Source: a virus. From it: a stretch of DNA of 42,747 bases. The stretch is from positions 1 through 42,747 of IMG/VR virus record IMGVR_UViG_3300010370_000070; one strand, written 5' to 3'. The notes under the pieces are model-generated. The model saw only the letters and a list, made by a program, of their open reading frames with translations, ran no database searches and was not told where the DNA came from. The position numbers and the translations under genes are program-made. Shown here piece by piece: positions 1 to 42,747 of the stretch (the stretch's first letter is position 1; each line of letters starts with the position of its first letter).

Positions 1-1
1 A

Positions 2-457
2 ACAAAAAAGAAAGTTAAAGCCTTAACAAAAAAAGAAAAGCTCGCTAAAAAACAAGGTAAAACCATTTATAAAACTAAAAATATCATAGACTCTAAAGCT
101 TTTTTTGACATCTTGTATGAAGTCATCATGACAACTAGAGATATTGATTTAGTTTTAATCGAGAAACCTTTTTATCTTGGCATAGAATCTAGGACTTCTA
201 CTGCTACTACTGCTGAAAATTACGGACGATTAAGGGGAATCATGGAGTCATGCAAGTTAGATGTTAAAACAGTTAGGCCGCAAGAATGGAAAAATTACTT
301 CGATTTGCCTGCTGATAAAGGGGAAGCAATAGCTAAGGCTAAAGAGCTATTCCCCTTAGTGAATTTAAAAGCTTCTAATAGGTCAAGAACAGACTCAGAC
401 GGCATGGCAGAAGCTTTGCTAATAGCAGAATATGGGAGAATTAAAAATGCTAATTGA
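2..457 (+). CDS. RuvC-like Holliday junction resolvase, 5'-truncated
   Basis: The frame is open from base 2, so the gene begins outside the window. The visible part contains LVLIEKPF (second acidic residue of the RuvC/RNase H fold), a G-rich ENYGRLRGIM stretch, VRPQEWKNYF, and a C-terminal DSDGMAEALLIAEYG segment. These are the hallmarks of phage RuvC-like resolvases, which cut branched DNA during recombination or before packaging. The N-terminal DPG metal-binding motif expected in this family is missing and should lie upstream. The linker is very Lys-rich (codons 1-25). It fits the recombination genes (ERF, SSB-like, Gam-like) at the right end of the window if the map is circular. The family call is from motifs only. 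Confidence 0.75.
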   Translation, partial: TKKKVKALTKKEKLAKKQGKTIYKTKNIIDSKAFFDILYEVIMTTRDIDLVLIEKPFYLGIESRTSTATTAENYGRLRGIMESCKLDVKTVRPQEWKNYFDLPADKGEAIAKAKELFPLVNLKASNRSRTDSDGMAEALLIAEYGRIKNAN

Positions 458-680
458 AAAACTTAAAGAAAAACTAAAAGAAATCACAGAGCCAAGCCTA
501 AAGCTTAATGCTATTAAGGCTTACCTAAGTAGCCACCTAGAAAGCTTTGTAGAAGCCATGATAACCACAGGCTCTAGCGACCACATGAAAAAGATTGATG
601 AGACTTATAAATATAACTCTAATGGCTATCAGTTTGAGATTAGCATTAAGTTTGAAAAGGATATAGGGTTTAAGAAATGA
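447..680 (+). CDS. Hypothetical protein, 77 aa
   Basis: I chose the ATG at 447 because GGGAGAA at 434-440 sits at a good distance; an in-frame ATG at 432 has no ribosome site. The protein opens with a Lys/Glu/Leu-rich helix (LIEKLKEKLKEI) and ends in a likely beta-rich segment (GYQFEISIKFEK). It overlaps the 3' end of the resolvase gene by 11 bases, and its stop overlaps an ATG at 677 as ATGA, so translation is probably coupled. I do not recognise the family. Confidence 0.6.
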   Translation: MLIEKLKEKLKEITEPSLKLNAIKAYLSSHLESFVEAMITTGSSDHMKKIDETYKYNSNGYQFEISIKFEKDIGFKK

Positions 681-718
681 GATTTTTAATTAACTTTTTA
701 AAAGCACTTGGAGTTTAA
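677..718 (+). pseudogene. 13-codon duplicate of the 5' end of the gene at 982
   Basis: This mini-frame reads MRFLINFLKALGV then stop. The DNA (about 676-716) matches the beginning of the membrane-protein gene at 982 (about 981-1021) with two mismatches in about 40 bases, including the ATGA junction with the preceding gene. It is either a stub left by duplication or insertion or a short leader peptide. Its GGAG (710-713) now serves as ribosome site for the gene at 722. Confidence 0.7.
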
Positions 719-721
719 AGA

Positions 722-985
722 ATGAGTACAATAGCGAATCTAGAAATATATTTTAGAAATTACAAAGATTGCATTTCCCCATATTTTTGCGATAAGGATG
801 AAATTTTATTTATTTGCAAAAAAGAAATTAAAAAAAGAAAGAGGGGTAGCGATGAACCTTTTAAAACTATTTTTATCGGTGGTACAGTGGGAGAAACTAA
901 AGCTTTCATCGATGGCGTACTTAAGGCTCATTGGTACATAGACAAGTTACTTCAAAGCAAATTAGGCGAGGTCAGGGGAGAATGA
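722..985 (+). CDS. Hypothetical protein, 87 aa, between duplicated flanks
   Basis: Begins with MSTIANLEIYFRNYKDC. It has three Cys in the first third, a strongly basic stretch (KKEIKKRKRG, about residues 33-42) and a C-terminal helix. The ribosome site GGAG is 8 bases upstream, inside the duplicated stub. Its stop overlaps the next start (ATGA at 982). The gene is bracketed by two copies of a 40-bp sequence, which suggests it was inserted as a cassette next to the membrane gene. Function unknown. Confidence 0.65.
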   Translation: MSTIANLEIYFRNYKDCISPYFCDKDEILFICKKEIKKRKRGSDEPFKTIFIGGTVGETKAFIDGVLKAHWYIDKLLQSKLGEVRGE

Positions 986-1182
986 GATTTTTAATTAACT
1001 TCTTAAAAGCACTTGGGGTTTTTCTTGGCTATGGATTAGGCAGTTATTTAGTTTTTGAGCTTTTAAAGACTTACGCCGCTTCATTTATACCTTATTTAAT
1101 TTGGGTATTTTTCTGGCTTTTGGTTGTTTCTATTTGTGCTTTATGTGCTTCTTGGGCTTGCCACATGGAGAGGACGAAATGA
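982..1182 (+). CDS. Small two-helix membrane protein, 66 aa
   Basis: Starts at the ATG overlapping the previous stop, with AGGGGAG 1-2 bases before. It has two hydrophobic segments (about residues 9-29 and 33-57) and a short charged C-terminus (HMERTK). Size and topology resemble a class II holin or a small phage inner-membrane protein. It lies in a run of membrane genes upstream of an M15 peptidase, which supports a lysis role, but no family motif proves it. Confidence 0.6.
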   Translation: MRFLINFLKALGVFLGYGLGSYLVFELLKTYAASFIPYLIWVFFWLLVVSICALCASWACHMERTK

Positions 1183-1331
1183 GTAAAGAACTTGTACTGC
1201 AAACTATAGCTATGTTTTTATTGTCATGGCTTTACTGCTATGCTCTTTCAAAAGAAACTTGGCTTAGTGTGATTACTGCCGCTCTGATGGCGATTCTTTC
1301 TGTTATCAGCTATTACTTTAAAAAAAAGTAG
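1179..1331 (+). CDS. Small membrane protein, 50 aa (holin-like candidate)
   Basis: The ATG overlaps the previous stop (ATGA), with GGAGAGGA upstream at 1168-1174. The chain is MSKEL followed by two hydrophobic helices (about 5-20 and 26-46) and a KKK tail. Together with the gene at 982 it could be a holin/antiholin pair for the lysis enzymes, but that is inference from size, topology and position only. Confidence 0.6.
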   Translation: MSKELVLQTIAMFLLSWLYCYALSKETWLSVITAALMAILSVISYYFKKK

Positions 1332-1333
1332 TA

Positions 1334-1345
1334 TATAATTTTTGT
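1334..1345 (+). promoter_or_regulatory. -10 box TATAAT six bases before an ATG
   Basis: TATAAT at 1334-1339 is followed by six bases and then the ATG at 1346, so transcription should begin at or next to the start codon. No clear -35 is seen. The same geometry occurs at 6871 and 32631. Confidence 0.45.
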
Positions 1346-1417
1346 ATGAAAGTTAGATCAAAACCAGCACCTAAAAAAACTATGCCAGCTCCAAAGACTG
1401 GTAAAAAATGTAAATAA
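1346..1417 (+). CDS. Pro/Lys-rich 23-aa peptide
   Basis: Encodes a strongly basic peptide (MKVRSKPAPKKTMPAPKTGK then KCK) with a twice-repeated PAPK motif. There is no ribosome site; instead TATAAT ends six bases upstream, which predicts a leaderless message. Tiny basic peptides are frequent in podovirus genomes, but this could also be a chance frame. Function unknown. Confidence 0.4.
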   Translation: MKVRSKPAPKKTMPAPKTGKKCK

Positions 1418-1439
1418 TGGCTTTTTTTGCTAGGAGAAA

Positions 1440-1514
1440 ATGTCAGCAGTGAACTTTTTAAATCGACTATGGGCTTTTATTGAATCTCTTTTAGAAGCCT
1501 TAGAGGAACTTTAA
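1440..1514 (+). CDS. 24-aa amphipathic peptide
   Basis: Encodes MSAVNFLNRLWAFIESLLEA plus LEEL. AGGAG at 1432-1436 precedes the ATG closely, and its stop abuts the next ATG (1515), so it may act as a translational coupler for the DUF1353 gene. The sequence would form an amphipathic acidic helix. Short enough that coding status is uncertain. Confidence 0.4.
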   Translation: MSAVNFLNRLWAFIESLLEALEEL

Positions 1515-1916
1515 ATGCTAGAATTTAGTGAATTTGATTTTAAAAAAGACTTAGAGCCTAATTTTTCGCAAGTCAAATTAACAATGCGTGTAACAAAACC
1601 GTATCACGTTAAAGTAATTAAACCAAAACATAAGCTTGATGGGGTAACTGCCACAGTACCCGAAGGTTATCTGACTGATGGAATGAGCATACCTAAATGG
1701 TTACAGCCTGCTATCGGTGAACCCTTTGAAGGCAATACTTTAAGAGCTGCTTTATTTCACGATGCCTTATGCTGCTATCAAATTAAAAGCCAAAAAATTA
1801 CACATGGCTTATTTGAATTGATTTTAAAAGAAGATGGCTTCCCTTTTTGGAAACGTAAAGCTGCTTACCTTGCAGTTGTTAGCTGGAACAGGTTAAAAAA
1901 TCCCAAATGGAAATAA
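1515..1916 (+). CDS. DUF1353 family phage protein
   Basis: The 133-residue product carries the family signature VPEGYLTDGMSIPKWLQP followed by IGEPF, LRAALFHDALC and a conserved region near the C-terminus (WKRKAAYLAVVSWNR). DUF1353 proteins are common in tailed-phage genomes, often near lysis genes. Their biochemical role is unknown to me; the conserved D, H and D residues (TDG, HDA) could bind a metal. No own ribosome site is visible: the preceding stop touches the ATG, so expression is probably coupled. Confidence 0.85.
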   Translation: MLEFSEFDFKKDLEPNFSQVKLTMRVTKPYHVKVIKPKHKLDGVTATVPEGYLTDGMSIPKWLQPAIGEPFEGNTLRAALFHDALCCYQIKSQKITHGLFELILKEDGFPFWKRKAAYLAVVSWNRLKNPKWK

Positions 1917-1952
1917 TGTCATCGCCCTGCATGGTCTCTAAAAACCATATTC

Positions 1953-2152
1953 TTGACACCAGTAATATGGTTAAAACTTAATCAGCGATTGGGTTATGTT
2001 GTCGGTATGTCGTTGGAATGTCCAGTTTTTAACGTGATAAACTGGACATAATCAAATAACAGTCAAATAAGCAAACGTTCTTCCCAAAACGGGGATTCCC
2101 GTTTCGGGAATAACTAACCCCTACCAAATCAAATAAGAGGTAAAATGTAAGC
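1953..2152 (+). promoter_or_regulatory. Structured leader upstream of the M15 peptidase
   Basis: This 235-base gap holds a perfect 10-bp hairpin (TGTCCAGTTT 2019-2028 with AAACTGGACA 2039-2048). It also holds two overlapping, mutually exclusive hairpins: AACGGG/CCCGTT at 2088-2103 and ATTCCCG/CGGGAAT at 2095-2111. Three TCAAATAA copies (about 2052, 2063, 2129) and a TTGACA (1954-1959) are present. At 2145 an ATG is followed directly by TAA, two bases before the real start at 2153. Confidence 0.5.
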
Positions 2153-2569
2153 ATGACGATTTTAAACCGCCAATTAACACCTAACATAAGCCTCTATGAG
2201 CTTCTTTACACCCCAACTGTAAACAAAGCTGAAATAGCCCCGCTCATTGAGCAGGCTTGGAGTATTGAGGTAGATAGAAACTTAACTAAACTTGCTACTG
2301 CTTTGCAGATCATTAGAGATTATTTTGGTAAACCTTTAATCATCACGAGTGGCTTTAGACCTGTAACTTGGGAATTAAAAAGAAATAGAAGCGGTAAATC
2401 CCAACATACTAGCGGACTAGCTGCTGATTTTAGGGTCTCAGGCGTGCCACTTTCAGAAGTCTATGCTTTTGTTAATGCGACTTTTAAAAAAGGTGGTAGA
2501 GCTATAAACCCTGTAGCAAATTTTATTCACTTAGATTTAAGACCAGAATATGCCACTTGGACTTATTAA
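2153..2569 (+). CDS. Peptidase M15-type endolysin (D,D-/L,D-peptidase)
   Basis: The 138-residue protein has the Peptidase_M15_3 layout. GFRP is at 67-70, then SQHTSGLAADF supplies zinc ligands H85 and D92, and FIHLD supplies H126 with D128 beside it. These enzymes cleave peptide bonds in peptidoglycan. There is no signal peptide, so export would need a holin; the small membrane genes upstream are candidates. It is the last rightward gene before stacked terminators. The ribosome site AGAGG lies 12 bases from this ATG but only 4 bases from a start-stop codon pair at 2145, an odd arrangement. Confidence 0.85.
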   Translation: MTILNRQLTPNISLYELLYTPTVNKAEIAPLIEQAWSIEVDRNLTKLATALQIIRDYFGKPLIITSGFRPVTWELKRNRSGKSQHTSGLAADFRVSGVPLSEVYAFVNATFKKGGRAINPVANFIHLDLRPEYATWTY

Positions 2570-2616
2570 CCAAACTTTAAACTCAATAAGGTAAAAGAAA
2601 AGAGTACAACTTAATC

Positions 2617-2653
2617 AGCCCTGCTTGCCCCCAGCTTTGCAGGGCTTTTATTT
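2617..2653 (+). terminator. Rho-independent terminator after the M15 gene
   Basis: AGCCCTGC (2617-2624) pairs with GCAGGGCT (2639-2646) and is followed by TTTATTT. It closes the rightward transcription unit. Confidence 0.8.
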
Positions 2654-2664
2654 ATAAAGAGCGG

Positions 2665-2740
2665 TATAATTAAAATAACAGTAGCCGCCTAGCCTCTGTC
2701 TGTTTACAGGTATGCTCAAATAGAGCGGCTCTTTTATTTT
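2665..2740 (+). ncRNA. Candidate short RNA with its own -10 and terminator
   Basis: A TATAAT at 2665-2670 is followed by a segment whose ends pair (AGCCGC 2683-2688 with GCGGCT 2725-2730) and which finishes in CTTTTATTTTT. The predicted transcript is about 60 nt and has no start codon with a ribosome site. No -35 is obvious, so this may instead be just a second terminator. Confidence 0.35.
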
Positions 2741-2792
2741 TGTGCTATATTAATTCTTGAACCTCTTAAACAAGGTTTTTTCCTTCCTTCAC

Positions 2793-2836
2793 AAAAGCAC
2801 TAGGTTTTTTCAATTTTTCCCCTAGTGCTTTTTTTT
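2793..2836. terminator. Bidirectional terminator between convergent units
   Basis: AAAAGCACTAGG (2793-2804) pairs perfectly with CCTAGTGCTTTT (2821-2832). A T-run follows on the plus strand, and the minus strand ends in a shorter T-run. It lies exactly where the rightward and leftward units meet. A weaker AACC/GGTT hairpin with a T-run (about 2760-2782) sits just before it. Confidence 0.8.
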
Positions 2837-3359
2837 ATACCAAAGCATAATAATTGATTTTCTTTTTACCAGTGATACCCTTTTGACTTTTGCCTTCACC
2901 AACTTTCTTAACAATTCCGTGCTTTTTTAAAACTAAAAGCTGCGAATGAATCGTGCTATCTATATTATCTAAATTAGTGAGAACAGATTTAATCGCTTCC
3001 TTCGCATCTGATCTTGTAAACCATGCCCCATTAGCACCTAGCCTGATAATGCAGTCTTTAACTGCTTGGCTTTCAGGTTTTAAAATAGGAGCTCTTCTGC
3101 CCGTCCAAATTGGTAGAATTTTTGGTTCTTTTTTTGGAAGATTTGCTATGTTTGTTTCTTTTCTTTTCTGAGCTTTAGCTTCCTCTGTAAAGCTTTTAAA
3201 TCCTACCGCCCTACATAATTCAAGAAATAAACTTTCATCATGTTTAAAAGGATTGCCAATGGATTTTTCTTTCCAGCTTATAATCAAACCATAATATTTA
3301 TGTTCTGATTCAGTGTAATTATCTAAACCCGATACTCTATTCCCGCTTCCTAGCTTCAT
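2835..3359 (-). CDS. Unknown protein with a possible winged-helix C-terminus
   Basis: I start at the ATG at 3359 (MKLGSGNR); a TTG two codons upstream is the alternative, and no clear ribosome site exists for either. Residues about 90-174 look like a winged helix-turn-helix: an alternation of helices (AVKDCIIRLG, RSDAKEAIKSVL, DSTIHSQLLVLKKHGIVKKV) followed by a basic turn (KSQKGITGKKKINYYALV). The N-terminal half is polar and basic. It is the last gene of the leftward block. A DNA-binding role is inferred from shape only. Confidence 0.55.
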   Translation of the reverse strand: MKLGSGNRVSGLDNYTESEHKYYGLIISWKEKSIGNPFKHDESLFLELCRAVGFKSFTEEAKAQKRKETNIANLPKKEPKILPIWTGRRAPILKPESQAVKDCIIRLGANGAWFTRSDAKEAIKSVLTNLDNIDSTIHSQLLVLKKHGIVKKVGEGKSQKGITGKKKINYYALV

Positions 3360-3402
3360 GCTCAAATAGGATAGCTTTCTTTTTAATAAAAATCAAGGCT
3401 TG

Positions 3403-3708
3403 TTACCTTTCTCTCTGTCTTTCTTCTTTTAAAAACTCTTTAAAATTATCCTTAAGCTCATTTAAAGCAGCAATAACCATGCGAAAATTCTCTTCAATTT
3501 TAATTGTTGATTTTTCTAAGCCTTTAATATCTTTGCCCTGTTCATCAGTCCTAACTTCTAAAGCTAAAATCTTTTTATCTAAAACTTTTAATTGTGGCTC
3601 TATGACTAAGTTGTAAAAAATAATAAGTACAGTTAATTCACCACCAATGATTGAACCAACAAGCATTAACAATTCATAGGATTTAAAGATGTACTCTGTT
3701 TCCGTCAT
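3403..3708 (-). CDS. Membrane-anchored coiled-coil protein (spanin-like candidate)
   Basis: The 101 residues give one N-terminal transmembrane helix (about 13-35), then a long charged heptad region to the end (VIEPQLKVLDKKILALEV onward, rich in Lys/Glu). This is the architecture of i-spanins (Rz) and of some phage membrane-tethering proteins. No nested or adjacent outer-membrane lipoprotein is seen, so the spanin idea is unproven. The start overlaps the stop of the collagen-like gene (ATGA), showing coupling. Confidence 0.6.
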   Translation of the reverse strand: MTETEYIFKSYELLMLVGSIIGGELTVLIIFYNLVIEPQLKVLDKKILALEVRTDEQGKDIKGLEKSTIKIEENFRMVIAALNELKDNFKEFLKEERQRER

Positions 3709-4541
3709 TTTAATACTACAGTAACACCGATTTGCTCTTCTGCTTTACCCGATAAGAAAACTTTTAATAAACCGCCTTCAACTTTAACTAAATAATTTAA
3801 ATTCTCAGGATTAACAGGTAATGAAGCACCATTCGTGTTAGACTTTATTCTGTTTTCGCCTAAAAGATTTTGTATTAAGACTCTCAGCTCAGCATCAAAA
3901 AAAGTACCTTGAGACCCCATAGCTGTAATTTGAATTAAAGCTTTGTAGTTAGACTGCTTTAATTCAAATGCTGCTACTTGGGTAAGCTCGCTGCTAATTA
4001 AAATTGTTTCTTTTGTCGGATATTCAGCACCATCTTTACCCTTTTCGCCTTGCTCGCCCTTCTCCCCTTTCTCGCCCTTTAAATCCCCTAAATTATTTTT
4101 CCATTCTTCAAATAAAGAAGCTAATTCTTTTTTCGCAAAATCATAATCAAATTCTGCATTTAAGCCATCTTTACCATTAATGCCATCTTTACCATCTTTA
4201 CCATTAATGCCATCTTTACCATTTTTGCCATTAACACCATTCTTGCCATCAAGACCATTCAAGCCATCTTTGCCATCAAGTCCGTTTAAACCATCCTTGC
4301 CATCAAGTCCGTTTAAACCATCTTTGCCATCAGCTCCATTTAAGCCAGCTTCCCCTTGCTCGCCCTTGTCGCCTTTTTGACCCTTGAGCTTATCTACTTT
4401 TTTCGCTAAAAGCTTTTCAACTTCTTGATTGAAAACGTCTAAAACCCTTTCTTTTAAAGGCTCTTTAAATTCTTCGCTAAATAGTTCACCTATTTGAACT
4501 AGTCTGTTTTCTATTTTTGCTGCACCCGCTCCGCCTAACAT
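3705..4541 (-). CDS. Collagen-like tail fibre or surface protein
   Basis: The 278-residue product has an N-terminal helical region (about 1-53), a collagen triplet tract of Gly-X-Y (about 54-128), a helical spacer (129-152), a second short Gly-X-Y tract (153-171) and a beta-rich C-terminal domain. The first tract holds tandem copies of a 9-residue unit LNGLDGKDG, visible as 27-bp DNA repeats. Collagen-like tracts trimerise in phage fibres and often vary in length. It sits at the end of the structural block with other adhesion-type genes. Confidence 0.85.
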   Translation of the reverse strand: MLGGAGAAKIENRLVQIGELFSEEFKEPLKERVLDVFNQEVEKLLAKKVDKLKGQKGDKGEQGEAGLNGADGKDGLNGLDGKDGLNGLDGKDGLNGLDGKNGVNGKNGKDGINGKDGKDGINGKDGLNAEFDYDFAKKELASLFEEWKNNLGDLKGEKGEKGEQGEKGKDGAEYPTKETILISSELTQVAAFELKQSNYKALIQITAMGSQGTFFDAELRVLIQNLLGENRIKSNTNGASLPVNPENLNYLVKVEGGLLKVFLSGKAEEQIGVTVVLK

Positions 4542-4542
4542 G

Positions 4543-4707
4543 CTAATTTAATCCTTTTAATTGATTTAGTATTGCCTCTGTCTCTTCTATTTCAGAATTT
4601 AATTTGAGAATAGCGTCAATAGCACCCTCTGTTTCTAGAATAACTAACTTCCTGTTTAATGTTTGAAGCTTGTTTTCTGTTAATTTAATTAAATCTAAAA
4701 TCGTCAT
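4543..4707 (-). CDS. 54-aa coiled-coil peptide
   Basis: Starts at an ATG that overlaps the stop of the upstream structural gene (ATGA). The sequence begins MTILDLIKLTENKLQTLNRK and is one long Leu/Glu/Lys heptad-like helix. It lies between two structural genes with tight spacing, so it is probably real and co-translated. Possibly a virion cement or chaperone piece; no family recognised. Confidence 0.6.
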   Translation of the reverse strand: MTILDLIKLTENKLQTLNRKLVILETEGAIDAILKLNSEIEETEAILNQLKGLN

Positions 4708-6311
4708 ACTAAAACTATAAGCTCCTGCATTTTTGTACTCAAATGTGATTTCAACAAAACCACATCGTATAAGTCAGTGCCATCTATAGCTACATAAGCC
4801 GCCATTCTATTTCCTACTGCTGCCGTACCAGCTTGAATATCATCTGTCGGTGTGTAGGGAGATAAAACTCTGTTCTTTGCATCGAACCTAAAAATTTGAT
4901 TAATTGCAGAAGCTACATAAGCATTAATGTACGTGAACCTACCTTCTCCATTAAATGGGGAATAAGCGGCACTTGCACCCGTTCCCATCGTAATTACGTT
5001 GCCGTCATAAACTACTGCACCAGTCCATAAACCAGTCGTACCGCCTGCTATGTCAAGCAAGTCTAGTGTTACTGCACTTCCTCTGAAAAAGAATAAATGC
5101 GAATGTCTAGCGTTTTTTTGTGTGTCTGGTTGGATTCCATACGCAGGACACCAAATGTTCCCAGCAGCATTAGCCGCAGGAGCAGTACCAAAAAGAGTTG
5201 TACTCCAAGTGTTCGCAGCTAAGTTAGTTGTTCCGTTGTTGTAAGCGGCATCGTTATAATTGTACGTATAAGTAGTTGTGTTTGCAGCAGTTCTTAAAAC
5301 TAACAAGTTAGGATACTCTATGACATATTTAGCCGTGCTTGAAGGTTGAACAGTCCAGTTTGCACCTAATGTGTAGACAGGACTTGCACCTGCAGTATGC
5401 GAAGCAATATACGCTCTTTGATTGATTGCTGTTGGATTCGTTGTATCTTGAACTATTCTGATCTGAAAATTTCTATACTCATTCGCTAAAACTCCAGAAT
5501 CCCCACCACTAGCTTGACCAGTAATCGTGTTTGCGGTAGTTGCTGTTGCTGTTAGAGCTTTTCTTGACACTAAATTATTATCATACTCAAAAGTACCTTT
5601 GATGAATCCTTCACCTGGATTATGGTTATAAGGAGTGTATTGCTCGTCTAAAGCCACTATAGCCGAATCAGTCGCAGGAGTAGGAAGCCCAGCAGTTCCA
5701 CCATTCGCTAGAGTGTTTGCAGCAACTTCGAAACTTCTAAAAGAAGTAGCCACTATAGCACCAGCACTTAGCATAAAAACTCTGCCAGCTAAAATCTCAT
5801 ACAAGTCTCCATTAGCTGGAGTGAATGTAAGTGCATTATCAAGTATAAAAGTTGGGGTTGTTCCTGCTGTGTTCGCTACAATAAATCTTTCTTCTACTTT
5901 TCCAGCAGCTCTGCCAATAATTCTAATTTTAAAACCATAGTCTCCAGAACCACCACGATTAGCAAGCATGTTAGCTCCTACCGCAGTAATTACAGTTGAT
6001 GTAGGAATACTTGTAGTAGTAGCTCCTGTTGTGATTGTTCCTTTAAGTCCTTGAGATGGAGCAAACACTGTTGCAGCACCAATACCAAAAGTTCCACCGA
6101 GTCCAGGGTTTATCGCTAGTGCTGAACTCTTTGTGATAATGTTAAACCTGTTGAGTGTGGCAGTGGACAGTAAATCATAAACAAAGGGATTTCTTGAAAT
6201 GTCTGAGCGTAAATCTGAACATAAGCAAGCACCTGCTGCATGTGCATTTGGAGCTGGAGCTACAGGAATCCACATAGGTCTATCTATTACTTTTTTAAAA
6301 TTGTTTGCCAT
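4704..6311 (-). CDS. Virion structural protein, 535 aa
   Basis: I use the ATG at 6311, which overlaps the preceding stop (TAATG) and has GAGAGGAAG upstream; the frame extends 11 codons further without support. The protein is Thr/Ala/Gly-rich with predicted beta-strands throughout, typical of phage head, neck or tail appendage proteins. Repeated blocks such as ANTITG, NEYRNFQIRIV and GDYGFKIRIIG hint at an internal repeat of a beta-sandwich. It lies in the appendage cluster. Exact location in the virion is not assignable. Confidence 0.7.
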   Translation of the reverse strand: MANNFKKVIDRPMWIPVAPAPNAHAAGACLCSDLRSDISRNPFVYDLLSTATLNRFNIITKSSALAINPGLGGTFGIGAATVFAPSQGLKGTITTGATTTSIPTSTVITAVGANMLANRGGSGDYGFKIRIIGRAAGKVEERFIVANTAGTTPTFILDNALTFTPANGDLYEILAGRVFMLSAGAIVATSFRSFEVAANTLANGGTAGLPTPATDSAIVALDEQYTPYNHNPGEGFIKGTFEYDNNLVSRKALTATATTANTITGQASGGDSGVLANEYRNFQIRIVQDTTNPTAINQRAYIASHTAGASPVYTLGANWTVQPSSTAKYVIEYPNLLVLRTAANTTTYTYNYNDAAYNNGTTNLAANTWSTTLFGTAPAANAAGNIWCPAYGIQPDTQKNARHSHLFFFRGSAVTLDLLDIAGGTTGLWTGAVVYDGNVITMGTGASAAYSPFNGEGRFTYINAYVASAINQIFRFDAKNRVLSPYTPTDDIQAGTAAVGNRMAAYVAIDGTDLYDVVLLKSHLSTKMQELIVLV

Positions 6312-6724
6312 TAACTTATTCTTCCTCTCACTATTTGAGACCAAGCAGTTCTTGACCCTGCATAGTTTTGAACGTCTGCGGTATAACCACCTATGTTCGT
6401 TTGGTTTGTTAAAGTTGTTACAGTGGTTACAGTACCGATAGTATTAATCACTGCCACTCTAATCGCATTAATAGTTCTGTCTAAATAGTTAGGATATTGA
6501 AGAAACTGGGCTATGGTTTTAAGCCATGTTTCTACCCCGTTTACGATAACCTCTAAAGGTGAAGTATTGGTAATGTTTACGGGTATTGGGTTAGCAGTAG
6601 AAATATCATTAGCTACACCATCTTCACCAATAGATATTTTTACACGTTGATATTTAACTCCTGCGACTTCATCAGCCGCTATCTGTGTTCCTGAACCCTC
6701 GGTAATCGTTACGTTATCTGCCAT
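6311..6724 (-). CDS. Conserved small phage structural protein, 137 aa
   Basis: The N-terminus (ITEGSGTQIAADEVAGVKYQ, then RVKISIG and NPIPV) matches a motif I know from many phage structural proteins (DDVGGVxYQRVKLxxGxDG...NPLPV). These usually form the N-terminal part of tail or capsid-associated proteins; here it stands as a separate 137-residue protein. Ends with an aromatic/Arg stretch (SRTAWSQIVRGRIS). It is followed by overlapping start of the 535-residue structural protein. Confidence 0.7.
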   Translation of the reverse strand: MADNVTITEGSGTQIAADEVAGVKYQRVKISIGEDGVANDISTANPIPVNITNTSPLEVIVNGVETWLKTIAQFLQYPNYLDRTINAIRVAVINTIGTVTTVTTLTNQTNIGGYTADVQNYAGSRTAWSQIVRGRIS

Positions 6725-6725
6725 G

Positions 6726-6845
6726 TTAATTTGTGTAAGTTAAAGCCAATAAAAGCCCCATTGATTGCCCTGCTAAAGATGGAGTTTCCCCTGTTACGGC
6801 TTGCTCAATCATTAAATCCAATTCTAGGTCTAAACTATTCCCCAT
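6726..6845 (-). CDS. 39-aa hypothetical peptide
   Basis: Reads MGNSLDLELDLMIEQAVTGE followed by TPSLAGQSMGLLLALTYTN. It ends one base before the ATG of the 137-residue structural gene. Upstream on this strand is TAAACT (6858-6853), seven bases from the ATG, with only a weak ribosome site. It is divergent from the sigma gene. Coding is likely from spacing and neighbours, but it is short. Confidence 0.5.
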   Translation of the reverse strand: MGNSLDLELDLMIEQAVTGETPSLAGQSMGLLLALTYTN

Positions 6846-6852
6846 TACTTTA

Positions 6853-6858
6853 AGTTTA
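6853..6858 (-). promoter_or_regulatory. Candidate late promoter -10 (TAAACT)
   Basis: The minus strand reads GAGTAAACTTAAAGTAATG, with the box seven bases before the start codon. It shares ACTTAAAGT with the promoter of the decoration-like gene (27838). No matching -35 is seen. Confidence 0.4.
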
Positions 6859-6870
6859 CTCTATATGTCT

Positions 6871-6882
6871 TATAATAAGAAC
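6871..6882 (+). promoter_or_regulatory. TATAAT promoter of the sigma gene
   Basis: TATAAT at 6871-6876 is followed by six bases and the ATG at 6883. No ribosome site precedes that ATG, so the message is probably leaderless. A convincing -35 is not visible. Confidence 0.5.
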
Positions 6883-7647
6883 ATGAGTTTATCTAACCTG
6901 TTAGACAAGATAAAAAAAATCCCAGTTCTTAAGAAAAACGAAGAAGAAGAGTTGGCTTCTTGGTTTAATTCCAATGAATTAGCAAGACCAATTTATGAAA
7001 AGATTTTAATTTATCATAACTTAAGATTGGCTAGGCATATTGCAAATAGATTTATAGACAGGGGTTATGAGCTAGAAGATTTAATTTCAGAAGCTGTTAC
7101 AGGTTTAAAGCGTGCTGCTGAAAAGTTTAATCCAAAACTAGGCTATAGATTTAGCACTTACGCTGGGCAATGGATTAACCAACGAATCCAAAAGTTTATT
7201 CAAACTTCTTCAACGATTAAAATTCCCGTATTGAAATATTACGCAATTCAAGAGCTGCATAGCCTACTTAATGTTGAACCACTAGAGACTATTAGAGAAA
7301 AATTAAAGCTTTCAAAAAATCAATTTAATAAATTATACCAAGCCTACTCAAGCCAATTAGTTGAGTCTATAGATGTACCTTTGAATGACCATGAATTAAT
7401 TAAAGAAAGTATCCCTTTTGCCTCAAAAGAATATGATGATCTTTCGGAAAATTTAGAATACTTCTTATCTCAAATCCCCAAAGATGAATACCCTATAGTC
7501 CTAAGTTATCTAAATCAAGAGTTTACTAAAAATAAACTATGCGAAATTTATAACTTAACCTTTATTGAATTAAATCAAATACTGAACCGCAATGTAACCT
7601 TCTTAAAAGAATCTTTGCGAGGGGATTACGAAGCCTTAAGACTTTGA
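6883..7647 (+). CDS. Phage-encoded sigma-70-family RNA polymerase sigma factor
   Basis: The 254-residue protein has canonical region 2: NLRLARHIANRF (46-57, region 2.1), YELEDLISEAVTGLKRA (62-78, region 2.2) and LGYRFSTYAGQWINQRIQKF (86-105, regions 2.3-2.4). A helical 1.2-like segment (EEEELASWF) precedes it. Regions 3 (about 135-160) and 4 (about 205-250) are recognisable but divergent. It should bind host core RNA polymerase and direct it to phage promoters. It lies antisense inside the leftward late block, and its 3' end overlaps the convergent gene by 12 bases. An in-frame ATG at 6865 lies upstream of the -10 box and is unlikely to be used. Confidence 0.9.
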   Translation: MSLSNLLDKIKKIPVLKKNEEEELASWFNSNELARPIYEKILIYHNLRLARHIANRFIDRGYELEDLISEAVTGLKRAAEKFNPKLGYRFSTYAGQWINQRIQKFIQTSSTIKIPVLKYYAIQELHSLLNVEPLETIREKLKLSKNQFNKLYQAYSSQLVESIDVPLNDHELIKESIPFASKEYDDLSENLEYFLSQIPKDEYPIVLSYLNQEFTKNKLCEIYNLTFIELNQILNRNVTFLKESLRGDYEALRL

Positions 7648-7956
7648 TTCAAAGAATCTTAATGTACCATCAGTAGTAGCCCTGATAACTGCTATATGCG
7701 TAATGTTTGAGTCAATACCAAAACTATATACTGCCCCTGCTGCTAGGTACGTGCTTGATGTAGTGGCTACTACCGTACTATCACCAGCTTCAATGTAGCA
7801 GTTTTGGTCTGCTACCATTGCTGCTAAAATTCTTGTTTTTGAGTTAAATGGTGTCGCATTTCTTGCACTTGTCGCAGTAAAAGAGATTGCGTGCGTTGCT
7901 CCACCTAAAATAGCTACTGGTGTTGCTGATGTTCCTCTTGGTCCTAGTCCGCTCAT
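7636..7956 (-). CDS. Small virion-associated protein, 106 aa
   Basis: A Ala/Ser/Thr-rich, beta-predicted protein beginning MSGLGPRGTSATPVAILGG. Its size and composition match small phage capsid- or tail-decorating proteins. Its 3' end overlaps the convergent sigma gene by 12 bases. No ribosome site precedes the ATG; a TAAACT box lies six bases upstream (7968-7963), suggesting it leads its own transcript. Confidence 0.6.
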   Translation of the reverse strand: MSGLGPRGTSATPVAILGGATHAISFTATSARNATPFNSKTRILAAMVADQNCYIEAGDSTVVATTSSTYLAAGAVYSFGIDSNITHIAVIRATTDGTLRFFESKS

Positions 7957-7962
7957 GTTTTA

Positions 7963-7968
7963 AGTTTA
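7963..7968 (-). promoter_or_regulatory. Candidate late promoter -10 (TAAACT)
   Basis: The minus strand reads GAGATAAACTTAAAACATG, giving exactly six bases between the box and the start codon at 7956. No -35 recognised. Confidence 0.4.
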
Positions 7969-7994
7969 TCTCTTTTTACCGCTCTTTTTCATAA

Positions 7995-8264
7995 TTAACA
8001 CTTCCATCTCTTTCTAGCCTTGCAAATCCTTTTTTCAGGGGTTTTAGAACAATCAATATTAAAGTCGTTCATTTGCCCTTTGCTTCTAGCACAGTATGAT
8101 TTCTTCCTAGCTCCGCCTTGTGGTTGAGGTGCTTGCAAGTTAGAACCTGTAGCTGCATTATAAGCTTTACGCCCTTTTTCTGTCAAACCGCCTTTATTAG
8201 ATTTATGCTCTTTCTTGAAATTAAAGTTTTCTTTAGCTACTGCTTTGCCTTTATTTGGTTTCAT
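7995..8264 (-). CDS. Small basic DUF6321-like protein
   Basis: The 89-residue protein has the pattern GGLTEKGRKAYN, then a Pro/Gln-rich linker, RKKSYCARSKGQM and a CKARKRWKC end. This matches the conserved DUF6321 arrangement (GGLTxKGRxxYN...RRKSFCARxxGM...RKARKRWxC) that recurs in phage and some eukaryotic virus genomes. The role is unknown; conserved Cys plus many Lys/Arg suggests nucleic-acid contact. The start overlaps the stop of the upstream gene (ATGA). Confidence 0.75.
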   Translation of the reverse strand: MKPNKGKAVAKENFNFKKEHKSNKGGLTEKGRKAYNAATGSNLQAPQPQGGARKKSYCARSKGQMNDFNIDCSKTPEKRICKARKRWKC

Positions 8265-8512
8265 TTCAACCCTTCTAACGCTGCTACCAAAGCGTTTTTT
8301 AAAGTCTCAGGGATTTTACCTGTTTGAAGATCTAACTCAACCTGAGCTTTAATCAGAGACAGATCTTCTTCCGTCAAACCTTCATCATCCAAGATATAAA
8401 GCTCTAAAGCTTTAGACTCTAAAAAATATTTATTCGCTATGTCGAAAAGTGGCGTACCGATTAAAGTCCTTACCAAATTTTTCATTCTAATTCTATATAA
8501 CCCTTCTGTCAT
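8261..8512 (-). CDS. Hypothetical acidic protein, 83 aa
   Basis: Overlaps its neighbours on both sides by four bases (ATGA), so it is co-translated with the fibre gene upstream. The C-terminal half (LTEEDLSLIKAQVELDLQTG and the helix that follows) looks all-helical and acidic. Position directly after a fibre gene would suit a small fibre chaperone, but nothing in the sequence proves that. Confidence 0.6.
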   Translation of the reverse strand: MTEGLYRIRMKNLVRTLIGTPLFDIANKYFLESKALELYILDDEGLTEEDLSLIKAQVELDLQTGKIPETLKNALVAALEGLK

Positions 8513-10197
8513 AATAAACCTAAAGCTCCGTTATCATTTAAACTCAACAATGTACTTGATAAAGCCATTCCTACGTACTCCCTTTGAGAGCCAGATAAAC
8601 CTAAACCGCCATTAGGGCTTACGTGGTAAGCTTGTCCTGGGATTAGTCCAGAAGCTACCTGAGTACTATAACCCGAGTACATTGAGGATAGATTAACTTT
8701 TTTTGTCTGCCCCGTAGTTCCAGATTCTGCTGCTATACCTACAGGTAAAGGGTTTGGCAGTACCCTGTTCCCGTAAACATATAATACGGAGAACTGAACT
8801 GTAGAGCCAAATGTATTATTAATTACGACAAGTATAGGTGTATTAACCGCTCCGTTTTTAACTATGTAGTTTTTACTGTATGATTGGTAAGAACCAAATC
8901 CGAAAGAGGATACATTGGAATAATAGTTTTGCGAAAAACTTTTTAGTTGTCTCTGCCCTATTCTTGTTACATCTAACAGTAGAGAATTTCTATAAATTAA
9001 ATCCCCGTTTATATTAAGCCTCCAGCCAGCATTAGCCAGAACAGTAGCATCAGGAAATCCGAAACTGTTCTGTCCATCTACTTCTGTAATAGTAGTTGAA
9101 TTTACTGTAACTAAACGGGATTGAACACCTCCAGACTGCCCTAGAAATAAATATAGTCCTGAACTTATAGGTTCTACACTAAAACGTCCGTTAGCATCAG
9201 TTCCATAATATAAGTATTCTGCACCAGACCCTGAAAAAGCGGTGCCTGTAATGCCTCGACATAGTATAGCGGTGTCAGTGGATCCGCCTTTGCGATAACC
9301 AAAAAAGCAATTGTTGTTAGTTACATCGTGATAAAACCCTGTATCTTCAGTCGTAGCGGTCTGCCCGTTGTCTGTACCTACTCCAAGTACAGACCCAAAA
9401 GTCATAGTAGTACCTGATACAGTACCTAAACATGCCTCGTAAGAAGAAGATCCAGCACTGTCTGTCGAATAATAAATAATGTGTTGCCCAGATATAGTAT
9501 CTACAGATAAACCTCTAATCCTACCTCTATCGTTAGTGCTTCCAGAGGCTACTATGTTGTTAGCTGAACCTACTGATATAGAAGTACCTGTTAAAGTTAA
9601 AACTCTTGTCTGTAAAGATGGGCTATCTGATCTAGCATAAACCGCTACTGCAACAGTCCCTGAATGTTTATTTATGCCGAAAGAAGTATTTCCTGAAGCT
9701 GTATTAGATACGTTAGTTGCTACCGATACCGCTGAGCCTACTGTAGGGTTAGCCCCAGATACGTCTATAGCTAAAGCACTTAGTGTATTTGTTGCTGATC
9801 TATACAGCAAAACTGCTGTAGAAGCACCTACTTCAATAAGCTTAGAGCCTAAAGGGGCTGTACCCCACGCTATACCTGTAGCTAATTCTGTACTCCAAGT
9901 AATATCGCCTGTATTGGGATTTACAGCACCAGTTTTGATAAAGATATTCGTCCCGTTAGTATAAGCGTAAACAAGCTTATTGGTTGTTTCATGGAAGCAT
10001 ATAGCACCTTTACCAGTGAATGACGGGAATAGTCGTAAATCTGCAAGTAGATCACCGTTGAGCGGTCTGCCTACTGGAGTTTTAAAAACTTGTCCATTAG
10101 CAGATAAAATTAAAGAATCCCCAGTGTTTACGTTTTCCCCTAGTACGAAATTATGCGAAGTTTTTCCGCTGCTGAATAAATCACTTGCACTTGCCAT
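8509..10197 (-). CDS. Tail fibre / receptor-binding protein, 562 aa
   Basis: A Gly/Ser/Thr-rich, beta-rich protein. The N-terminus (NTGDSLILSANGQVFKTP) resembles phage fibre attachment domains. The middle (about 60-400) has WS-, TNG- and GT-spaced strands consistent with a beta-propeller. The C-terminus (VNLSSMYSGYSTQVASGLIP, then GQAYHVSPNGGLGLS and YVGMALSSTLLSLN) is a repeat-cap type common in fibre tips. SD GGGAGAG precedes the ATG at 10197. It likely binds a host surface receptor; the receptor cannot be inferred. Confidence 0.7.
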   Translation of the reverse strand: MASASDLFSSGKTSHNFVLGENVNTGDSLILSANGQVFKTPVGRPLNGDLLADLRLFPSFTGKGAICFHETTNKLVYAYTNGTNIFIKTGAVNPNTGDITWSTELATGIAWGTAPLGSKLIEVGASTAVLLYRSATNTLSALAIDVSGANPTVGSAVSVATNVSNTASGNTSFGINKHSGTVAVAVYARSDSPSLQTRVLTLTGTSISVGSANNIVASGSTNDRGRIRGLSVDTISGQHIIYYSTDSAGSSSYEACLGTVSGTTMTFGSVLGVGTDNGQTATTEDTGFYHDVTNNNCFFGYRKGGSTDTAILCRGITGTAFSGSGAEYLYYGTDANGRFSVEPISSGLYLFLGQSGGVQSRLVTVNSTTITEVDGQNSFGFPDATVLANAGWRLNINGDLIYRNSLLLDVTRIGQRQLKSFSQNYYSNVSSFGFGSYQSYSKNYIVKNGAVNTPILVVINNTFGSTVQFSVLYVYGNRVLPNPLPVGIAAESGTTGQTKKVNLSSMYSGYSTQVASGLIPGQAYHVSPNGGLGLSGSQREYVGMALSSTLLSLNDNGALGLL

Positions 10198-10199
10198 AA

Positions 10200-10922
10200 T
10201 TAAACTCTCCCTATAGGCGTTATCGCCACATCCCAGTTAGTACCATTACTTGTAATTTCATAAATAGCGTTTATATCCATCGTGAAATTAGCTGCATCTC
10301 CTGCTATTTGCTCTGAGCCTGCTCTTACTAAGGTTGATGGAGTAGCTGTAAAATCTTGCCCTATTGCTGGTTTCACCCTAAAATTAATTGTTGCAGTTGG
10401 CGAAGGTAACTGAACATTTAATCCAGTATTAATAGAATATTGCCCTTTATCAGTAGCGTTAAAGTTAATAGCTTTAGTTTCCCATGGCGTAAATGTTCTT
10501 GGGTCAGTCCAAGTACCGTTACCCTCTAGCCATGTCGCAGCAGTACCACCAGCAGGAACATTACCAGCAGTAAAAGCCACACTTTGAACATAGCCTTTAG
10601 AAGCTACTTCGGTATCACTAGAGCCATCTGCATAACGTACCTTCCCCGAGCCATTGCAGTCTAAAACTATATCGCCATTTAAAGTAGCTTCATTAATCAC
10701 ATTAACTGCAATCGTTGTAAAAGTTTGCAAAGCAGTATAAACACTAGCCACGCCAAGTTGTGGCATTTGATCTGCTATTACATTATTTAAAGTTATTAAT
10801 TGACCAAGTAAATAAGAAAAGTTACCATTTGCATCAACTGCATCAATAAAATTACCAGCACCATTAGTAAACGTAGTTAATGAGCTGGATGATGGAGTTG
10901 TTAAATCGCCTTTAGTTGCCAC
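10200..10922 (-). CDS. Tail fibre-like protein, 240 aa
   Basis: Starts at GTG. Contains DTEVASKGYVQS, a motif widely found in phage fibres, followed by a low-complexity Gly/Thr linker (AGGTAATWLEGNGTWTDP) and a beta-rich C-terminal domain ending in ITPIGRV. It lies beside the larger fibre gene. A TAAACT box is nine bases upstream of the start. Confidence 0.65.
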   Translation of the reverse strand: MATKGDLTTPSSSSLTTFTNGAGNFIDAVDANGNFSYLLGQLITLNNVIADQMPQLGVASVYTALQTFTTIAVNVINEATLNGDIVLDCNGSGKVRYADGSSDTEVASKGYVQSVAFTAGNVPAGGTAATWLEGNGTWTDPRTFTPWETKAINFNATDKGQYSINTGLNVQLPSPTATINFRVKPAIGQDFTATPSTLVRAGSEQIAGDAANFTMDINAIYEITSNGTNWDVAITPIGRV

Positions 10923-10931
10923 TCTATCTTA

Positions 10932-10937
10932 AGTTTA
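10932..10937 (-). promoter_or_regulatory. Candidate late promoter -10 (TAAACT)
   Basis: The minus strand reads TTAGAGTAAACTTAAGATAG, matching the boxes at 6853 and 7963 (GAGTAAACTTAA / GATAAACTTAA). The upstream run TATTAAATTAG resembles the spacer of the decoration-gene promoter (TATTAAAATAG). Confidence 0.4.
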
Positions 10938-10944
10938 CTCTAAT

Positions 10945-13900
10945 TTAATAGCCTCTCAACTCTGCAAGTTGTTTTTCTCTCAATTTTTTCTCTTTAGCTG
11001 CTCTGTCTTTTTGCTTTGCTTCAATCGCATTTTCATATTGCTTTCTACCAGCAGGACTCCACGCATATAATGTTTTACCAGCGATAGGAATATTATTCAC
11101 TAAAATCCTAGACAAGAAAGGATTATATTCTTCGCCTGTATCTACTGCCTTCCTGTATTCTTTTACATCGGCATCTAACGCATCAAGCCATGGAGCTGCA
11201 GGCATAATAAAGCTTCCAAACCCTGCCGCTAAACCTTGCTTATCTAACTTGTAAAACATATAAGGATTTACTATTGGTATAAATGTTTGAAAAGCTGCCT
11301 CAACCGCTCTCTCTTCTAAAGATTGATATTCTTCGCTTGTTTTTCCTTTGATTATATCTTTAAAATAATTAATTCCATAGTTTGAACCACCAACTAAAAC
11401 ACTAAGAGCAATAGCGTTTCTTAGGGATTCGCCTAATTGTTTAGTGTTTTGTTTGTTTAATCCTTTAGTTGCAATAGATTTAATCCCATTTGCCATACCA
11501 CTGTAGACTTCATCTTTAGTGAATTGAAGCATTTTTAAACTAAAGCTTTTTAACGCATAAAAGAATCTTAGGTCTGGAGCTTGTAAGTATCCAGCAGGCA
11601 TATCGCTTAAAGATAAAACTTGCGTTCCTGAAAGGCGTTCAAATAAAGCAAGCCCAATGCTATCATCGTCATACGCTTCTTTTAAATCTTTAGTACGAAA
11701 AGCTTGTACCATTCTATCGGCTTCATCTACCCCGAACATGCTTTTTAAATAAGAATATTCTTTATCGAACTTCGCACCTTTTTCTTTTGTAAAAACATTT
11801 TTAAAATAATTAAATCCTGCATTTAACTGTGTTTCTTGCATTAATTTATTCGCTGCCCTAAAACCGTTTATCTTCAAAGCAAAATCAACAACTTTACGAA
11901 CCACGGAAGGATTATCAGCATAATCCGCACCGATACGGGCAATGCCTAAGTCTAAGGTTTTTACAGTCTCAGGGTCAAATGATTGCCCTAAACCTTTAAT
12001 AGTATTCAAAATACCATTCCTATAAGCACTAGTGCCAAGCTCCGTAGCCTGTGTTATTGTACTTTGAATATCATTCAGAGCAGTAAGCAATGCTCCGTCT
12101 TTAGCTAAACGAGCAAAATTAGCTGGCTTTTTAGGACCATTAACAAAACGTGCTGTAAGTAAATCCTTAACCTTAACAACTTGTTCACTTGAGATTTCAT
12201 TGTTTTGTCTTAGACTATCTGTAAAAGCACCGACACTTGTAGTTAAATCTGCACCATCCGCTCTACCAAAGAATTTACGACTCTCTATGTCAAAAGTAGA
12301 GCGATTAATATAATTCTCTAATACTGTAGCTGGGTCTTCGTATAAGTCAGAAAGAAAACGCTCGTTCCCTTTAGCATCCTTAAAAATAATCCCTTCCATC
12401 TGTTGAGCCAATCCCGATCTAGGTTTTCTGTTAGAAAGTGTTGGGGTGCTGCCTACTCCACCGTAACCTCTTAAAAACTTATTAGTAAACTCAATTCGCT
12501 CTAGCTCCTCAAGTTCACGCCCAAGTTTTTTTCTTTCTTTAGCTAAAGCTGTATCGTATTCTGTCCTTGTTGCTGGATCAGCTTTTAAATCATCTGTGAT
12601 TTTATCTAAATCAAAAAGTGAACGCCAAGTCTCAACGCTATCTTTTTTAACACTTGTTGGGAAATAATTTTCAATAAAACCTACTTCAAGCCCCGCTTCG
12701 GTTTGTTGTGCATAAAGATCATCAAGGACAGGTCTAACCCCTGTTTCGTATAGTTCCGTTAAAGGTTTATTTATTAATTTCTCAAAATCTCTTGCGGTGT
12801 CTTCCGCCTCTAAAAATTTTAAAGGTACTTTAAATATTGGTGGCAGTTCCTTAAACTGTCGCCCTTCTTTATCAATCTTAGATAAGAAAGCCATGATTGC
12901 ATCATGGTCGCCTTTAATTAAATAAGAGTTAAAAATTTTCTTTTCATTTTTGCTTAATAATTTCCCTAACTTGCTGAATAAAGGCATTGCTTGAGATAAA
13001 TGTTTATTTGCAATTTTTGAACTTGCAAATTCAAACTTGCGAAGCTGCCCTGCTAAAGATGGGTTAATGTCTCTTAAAGCTGATATTATTGGTTGTACTA
13101 AAGTATTCCATAAGTTCCCCGCATTTTCAGCAGTTTGAATAATTTTGTTTTTAGGTTTTTTAGTTGCAGTTGGCATTTCCACAGAAGCATCACTAATGAA
13201 AGCTCCAGTATTTTCAACTTCCGCTTTCCCTACTTCACTTTTCATTTTTGCTATTAACGCTGGATGGCGGTACATCGCTTTATACATATCGTTTAAAGCT
13301 TCTTTTTCTAATTCAGCTCTTGAGATTGTTTTTTCTTCGGTCTCTATAATCGGGTTGCGTTCTGCCTTAAGCTTTGCTAACTGAGAATCAATTTGATCTA
13401 ATTCCTCTTTAGCAATCATTCGATCAATTTCGATATCATCAGCATTACGCAAAACAGGAGTCTCTATTCCCATCTTCTCTCTGTATTCTCTTAAAGCATC
13501 TTTCTTAAATTGACGATTTAAAGCTACTTCTTTTTGTTTCTTTAATGCCTCTCTACGCCTATTTAAATAATCTATCTTATCTTTAACTTCCTGCTCAAGC
13601 TTTTGCTGTTGCTCTAATAAAGCTTGTTTCTTGGCTTGAAAGTCAGATACAGCTTGATTTCTATTTGCATTAGTTACACTAAGCCTAGTATCTACATCTG
13701 ATCTAGCTGCATTGTATTCGTCATCTAATGCTTTAAGTCTCTGTTCTTTAAGTTGTTGCTTTTGTAATTCTATGTCTTGCAAACGCTTTGTTTCTACATC
13801 TGCTTTTAATTGATTTATTTCAGCTTGCTTTGCTTCTAATGCTTGTTGTTGTTTTGTCTTTACAGTCTCTATTTGCTTTGCTACTGTTTCTTGTAGTTTT

Positions 13901-16560
13901 TTTAATTTCTCTGGGTAAGTTTTATTTTTAAATTTATTTAATTGCTCTTGTATTTTATTTCGTTGTTCCTCTGCTTTTTTTAAAGATGGGTTATCTAAAA
14001 TAGGTTTTAATGATTCTTTTTGCTGTAAAAGAGATTCAAGGTTTGCTTTTTCTTCTTTTAGCCCCGATTCAAGTTTTCCAATCTTTTCTTTTGCAAAAGA
14101 TTTAATATTCGCTATCTTTTTTTGAGTTGCTTCTTTTACTTGATATTTATATTTACCAAGTGCAATGTTCGCCGTTTTAATACTTGGGATTGCATTTAGC
14201 TCTTCTTGCGTTAAAGACTCCCCTGATTTACTACGCTTATCTCGTCTTTTTTGTTTTAAAGCATTAACTTTATCTTCTTGTGCTTTTAATTGTTGCTCTG
14301 CTTTAGTTTTTACTACTTCAATTTGACGATTAGCCGTTTCGTTTATTTCTTTTAATTTTTGTGCATAAAGTTTTTTAGAAGCATCTAGTCTTTTTTTTGT
14401 TGCAGTTATTATTTTCTCTGTTTCATCAAATTTCTCTAACGCCCCTTCTTGCAGGAAATCACGTTTAATTTTATTGTAAGCAATATCAGCTTCCTCAGAA
14501 GCCTCTTCTAATTTTTGCAATTCAAGCTTTAAGGCATCAATTTTTTTTGTTATAAAAACTTTAATATTTTCAACCTTAGTTTTAACTTCGGAACTTAAAT
14601 CTTTTTGAAATTTGTTAAATGAAATTTTATAAGTAGGATCAAGTTTATTTAATTGCTGTTCTGCTAATTCTGTTTGCTTTGCCTTTAAACTTTTTTCAAA
14701 ATCAGCTTGAGATGCCGTTAGTTTACTAGCGACCTGCTCTTCAGTTTGCTTAACTGCTTGAGAATATTGACCTTCTAGTTTTTGATTGTTTCTTTCTAAG
14801 CTTTGTAATCTATTTTCAAAATATTGCTTAACTCGTTTTGCTTTTTTTTCTTTACTTACCGAGTCTGGTAAGTTATTAATTTCATCAAGCGATTTAGAAT
14901 ACTCTGCTTTAGTTTGTTCAATTTCACGTGCGTAAGATTCTTGCTTCTGTTTAAATTTAATATCAAGTTCTGCAATTTTTGTTTGCCTAGATTCTTCTAG
15001 CTGAGTTTTTAAACTTTCGTATTTAGTATTTGTTTCTTTTTGAAAAAGATTAAATTCTTCTTCGTAATTTCTTTGTGGTGCCGTTGCTGTTTCTTGGGAA
15101 ACAGTTTCGGGAGTTTCAGTGATTTCTACAGGCTCCGTCTCAGCTTGTTTTTTAGCACGTTGATAAGAGTCATTAACTTGCTTCTGTTGTTTAGCTAAAT
15201 TCTTTTCTTCTAAATCAAATGGCTTAGTTAATGTACGCTCTTGCTTGTCTATATCAGCTTTCTGTTTAAGCAGGTTTTTTGTTTTCTGTTCACTTTCTCT
15301 TTGGATTTCAGATACTAATTTATCTTGCTCTGTGTCTATCTGCTTGAAAGCTGTTTGCTTTTCAGCTTCGTACATCTCATTTAAAGTAGATACATTCTGC
15401 CTAGTCTCTTCTTTAAGCCCTAAACGTGTTTGCTCTTCTGCTAATTGCCCTTGCCTTTGTTCTGTCAAAGACCTAGCTTGCATTAAATCAGATTCAATCT
15501 TTTCGTATTTTAATGCTGCTGCTGCTTTTGCTTCTTCTGCTGCCCTTGCTTCGTTAGCACCTTTAGCCTTGTATGCTTCTACATTACGTCTATTAAATGC
15601 TCTTTTTGTTTCAGCTATACCCTTTAAAGATTCTTTACTATTGCCCCTAAAGATAAAGCCTTCTTGCCCTTGAGCCATTCTGCCCGCTTCTCTTAAAGCT
15701 TGCTTGCCGTAATTTTTGGTTAGTGCTGCTCCAATACCTTCTATCGCTCCACCAAACGTAGTATCTATAGCTAAATTTAGAGCTAAGTCTTTAAGGTTAA
15801 TGTTCCCCTCTTCGTCCATTGAAGCCGAGAGAGACAATGGAGAACCTGCTATTGTGTTAGCTGCTGCACCTGCTATAAATCTTTTAGTTCCTGCTTGTGC
15901 TATAACTTTTTTAGTTGCTTCTCGTGCTGCTGTGCCTGCAATCCCTTTAGCTGTTAAATCTTTAAATATGTTTGCCGCTAAAGCACCTTCGCTAGCTGCT
16001 CCAAAAGCTTTAGCATAAATTGACCCACCTCCGAGTAACCCAACTACTGTACCAAGTCCAGTAGGTAAATCTTGGAATCCTTGCCCTTCTTGTATCCCTG
16101 TAACATCACTTGCTAAATCTTGTATGAATTGACCAGTTTGAGCTAGACCTTGAGATACAGGGTCTAACTCTCTCTTAACCCTCTCCCTGCCTGCAAAAGT
16201 ATCCATCATTAATTCTGCTGGAGATGGAATAGCTTTAGATGCTCCGTATAAAGCTTTAGGAGCTTCTAACATTAAAGCTGGAATCTCTGCTGCTGATTTA
16301 AGCCCTGCTGCTATTGTCTTGCCAGCTATAGGAATGCTTTGTATTGCATCTGCTATGGCTTTTTTTGCATAAGCTCCTGAATTGATACGGTCAGGGGTTA
16401 ATTTGCTTGCTGCAAATTGTAATTCATCTGGAGTTAATTCACGTCCAATATCGTCTTGATAACGAGTTAAAGCTGCCTCTGTGTATTTAACAGCCTGATC
16501 TTTTAAAAGTGGATTTATACTTTTAGCTTTTAAATCTTCAATAAAATTTTCAATTCCCAT
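10945..16560 (-). CDS. Giant internal virion / DNA ejection protein, 1871 aa
   Basis: By far the largest gene here. The N-terminal 270 residues hold amphipathic and Gly/Ala-rich hydrophobic segments (TVVGLLGGGSIYAKAFGAAS). Residues about 330-1090 are almost continuous Lys/Glu/Gln coiled coil. The C-terminal about 700 residues are globular, with further hydrophobic helices (NAIALSVLVGGSNYGINYF) near 1720. It follows two Gly-rich ejection-type genes, the position of T7 gp16 / P22 gp16-type proteins that enter the host envelope with the DNA. No lytic transglycosylase motif is evident. The start overlaps the previous stop (TAATG). Confidence 0.7.
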   Translation of the reverse strand: MGIENFIEDLKAKSINPLLKDQAVKYTEAALTRYQDDIGRELTPDELQFAASKLTPDRINSGAYAKKAIADAIQSIPIAGKTIAAGLKSAAEIPALMLEAPKALYGASKAIPSPAELMMDTFAGRERVKRELDPVSQGLAQTGQFIQDLASDVTGIQEGQGFQDLPTGLGTVVGLLGGGSIYAKAFGAASEGALAANIFKDLTAKGIAGTAAREATKKVIAQAGTKRFIAGAAANTIAGSPLSLSASMDEEGNINLKDLALNLAIDTTFGGAIEGIGAALTKNYGKQALREAGRMAQGQEGFIFRGNSKESLKGIAETKRAFNRRNVEAYKAKGANEARAAEEAKAAAALKYEKIESDLMQARSLTEQRQGQLAEEQTRLGLKEETRQNVSTLNEMYEAEKQTAFKQIDTEQDKLVSEIQRESEQKTKNLLKQKADIDKQERTLTKPFDLEEKNLAKQQKQVNDSYQRAKKQAETEPVEITETPETVSQETATAPQRNYEEEFNLFQKETNTKYESLKTQLEESRQTKIAELDIKFKQKQESYAREIEQTKAEYSKSLDEINNLPDSVSKEKKAKRVKQYFENRLQSLERNNQKLEGQYSQAVKQTEEQVASKLTASQADFEKSLKAKQTELAEQQLNKLDPTYKISFNKFQKDLSSEVKTKVENIKVFITKKIDALKLELQKLEEASEEADIAYNKIKRDFLQEGALEKFDETEKIITATKKRLDASKKLYAQKLKEINETANRQIEVVKTKAEQQLKAQEDKVNALKQKRRDKRSKSGESLTQEELNAIPSIKTANIALGKYKYQVKEATQKKIANIKSFAKEKIGKLESGLKEEKANLESLLQQKESLKPILDNPSLKKAEEQRNKIQEQLNKFKNKTYPEKLKKLQETVAKQIETVKTKQQQALEAKQAEINQLKADVETKRLQDIELQKQQLKEQRLKALDDEYNAARSDVDTRLSVTNANRNQAVSDFQAKKQALLEQQQKLEQEVKDKIDYLNRRREALKKQKEVALNRQFKKDALREYREKMGIETPVLRNADDIEIDRMIAKEELDQIDSQLAKLKAERNPIIETEEKTISRAELEKEALNDMYKAMYRHPALIAKMKSEVGKAEVENTGAFISDASVEMPTATKKPKNKIIQTAENAGNLWNTLVQPIISALRDINPSLAGQLRKFEFASSKIANKHLSQAMPLFSKLGKLLSKNEKKIFNSYLIKGDHDAIMAFLSKIDKEGRQFKELPPIFKVPLKFLEAEDTARDFEKLINKPLTELYETGVRPVLDDLYAQQTEAGLEVGFIENYFPTSVKKDSVETWRSLFDLDKITDDLKADPATRTEYDTALAKERKKLGRELEELERIEFTNKFLRGYGGVGSTPTLSNRKPRSGLAQQMEGIIFKDAKGNERFLSDLYEDPATVLENYINRSTFDIESRKFFGRADGADLTTSVGAFTDSLRQNNEISSEQVVKVKDLLTARFVNGPKKPANFARLAKDGALLTALNDIQSTITQATELGTSAYRNGILNTIKGLGQSFDPETVKTLDLGIARIGADYADNPSVVRKVVDFALKINGFRAANKLMQETQLNAGFNYFKNVFTKEKGAKFDKEYSYLKSMFGVDEADRMVQAFRTKDLKEAYDDDSIGLALFERLSGTQVLSLSDMPAGYLQAPDLRFFYALKSFSLKMLQFTKDEVYSGMANGIKSIATKGLNKQNTKQLGESLRNAIALSVLVGGSNYGINYFKDIIKGKTSEEYQSLEERAVEAAFQTFIPIVNPYMFYKLDKQGLAAGFGSFIMPAAPWLDALDADVKEYRKAVDTGEEYNPFLSRILVNNIPIAGKTLYAWSPAGRKQYENAIEAKQKDRAAKEKKLREKQLAELRGY

Positions 16561-17408
16561 TATTGTGGTAAAAGTCGATCTAGGTTAGTTACTGGCTTAA
16601 GTGATGATCTTCTTGAAGCTTGTGTAGTATTTACTGGAGCTGCACTTTGTTGATTTTTCTTAATTTCCTCTTTCGGTCTTGCTACTCCCATTCCACCGAG
16701 TGGAAAGCCATAGGTTTGTCTAAAAGCAAGAGCCTCAGGGGTTAATGCTTTTACTGGAGTACGGAATAATCCTGTACCTAAAAATCCAGTGTCTCCCTTC
16801 TTGTAAGTTGTAACAGTTTGTTTTGGAATAGAAACGCCACGTCCCACTAAAGCCGCAATATCTTCTCTTGGTAAGTCAGAGTCTATTCCTTTGTCCAAGA
16901 TATAAGCCTTCCAATTTTTTTCTTTGGTTAATAAACCTTCCGCCTGCTTTTGATTCAATTTAACGGAAGTAGGCAACTCTGGTTTGCCACCCCTTCCACC
17001 ACTGCGACCCGTTTCAGGGGATAATCTTTTCATTCTTTCTTTGCGATCATATTCTAATTCAAGTATTTCTTTATCTGCTCCAAGATCAAGTCCGTGCTTG
17101 TAGTTTTCTAAATCCATTCGATTCCCTTGCTTAACACCTTCAAGCCCCATTAACGCTGCATATTTTGCCGCCATCTCTTGTTGGTCTAAATCGCTTTTTA
17201 AAAGAGTAGTACCAAGCTCATTTAACTCGCCAGTAGTAGGGTCTACTAATTGGCTATACTTGTCATAACCTAAGCCGCCTAAAGCTTCTTTTAAAGCTTC
17301 TGCTCTTTGTTTCTTAATCTCTTTTTCAGCGTATTCATCGTAAGCATTGCTAGCTCCACCGATTGCCCCTGCTAAAATTCCCCAGCCTCTACCGCCTAAT
17401 TTCTGCAT
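16560..17408 (-). CDS. Internal virion / ejection-type protein, 282 aa
   Basis: Opens with a glycine-zipper-like hydrophobic helix (GGRGWGILAGAIGGASNAYD), then helical charged segments (about 25-130) and a polar, probably disordered tail (QQSAAPVNTTQASRRSS). AGGAGGG precedes the ATG. Order and composition match the middle ejection protein of P22/T7-like phages. Assignment rests on context. Confidence 0.6.
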   Translation of the reverse strand: MQKLGGRGWGILAGAIGGASNAYDEYAEKEIKKQRAEALKEALGGLGYDKYSQLVDPTTGELNELGTTLLKSDLDQQEMAAKYAALMGLEGVKQGNRMDLENYKHGLDLGADKEILELEYDRKERMKRLSPETGRSGGRGGKPELPTSVKLNQKQAEGLLTKEKNWKAYILDKGIDSDLPREDIAALVGRGVSIPKQTVTTYKKGDTGFLGTGLFRTPVKALTPEALAFRQTYGFPLGGMGVARPKEEIKKNQQSAAPVNTTQASRRSSLKPVTNLDRLLPQ

Positions 17409-17410
17409 AA

Positions 17411-18592
17411 TTAAAACCCTCCTGTTTGAATCATCCTTGGAGTTGTTTGTATTTTAGCCAAGTTGGTACCACGTGTATCTTGCCTGCCAGCTTGATCTTT
17501 TAAGCCACCATAAATAAATTCAGCAGCAGCAGGATCAGTGAAACCACCATAAGCTGTTGGGGAAACAATACCAGAAGTTAAACTACTAAATCCACCTGAA
17601 CCTAATTGAGCTCCAGCACCAAGTAAATTTCTAAATGATTGCCCTCTACGTGCAGCACGAGCATTTAATATATCTTGCCTCATCCCTGCTTGGCTTGCTT
17701 CTAAATCTACTATATTTCTACTTAATGGGTCAAATGCCCCACGCTGTAAAGCTTGATTCGATAAACTAGAAGAACTAAATCCACGCTGCGTTAAATCGCC
17801 CATTGTTCTTTGGAGATCATCTCTTAAAGTTTCTTGAACTCTCCTTCTTCCTAGTGTGTATTGAGAATCTAAATCTGCTTGATCTTGAGCCGTTAAACCT
17901 TCTTGATCCATTGATCCAGTAAGGTTAGAAAAATAATCTCTTAAATTTTGTTTATACTCTAATGCACCTTTAACATCTTCACCGATTAAAGATGTTAAAT
18001 CTCCCATCTCACTGAAAATATCACCAGTGTTTTCTATCCCTTGCCCTCTTAATTCATCAGATGGAGTTGTTAAAAAAGGCTCTTCTTCTGCTACTACATA
18101 TTTCCCAGTAGCAGGATCATATTTATAACCGCCACCAGTCAAGGCTTCCTTGACTAAACCCCTACCCTTTTTGCCAAGCTCACCTTGTCTAAATCTTTCA
18201 ATAAAAGCTTTTTGTTGGGCAGGAGTTTTTGATTGGAAATCTGCCGACTCAGCAATAGCTCTAATCTTGTCATCTTGTCTTTGCTTTCTTGTTTGTGGGG
18301 TTAAACTTCCAATCCCAACCCCTGAACCAGAAGCCACGCCACCTCTAAGGATGTCGCTTCCTCTTTTGAAACCTTGGTTAATATCACTACGCCCTTTGTT
18401 GATATCTGCTTCTGTAATTCCTGATGTGAACTTTGGAGCAGCTCCACCGATAGCACCCTCAGCCGCACCGCCAAGAACACCAGCAACAATCCCACCAGCT
18501 GGACCGGCTACCGCAGTACCAATACCAGTAGCAATAGCTGAACCAACGCCCTTAGTCTTAATATTTGCCGAAGAATTAGCAATTTTAGCCAT
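17411..18592 (-). CDS. Internal virion / ejection-type protein, 393 aa
   Basis: The N-terminus contains a long Gly/Ala helix (about 16-52, AGPAGGIVAGVLGGAAEGAI) suited to membrane insertion. The central part (about 200-330) is helical, and the C-terminal part is Gly/Ser-rich. It follows the nozzle-like gene and precedes two more ejection-type genes. The ATG has no ribosome site; TATACT (18606-18601) lies eight bases upstream, suggesting it heads a separate late transcript. Confidence 0.6.
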   Translation of the reverse strand: MAKIANSSANIKTKGVGSAIATGIGTAVAGPAGGIVAGVLGGAAEGAIGGAAPKFTSGITEADINKGRSDINQGFKRGSDILRGGVASGSGVGIGSLTPQTRKQRQDDKIRAIAESADFQSKTPAQQKAFIERFRQGELGKKGRGLVKEALTGGGYKYDPATGKYVVAEEEPFLTTPSDELRGQGIENTGDIFSEMGDLTSLIGEDVKGALEYKQNLRDYFSNLTGSMDQEGLTAQDQADLDSQYTLGRRRVQETLRDDLQRTMGDLTQRGFSSSSLSNQALQRGAFDPLSRNIVDLEASQAGMRQDILNARAARRGQSFRNLLGAGAQLGSGGFSSLTSGIVSPTAYGGFTDPAAAEFIYGGLKDQAGRQDTRGTNLAKIQTTPRMIQTGGF

Positions 18593-18600
18593 ATATATTA

Positions 18601-18606
18601 AGTATA
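18601..18606 (-). promoter_or_regulatory. Candidate late promoter -10 (TATACT)
   Basis: The minus strand reads GATTATACTTAATATATATG, eight bases between the box and the start codon. It shares TATACTTAA with the promoter at 27838. Confidence 0.45.
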
Positions 18607-18609
18607 ATC

Positions 18610-20259
18610 CTACTCTTTGCCTATGGTTTGAAAATCTATAACAATAGAATCTATAATTACATCTTCGCTATCAGAAGTATGCTCAATAAATAACTTTAAA
18701 TACTTGCCCGTTGGGTTTGCTGGAGTAAATTTTTTAGATATGATTGGCAGTCCTGCACTAGATAGCCATATATCAACACCCCACTCAGCTTCACCCCAAA
18801 AGCTATTTGGTAATGCAGGGATTTGAACATCCTCTGAGCCAGAAGCACCATTCTCCCAAGTATGTTTTATTTTTACTGTTGTACCGCTAGTAGAACGTGC
18901 ATTAACCGTAATATTCGTAATTTGTTTAGTATTGTTTGGTTGCCCAAAATCCAATGTCGCTAACTGATATATAGACTTGATTGCATTTCCGTTAAAATTA
19001 AAACCTTTGTTTGTTTGCAAAAATGCTTTATCTGTTACTATAACCAACTCATTGGTAACTCTATCTAAATAAAATGATCTTAACTTTAATATGTTTTCGT
19101 CTTCGTCAAACTCTTTAATTAAACTCCACGTTTCGCTAGCAGGTTGATCTCCATAACTTAATACTAAAGCTTGGTCAGGGTATCGTTTTGTTGTTTTACT
19201 TGGAAACCAAAACTGTAATTCACCTTTTAAAGGAAAATTAATTAACCGTCCTCTCTTAAAAACTTCATTATCATATTGCTGCAAAAGAGGAAATATCTTA
19301 TGCGTTAGACCAAAAGGTTTAGCATCTTGGAAATTATCGGTACTTGATAGCTGGAAAATTCGCCCTTGATTGCTTACAAAATAATGGTCATTGTCGCCTT
19401 TAGCTTGAACTAAATATTTACTTAAACACCCTAACTCACTGTTTAAAACTTCAAAAGAAAAATGAGGTTGAGGATAAGCCGTACCAGGGGGATTAATTCC
19501 CTGCACTACTACGATTTGATTATCACAGTAAACAATTAAATTTTTGTTTGATAAAACTTTTAAAGCTACACTAGGTCTAACTACGGGCATATCAACAAAG
19601 AAAGCAATATCAAAATCTAACGGGTCATTGGAAGAAAAATTTGATATGTCCCCGATTTTAGAAACATACAGCCTGCGTGGGTTAAAAGCATCTCCACCTA
19701 GCCATATTCTGTTAGCGTGAAATGCTGCGATTGAGGGAAACCCTACCGTACTAGCGACTGGATTCGCTGCTGTGGCGTAAGGGCTTTCATCTAAATTCCC
19801 AGAAGCATTATTATCATTAGTATAAACAGGCGGCCATGTAACTGTAGTTACTGTTTTTTTATAAATATATCTTGGTGCATTTGCTCCATCAACTAAAAAA
19901 TATCCACCGTTAGCTTCTACTCCAATCGGCTCACCAATACTATGCAGTCCAGTCCCGATTATTTCATAAGCTCCAGATACAGGATTAATTAAATAAATAT
20001 TCGGATAACTAACACCGATGATTGAATAATTTAAATCATCATCAGTATATACGTCTACATAATCCCAGCTAATATGACTAGGGAAAGAAAACTCAAAAAG
20101 ATTTTCAAAACCATTAACCTTTTGTAGCCCTGTCTGTGTAACAATTTCAAAGTTATAAGCTCTTGGGGTTTCGTTTAAAGGTAAAGCAATTTCAGCATCG
20201 CGGAGATTTAAACCACCGCTAAAATCATTTATTAGTAGGGTTTGTGTGGCTTCTACCAA
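18610..20259 (-). CDS. Tail nozzle / tail tubular protein B-like, 549 aa
   Basis: The N-terminus (LINDFSGGLNLRDAEIALPL followed by NETPRAYNFEI) is the signature seen at the start of podovirus tail nozzle or stabilisation proteins. The rest is beta-rich with YVSKIGDISNFS, CDNQIVVVQG and FVSNQGRIFQLS motifs of a beta-propeller. It forms the tube end through which DNA leaves. It is next to the adaptor gene, as in T7 gp11-gp12. Confidence 0.75.
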   Translation of the reverse strand: MVEATQTLLINDFSGGLNLRDAEIALPLNETPRAYNFEIVTQTGLQKVNGFENLFEFSFPSHISWDYVDVYTDDDLNYSIIGVSYPNIYLINPVSGAYEIIGTGLHSIGEPIGVEANGGYFLVDGANAPRYIYKKTVTTVTWPPVYTNDNNASGNLDESPYATAANPVASTVGFPSIAAFHANRIWLGGDAFNPRRLYVSKIGDISNFSSNDPLDFDIAFFVDMPVVRPSVALKVLSNKNLIVYCDNQIVVVQGINPPGTAYPQPHFSFEVLNSELGCLSKYLVQAKGDNDHYFVSNQGRIFQLSSTDNFQDAKPFGLTHKIFPLLQQYDNEVFKRGRLINFPLKGELQFWFPSKTTKRYPDQALVLSYGDQPASETWSLIKEFDEDENILKLRSFYLDRVTNELVIVTDKAFLQTNKGFNFNGNAIKSIYQLATLDFGQPNNTKQITNITVNARSTSGTTVKIKHTWENGASGSEDVQIPALPNSFWGEAEWGVDIWLSSAGLPIISKKFTPANPTGKYLKLFIEHTSDSEDVIIDSIVIDFQTIGKE

Positions 20260-20622
20260 TTACTTACCCCTTCTAAATTTATTATAAAATCGTGGATCTA
20301 CGCCTTGCGGTGTTGGGGTTTCATCTTTTAAGATTTGCCCCGTTCCCATATCCATAAAATAATTTCCTACCCAATCCCTGTTTGGCATTCCTTCTTTCCA
20401 ATACTTAGACTGCCTAGAGAAAGTTTCATGGTTGGGTAATTTATATTCATCAGTAAAGTGCATTTGATTGTCATAGGCACTAACGTCTTGATTTGATTTA
20501 CCTTTTAAAATTTCATTTTCAAAATAACCTTGCATATCGTAATCGTCAGAAAGAGGAACACCAAAAGCCTTAGCCCATGTATCAAAAAGGTATTTTTTTA
20601 TTTCATCCCTTTTGTTTACCAA
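20260..20622 (-). CDS. Conserved podovirus protein, 120 aa
   Basis: Contains DDYDMQGYFE and HFTDEYKLPNHETFSRQSKY, matching a pattern I recognise from many phages (DYDLRGAF...HFPDxFKxPNHPTFSxESxY). The exact role is unknown; it is commonly found between head-tail connector and ejection genes. The start overlaps the adaptor gene end by seven bases. Confidence 0.7.
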   Translation of the reverse strand: MVNKRDEIKKYLFDTWAKAFGVPLSDDYDMQGYFENEILKGKSNQDVSAYDNQMHFTDEYKLPNHETFSRQSKYWKEGMPNRDWVGNYFMDMGTGQILKDETPTPQGVDPRFYNKFRRGK

Positions 20623-21326
20623 TTCCTATCCCTTGATCTAACTCTAAATTTCCTACGACCTTTAATCTTTAAATTAAACTTGTTTTTAATAATTGCTTTA
20701 TTTAATGCCTCTTTTGCATCCATATCTAAAAGCTGTCTCCATTCAGGATCGCCTTTAGTTTTTCTTAACCATGCGTGAGTTGCCAAAACTAAAGCCCTTT
20801 GAAAGCTAGTAGGGAAAATAATATTATTTGCTATATTGCTCGCTGTAATTCTAAGCATTTCATAATTGTAAAAAGCTTGAATAGTATAAGCCGCATCAGG
20901 AACAGGAGCTAAATTAACTACTCCCTCGTCAATATAATAATAAAGCGGTCTGCCTTGGTTAGTGTTAATAAACTCTAATTCTTTGCCTTCTGTCTTAGAA
21001 CGAGGTAAAATCTCAGAATAGTTTTCTCCTGCTTCAACTAAAACTAATTTAGTTATTAACTGAGGATCCCAGCCGCCTACTGGAGCTGTTAAAACACTAT
21101 TGCCTAGTGTAGCTGTTAGATTTTCTACAGGATTATAAAAATCATAATCAGAAGAAGATTCTAAAACCCACTGTACCGCTTGGTTTACGGCTTGAATACC
21201 TTTTAAAGCATTGCCGCTTGTCGCAGATGTTGCTTCAATTAAAGGGATTGGAGAATCAGCCTCCAATCCCCTAGCATCGTTTAATAAATTAAGATACGTT
21301 ATTGGCAGTTTTTTGCTCCTCTTCAA
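20616..21326 (-). CDS. Tail tubular protein A-like head-tail adaptor
   Basis: The N-terminal helices (ITYLNLLNDARGLEADSPIP and later QAVQWVLESSSDYDF), the beta core (GRPLYYYIDEGVVNLAPVPD) and the helical basic C-terminus agree with T7 gp11/P22 gp4-type adaptors that join portal and nozzle. The start is uncertain. The TTG at 21326 has a poor ribosome site. An in-frame CTG at 21308 has AGGAG exactly seven bases upstream, and no ATG is available nearby. It overlaps the upstream gene. Confidence 0.7.
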   Translation of the reverse strand: MKRSKKLPITYLNLLNDARGLEADSPIPLIEATSATSGNALKGIQAVNQAVQWVLESSSDYDFYNPVENLTATLGNSVLTAPVGGWDPQLITKLVLVEAGENYSEILPRSKTEGKELEFINTNQGRPLYYYIDEGVVNLAPVPDAAYTIQAFYNYEMLRITASNIANNIIFPTSFQRALVLATHAWLRKTKGDPEWRQLLDMDAKEALNKAIIKNKFNLKIKGRRKFRVRSRDRNW

Positions 21327-22095
21327 ATTGCTCTGAAATCATTTGCTGCAATTCTCCACGATCCTTATTTTGTTTTTTTGCTTTTTGAGTAGCAGGCATT
21401 GCATCCCTAACCGTTTGAGCTTTTTTACCATCGTAATAACTCTTAAGTAATACTTTTAAACCTAGAGATTCAGTTTCTTCTAATGTCTCAGCTTCAATCG
21501 CTTCTCTCTCTTTGATAGCTCCCATTAATTGTTCATACTCTTGTTGAGTTAAAACATACTCACCGCCATCAGAAGATAATTTTCTGCGTCTTAAAGCATT
21601 TTCAAATTCACCCATCTTCATTAATTCTTTGATTAACCATAATGGGAAATGCCAGTTTTTCTGAGAACCCCAATTCTGAATCATAATGTCGGCAATATCA
21701 GGCTCATACCATATCACCTGATCTGATTGAGTTAAGTTTAATTTGTAAAACTCTAATAGCCTCTTAAATGCTTGGTGCATTGGCATATAATCTACTTCAT
21801 CCCCACTTCTTTCGATAAGGTTAAAGTAGCGATTTGATGGAACTCTCCATACTGGATTAACCATCCAATTTTTATCTTTTAAATTTGGAACGCCCCTGTA
21901 AACAATTTCTCTAAATTCAGGAGAACTTGCAATAAAATTACATTCATCCCCAAAACCTAAGCGTAATGGAGTTTTATACTCTCCATCTTGAACTAAAACT
22001 TTTTCCAATAAACCTGTTGCGGGATGCGGTTTATTGTAAAAACGCTTCATATCCCCATCATACTCTAAAGCTCCACCTAATACTAAAAATGGCAT
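21289..22095 (-). CDS. Unknown morphogenesis protein, 268 aa
   Basis: Lies between the capsid and the adaptor genes, with AAGGAGAAG before the ATG. The sequence has aromatic-rich globular parts in the first 150 residues (KNWMVNPVWRVPSNRYF, QVIWYEPDIADIMIQNWG). A Glu/Lys helical C-terminus follows (about 180-268). I do not recognise the family. The place in the operon suggests a head-tail connector or accessory tail protein. Confidence 0.6.
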   Translation of the reverse strand: MPFLVLGGALEYDGDMKRFYNKPHPATGLLEKVLVQDGEYKTPLRLGFGDECNFIASSPEFREIVYRGVPNLKDKNWMVNPVWRVPSNRYFNLIERSGDEVDYMPMHQAFKRLLEFYKLNLTQSDQVIWYEPDIADIMIQNWGSQKNWHFPLWLIKELMKMGEFENALRRRKLSSDGGEYVLTQQEYEQLMGAIKEREAIEAETLEETESLGLKVLLKSYYDGKKAQTVRDAMPATQKAKKQNKDRGELQQMISEQFEEEQKTANNVS

Positions 22096-22143
22096 ATCTT
22101 CTCCTTACTTGTCTTTAATGCTATTGTTATATTGTTAAGCAAG

Positions 22144-22173
22144 AAAAGAGAGAGGGTTTCCCCTCTCTTTTTT
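22144..22173. terminator. Hairpin terminator after the capsid gene
   Basis: AGAGAGGG (22149-22156) pairs with CCCTCTCT (22161-22168) and the stem extends through A/T pairs. On the minus strand it is followed by TTTTCTTGCTT. It would reduce transcription downstream of the capsid gene, a common way to make capsid mRNA most abundant. Confidence 0.75.
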
Positions 22174-22178
22174 TTCTA

Positions 22179-23414
22179 TTAGATAGCCACTAGGTTATTT
22201 CTGTAACCTAAAGTCCATGGAGCTTTTACGCATTCTGTAAATGTAGTACCATATTTTTGTTTGATTCCATCACCATCTTCAAATGGAGTACCAACTTTCT
22301 CAAACATTCTCATAACATTGATGATTACGTTATCGTTCATTTGAGGAATGTAAATTACTTCATTGTCTCCAATACCATCAGAAACAAGAGCATTTAATTT
22401 ACAGCCATTAACAAGCATGTGGTAAGCTTGCGATGAACCTAAACCGCCATCAGCGTTTTGTGCGTTTTCTCTTTGGAAACGAACTTGAGATTGTAAAGCA
22501 GATAAGCCATTCTCTGATACATACATATCAATTTCAGTTAGATCCGTTGGTCTAGTAAATACTTTAGGGCCTTGTAATGCTCCACGATCTCTGAGAGCGA
22601 TTACGTCAGCTTCTACAGTAGCCTCAGTTAAGCTCGCACTACCACCAGTAACCGTGTATCCACCACCGTTTTCAATGTAGAATTTCACGCCACCTGCTTG
22701 AGCGCCAGTACCAGAAGTTCTAGTAAAACCATCTGCGGTTAATGGGTTTGAACCCTCTAAGCGAATATCCTTAAGTGCTTTTCTTTCAAGCATACGGATT
22801 ATAGTAGGAAGTAAATTTTCTTCTTGGTTGCTAAAATCCAACTCATTGATACCAGCGTAATTGAATTTACCATTTGCTACTGGACCAGCGATTTGAATGT
22901 CGTGGAAGAAATTAGAGTAGAAATTGTAATCAGAACCTGCTAATGCTACGTCATTATTTGCCCCGAAACCATCACCAATCTCGCCTGATCTATCTGTGAA
23001 TAGTTGCGTTCCAGAAGCCAAGCTTGTTGGGTCAGAGTAGCCACTTAAAAGCTGAACAGTTAAACTTGTAAATGTTCCATTCACTCCAGTGATTAACCAC
23101 TTTGCACTACCAGATTGATTAACTAATCTTGTTACCCCTGGCTTAATTTCAGTATCAAAAGGGTTAGCTCTTGTCGGTGCGTTTACTGTTATAGTTGTAG
23201 CACCTGCTGAATAACTACCAGATAAAGTTAATACACCCCTTGAAATTGCTTGTTGAAACCATTGAACTTTAGAACCCATTTTGCTCACAGTTCTCATGTG
23301 TTTCATCAAGAAAGGCGCTCTAACTCCAGAGGTTTTAATGATGTCCGATTGGACATCTTCCATATACGTTCTTGCATCGTTAATTGAAAGAACACTATTA
23401 ATTGGGTTTACCAT
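22179..23414 (-). CDS. Major capsid protein
   Basis: The 411-residue protein follows the scaffold, has its own promoter-like leader and a terminator directly after it, and has capsid-like length (P22 coat is about 430). Early helix MEDVQSDIIKTSGVRAPFLM and later TRPTDLTEIDMYVSENGLSA, together with the VNGCKLNALVSD region, suit an HK97-fold coat, possibly of the DUF5309/SU10-like group. An insert about residues 60-130 is Thr/Gly/Ser-rich. SD AAGGAGAT lies upstream. Confidence 0.8.
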   Translation of the reverse strand: MVNPINSVLSINDARTYMEDVQSDIIKTSGVRAPFLMKHMRTVSKMGSKVQWFQQAISRGVLTLSGSYSAGATTITVNAPTRANPFDTEIKPGVTRLVNQSGSAKWLITGVNGTFTSLTVQLLSGYSDPTSLASGTQLFTDRSGEIGDGFGANNDVALAGSDYNFYSNFFHDIQIAGPVANGKFNYAGINELDFSNQEENLLPTIIRMLERKALKDIRLEGSNPLTADGFTRTSGTGAQAGGVKFYIENGGGYTVTGGSASLTEATVEADVIALRDRGALQGPKVFTRPTDLTEIDMYVSENGLSALQSQVRFQRENAQNADGGLGSSQAYHMLVNGCKLNALVSDGIGDNEVIYIPQMNDNVIINVMRMFEKVGTPFEDGDGIKQKYGTTFTECVKAPWTLGYRNNLVAI

Positions 23415-23463
23415 TTGTGAAATATCTCCTTAGACTTGCCCCTTTCTTAAGGGGTACATCTAA
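23415..23463 (-). promoter_or_regulatory. Capsid gene leader with hairpin
   Basis: Between the -10-like TATACT and the capsid start, the minus strand has CCCCTT-AAGA-AAGGGG, a 6-bp hairpin. TCTAAGGAGAT, the ribosome site, follows. It may stabilise the capsid mRNA 5' end. Confidence 0.5.
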
Positions 23464-23490
23464 AGTATATTTCTGTTTTATTTATTCAAA
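23464..23490 (-). promoter_or_regulatory. Late promoter of the capsid gene
   Basis: On the minus strand TTTGAAT, a 14-base spacer and TATACT. The same arrangement with TTTGCAT, an identical 14-base spacer and TATACT precedes the decoration-like gene (27838-27864). The two aligned regions agree at about 23 of 31 positions, including much of the spacer. Confidence 0.6.
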
Positions 23491-24233
23491 TTTAAACCCA
23501 TCTCTCTAGCTTTAACTGCCATTTGATAAGTTAATTTCCCTTCTTGTCTTGCCCTTGCATATTCTTTTTGAAAATTTATTCTTTCTGTTGCGTTAAGGCT
23601 TGAAGGTTTAACTGCCGTACCGATTGCTCCAGCTTTGGTTTCCTGTGGAGTACCGCCTTTCTCAAATTTCTTAAATACAGATACAAACTTTTTAGCGTGC
23701 CATTTCGTTATGCGTTTTATGTCTTCTGGCGTTAAGATTTTACCTGCTGCTTCTGCTTGTATTCGAGTTTTTATAATTGCAAGCTCTAAAGATTCTTGCG
23801 CAGAATTAACTAAAAAATCTTTGTTTGGGTTATCCTCTCCGCAAACTTTGTTAATGGAAACATCTACTCCGTCTAAATAAGAATCAATCACTGCCGCACA
23901 AGCATTATAATTTGCTTCTAGCATTTTTTCTTGTTTAGCCATTTGATCTCTTTGATCTAAAAGTTTCTGCATTTCCGCTAAAGTCGCTGCTTTTTCTGCG
24001 GGTTTCTCTTCCTCTTGTTGTGCAGGTTTTTGTTTTTCTGCTTTTAATGCTTCTATTTCTGCGTATAAATCCTTTACTACATTTGGCAATACATTGTCTT
24101 CTTGCTTTGTTTCTGGCTCATCTTCTGTTAGCCAGCTTTCAATTCCTTGAGGTTCTTCTGTTGCGGTTTCTTCTGTTGTTGCCTCTGTTCCGTCAAGGAT
24201 TTGGTCTTCTGTTACATTTAATTCATCAGTCAT
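23478..24233 (-). CDS. Scaffold protein
   Basis: The 251-residue protein is very acidic at its N-terminus (TEDQILDGTEATTEETATEE), Gln/Glu/Lys-helical in the middle (about 55-110) and basic at its C-terminus (NFQKEYARARQEGKLTYQMA). This is the usual charge layout of podovirus scaffolds, whose C-terminus binds coat protein. It sits between portal and capsid genes, as expected. No protease is seen nearby. Confidence 0.8.
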   Translation of the reverse strand: MTDELNVTEDQILDGTEATTEETATEEPQGIESWLTEDEPETKQEDNVLPNVVKDLYAEIEALKAEKQKPAQQEEEKPAEKAATLAEMQKLLDQRDQMAKQEKMLEANYNACAAVIDSYLDGVDVSINKVCGEDNPNKDFLVNSAQESLELAIIKTRIQAEAAGKILTPEDIKRITKWHAKKFVSVFKKFEKGGTPQETKAGAIGTAVKPSSLNATERINFQKEYARARQEGKLTYQMAVKAREMGLNLNK

Positions 24234-24249
24234 CTTGTCTTACTCCTAT

Positions 24250-24501
24250 CTACTCTTCTTTTGAATTTGTCAATCTATAAACTATTTTTGACACTTTCCC
24301 TATCCCGTAAGCTTCTTTTGCCGCCTCTTCGATTGTCAGGTTTAACACTTTAGGCGTAATTGTTGCTTGAGAATCAATATAATCTAAAATAAACTGCCAT
24401 TCACTTGGGTATGTTGTTTTAACTTTTTCGATGGCTCTGTCTAATGAAGCATCAAATTGATTGCTTCCACTTTTAATAAACTTTTGTACTTTACCTTGCA
24501 T
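24250..24501 (-). CDS. Hypothetical protein between portal and scaffold, 83 aa
   Basis: Begins MQGKVQKFIKSGSNQFDASL and is mostly helical (DRAIEKVKTTYPSEWQFILD). It starts three bases after the portal stop. A small protein in this place is common in podoviruses, but I cannot name its family. Confidence 0.6.
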   Translation of the reverse strand: MQGKVQKFIKSGSNQFDASLDRAIEKVKTTYPSEWQFILDYIDSQATITPKVLNLTIEEAAKEAYGIGKVSKIVYRLTNSKEE

Positions 24502-24504
24502 AAC

Positions 24505-26775
24505 TTATCTAAACTTTGGTGGTTGCGCTCCAGGATTTTGAGCATATTTTAATTGCAATTCTTGCTCAAATTCTGCCTGCTGCTGCCTAGCCGCTTCATC
24601 TCTTCTTTTCTCTGCTTCGTCTTTTTTAAGTTTATTTAATGGAATTGATAGAGTTCTAGCAAAATATTCTACCACTGAACTCATATCATACTCTGCTAAT
24701 ACCTCTGGTGCTGCCTGTAAGAAACCAACAAATTCTTTTAAATTTTGCCTTGCATATTCCTTACTTAAAGTTGTTTTTGAGCCAGTAATTTGAACATCTG
24801 ATTCTTTAATTGGGTAAACTAACAAATCGTAATATAAACCTAATGATGGCTCTGGGATTTCTTGAACATTTCTATTAATTTCTTTTTGCTTGCGTTCAAT
24901 TTCTTTTTGTTTTAATTTAACATCATTTAAGGCTTGGTCTCGTTGAGCCTTTTCGTTTTGCTCATGCTGCATTTTAAGCTGTTCAATCTCTGCTGCATTT
25001 GGAGTTTGCTCTAAAGTTTCAGGGTTTATCGTAACGTCTGGTGGTACAAAATCTTTAGGTGGAGAAGCTGCAAATTGTTGAAGCTGCTCAATCTCTCCGA
25101 ATAAGCCTTCTATTGTATCTATAATTTCAGAGTTTTTATCAAGTTCGTTTTGATTCTCTTCATAAAACTGCTCATACATTTCTTCTATGCCTGAATAGTT
25201 TAATAAACGCTCAAATAAAGGATTTTCAAGCAATATCGCTTCACGCATTGCAGGATCTTCGATCTCTTCTATTTGTTGTCTTAAAAATTGTTGAGTTAAA
25301 ATAATTCGGTTACTAACAGAAGGTTGTAAAACTTCTTCGTCAAATTGGTTAGAAGCATCAACTATATTTAATTGCCCGCTTGATACGACTTCTTTAATCT
25401 CGCTTGCAGAAGTCCGAGAAGAAGTAACCCCCGACATTTGAGCTTTACTTAAGCCTGAACTTTGCTCAACAATATTAGTTACTACCTGCGTTAAAGCACC
25501 ATATTGAGAAACCACTTGGTTATATTCAGGTGGAACTAAAGCCTTAACATCAAAGCCTTCATACATTGCCCCTGGCTCAAATGCTGGGATTTCAGTCCTG
25601 TTCTCATAATCATAATCTTGATTGCGAAGGAGATTTAATGGTGGATCGCATAACAAACCAACAACCCTAGAAGTTCCCGAAATTAATTGATTTAATAATA
25701 ATTGATGAGACAAGAAAGGTCTAATAAAGCCTTGATGATAAAACACTCCAGGTAAAGTTGTTCCTGCTGCTGCTAAACATATCCCGTGGTCGTGTGGGCT
25801 TACATCTTGATACGCTGCTAAAATAACTAAATTATCTTTAAAGCCAAAAGCTTCTAGGTCTGTTCCCTCTACTGTTTCTGGTGCTTGTATTGCAGTAACA
25901 TAAACACCTTTAGCAGTAATTGGGTTTTTGCGATCTTGCCTATCTTCTAAATAAACACTTGGTAAAAATATGTCATAGCAGCGAACTTGTCCATAAGGTG
26001 CTTGAGTTGCTACATCAGTTAAACGATTAGTTGAGCCAATAAATTCATTATCGCCTAAATCATTGTAGTTTAACACGGGCTTAATTGCTTCTATTAATTC
26101 AGGGTTTAAATCTTCCCTATTTAATAAATCGCTGTAATTAATATCGTATTCAAGAATTAAATTCGACTCTCTCCAATTATCCGTCATTGGATAAATGCTA
26201 AATCTTCCGATACCTGGAGTTTTTATATTAACAATATTCTCTGAGGGGTCGTAATAATGAACAATGCCAGTATTGCCATAGGCTACTAGCTCGGCTATTG
26301 CTGCTGAATATTTCTTTTTAAAATTAAATCTTTGATTTTCAGTTTTAATAATATTTATCCAAGCTTGATTAACTTCGGGTAAAAACTTTTTTAATCCCAT
26401 CTTGTAAAATTGAGAGCTAAAATTTCTGTTAATATCTACATAATCTCCGCTTGTTGGGAAGCACGCATTTTTAATATTGTTTACCCAAGTCCTATAAATG
26501 CGATAAAGGATAGGGTCTTTTAATGTTGAAAATTCATCAATATCTTCTTCTTCAACAACACGTTCAATTAAATTATCATTGTTAAGTCTTTGATAAATTA
26601 CGCTATTACGATCAGATAAATCAACATCTTCATCTTGCAAGATAACCTTATCTATAATTTCTCTTGCATTGTAAAAATCGTTATTGTTTTTTACTGAATT
26701 AATTAGGGTATTAATATGACTAGAGAAGGCTTCTAGTTGGCTATCGGGTATTTCGTTTATATCAAGCTTATTCAC
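24505..26775 (-). CDS. Portal protein
   Basis: The 756-residue protein starts at a GTG that overlaps the preceding stop (GTGA). Length is near that of P22-type portals (about 725). Recognisable are the helical N-terminus, the beta-rich wing (about 180-300), YHQGFIRPFLSHQLLLNQLI and SGTSRVVGLLCDPPLNLL. The latter part holds ALTQVVTNIVEQSSGLSKAQ, which lies near the long stem helix. A Gln/Glu/Lys coiled-coil barrel region (about 560-635) follows. It forms the dodecameric DNA entry ring and docks terminase. Confidence 0.85.
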   Translation of the reverse strand: MNKLDINEIPDSQLEAFSSHINTLINSVKNNNDFYNAREIIDKVILQDEDVDLSDRNSVIYQRLNNDNLIERVVEEEDIDEFSTLKDPILYRIYRTWVNNIKNACFPTSGDYVDINRNFSSQFYKMGLKKFLPEVNQAWINIIKTENQRFNFKKKYSAAIAELVAYGNTGIVHYYDPSENIVNIKTPGIGRFSIYPMTDNWRESNLILEYDINYSDLLNREDLNPELIEAIKPVLNYNDLGDNEFIGSTNRLTDVATQAPYGQVRCYDIFLPSVYLEDRQDRKNPITAKGVYVTAIQAPETVEGTDLEAFGFKDNLVILAAYQDVSPHDHGICLAAAGTTLPGVFYHQGFIRPFLSHQLLLNQLISGTSRVVGLLCDPPLNLLRNQDYDYENRTEIPAFEPGAMYEGFDVKALVPPEYNQVVSQYGALTQVVTNIVEQSSGLSKAQMSGVTSSRTSASEIKEVVSSGQLNIVDASNQFDEEVLQPSVSNRIILTQQFLRQQIEEIEDPAMREAILLENPLFERLLNYSGIEEMYEQFYEENQNELDKNSEIIDTIEGLFGEIEQLQQFAASPPKDFVPPDVTINPETLEQTPNAAEIEQLKMQHEQNEKAQRDQALNDVKLKQKEIERKQKEINRNVQEIPEPSLGLYYDLLVYPIKESDVQITGSKTTLSKEYARQNLKEFVGFLQAAPEVLAEYDMSSVVEYFARTLSIPLNKLKKDEAEKRRDEAARQQQAEFEQELQLKYAQNPGAQPPKFR

Positions 26776-27200
26776 ACTTTCTGATTAGCTGCCATAATTA
26801 CATTAATATTAGTAAAATGCGTTGCTGTTCCTGCTACTACATATTTTACACGAATAAATTTATTCAGGTTGTTATCCTTTGAATTTAATTTTTGTTGAAG
26901 CGTTGCATCTGGGGAACTTGTCCCTGCTACTACTTGAGTGAATGCTGTTACTACGCTGTTCGCTGGAGTTGTTAATGATACAGTTCTAACTCTTTCTGCA
27001 TTAGCTGGATCACCATTTGCATCTATAGTGTCAAATTCTTCTATAGATATATCTAAGGTGCTAACTGTGCCAGTTGTTGATGGCATTAAAAGAAAAAACG
27101 AAATATCTCGCAGGTCTCTTGTTGAGAACCCACGAGAATAAAACGTCCCTGTCGTACTAGGGCTTACGCCATTTAATAGAGCAGTAGTTATATCAGCCAT
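26772..27200 (-). CDS. Capsid-associated beta protein, 142 aa
   Basis: Ala/Thr/Val-rich, beta-predicted protein (MADITTALLNGVSPSTTGTF) ending in NVIMAANQKV. It is located directly after the decoration-like gene and directly before the portal. A head decoration or head-fibre role is plausible from composition and place; no family is recognised. Confidence 0.6.
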   Translation of the reverse strand: MADITTALLNGVSPSTTGTFYSRGFSTRDLRDISFFLLMPSTTGTVSTLDISIEEFDTIDANGDPANAERVRTVSLTTPANSVVTAFTQVVAGTSSPDATLQQKLNSKDNNLNKFIRVKYVVAGTATHFTNINVIMAANQKV

Positions 27201-27202
27201 TT

Positions 27203-27802
27203 TTAGTTAGTTGCAGCAGTTGAAGTATCTAGTGCAGATACAACATAATCAACGTGAAGTACAAAAGCACCAGCCGTGAAAGCACCAGATGCTATTGTCG
27301 CGATAAAGTTTCTGTTTGTTGCTGCTTTTGTTACAAACGAAGCTGGAGTTTGTGGAGCAATTACTGCTACATAGCCAGTTGCGTTTAGTGCTGGAGCAGA
27401 AGTCGCTACGACTGCTGTTCTTAGTGCTGTTGCTGCATCAGTTAAACCGATTGCGAATGTTGAAGTTGTTATTGGTAAAAATGCAGTTGTTACTTCGACC
27501 CAAGCATTAGTGATAACTGCGTTTGCTGGTAGTACGCCGCCTCTAAGTTGAATAGTACCAATAGCTCCGCCATCCGTAGCAAAATTATAGTGTATTGCTA
27601 AACTTTGCTTTAATGTTGCAGTTACACCATTGTAAGATGTAATCGGAGTACCATTTGCAGCGTTAGCACCAACTGCTACGATGTCCGTTCTACCTGATGT
27701 GATTGGAGCAATAGTATCTTTTGTATCGACTCCAGTAACATCAACTAAATCTGTTGCGTTTGATGCTCTAACGCCAACAATGTTTAAATTTGTCCTTGCC
27801 AT
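27203..27802 (-). CDS. Head decoration-like protein, 199 aa
   Basis: A highly Ala/Thr/Val-rich beta protein (MARTNLNIVGVRASNATDLV) typical of abundant capsid or head-surface proteins. It has its own late promoter and a strong ribosome site (TTAAGGAG), like the capsid gene, which suggests high expression. Located between large terminase and portal. Confidence 0.65.
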   Translation of the reverse strand: MARTNLNIVGVRASNATDLVDVTGVDTKDTIAPITSGRTDIVAVGANAANGTPITSYNGVTATLKQSLAIHYNFATDGGAIGTIQLRGGVLPANAVITNAWVEVTTAFLPITTSTFAIGLTDAATALRTAVVATSAPALNATGYVAVIAPQTPASFVTKAATNRNFIATIASGAFTAGAFVLHVDYVVSALDTSTAATN

Positions 27803-27837
27803 GTTTAAAAATCTCCTTAAGGGTAAGTTACACTTTA

Positions 27838-27864
27838 AGTATATTACTATTTTAATAATGCAAA
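27838..27864 (-). promoter_or_regulatory. Late promoter of the decoration-like gene
   Basis: Minus strand TTTGCAT, 14-base spacer, TATACT, then CTTACCCTTAAGGAGAT including the ribosome site. It aligns with the capsid promoter at 23464-23490 at identical spacing. Confidence 0.6.
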
Positions 27865-29441
27865 AATTTGCGTTTAGGCTTTGAACTTCGAGTAATAGTA
27901 TTATTTTTTAACAAAGGAAATACATTGATAAAAGCATATCCGAGAGCATCCATTAAGTGTTCATAAAACCCATCTTTCTTTGGCTCTTCTTTAATATGAT
28001 AAGCCCCCTCTTTTGGCATATCATAAACCCAGCCTGTTTCAAAAGTTTCAACGAATAACCCGTTTCGCTCATCTCCATTTTTAGAAATAAACATTCCCCC
28101 CGCAGGATTAACGATGACTCCCATAGCATCACCAATTCTACGAGACATTTTATTTCGTATTGCTATAGCTCTATCTGATGGAGCAGATTTTATCCCATGA
28201 ACTTTACGTTTAAAAAACTTTTCTAATATCTTAAATGCAGGCGGTGCAGTACCTTGACTGTTAGCTGATTTTCCTGCTGGGTCTGCATGTAAAATATATT
28301 CGGCATTGGGGAAATGTTTAGCAATATATTCAGCAATTAAAGCCATGAAATTTTCTAACTCCATATCTTCTGCTAAAATCCCATCATGCAAAATGCAGCG
28401 ATTTAAAGAATCCTTCTGCAAAAATACAACTGCTGGATAATGTGAACCAAAGTCAATTCCGATATGTAAAGGTAAATCTTCATCAAATGGACAATCTTTA
28501 TACGGCTCGCAATGAATTTCTCTAGAAAATTCGGGGATTACAGGTTTGCCAACTGGAACGGTAAACTTAAGTTCGTATTCTTGATCCCAAGTATATGTAT
28601 CTACTCCTGATGCTCCAGGAATTGGCTCACCGTTAGGATAAGCTCCATATCGTTCAGCGTGATACCATTCATCGCTACGTTTAAACGGATTAGCGGTATA
28701 ATGAAGCTGTAATACAGTTTGGTTATATTCATTGCGATATTTAGCTAAACCAGTCATTAACTTTTCAATTTGTGAATTTTTAGCAATTTTAGTTACCAAC
28801 TCTTGGAATTTAGTACCAAAACGTGGAGTTGATACTAAAGCTGCTCTTCCTCCCCCCTCTAAAGCAGGCTTTAAAGCCTTTAAGTTTTGATCTACGTTTT
28901 GTTGAAAAGCTAACTCATCATAAAAAGCATTAGTAATTGTTAGACCTCTGCATTTATCTGAACCTGATGGCAATGCTGTAATTGTTGAACCGATTACAGG
29001 ATTTCGCATTTCGGAGACTCTAATCTCTTTCCCTTCGGTTAATTTAGGATAAGGGAAGCGAAAATCTAACTTATCATATACCGCTTTACATCTTGTAGCG
29101 ATAACCTTTTTAGCTCGATCTTCATTTATTGAAACAATGACATTTTCAGAATAAGGAACAAATAAAAGCTGATGTACCATTAATGTACTAAAAATATGCG
29201 TTGCCATCATACGCCTTGTTTTATTAACAACAATAACTTTATTTTTAAAATATTCATCAATTAAATGCTTAATATAAGCATAAGGCGGAAAGCGTTTTAA
29301 TGGACTGCCTCTATCCGATTCATCAATCGTAAAGACCTGTTCGACCATCCAAAGAAAAGGGTCATTTGCCCATTGAGTCATTTTTAAAGTAATAAACTCT
29401 GGGGTAAAATCTTCATTAGTGTATAGTCTATCTAAAATCAT
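27852..29441 (-). CDS. terL: Terminase large subunit
   Basis: The 529-residue protein has a degenerate Walker A with an Arg finger-like cluster (VVNKTRRMMATH, 71-82), Walker B plus catalytic acid (LTITNAFYDELAF, D175 E176) and a coupling motif (ALVSTPRFGT, 201-210). The RNase H-like nuclease has D330 (HIGIDFGSHYP), D387 (LHADPAGKS) and D498 (LMDALGYAF). It pumps DNA into the prohead through the portal and cuts concatemers. Translation is coupled to the small subunit by an ATGA overlap. Confidence 0.95.
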   Translation of the reverse strand: MILDRLYTNEDFTPEFITLKMTQWANDPFLWMVEQVFTIDESDRGSPLKRFPPYAYIKHLIDEYFKNKVIVVNKTRRMMATHIFSTLMVHQLLFVPYSENVIVSINEDRAKKVIATRCKAVYDKLDFRFPYPKLTEGKEIRVSEMRNPVIGSTITALPSGSDKCRGLTITNAFYDELAFQQNVDQNLKALKPALEGGGRAALVSTPRFGTKFQELVTKIAKNSQIEKLMTGLAKYRNEYNQTVLQLHYTANPFKRSDEWYHAERYGAYPNGEPIPGASGVDTYTWDQEYELKFTVPVGKPVIPEFSREIHCEPYKDCPFDEDLPLHIGIDFGSHYPAVVFLQKDSLNRCILHDGILAEDMELENFMALIAEYIAKHFPNAEYILHADPAGKSANSQGTAPPAFKILEKFFKRKVHGIKSAPSDRAIAIRNKMSRRIGDAMGVIVNPAGGMFISKNGDERNGLFVETFETGWVYDMPKEGAYHIKEEPKKDGFYEHLMDALGYAFINVFPLLKNNTITRSSKPKRKFLHY

Positions 29442-30316
29442 TCCAGTAATTTTGGCGGTTGATATTTCGCCTCAAGCAATTTTTCTGCTTCTGCACTTGG
29501 TAATTGGTTTTTTTGAGACATTTCTATAATAATTTTATATGCTTCGTCTTGCCCACCCTTAATTTCTTTTTTAGGGGTTAATTGCTCTGTTGCCTCCCCA
29601 TACATCTTCATTATTTTTAAACTTTCTTTAAAAACAGTCTCGTGTGAAATCCCGTAAGCTTCTGGGTCATCAATATATTTGCTTATTTTATCTTGCAACT
29701 CTTCTACTGTTTGGGCAAGCTTGGGTATTAATTGCGTATACTTTTCTTTAACTTCTTTATTTTCTGCCATAAGTTCCTCGAATATTTCAGATTCAGTTTT
29801 GCGTAAAGATTTATCCCTTAAATCCTTAATTAATTCTTGTACTGGTTTAGAACAAGAAATACTTTTTACAGTGCTTTCAGGAATGTTTAATCTTGTAGCT
29901 ACCGTCTTATACCCATAACCTTGAGCTAATGCCTTAACTGCTTTTTCGTAAACTTCCTTCCCTAATTCATCGTGCATTTGGGCTTCGGTTTTTAAAGATT
30001 CTTCTTTCTGCTTATTTGCTTCCCTAAACTTACGGAGATAGGCTTTTTCTCCAATCTTAAAACGCTCAGAAAACCCATAGCGGTGCATTATGTTTAATAA
30101 AACAGCTCTAGTTTTTAGTCGATGCCCTTTCTCTCCTAACTTTTCCCCGTAAACTCGCATCGCAATATCCCCAGTTGGTCTAATCTTAGGGCTTCGGTTT
30201 GGGTCTTGGCGGAAAGCAATAAATATTTGCCAAAAATCCTGAATTAATTGATGGTTTAAATGCTCCGTATCAAATATTGGTAATGTTTCGGGTAATGGCT
30301 CAATTCGTTTTACCAT
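29438..30316 (-). CDS. Terminase small subunit-like protein
   Basis: Immediately upstream of and coupled to terL. I use the ATG at 30316, nine bases after GGAG; a GTG at 30325 is an alternative. A helix-turn-helix is visible around residues 128-155 (VKALAQGYGYKTVATRLNIP followed by ESTVKSI), and the C-terminal half is helical and charged, suited to oligomer formation and large-subunit contact. At 292 residues it is longer than most small subunits. It should recognise the packaging site. Confidence 0.75.
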   Translation of the reverse strand: MVKRIEPLPETLPIFDTEHLNHQLIQDFWQIFIAFRQDPNRSPKIRPTGDIAMRVYGEKLGEKGHRLKTRAVLLNIMHRYGFSERFKIGEKAYLRKFREANKQKEESLKTEAQMHDELGKEVYEKAVKALAQGYGYKTVATRLNIPESTVKSISCSKPVQELIKDLRDKSLRKTESEIFEELMAENKEVKEKYTQLIPKLAQTVEELQDKISKYIDDPEAYGISHETVFKESLKIMKMYGEATEQLTPKKEIKGGQDEAYKIIIEMSQKNQLPSAEAEKLLEAKYQPPKLLE

Positions 30317-30678
30317 GTGTGCCACTCCGTTGGGGTTGCAATTAAGTTAATAGTCGCATGACTTCCACTAAGAACATAAGTCGCAGAACCATTTACCGTT
30401 TGAGAGCTAAAAGGGTCTAAAGTAATACTATGCCCTGAACCATCTTTCATAATAATATAAGTTTGTCCTACTGGAACTGTCGCAAGATCAGGCAAATTTA
30501 AAGTCCTATTTCCCGTAAGATTGTGAAATTCAATAAAATGATCTTGGTTTACTACTATAGTGTAATTAGTATTATCAATTCTACGGTAAATATAACGCCC
30601 AAGCCTGTGTTCCGTGTTCTTTTCAGAAGCTTTATTAAGATCACCTTTATCTAAATCGTAAAAATTATTAAAAGACAC
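30310..30678 (-). CDS. Small fibre-domain protein, 122 aa
   Basis: Starts at GTG with GGAG six bases upstream. Residues 50-122 match a fibre-type beta module common in phage tail proteins: GNRTLNLPDLATVPVGQTYI, KDGSGHSITLDPFSSQTVNG, then a Ser/Thr-rich strand and a closing TEWHTW. Unusually, this short adhesin-like protein lies just before terminase rather than with the other fibres. Confidence 0.65.
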   Translation of the reverse strand: MSFNNFYDLDKGDLNKASEKNTEHRLGRYIYRRIDNTNYTIVVNQDHFIEFHNLTGNRTLNLPDLATVPVGQTYIIMKDGSGHSITLDPFSSQTVNGSATYVLSGSHATINLIATPTEWHTW

Positions 30679-30690
30679 TGTATCTCCATC

Positions 30691-30909
30691 TTACTTTGTT
30701 TTATCTTTTTCGTGCAAATGCCTAAGTGCTGTCATTAAAACATAATTTTGCATTTGCATTTCTATTGAAAGTTTATAAACAACTTCTTGTATTGTTAATT
30801 CTGCTAGATTCGGATTAAATGGAGTATACTCTTCTAACTTCTTGTTTAATTTCTGCAATTCATTAATACAAAAAGGGATTACCCAAGCTTCTTCATCTTC
30901 TTTTCTCAT
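30691..30909 (-). CDS. Hypothetical helical protein, 72 aa
   Basis: Starts MRKEDEEAWVIPFCINELQK and is mostly helical with a charged C-terminus (HLHEKDKTK). Its ATG overlaps the preceding stop (ATGA). No known family; probably co-translated with the ribbon-helix-helix-like gene. Confidence 0.55.
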   Translation of the reverse strand: MRKEDEEAWVIPFCINELQKLNKKLEEYTPFNPNLAELTIQEVVYKLSIEMQMQNYVLMTALRHLHEKDKTK

Positions 30910-31058
30910 TCTTTCTCCTCCAATTCCTCTACCTTCTCCAATAACCTCTTAAGCAAATACTCCCAAGTAACACCCTTAGTCTTGCCAAGCTTCGTTATCA
31001 GCTCTTCTGAAAATTCCCTGCTTATAGAAATTAAATACTTTTCTTGCTTAGGTTTCAC
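30906..31058 (-). CDS. Ribbon-helix-helix-like mini-protein, 50 aa
   Basis: I use the GTG at 31058 because GAGGGG lies seven bases upstream; an ATG at 31079 has no ribosome site. The chain has a strand (KYLISIS), helix (EFSEELITKLGKT) and helix (TWEYLLKRLLEKVEELEEKE), the Arc/MetJ layout. GVTWEYLLKRLL is clearly paralogous to GVTWDYFLLELL in the 41-residue protein at 36820. A DNA-binding regulator is inferred. Confidence 0.6.
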   Translation of the reverse strand: MKPKQEKYLISISREFSEELITKLGKTKGVTWEYLLKRLLEKVEELEEKE

Positions 31059-31338
31059 TTTTAATCCCCTCTTGTTCATAAATACTAAAAGAGTAAGACT
31101 CACCAGACTCAAAGCTAGAAGCTTTTAAAAACATTGGCTCATTGTAATACGGTGAACTAGGACGGATACGCTGGTCTATAAAAGTGGGGTTGCCGTCTTC
31201 TACACCAATAAACTTTAAATCCTCATACTCCATATACAACCCTTTACTAATAGGGTTATCAATTCGCACTATATACAATGCACCAATTTTAAGGTCATCT
31301 AGCTTCTTGATTCTTGCTAGATCAAATTCATTCACCAT
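31048..31338 (-). CDS. Hypothetical protein, 96 aa
   Basis: Starts at ATG 31338 (MVNEFDLARIKKLDDL) inside the 3' end of the upstream gene; the frame is open further upstream without support. The middle is beta-rich and aromatic (LYIVRIDNPISKGLYMEYED), resembling small beta-barrel phage proteins. Function unknown. Overlaps both neighbours by about 11 bases. Confidence 0.55.
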   Translation of the reverse strand: MVNEFDLARIKKLDDLKIGALYIVRIDNPISKGLYMEYEDLKFIGVEDGNPTFIDQRIRPSSPYYNEPMFLKASSFESGESYSFSIYEQEGIKSET

Positions 31339-31549
31339 CTTCCACTGCCTTTTTGAAATTACGACCAAATACTCTGGCAACATTATTTAAATTGATTAAT
31401 TCCTCAAATGCCCCAAGGTCTTCTCTAACTACAACCCAAGAAGGTGGGATTATGCCTACTACTTCCGTCCAATCAGTAGCGAAACTGGAATCAAACTGAA
31501 ACCTATAACTACTACCAACAGTAAAAGTATCTGTTAAATTTCTTTCCAT
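31328..31549 (-). CDS. Hypothetical protein leading the leftward unit, 73 aa
   Basis: I start at ATG 31549; a TTG at 31558 is in frame but lies inside the putative -10 box. There is no ribosome site: TATATT (31562-31557) ends seven bases before the ATG. The protein is beta-rich (YRFQFDSSFATDWTEVVGII) with a helical, acidic C-terminus. It begins ATGGAAAGAAA, the same 11 bases as the first rightward gene at 32643. Family unknown. Confidence 0.55.
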   Translation of the reverse strand: MERNLTDTFTVGSSYRFQFDSSFATDWTEVVGIIPPSWVVVREDLGAFEELINLNNVARVFGRNFKKAVEDGE

Positions 31550-31556
31550 AATCAAC

Positions 31557-31591
31557 AATATACCACGATATATAAAAATATACCACTGTTA
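31557..31591 (-). promoter_or_regulatory. Leftward unit control site with repeated GTGGTATATT
   Basis: The minus strand carries GTGGTATATT twice, about 20 bases apart. The copy nearer the gene contains TATATT (31562-31557), a likely -10. The repeat could be a regulator site over the first leftward gene. Confidence 0.45.
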
Positions 31592-32285
31592 ATTTAAATA
31601 TATCTCAGCGGGACTTTATCCTTCTAGCTCTCACTAGCCTGCATTGAAAACTCTAGTCTTTCGGTTTAATCACATAGATTTTTATGTGGTTAGTTATTGC
31701 TTGTTTAAATCGGTTTAAATCAATTTCTTTTTATTCTTGGGATGATTATGGCTTTAATAAGGTTTTCTTTTAACCTGTGGCAGAATAAAGGGGTTTTGTG
31801 AAGTTTTCTAGTTGGTTGTTAGGTTGGTTTATTACATTGCTGAAATTTGAAATTTTTTATGTGTAGCGAGAGGGGATGCAGTGATAATTTAAAGGGGTGG
31901 CATGGGGTAAAGGATGTTACCCGTAAATACTTTTCTGCTTTTATTACTCTAGAATTACCCTTATACAGTGCCATATTCAAGATAACATTATATTATCTTA
32001 AGTAAGAACGTGATTGTAGAGCCATTTCAGTATGTTGTTAAAGATAATATACAGAAATTAAGGGGTAGCTACCGAGTATTGGGGGGTATCTTATAGTGAT
32101 TAATGATTGATGACTGATGATCTCTCTCTTATATATTCTTTATCGCTTGCATGTGTTACCCTGCTCGACACATTAACATCATTTCTCATTCTAAACAAAA
32201 ACGAGAAACGAATAAAACTCATTCTCAGAAAGCAACTATTCAATTTTACCTACCTACTAGTAGGTAAAAGTTATACCTAACAATT
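31592..32285. other. Divergent control region, non-coding
   Basis: No credible gene is visible between the leftward gene at 31549 and the repeats at 32286. The stretch holds a 10-bp hairpin (TAATCACATA 31667-31676 with TATGTGGTTA 31683-31692, one wobble pair). A TTTAAATCGGTTTAAATC repeat lies near 31705. A 10-bp inverted repeat (TTTTACCTAC 32244-32253 with GTAGGTAAAA 32260-32269) has CTACTAG at its centre. It is the switch point between the leftward and rightward transcription units. Confidence 0.6.
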
Positions 32286-32380
32286 AAGCCTAAAGTGGAC
32301 TATAGGGTTTAATTAATATAAAGTCTAAAGTGGACTATAGGGTTACAGTAGTAATAAAGCCTATAGTGGACTATAGGGTT
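32286..32380. repeat. Three 24-bp dyad-symmetric direct repeats
   Basis: Copies at 32286-32309, 32321-32344 and 32357-32380 share AAGYCTAWAGTGGACTATAG followed by GGTT and are spaced 35-36 bp apart. The third has perfect dyad symmetry (CCTATAG-TGGA-CTATAGG); copies one and two have one and two mismatches in the arms. They lie about 230-330 bp before the early promoter. They could be repressor operators or replication iterons; the ACTATAGGG core also resembles T7-type RNA polymerase promoters. Confidence 0.8.
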
Positions 32381-32468
32381 ATAAAGGCTTTCTAATCAAC
32401 ATTCCTTACTTATCGGCGTAACGATTAAAAACAAGCGAGGCTAGTATTAGTATCTTTTTGTTGTTTTA

Positions 32469-32481
32469 CTTATGACATAAG
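32469..32481. promoter_or_regulatory. Perfect 13-bp palindrome, operator candidate
   Basis: CTTATG-A-CATAAG is a perfect palindrome. A near copy (CTTATGACATTAT) lies at 32616-32628, between the -35 and -10 of the early promoter. That position is typical of a repressor site. Confidence 0.45.
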
Positions 32482-32608
32482 ACAATAGAACATTAAATAT
32501 ATTTAATATATCACACCATAACTATATAATCCCTTGAAACCTAGTCCAGTAGTGCATTTCAAGGATTTATAAGTTATTTGATTGATAAAAAAATATTTAA
32601 TAAAAGTG

Positions 32609-32636
32609 TTGCTTTCTTATGACATTATGGTATAAT
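32609..32636 (+). promoter_or_regulatory. Main early promoter
   Basis: TTGCTT (32609-32614), 16-base spacer, TATAAT (32631-32636). It is the best sigma-70-type promoter ahead of the rightward early genes. Six bases separate the -10 from the ATG at 32643. The spacer carries a CTTATGACAT operator-like half palindrome. Confidence 0.7.
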
Positions 32637-32642
32637 AGAAGT

Positions 32643-32831
32643 ATGGAAAGAAAACAAATTGTTAGTCAAGAGTTTAGTCTAAGATTCATAGGCTTTAAAA
32701 ACATAGTAGAAGCTAACTTAGCTATGTTTACTCAGTATCCAGATACTGATACTGGATACAATTTGTTGCACTCGTGCAACAAAAAAAACAATATAGAGCC
32801 ATGTGAAGATGGCTTTATTTTTTATTGTTAA
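32643..32831 (+). CDS. 62-aa leaderless frame, or early leader RNA
   Basis: The frame begins at the predicted transcription start (MERKQIVSQEFSLRFIGFKN) and ends at 32831 just past a terminator. There is no ribosome site. The transcript folds strongly: GTATCCAG 32735-32742 with CTGGATAC 32752-32759; TTTGTTGCA 32762-32770 with TGCAACAAA 32775-32783; then the terminator stem. Those perfect stems in the second half suggest the RNA itself matters, so this may be a regulatory early leader rather than, or in addition to, a gene. Confidence 0.45.
   Translation: MERKQIVSQEFSLRFIGFKNIVEANLAMFTQYPDTDTGYNLLHSCNKKNNIEPCEDGFIFYC
32794..32822 (+). terminator. Terminator at the end of the early leader
   Basis: TAGAGCCAT (32794-32802) pairs with ATGGCTTTA (32809-32817), followed by TTTTTTATT. 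It lies between the early promoter and the early genes, so passage through it could be regulated. Confidence 0.7.
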
Positions 32832-32834
32832 TTA

Positions 32835-32871
32835 GACCAAGACCTAAGCAAGTCTTTAAACTGCTTAAGGA
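32835..32871 (+). promoter_or_regulatory. Type 1 structured leader, copy 1
   Basis: Contains AAGAC-CT-AAGCA-A-GTCTT-TAAAC-TGCTT then AAGGA. AAGAC can pair with GTCTT and AAGCA with TGCTT in interlocked order, an H-type pseudoknot layout whose second stem abuts the ribosome site of the gene at 32879. Confidence 0.6.
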
Positions 32872-32878
32872 AAAAGAA

Positions 32879-33034
32879 ATGAAAAACAATCAACTAATAG
32901 AAAAATACAATATCACAGCTAAGGATATAGCAGTAATCGAGGATCATCTTCATTATGGTTATGGTTACGAGTATTTAGAAGCTAGGTTCAGTTTCTCTGA
33001 GTTAGAGGTAATTCTAGACACTTGGAGCATTTAA
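32879..33034 (+). CDS. Small early protein, 51 aa
   Basis: Starts at ATG 32879 after AAGGA and reads MKNNQLIEKYNITAKDIAVI, then a Tyr/His-rich centre (HLHYGYGYEYLEARF) and an acidic end. Small, helical and preceded by the type 1 leader. Function unknown; host-takeover proteins are often of this type. Confidence 0.65.
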   Translation: MKNNQLIEKYNITAKDIAVIEDHLHYGYGYEYLEARFSFSELEVILDTWSI

Positions 33035-33041
33035 TTATTAG

Positions 33042-33075
33042 GATGACCTGAGCAAGTCTTTAAACTGCTTAAGGA
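33042..33075 (+). promoter_or_regulatory. Type 1 structured leader, copy 2
   Basis: Contains GACCTGAGCAAGTCTTTAAA then CTGCTTAAGGAG. The first stem is shorter here (GAC/GTC) while the second (AGCA/TGCT plus a wobble) is kept. It precedes the gene at 33084. Confidence 0.6.
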
Positions 33076-33083
33076 GTAAAGAA

Positions 33084-33317
33084 ATGAAAAAATTTGACCA
33101 CTTAAAAAACATTAAAAGCCTGCTAAACCAGCAGTTGAAAAAGCATGGGTTAAAACTACCTGTGCATGCTGAGCTGAAAGACATGGCTATTTTGTCTGAT
33201 ATCTTAGCAGGTAGGATTACAGAAATAGACTTAGCTTTTGCGATAGCAAAGATAGAGTCAAGAGCTGATAAGGCTTGTATAGCAGCTAGCAAAGTAACAG
33301 AAAGGGAGAGTAAGTAA
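33084..33317 (+). CDS. Small early helical protein, 77 aa
   Basis: Starts MKKFDHLKNIKSLLNQQLKK and is predicted entirely helical and basic, ending SKVTERESK. AAGGAG lies nine bases upstream within the type 1 leader. Its stop abuts the next ATG, so the two are coupled. Family unknown. Confidence 0.65.
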   Translation: MKKFDHLKNIKSLLNQQLKKHGLKLPVHAELKDMAILSDILAGRITEIDLAFAIAKIESRADKACIAASKVTERESK

Positions 33318-33569
33318 ATGACGATATATTACGCAATAAGCCGAGACATTAAAGAAGCTCAAACAGGGCTTAATAGAATAAGTCACTTAGATGATTATTC
33401 AGGAACTCCAGAAGAGAAATTAAACGATTTAATCGATGACCACTTAAACTACGTGAATGTATGGAGTGGCAGTTTAGATTTTGCTTACAGCAGTACAAGT
33501 AAGTTTCCTGAATCGGAAAGGTATATTTTAATAACTGAGACTGACACTGGCTTAAAAAGAATTCAATAA
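33318..33569 (+). CDS. Small early protein, 83 aa
   Basis: Begins MTIYYAISRDIKEAQTGLNR, with an acidic centre (HLDDYSGTPEEKLNDLIDDH) and beta-rich C-terminus (SERYILITETDTGLKRIQ). The ATG directly follows the previous stop; GGGAG is ten bases upstream. No family recognised. Confidence 0.65.
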   Translation: MTIYYAISRDIKEAQTGLNRISHLDDYSGTPEEKLNDLIDDHLNYVNVWSGSLDFAYSSTSKFPESERYILITETDTGLKRIQ

Positions 33570-33570
33570 A

Positions 33571-33606
33571 CCAAAGACCTAGCAAGTCTTAAAACTGCTT
33601 CAGGAG
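33571..33606 (+). promoter_or_regulatory. Type 1 structured leader, copy 3
   Basis: Contains AAGAC-CT-AGCA-A-GTCTT-AAAAC-TGCT then TCAGGAG. Both stems (AAGAC/GTCTT and AGCA/TGCT) remain possible despite base differences outside them. It precedes the gene at 33615. Confidence 0.6.
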
Positions 33607-33614
33607 ATAAAAAA

Positions 33615-34028
33615 ATGACAATTAAAATACAAATCGATAAAAAAATATTAGAAGCTGATAGCTTGGCGGTATTAGCTTATAGTGTCGAGAAGGAAATTAA
33701 CAAAATACTAGAAATTAAAGAAAGTAGTTACCTTGCAACTCTCTCAATTAAAAGCATGTTACAGGGCTTGCAAGTCTATTCTAATTATCATAAAAATCTT
33801 TCAGCTGATGATTATGAACATTATTGTAGCAATGGTACTTTTAAATTAAACCTACACGAGGAATTAGATGACCCAAAATTAGATTTTCCTCTGGTGGTCT
33901 CACGTTCCATAGATTTATGGCTACAAGGTACTAATGAACCTAAGTTAATAGTCTCTTTCAGAAATGACAATAACCAGCTAGTCATAGATGATGAGAACTT
34001 GAATAAACTAGATTCATACTTTGCTTAA
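33615..34028 (+). CDS. Early protein, 137 aa
   Basis: Begins MTIKIQIDKKILEADSLAVL. Helical first half, then an acidic beta-rich part (LHEELDDPKLDFPLVVSRSI) and a C-terminal segment FRNDNNQLVIDDENLNKLDS. No domain recognised. Ribosome site CAGGAG is in the type 1 leader and a type 2 leader follows the stop. Confidence 0.6.
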   Translation: MTIKIQIDKKILEADSLAVLAYSVEKEINKILEIKESSYLATLSIKSMLQGLQVYSNYHKNLSADDYEHYCSNGTFKLNLHEELDDPKLDFPLVVSRSIDLWLQGTNEPKLIVSFRNDNNQLVIDDENLNKLDSYFA

Positions 34029-34112
34029 AACTATCAGCTAACCGATTCTACACCATCTCAACGGCATGGTGTAGAACTGGTAAGCACCAGTTAAAGAAAA
34101 AAGGAAAATAAA
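34029..34112 (+). promoter_or_regulatory. Type 2 structured leader, copy 1
   Basis: Conserved CTATCAGCTAACCG, then hairpin 1 TTCTACACCAT (34046-34056) with ATGGTGTAGAA (34066-34076), then hairpin 2 AACTGGT (34075-34081) with ACCAGTT (34086-34092), then AAAGAAAAAAGGAAAA before the ATG at 34116. Confidence 0.75.
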
Positions 34113-34115
34113 AAA

Positions 34116-34799
34116 ATGAATAACTACATAGGTGTCTTAATAAAAAGAAAAAATGGCATATTGACTAATGCTACTTGCTTAGGAATAAGAGAGTTAATTA
34201 AGAACAATAGCCATAACTCGGTATGGTTACAAGCAAATGGTAAATGTTCTTACGGACACTATGCTAAAAAGCATACTGATGGTTATCTATATAGCCATGA
34301 AGAGTATACGGATAATTGGGATGGTGCAGTATATTCAACAACATTAAAATATTATCCTACCAGTAAACCAGTTCAAATGACAAAATGGCAACTAGAAAGA
34401 GATCAGATTGAAAAGAAAGAAGATTTACTAGAATCAGCTAAGATATTTTTACGTAACTTGAGCAAAGAATTAATAGAAATAGAAAAATTCAATCAGCTAG
34501 TATCTGAAGGAATTAAGCAAGATAAAAAAATAACGGGTAGTGAATTAGTATTTTTAGCTGATTACTACAAGGTAGATATTCCCATTAGAACTCGTGGTTA
34601 TTATTTAAATAAATTACACAGGGTAACAGCTACTGAGATTAAAGATAAAGAAGTTTCAAGGATTAGTTACCTTGCTGAAGGTAAATTAAATAGAGATATT
34701 CTTTATAGAACATTAGATTTGATCATAAATGAAATGTATCCAGAAGAGGTTACAGTAAAAGAGCAAGAAACTTTCAATCGATTATTTAAAGTTGCATAG
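34116..34799 (+). CDS. Early protein, 227 aa
   Basis: Begins MNNYIGVLIKRKNGILTNAT. The first 90 residues are aromatic and beta-rich (WLQANGKCSYGHYAKKHTDG, YLYSHEEYTDNWDGAVYSTT); the rest is helical and charged, with a long helix (about 90-140). Largest of the early unknowns. No catalytic motif recognised. Flanked by type 2 leaders on both sides. Confidence 0.65.
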   Translation: MNNYIGVLIKRKNGILTNATCLGIRELIKNNSHNSVWLQANGKCSYGHYAKKHTDGYLYSHEEYTDNWDGAVYSTTLKYYPTSKPVQMTKWQLERDQIEKKEDLLESAKIFLRNLSKELIEIEKFNQLVSEGIKQDKKITGSELVFLADYYKVDIPIRTRGYYLNKLHRVTATEIKDKEVSRISYLAEGKLNRDILYRTLDLIINEMYPEEVTVKEQETFNRLFKVA

Positions 34800-34880
34800 A
34801 ACTATCATCAAGCTAACCGCTTCTAGCATATCTAATAGCATATGCTGGAACTGGTTATCACCAGATAAAGGAAAAAGGAA
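34800..34880 (+). promoter_or_regulatory. Type 2 structured leader, copy 2
   Basis: CTATCATCAAGCTAACCG, hairpin 1 TTCTAGCATAT (34821-34831) with ATATGCTGGAA (34840-34850), hairpin 2 CTGGT (34851-34855) with ACCAG (34860-34864), then AAAGGAAAAAGGA. Stem bases differ from copy 1 but still pair. Confidence 0.75.
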
Positions 34881-34883
34881 AAA

Positions 34884-35291
34884 ATGAAAATGATTAAAAT
34901 TAATTATGAAATAGATATAGATTTAATAGTTTCTTTTTTAAAAAGAGCTACACACAGTAGGAATAAGTCTAAAAAAAATAATTCTATAGAATTAACTATA
35001 GAAGACTGCCATGAAATAAGTGAGCTACTTCACGATTTTACTCCAAAGAGAATCTTCTCTCAAACCAATAGCGAATGTGAATTAATAGATACTATGTTCG
35101 CTAAAGAAGTCTTAAGAAAACTTCCATTTTTAGCTAAGTGTGAAGGATTTGAGATGGAAAACGGGCTTTTAAGTTCTCTTTCCTATAATTTATTTCAGTT
35201 TTTAGCTGGAAATTTTGTTTTAGGTGAAACATCTCGTTTAGAATCTGTCAAAACAAAAGCCAATAATAGTTTTTTAGAATTTATTAAATAA
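34884..35291 (+). CDS. Early protein, 135 aa
   Basis: Begins MKMIKINYEIDIDLIVSFLK and is helical with a basic stretch (HSRNKSKKNNS) and two Cys in the centre. Preceded by a type 2 leader. No family recognised. Confidence 0.65.
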   Translation: MKMIKINYEIDIDLIVSFLKRATHSRNKSKKNNSIELTIEDCHEISELLHDFTPKRIFSQTNSECELIDTMFAKEVLRKLPFLAKCEGFEMENGLLSSLSYNLFQFLAGNFVLGETSRLESVKTKANNSFLEFIK

Positions 35292-35307
35292 AAGGAAAAA
35301 TAAACAA

Positions 35308-35628
35308 ATGACAACAATGGAACACACAATAAAAACAACAATAGAAACTATCGAAGGCGTAAGCGATTACAGCTTATTCGCAGTGGACGAAGCAATTGAC
35401 TCGCTGGAATTCCAAAAAAGATTAAGTTATGGCTATGCCAAAAATAAACTTAATTTTGAAATAGATTTAATTAATTACTTTAAAAGTCATCCAAATTTCA
35501 ACAATATGTGGAACTGTTATAGCTTTGATGAGGAGGACAGCGAAGAGCCAATTAACGTAGAATTTGAATTTGAATTTGAGCTGGAAGATTTACCGCAACA
35601 CTTGCAAGATGGTTACGAAAGTTTTTAG
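35308..35628 (+). CDS. Acidic early protein, 106 aa
   Basis: Begins MTTMEHTIKTTIETIEGVSD and ends with an unusually acidic tail rich in Glu/Asp/Phe (EEDSEEPINVEFEFEFELED). Such acidic proteins can mimic DNA or bind basic host proteins, but that is only a possibility. It has a simple AAAGGA site and no structured leader of its own. Confidence 0.65.
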   Translation: MTTMEHTIKTTIETIEGVSDYSLFAVDEAIDSLEFQKRLSYGYAKNKLNFEIDLINYFKSHPNFNNMWNCYSFDEEDSEEPINVEFEFEFELEDLPQHLQDGYESF

Positions 35629-35706
35629 AACTATCATCAAGCTAACCGATTCTAGCACTTACTAATCCAAGTGCTGGAACTGGTTATCACCAGATAAAGG
35701 AAAAAA
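35629..35706 (+). promoter_or_regulatory. Type 2 structured leader, copy 3
   Basis: CTATCATCAAGCTAACCG, hairpin 1 TTCTAGCACTT (35650-35660) with AAGTGCTGGAA (35669-35679), hairpin 2 CTGGT (35680-35684) with ACCAG (35689-35693), then AAAGGAAAAA. It precedes the short gene at 35711. Confidence 0.75.
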
Positions 35707-35710
35707 ACAA

Positions 35711-35845
35711 ATGACAATATTCAAAACACAACACGATTTAATGAATGATGAGTATTACTTAGAGATACTGGGAATTAGAGTATCCAATGCGATAGCTAAT
35801 TTCTTGGTTAGATTAGGAGTTATTCAAGAGAACGAAAATATTTAG
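35711..35845 (+). CDS. Short early protein, 44 aa
   Basis: Reads MTIFKTQHDLMNDEYYLEIL, then a helical hydrophobic part (GIRVSNAIANFLVRLGVIQE) and an acidic end. The type 2 leader and AAAGGAAAAA ribosome site directly upstream argue it is a real gene despite its length. Function unknown. Confidence 0.6.
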   Translation: MTIFKTQHDLMNDEYYLEILGIRVSNAIANFLVRLGVIQENENI

Positions 35846-35882
35846 AGCGAGGATTCAGGAAAAGAAAAAAGGAAATTTAATT

Positions 35883-36146
35883 ATGGTATACAAAATAGAC
35901 GAAAAAGAAAACTGTAAAGTTAGAGAAGTTTCTGAATATTTAAGTCGTAAGGGTTACGACAAGGGAATTAACCCTAAATTTAAAGTAGGGGATGTTATCC
36001 AGTTCCTAACTGGTTATGATTATAACATTCTCGCTGAAGCCAAGATTAAGGGTATAAACGGAAATGATTTATATGTTTACAATGATGCTTATTGGTTCGC
36101 GATTCAGGACAATGAGCAAAGGAAAATAAAAATCATTCAAGCTTAA
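35883..36146 (+). CDS. Early protein, 87 aa, beta-barrel-like
   Basis: Begins MVYKIDEKENCKVREVSEYL. The second half (KFKVGDVIQFLTGYDYNILA, then KIKGINGNDLYVYNDAYWF) looks like a small SH3-like or KOW-like barrel. No clear family. AAAAGGAAATT is the ribosome site. It is the last gene before the origin-like region. Confidence 0.6.
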   Translation: MVYKIDEKENCKVREVSEYLSRKGYDKGINPKFKVGDVIQFLTGYDYNILAEAKIKGINGNDLYVYNDAYWFAIQDNEQRKIKIIQA

Positions 36147-36149
36147 ACC

Positions 36150-36360
36150 CAGCCAAAATTTTTAATTTCAGTTGCCTGTATTATAAAGGCAACTGGTTCT
36201 GATGGTAAAACAAATGACAACAGCCAAAATTTTTAATTTTGGAATAAAGTTTTAATTCCCTCGAATAAGGGGGAATTAAAAGCAGTCAAGTAATCCTTGA
36301 CAGCTCAACTATTCGAGATTATCGAATACTTGGATAATCAAGCCTAGAGCTACTATCATT
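36150..36360. repeat. Hairpin-rich segment beside the origin
   Basis: A 19-base direct repeat CAGCCAAAATTTTTAATTT occurs at 36150 and 36221. Perfect hairpins are CAGTTGCC (36169-36176) with GGCAACTG (36188-36195) and TTTTAATTCCC (36250-36260) with GGGAATTAAAA (36271-36281). A smaller TATTCG/CGAATA stem lies near 36310. None carries a T-run, so they are not ordinary terminators. Confidence 0.6.
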
Positions 36361-36385
36361 AGGTTGAGTAATCTAGAGTAAATAG

Positions 36386-36669
36386 TTTTCCGTCTTTTCC
36401 GTCATATCTTTTTACTTTCCGTCAAAATGACGAAAGCTATAATACAAGCCTAGTCCGCCTATCCAGTCTTTTCCGTCTTTTCCGTCATTTCCGTAATGAA
36501 TAAGTGAAGTTATAAATAATAATATATATATACATATTGATTAATTATTTCATTTATTTATTTTTCTAGACGAAAATGACGAAATGACGGAAAAACTCTC
36601 GATAAGTATACCTAGTCTATATTATAGAGTCCGTCAAACTATGACGGAAAACACTCAAATGACGGAAAA
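36386..36669. other. Putative replication origin with opposed iteron clusters
   Basis: A left cluster (36386-36495) has about six copies of TTTTCCGTCA or near variants in one orientation. A right cluster (36569-36669) has about six in the opposite orientation (TGACGGAAAA, TGACGAAA). Between them is a strongly AT-rich core (about 36498-36566) with a long AT repeat. This is the plan of an iteron origin with a melting region. It lies about 280 bp before the helicase-like gene. Confidence 0.7.
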
Positions 36670-36819
36670 CTAGAAACAGATGAGCAAGCTAGTCAAATAT
36701 CCTGCAAGCTCGACAGAGCAGCTCGTAAGAGCGGGGGTATTTAAGTTGCGGCTCAACATAAAAACAAATTAAACTAATTACTAAGTTACTTGTTAGATAA
36801 ATCTGATATATATATAAGT

Positions 36820-36945
36820 ATGAAGAAATCGGGATTAAATATCCACCTGGAAACAATAGAAAAGCTGAAAGAGTTTAAACCAAGTGGTGTAACTTGGGAT
36901 TATTTTTTATTGGAGTTGCTGAAAGCTTGGGTAGCTAAAGGTTAA
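36820..36945 (+). CDS. Ribbon-helix-helix-like mini-protein, 41 aa
   Basis: Begins MKKSGLNIHLETIEKLKEFK and ends PSGVTWDYFLLELLKAWVAK plus G. Strand (LNIHLE), helix, turn and helix match the Arc/MetJ type. The GVTWDY part is shared with the 50-residue protein at 30906. There is no ribosome site; the ATG follows an AT-rich -10-like stretch (TATATAAG). It lies between the iterons and the helicase gene, so it may bind the repeats or regulate the operon. Confidence 0.55.
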   Translation: MKKSGLNIHLETIEKLKEFKPSGVTWDYFLLELLKAWVAKG

Positions 36946-36949
36946 TCGA

Positions 36950-38692
36950 ATGAAAAATGAACAAGCTTTATTGGGTGCTATTCTTCAGCACGCAGAATGT
37001 AAGTATTTAATCTATGAATTAAAAGCTGATTATTTTTCAAATGACGATAATCGCAAAGTCTTTTTAGCTATGCTGGCATTGCATAATGCTAATGAACCTA
37101 TAGAAATATTCACAGTTAAAAGCAAGGTAGAAGAACTAAATTATTCTGATCTGCTTGGATACATTGAACTATTAAGAGACGTAGCAGATATTCCATCTAA
37201 TGTTAGATTCACTCTTAAAAGAATTTTCAAGGCATATAAAGCTAAAGAAGAAAAAAGAATTAAAAGCGAAATAAAATTTCACCAAGATGATTTACCCAAA
37301 GTTCAATCCTTAATTCAAGAGTTTAATGAGCTTAACAAATTAATCGCATTAGACGAAATTAAATTACTCGGTAAAAACAAGGAATCCCAAGCTCAATTTT
37401 GTTTGCAGGATATACTGCCATCACCATTATATGCCTATCTATATGGCATTTCCTCAGTTCCATACAAAGACTTCCCAGTAGAAGCAGCATTCAGTTTATT
37501 TCTTTCCATAGTGGGCAGTCTAGCGGGTACTAAATTCACTATTTCACACCGAAGACACAAAGAACATGCTTTTTGGTGGTCTATGGTGGGTTTACCCGTA
37601 GGATCAGGCAAAACACCTATCTTAAATAACCTAATGAAGCCCTTAACAGTCTTGCAGTACGAAGCTTTAGAAGTTTATAAACAGCAGCTTAAAGAATTTC
37701 AAGAAGTTAAAAAGAAAAAGAAAAAAGATACTTCTCTTGAGGAATTTCAAGAGGAATTACCAGAACCTAAAAGAAAAAGATTTTATTTATCTGATTCAAC
37801 AATGGAGACTACATTGAAAGCTCACTCAGATAACCCTAATGGGCTTTTATGGGTCAAGGATGAGCTTAAAGGTCTCTTTAATTCTCTTGGTGCTTATAAG
37901 GGTGGACGGGGAGAAGATAAAGAAACATTACTGTCACTAGGTGCAGGTACTTTTATTTCAGTAGCTAGAAAAGAAACAGATATTGAACTCGTCAAATCGG
38001 CTATTAGCCTCACTGGTGGGATTCAACCTCAAGTATTAAAAGATTTATATTCCAAAGATGGAGATAAAGATAACGGCTTATGGCAGAGATTCGCCTATAT
38101 TATCCACGAAACAGTATCAAGAGAAAAAAACCCAGACGATGTAGTCTTAAATGATTCGATATTAACTAAGCTCTATTCCCATATTATTAGCTCAGAGGGT
38201 GCTAGCTTAGTCTTTGCTGATTATGATTATGTCGAATGGGTATCAGATTATTTTAATGAAGAGATAGATAAAGCTCCAACACCAGCAATGCAAGCATATT
38301 ACACTAAATGCTTTGGGTTTTTCTTAAGGCTTTCTATTTTGTTGCATATTCTTGATTCGCACTTCTCTTATCTGTCTTACGATAGACCAGTTAGCAGAAC
38401 TACCAGCGAAAATGCTTTTTCCTTAATTGTGGCTTACATTTCCCATGCTGAAAAACTATTTTATGTTAAAACCATCAAAAGCAAAGATCAACAATTTATC
38501 AATAAAATTCTTGATAAGCCTTTAGCTAAAAGAACAATTAATGAAATCGCTAAAACTATTACTCAACGTGTTGATAAACCTTCTGATTATGCCCGCTATC
38601 TATTTGAGCTTATGCAAGAAGCAGGCTTAGGTACTATCAACAAAACCAACGGCAAAAACTGGCAATTCGCTTTAAAGGGAGAAACAATATGA
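36950..38692 (+). CDS. DnaB N-domain / DUF3987 helicase-like replication protein
   Basis: The 580-residue protein joins two parts. Residues 1-100 match the DnaB N-terminal domain (NEQALLGAILQHA, ADYFSNDDNRKVFLAMLALH). Residues about 155-560 match DUF3987 with Walker A GLPVGSGKT (214-222) and Walker B-like GLLWVKDEL (298-306). The C-terminal region (NEIAKTITQRVDKPSDYARY) looks like a winged helix. No RecA-type DnaB core or zinc primase domain is present, so DUF3987 probably supplies the ATPase motor. It is the only evident replication enzyme and lies beside the origin; other functions would come from the host. Confidence 0.8.
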   Translation: MKNEQALLGAILQHAECKYLIYELKADYFSNDDNRKVFLAMLALHNANEPIEIFTVKSKVEELNYSDLLGYIELLRDVADIPSNVRFTLKRIFKAYKAKEEKRIKSEIKFHQDDLPKVQSLIQEFNELNKLIALDEIKLLGKNKESQAQFCLQDILPSPLYAYLYGISSVPYKDFPVEAAFSLFLSIVGSLAGTKFTISHRRHKEHAFWWSMVGLPVGSGKTPILNNLMKPLTVLQYEALEVYKQQLKEFQEVKKKKKKDTSLEEFQEELPEPKRKRFYLSDSTMETTLKAHSDNPNGLLWVKDELKGLFNSLGAYKGGRGEDKETLLSLGAGTFISVARKETDIELVKSAISLTGGIQPQVLKDLYSKDGDKDNGLWQRFAYIIHETVSREKNPDDVVLNDSILTKLYSHIISSEGASLVFADYDYVEWVSDYFNEEIDKAPTPAMQAYYTKCFGFFLRLSILLHILDSHFSYLSYDRPVSRTTSENAFSLIVAYISHAEKLFYVKTIKSKDQQFINKILDKPLAKRTINEIAKTITQRVDKPSDYARYLFELMQEAGLGTINKTNGKNWQFALKGETI

Positions 38693-39090
38693 ACGACCTA
38701 GCAGAAATCCAAGCAGAACTAAAAGAACTCCATCAAGAGTTTTTAGATTACGCTGAAAAAATTAAAGATGTTAGCCGTAGACTAGGCTTACTGGTCAAAG
38801 ATTCCGATAACGCTATCCTGAAATGGCAAGTACACCATTACTGGCTAAACAATGTTGATCGCAAATTTAAAATCCTAGACGAAGAGCTAGATAATGAGAT
38901 CGCAGCTCCATTTAGTGCTTTACCACCAGTTACAGCAAACCCTATCTACAAGGACTTAACCCTTAAGATCGAGGCTTTCAGGCTCTTGAATCCTGACATA
39001 GATGAGCTAGAAGCACAAAAGAGAATTTCTAAGATCGTTAAAGAGCATGTCCAAAGCAGAAGGCACAAGCAGGGAGAGGAAAAACAATGA
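38689..39090 (+). CDS. Coiled-coil protein after the helicase gene, 133 aa
   Basis: Starts MNDLAEIQAELKELHQEFLD at an ATG overlapping the helicase stop (ATGA). Nearly all helical, with heptads in residues 1-45 and a basic C-terminus (IVKEHVQSRRHKQGEEKQ). Tight coupling suggests it works with the helicase-like protein, perhaps as a loader or partner. No known family. Confidence 0.6.
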   Translation: MNDLAEIQAELKELHQEFLDYAEKIKDVSRRLGLLVKDSDNAILKWQVHHYWLNNVDRKFKILDEELDNEIAAPFSALPPVTANPIYKDLTLKIEAFRLLNPDIDELEAQKRISKIVKEHVQSRRHKQGEEKQ

Positions 39091-39122
39091 AAAAAGAAAT
39101 AAAAAATCAGCTAAAGAGTTGA

Positions 39123-39136
39123 TATAATATCATAAG
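39123..39136 (+). promoter_or_regulatory. -10 box with overlapping operator half-site
   Basis: TATAAT (39123-39128) is followed by ATCATAAG, containing the CATAAG half of the palindrome at 32469. No good -35. It could serve the small membrane gene at 39175. Confidence 0.35.
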
Positions 39137-39174
39137 ACGTGGAATAATAACTAAAGAAGGAAAAGAAAACAAAA

Positions 39175-39279
39175 TGAACGAACTAGAAGAATTAAAAACA
39201 GTGCAATTAATTATTAATTTTGTCGTAGTAATAGCTATCCTAGCTGTAGCCGTAACAGTTGGGAGGTACTTGGGATGAG
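39175..39279 (+). CDS. 34-aa single-pass membrane peptide
   Basis: Reads MNELEELKTVQLIINFVVVI followed by AILAVAVTVGRYLG: a short acidic N-terminus and one transmembrane helix. AGAAGGAAAAG is upstream, and its stop overlaps the next ATG (ATGA). It lies in a group with an exported protein and a lysozyme, so a lysis-related role (pinholin-like) is possible. Confidence 0.6.
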
Positions 39280-39472
39280 AGAATTAGACCGCCAAAAATG
39301 GCTTCCAGTGGAATCTAAGCAGGCTATAGAGCTTGTTCAGCTTGAACTACAAAAACAGGGAGTCCAATTTAAAAAACAAATAGGGCTTTTAACAGTTATG
39401 TTGTTTGACTTAAGTAAGCCTTATTCGGATGGCTCTAAGTCTTACGATAGGATAATTTTTAGGAAAATTTAA
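39275..39472 (+). CDS. Hypothetical protein, 65 aa
   Basis: Begins MRELDRQKWLPVESKQAIEL and ends SKSYDRIIFRKI. Helix then beta segment. GGGAGG lies ten bases before the ATG, inside the preceding gene. Family unknown. Confidence 0.6.
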   Translation: MRELDRQKWLPVESKQAIELVQLELQKQGVQFKKQIGLLTVMLFDLSKPYSDGSKSYDRIIFRKI

Positions 39473-39484
39473 CGGGAAGGAAAA

Positions 39485-39814
39485 ATGAAAAAAACAATAC
39501 TACTATCACTTTTACTTTTAGGTCAAGCTGCACTAGCAGACGTACCTAATCTGCAAATCGCCAGAGATGCTTTGAATATCCACAGAGAGAATCAAAGATA
39601 CGCAGAAGCTGAGTATCGCAGAGCTAAGAGAAACTACCTAGAGTCTAATAGGCTTTTATCTCAGTCTCAAAGGACTGTAGAGCTAATGGAGAAACTAGAG
39701 GAACAGTCTAGATTAACAGCTCTTTCAAGCTCAGAATCGCATACTAGAATAGGGGCTACTTATTACCATGAGCCTAGACTTGCTGAGACTGGAATCAGGA
39801 GGATTGGGAGATGA
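39485..39814 (+). CDS. Exported coiled-coil protein, 109 aa
   Basis: A clear Sec signal peptide (MKKTILLSLLLLGQAALA, predicted cut after residue 18) precedes a helical, Arg/Glu-rich region (about 24-80). There is no lipobox Cys, so the product is periplasmic rather than a lipoprotein. Placed just before the lysozyme, it might help envelope disruption or superinfection exclusion; neither is shown. The stop overlaps the next ATG (ATGA). Confidence 0.7.
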   Translation: MKKTILLSLLLLGQAALADVPNLQIARDALNIHRENQRYAEAEYRRAKRNYLESNRLLSQSQRTVELMEKLEEQSRLTALSSSESHTRIGATYYHEPRLAETGIRRIGR

Positions 39815-40287
39815 TTGAACTAAATTGCAGTTACGAGGAATCTAAAAAAATTTTTGAACTGGGCTATGATTTTAGTAAAGTTTGCTGGAAAAGCTTGTAT
39901 GAGTATAGAGATCAATACAACTTAAACCAGACGTTTATTAGAATACACCTCCACGGAACAGGATTATCTTTAACATCTATCGAAGATGAGATAAGTTACC
40001 GAATGAGCAAGTATAGGGTTGTTGGTTTAGTTATTCCAATCATCCCAAAAGCAGCTTTGGAGGCGTGCTTGCCCTTAAAGCTAGATGATTGCTACTGTAT
40101 ATCATTGCAAGAGCCTAAAATAATAAAAAAGTGCTTTTTTAGAAGTATGTATGAGGTTTATGTAAAATCTAAATATTATGACGATCAGTTATATTTAGAT
40201 TTCAATAATGCCTATGAATTGTTCCTATGGCTACACGAAAACTACCCAGAAGAGCTTAAAAAAAGATTTGATGAGGTGATGGCATGA
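39811..40287 (+). CDS. Hypothetical phage protein, 158 aa
   Basis: Begins MIELNCSYEESKKIFELGYD and ends with NAYELFLWLHENYPEELKKR, a phrase I associate with small uncharacterised phage proteins near lysis or replication genes. Contains six Cys, high for this genome. Overlaps both neighbours by ATGA. No function assigned. Confidence 0.6.
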   Translation: MIELNCSYEESKKIFELGYDFSKVCWKSLYEYRDQYNLNQTFIRIHLHGTGLSLTSIEDEISYRMSKYRVVGLVIPIIPKAALEACLPLKLDDCYCISLQEPKIIKKCFFRSMYEVYVKSKYYDDQLYLDFNNAYELFLWLHENYPEELKKRFDEVMA

Positions 40288-40730
40288 TTAACCAATCATT
40301 ACTACTATTCATAATCAGCTTGGAAGGCTTCTCCTCTTGTGCTTATTGGGATGTGTCTCAGTGGTCTAATGGCTTTGGTACTAAGGCTACCAATAAATGG
40401 GAATGTGTAAGCAAAACCGAGGCTAAAAGCCGCATGGTTAAACATTTAGAGCTTGATAGCAAGCATGTACTATCACTATTCCCAAGTGCCAAGCAGAATG
40501 AGCATGACGCACTTGTAAGTTATTGCTACAACGCAGGCAGACATGGCTGCACTAAAGCCGTTAAGCTTGCTGCTAATGGAAATAAGGACGGTGCTAGCTG
40601 GGTAATGAGACAGAAAGTAAACAAAGGTCTAGCTTCTGAATCAGGACTTAAAAAAAGAAGACTTGCAGAAGTCGCTCTTTTAAATAAAGAAGATGAAAAG
40701 AAAAAATATATTTATCAGGAATATTCTTAA
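40284..40730 (+). CDS. GH24-type phage lysozyme (endolysin)
   Basis: The 148-residue protein has E14 (LEGFSSCAYWD), D23 eight residues later and WSNGFGT, aligning with the T4-lysozyme E-x8-D-x5-T catalytic triad region. Here the Thr position appears to be Ser28 and the loop is one residue shorter. The later part (NEHDALVSYCYNAGRHGCTK) matches the conserved second lobe. It hydrolyses glycan strands. No signal peptide. It is the second cell-wall enzyme in the genome and is placed in the rightward early/middle unit. Confidence 0.85.
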   Translation: MINQSLLLFIISLEGFSSCAYWDVSQWSNGFGTKATNKWECVSKTEAKSRMVKHLELDSKHVLSLFPSAKQNEHDALVSYCYNAGRHGCTKAVKLAANGNKDGASWVMRQKVNKGLASESGLKKRRLAEVALLNKEDEKKKYIYQEYS

Positions 40731-40732
40731 CA

Positions 40733-40762
40733 TTGACATAACAGCATATGTTATAATATAAT
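40733..40762 (+). promoter_or_regulatory. Consensus sigma-70 promoter of the recombination module
   Basis: TTGACA (40733-40738), 18-base spacer, TATAAT (40757-40762). An overlapping TATAAT lies at 40752. The spacer has an inverted repeat ATAAC/GTTAT (40739-40755). It drives the Gam-like gene at 40777 and probably ERF and the SSB-like gene. Confidence 0.75.
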
Positions 40763-40776
40763 AAGGAAAGGAAATT

Positions 40777-41223
40777 ATGGAACAGGAAAAAGAAGCTTTT
40801 AAAATAGACGATATAAAAAGCCTTGAATGGTATTTAAGGAAAGTTAGGGAATACAATAGCCGCATTGAAACTATCAAGTCTCAATCAGAGGCAATGCTTA
40901 AGGAAACAGAAGCAAAGCTAGAAAATTTAAATAACAGATTTTCGGCAGAAGCAGAAGCCTTTGCCAGAAGTCAAATAGACTTTAGTAAGTCTAAGAACCT
41001 TAAGACTTTTCAGGGTACTGTTCAGTTTAAATCTTTAGCTCCAAGCATTAAGGTCTATGATAAGGCTTTAATACCTAAAGAGTTTTTTAAAGAGAAAATT
41101 AGCTTAGAGTTAGATAACTCTAAACTAAAAGAAGCCATACTCAAAGATGGTGAAAATATAGAAGGCGTGGAAGCAGTGCCAGCTTGTGAAAAAATGTACC
41201 TTCAATTTGGAGGAAAAGAATAA
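40777..41223 (+). CDS. Gam / Gp157-like protein
   Basis: The 148-residue protein has an N-terminal coiled coil (about 10-65, VREYNSRIETIKSQSEAMLK) and a beta-rich C-terminal part (FQGTVQFKSLAPSIKVYDKA, LIPKEFFKEK). This is the pattern of Mu Gam and siphovirus Gp157-type proteins. Mu Gam binds DNA ends and blocks host exonuclease. It is followed by ERF and an SSB-like protein, a usual association. Assignment from architecture, moderate. Confidence 0.7.
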   Translation: MEQEKEAFKIDDIKSLEWYLRKVREYNSRIETIKSQSEAMLKETEAKLENLNNRFSAEAEAFARSQIDFSKSKNLKTFQGTVQFKSLAPSIKVYDKALIPKEFFKEKISLELDNSKLKEAILKDGENIEGVEAVPACEKMYLQFGGKE

Positions 41224-41225
41224 AC

Positions 41226-41669
41226 ATGCCTAGCATAACCGAAAGCCTGCATAAAATCCAAATGGAGTTAAGATCTCCAAGAAATTTAAAAAACAACTTT
41301 GCTAACTACTTGTATCGTAACGCAGAAAGTATTTTAGCCGCAGTTAAGCCACTTTTAAAGCAAGAGCAGTGCATTTTAACACTGCAAGATGAAATGATTT
41401 TACTTGGTGATCGCTTTTATCTAAAATCAACGGCAACACTCTCAACTTTGGAAGGTCAAGAGATATCCAAATCAGCTTACGCTCGTGAGCCATTAAGCAA
41501 AAAAGGCTCAGATGAAGCACAGATCACTGGAGCTTGCTCTAGTTACGCCCGCAAGTATGCTTTGTGTGGACTCTTTGCTATTGATGATGGAGATAGCGAC
41601 CCAGATTCACAAGAGCCAACGGCAGAAGCAAAGCCATCGGCAAAAATAAAACCAGTTGTAAATTTCTAA
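41226..41669 (+). CDS. erf: ERF family single-strand annealing protein
   Basis: The 147-residue protein carries the ERF signature KGSDEAQITGACSSYARKYA followed by LCGLFAIDDGDSDPD. P22 Erf anneals single strands to circularise or recombine phage DNA. The C-terminal tail is short and Pro/Lys-rich (EAKPSAKIKPVVNF), so the protein is smaller than P22 Erf (about 204). It lies in the recombination operon after the Gam-like gene. Confidence 0.85.
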   Translation: MPSITESLHKIQMELRSPRNLKNNFANYLYRNAESILAAVKPLLKQEQCILTLQDEMILLGDRFYLKSTATLSTLEGQEISKSAYAREPLSKKGSDEAQITGACSSYARKYALCGLFAIDDGDSDPDSQEPTAEAKPSAKIKPVVNF

Positions 41670-41687
41670 AAAGGAGAAAAACAAAAC

Positions 41688-42404
41688 ATGAAAGCAGCAG
41701 ACATAGAAATAGTAATCACAAAACAAGCAGGTTCAGGTGACCTTTATGAAGGTTATCTTTTTTACAAAAAAATAGCCTTGCAGTCAGTTAAAGGCGAAAA
41801 AATAACTTTTGAAGATAAGCAGTCTAAAAAGCCTTCAACTTTTATTAATTTATTCATGGAAGGTAAACCCGTAGAAATAGAGGATTATACTAACAGTAAA
41901 GGCGAAAAAGGGCAGCGACCTAAGCCAGATATTCAGCTTTGGGCTACAGTTTTTCAAAGTGGTTCAGTGCAGGTTAGAGGTGATTTTATTTCTGATTTTG
42001 GTTTATTCTACCAAGTGGAAGGATACTTTTCACCTGAAAGAGAAAGTTTTACCGTAAGAGAAAGAATTTATGATAAAAAAAATGAGTACGACAATAAAGC
42101 TCAATTCAATTTCATTGAAAAATATGCGGAGATAATAACAGATATTCCAGAAGTTGAATATTCTGAGGAAGATTTAGCTTTGTCTGTTGAGCTTTTCCCT
42201 GATGCAGCAGATTTTTACGAAAAATATGCAAGCATTAAGAAAGTTGCTGTCAAAGATTTAGTTAATGCTAATGCTCCTAGATTAATGCCTGGTGCAGCTA
42301 AAAAGAAAGCTCCTGTTACTCAAGGGCAGATTGATTTAGCTAAAGATAATTTAACTAAAGTTAAGGCTAAAAGAGTAGTAGAGACAGAGGAGATACCATT
42401 TTAA
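41688..42404 (+). CDS. SSB-like single-stranded DNA-binding protein
   Basis: The 238-residue protein is beta-rich over about 1-150 (LYEGYLFYKKIALQSV, IQLWATVFQSGSVQVRGDFI), followed by an acidic helical part and a linker ending VVETEEIPF. The acidic end with IPF resembles the bacterial SSB tip (DDDIPF), which recruits partner proteins. Length and fold do not match standard SSB, so it is probably a phage-type analogue. AAAGGAG precedes the ATG. Confidence 0.6.
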   Translation: MKAADIEIVITKQAGSGDLYEGYLFYKKIALQSVKGEKITFEDKQSKKPSTFINLFMEGKPVEIEDYTNSKGEKGQRPKPDIQLWATVFQSGSVQVRGDFISDFGLFYQVEGYFSPERESFTVRERIYDKKNEYDNKAQFNFIEKYAEIITDIPEVEYSEEDLALSVELFPDAADFYEKYASIKKVAVKDLVNANAPRLMPGAAKKKAPVTQGQIDLAKDNLTKVKAKRVVETEEIPF

Positions 42405-42694
42405 TGAAATTAAATAATGATATACGCTGTTTAATTGAGACTTTAGTAAATAGAGTCATGGATTTCAACGAAAACTCAAAAGTCGAAAAAGCAGTAATTC
42501 ACATTACCGAAAAAGGGATATACCTATTTTTTGATTTTGACCATTGGGTGGATAATTCAGGAATTTGGGGAACTACAGAGAAACAACTAGCCGAGATGAT
42601 TTCTTGGCTAGAGGACAAAATAGCTTTATCCCAGAAGGACGAAGTAGACCCTAAAGCCGAGGCTCAAAGAGAGCTGGACAAGGAGCAAATATGA
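42404..42694 (+). CDS. Hypothetical protein, 96 aa
   Basis: Begins MKLNNDIRCLIETLVNRVMD, with a beta hairpin (AVIHITEKGIYLFFDFDHWV) and an acidic helical C-terminus (KDEVDPKAEAQRELDKEQ). Overlaps the SSB-like stop by one base and the next start by ATGA. Function unknown. Confidence 0.6.
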   Translation: MKLNNDIRCLIETLVNRVMDFNENSKVEKAVIHITEKGIYLFFDFDHWVDNSGIWGTTEKQLAEMISWLEDKIALSQKDEVDPKAEAQRELDKEQI

Positions 42695-42747
42695 AGAAAG
42701 TAAGAAAAGTTAATTTGGAAATCGGCTCGATAGAAAAGTATCAAAAG
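42691..42747 (+). CDS. Start of a gene cut by the window end
   Basis: ATG overlaps the preceding stop, with AAGGAG seven bases upstream. The visible 19 codons read MKKVRKVNLEIGSIEKYQK. The gene continues beyond the window. If base 1 followed directly, it would stop after five more codons. Confidence 0.6.
   Translation, partial: MKKVRKVNLEIGSIEKYQK

Follow-up and report, generated by a model that had tools for sequence, protein, structure and literature searches.

What is the small structured segment that recurs between the genes of an uncultured phage, and why does it precede so many different genes? The window, meaning the whole stretch of DNA analysed, is a 42,747-base uncultured phage record (IMGVR_UViG_3300010370_000070) whose genes include a sigma factor domain, an ERF recombinase, a DnaB/DUF3987 helicase, and a lysozyme, and whose terminase has only distant relatives among named phages. 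A collagen-like Gly-X-Y repeat protein of 278 aa is encoded among its structural genes (3705-4541, minus strand). From 32.6 to 36.2 kb, small same-strand ORFs stand in a row with short gaps between them and without strong family matches; we infer that this row is co-transcribed as one polycistronic operon, and the genes bearing the element are presumed, from position only, to be early. Upstream of the operon (32283-32388) lie three tandem copies of a repeat of about 35 nt that contains the near-palindrome CCTATAGTGGACTATAGG; these are candidate operators. Three gaps of the row hold the hairpin element (34029-34090, 34800-34864, and 35629-35693), exactly where a preliminary description had placed it, before the genes at 34116, 34884, and 35711. 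At these joints, the distance from stop to start codon is 82-87 nt, between ORFs of the same strand. The features are as follows.

34029-34036, plus strand: copy 1, leader-A motif AACTATCA, directly 3' of the stop codon TAA (34026-34028)
34037-34044, plus strand: copy 1, GCTAACCG
34037-34085, plus strand: copy 1, long hairpin, in which hairpin 1 is flanked by GCU(A)ACCG and UGGU(A)AGC
34046-34076, plus strand: copy 1, hairpin 1, arms TTCTACACCAT (34046-34056) and ATGGTGTAGAA (34066-34076), 11/11 pairs
34077-34090, plus strand: copy 1, hairpin 2, CTGGT-AAGC-ACCAG (CTGGT 34077-34081, ACCAG 34086-34090), competing with the long stem
34116, plus strand: start codon ATG after copy 1, ribosome site AAAGAAAAAAGG
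34116-34799, plus strand: ORF after copy 1, 227 aa, no Pfam match and no strong PHROG match
34800-34811, plus strand: copy 2, leader-A motif AACTATCATCAA, directly 3' of the stop codon TAG (34797-34799)
34812-34859, plus strand: copy 2, long hairpin, made up of hairpin 1 and the UAACCG/UGGUUA helix
34821-34850, plus strand: copy 2, hairpin 1, arms TTCTAGCATAT (34821-34831) and ATATGCTGGAA (34840-34850), 11/11 pairs
34851-34864, plus strand: copy 2, hairpin 2, CTGGT-TATC-ACCAG (CTGGT 34851-34855, ACCAG 34860-34864), with ATG at 34884
34884-35291, plus strand: ORF after copy 2, 135 aa, no Pfam or PHROG match
35308-35628, plus strand: ORF before copy 3, 106 aa, 83% homology to contig L187 ending within the copy-3 motif
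35629-35640, plus strand: copy 3, leader-A motif, directly 3' of the stop codon TAG (35626-35628)
35641-35688, plus strand: copy 3, long hairpin
35650-35679, plus strand: copy 3, hairpin 1, arms TTCTAGCACTT (35650-35660) and AAGTGCTGGAA (35669-35679), 11/11 pairs
35680-35693, plus strand: copy 3, hairpin 2, CTGGT-TATC-ACCAG (CTGGT 35680-35684, ACCAG 35689-35693), with ATG at 35711
35711-35845, plus strand: small ORF after copy 3, 44 aa

The AAAGGA-type ribosome site once ascribed to all three copies does not fit copy 1, in which AAAGAAAAAAGG is found rather than AAAGGA directly after the stem.

Three more copies were identified in IMG/VR phage contigs, namely L006 (core from 4451), L026 (14566), and L060 (3746, minus strand). 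A short element pattern matched 64 IMG/VR contigs, three of which were real and the rest chance, and a scan for hairpins outside the motif gave chance matches only, apart from L026 and L060. The covariance model that had been proposed for finding further copies recovered six full copies in total among the records searched, scoring 96-109 bits, after which the scores dropped to 26 bits. In the same records, all six occupy one position of one motif and none lies elsewhere. No Rfam family matched the window above its gathering score, the sub-threshold matches being at chance level, and the named-phage collection searched with the region as DNA gave no match. As for the host, neither GTDB genomes searched with the element pattern (no match, and hence no prophage or host clue) nor an endolysin search, which gave no host relative, pointed to one.

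The pattern of change among the copies argues for selection on RNA. Pairwise, the window copies differ at 4, 4, and 2 arm positions changed on both sides, and across the six copies five stem pairs of hairpin 1 carry two-sided changes, which, the copies being closely related, amount to about five compensatory events and not dozens. The two-hairpin structure is paired in 99% of pair cells in the six copies, falling to 23-46% when the partner is slid by 1-3 columns as a control, and the folding energy lies 3.2 to 5.5 standard deviations below dinucleotide shuffles, the window copies ranging from 3.5 to 5.5. U.G wobbles on the mRNA-sense strand occur in four of the six copies and the sense strand is predicted to be more stable than the antisense strand in five, both of which point to the coding-strand RNA rather than the DNA. 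Judged from these patterns, the element is real and RNA-level. The preliminary description thus holds good in its conserved flanks around differing arms in the three window copies, in its roughly five stem positions changed with pairing kept, and in the selection for RNA structure that it drew from them. Its two hairpins fare unequally, hairpin 1 being backed by covariation, whereas the pairs of hairpin 2 (CTGGT/ACCAG) are invariant across the six copies; since they never vary, hairpin 2 has no covariation support and is argued for by conservation. The invariant nucleotides are those of the stem base and hairpin 2.

How the element folds is less simple than two hairpins in series. Hairpin 1 can be extended, past one A.C or C.C mismatch, by UAACCG/UGGUUA into an imperfect long hairpin with a stem of 17-18 bp, for GGT(T/A)A(T/G)C, which overlaps hairpin 2, is the pairing partner of the conserved upstream GCTAACC. 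In partition functions at 37 °C, the long hairpin has a probability of at least 0.96 in the three window copies and in L026, about 0.5 in L060, and 0.3 in L006, the last two being near balance with the two-hairpin form. The equilibrium fold of the window copies is therefore predicted to be mostly one long hairpin, with hairpin 2 as a competing helix. A possible switch had been suggested in the preliminary description; the competing fold is upheld, but the direction is not, because the two-hairpin form is predicted to come near balance only in L006 and L060 and to be outweighed by the long hairpin in the window copies and L026. The conserved core starts at the 5' strand of the long stem (GCTAACC) and ends at the 3' strand of hairpin 2 (ACCAG), with divergent sequence outside it on both sides. 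As these bounds coincide with one strand of each, both helices seem to be under constraint, covariation supporting hairpin 1 only.

The setting of the element is as telling as its fold. The hairpin segment of about 50 nt lies within a shorter intergenic motif, TAR-AACTATCATCAAGCTAAC...AAGGA-ATG, which is found without hairpins in relatives such as L193 (TTTTTAA-AACTATCATCAAGCTAAC-AAAAAAAGGAAAAAAG...ATG); other empty gaps were seen in L006, L060, L187, L192, L286, and L355. From CTATCA to the start codon, the distance is 77-85 nt in full gaps versus 29-37 nt in empty ones. In nearly all copies, the motif starts 0-2 nt past the upstream stop codon, an exception being the full gap of L006, where the upstream ORF extends into the element. 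The six copies precede genes that have no relation to one another, namely ORFs of 227, 135, and 44 aa in the window and the MKIKINNK (L006), MKIKLIKG (L026), and MSVREITKK (L060) genes, and the same gene may come with or without the element: the MKIKINNK gene has a full gap in L006 and an empty one in L060 and L355, and the MSVREITKK gene has a full gap in L060 and an empty one in L286. Likewise, the gap after the MKIEFKKV gene is full in L026 and empty in L355.

Homology between the phages is bounded at the same joints. This holds for the blocks shared by L006 and L060 (L006 4507-4913, 93.6%), L026 and L355 (L026 14344-14565, 89.6%), L060 and L286 (5224-5475 of the reverse-complemented L060, 93.7%), the window and L187 (35313-35641, 83%), and the window and L355 (33031-33622, 84%), and the slots are occupied by different genes in different phages. 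With the motif anchored to the stop codon and interphage homology starting or ending there, these gaps are, on the comparison of these genomes, exchange joints for gene cassettes. Such presence and absence at joints where cassettes are exchanged could also be produced by a mobile or selfish palindrome, or by a DNA-level recombination aid kept by DNA processes, whose arms would match through template-switch correction and not through selection on RNA. This is improbable, given that the six copies share the same motif position and none lies elsewhere, that arm correction should have erased the wobbles and the 1x1 mismatch still present, and that no transposase partner was found (Y1_Tnp was sought in the six records, some of them fragments).

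Mosaicism is also visible further along the window. Genes 38689-39090 (133 aa, no assigned family) and 40284-40730 (lysozyme) are 80-95% identical in several relatives, in which the neighbouring helicase is just 30-56% identical, a contrast between adjacent genes that is a sign of strong mosaicism. An AT-rich, origin-like region with direct and inverted TTTTCCGTC / GACGGAAAA repeats lies 5' of the DnaB/DUF3987 helicase gene (36380-36670), and the same place in L006 (5430-5670) holds other repeats, of the TTTGCAGAAA type, so that the iteron set seems to have been swapped between these relatives. The sequence GCCTAGAGCTACTATCATT, which includes part of the leader-A motif, is found in the non-coding region 5' of the helicase gene in the window (36340-36375), L006 (5385), L192 (5512), and L193 (3968).

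The word "leader", used in the preliminary description, is too specific for an element that does precede genes and yet lies directly 3' of the upstream stop codon, before unrelated genes, and optionally before the same gene. It had carried the idea of translational control, in which a phage- or host-encoded RNA-binding protein would bind the conserved flanks (GCTAACCG, CTGGT.A.CACCAG) and gate ribosome access to several genes. Such an operator would account for the invariance of the stem base and hairpin 2, for AAGG beginning 3-4 nt past hairpin 2 in five of the six copies, and for an element common to several unrelated genes, but the Shine-Dalgarno site lies outside the conserved stems and is predicted to be largely open at 37 °C. 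The placement after the stop codon, the unrelated downstream genes, and the optional occurrence make a gene-tuned operator less likely than a generic intercistronic function, and the operator is, on the whole, unlikely.

A second type of element was found in the same kind of gap, with three copies in the window.

32841-32865, plus strand: leader B copy 1, compact pseudoknot
33045-33069, plus strand: leader B copy 2
33576-33599, plus strand: leader B copy 3, one nt shorter

Leader B has the motif NNN-CYRAGCAN-N'N'N'-NNN-AAAC-UGCU and has no sequence relationship with the hairpin element, although both occupy the same slots; the window gene at 33615, a homologue of MKIKINNK, is preceded by leader B. 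That the two fill the same slots supports a generic function of the joint. A fixed pattern gave at least 120 matches in IMG/VR, and leader B occurs in more than 100 diverse phage contigs, including L194-L311, L348, L355, L356, and L380, as well as in a Lacticaseibacillus phage, where two annotated genes flank it. When stem 1 was left free, all 121 distinct matches among the loci fetched were complementary in stem 1; 12 of them had a stem 1 other than GAC/GTC, and seven different stem-1 sequences were represented among the 121. By this comparative evidence, with its strong covariation, leader B is a compact H-type pseudoknot. Ninety of 124 copies lie at most 45 nt after an ORF stop, against 8% in the control, and the distances peak at 6 nt. 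A role as a readthrough or frameshift signal is not supported, as the frames close within a median of at most 7 codons after the stop. The window copies had no match in Rfam and literature text searches for leader B strings returned nothing relevant; the exchange joints have led to a widespread phage pseudoknot without an Rfam match, which may represent a phage-wide 3'UTR or intercistronic RNA not described before.

The stop anchor itself invites another explanation, namely a gene-end structure like the REP palindromes, in which a hairpin after the stop codon would block 3' exonucleases or stall the terminating ribosome and so act on the upstream gene. The 0-2 nt spacing of nearly all copies and the stop anchoring of the interchangeable leader B, at a modal distance of 6 nt, would both fit. 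The anchor, however, is a property of the short motif, whose copies lacking hairpins are just as closely tied to the stop codon. Most REPs are described with GTAG/CGTC end tags, and the hairpin element, although it shares with REP/BIME palindromes the repetition of hairpins just past stop codons, differs in that these tags are absent at both core ends, no Y1 transposase (RAYT) was found, and the copies are few and confined to one motif position. A REP-like role is accordingly rather unlikely.

The hypothesis tentatively preferred, which falls somewhat short of being probable, is that of a gene-independent intercistronic site for mRNA processing or stability, acting like the early RNase III sites of T7. 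On this view, the element would be a gene-independent RNA structure inserted between the cistrons of a polycistronic phage operon, at a joint anchored to the stop codon. Of its folds, the imperfect long hairpin of 17-18 bp would be the first to form in nascent mRNA and would serve as the substrate of a double-strand-specific host nuclease of the RNase III type, whose cut would separate the upstream from the downstream message. Once cut, the downstream mRNA might fold CUGGU-N4-ACCAG back into a hairpin, placed at its new 5' end or close to it and a few nucleotides ahead of the Shine-Dalgarno site, where it may protect the message from 5'-end-dependent decay. The element would hence tune mRNA segmentation and stability and would sense neither a ligand nor the downstream gene product. 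Sequence is a poor guide to RNase III substrates. A phage-encoded RNase III (PF14622) was not found in the six records, some of them fragments, though the host enzyme would suffice. An intrinsic terminator is ruled out, no T-run following either hairpin, as is CTATCAT as a promoter, the -10-like T not being kept (TATCAG, TATCAC, TATCAA). Promoter-like sites in the region were not above shuffles, with none on the plus strand at the three joints.

Small accessory genes are exchanged among phages all the time, and each import needs correct expression inside an existing operon. A broader and more doubtful proposal is that the joints are interchangeable stop-anchored RNA parts of gene-cassette operons, comprising the optional bistable hairpin and the phage-wide compact pseudoknot. 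By insulating the mRNA of each cistron, such parts would allow any gene to function once imported, and they would constitute a class of post-transcriptional element not yet described in phages. Full and empty gaps before the same gene offer natural matched pairs for the effects of a joint on mRNA processing, stability, and translation.

By its predicted function, the element would fall among the phage intercistronic RNA elements, a kind already known, and three such systems bear comparison. The putL/putR sites of HK022 are two adjacent stem-loops of about 70 nt, and antitermination by put involves contact with the beta' zinc-binding domain of RNA polymerase. The present element is of similar total size (about 60-70 nt), lies on presumed early transcripts, and may take up two adjacent stem-loops in one of its alternative folds, so that a put-like antiterminator, in which two adjacent nascent-RNA hairpins would modify RNA polymerase, could be envisaged. 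The put stems are, however, long and bulged, and lie just downstream of PL or about 270 nt into the PR transcript (PMC9378689), whereas here three copies stand in one operon, the stems are unbulged, stem 1 changes freely, and the long hairpin is favoured, which leaves this reading very improbable. The promoter(early) stem-loop cassettes (PeSLs) of T4-type phages (Arbiol et al. 2010, Comeau et al. 2014, as cited in PMC4503421) are also repeated structured intergenic modules at which accessory genes are exchanged; a PeSL has a strong sigma70-type early promoter and a stem-loop that is an intrinsic terminator, but the module here has no recognised early promoter and no terminator-type U-run. From the T7 early RNase III sites, the element differs in being an optional insert in a stop-anchored motif with a conserved competing 3' hairpin, in matching no Rfam family, and in belonging to a phage that shows no sign of T7 kinship, and RNase III cleavage is here only predicted. 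It nevertheless resembles these sites (R1.1 and others) as an imperfect intercistronic hairpin in polycistronic phage mRNA, 5' of a ribosome site, in its long and near-continuous imperfect stem of about 17-20 bp, the long form being predominant in four of the six copies, and in being independent of the gene, present several times per operon, and not essential, as the T7 sites are under standard conditions.
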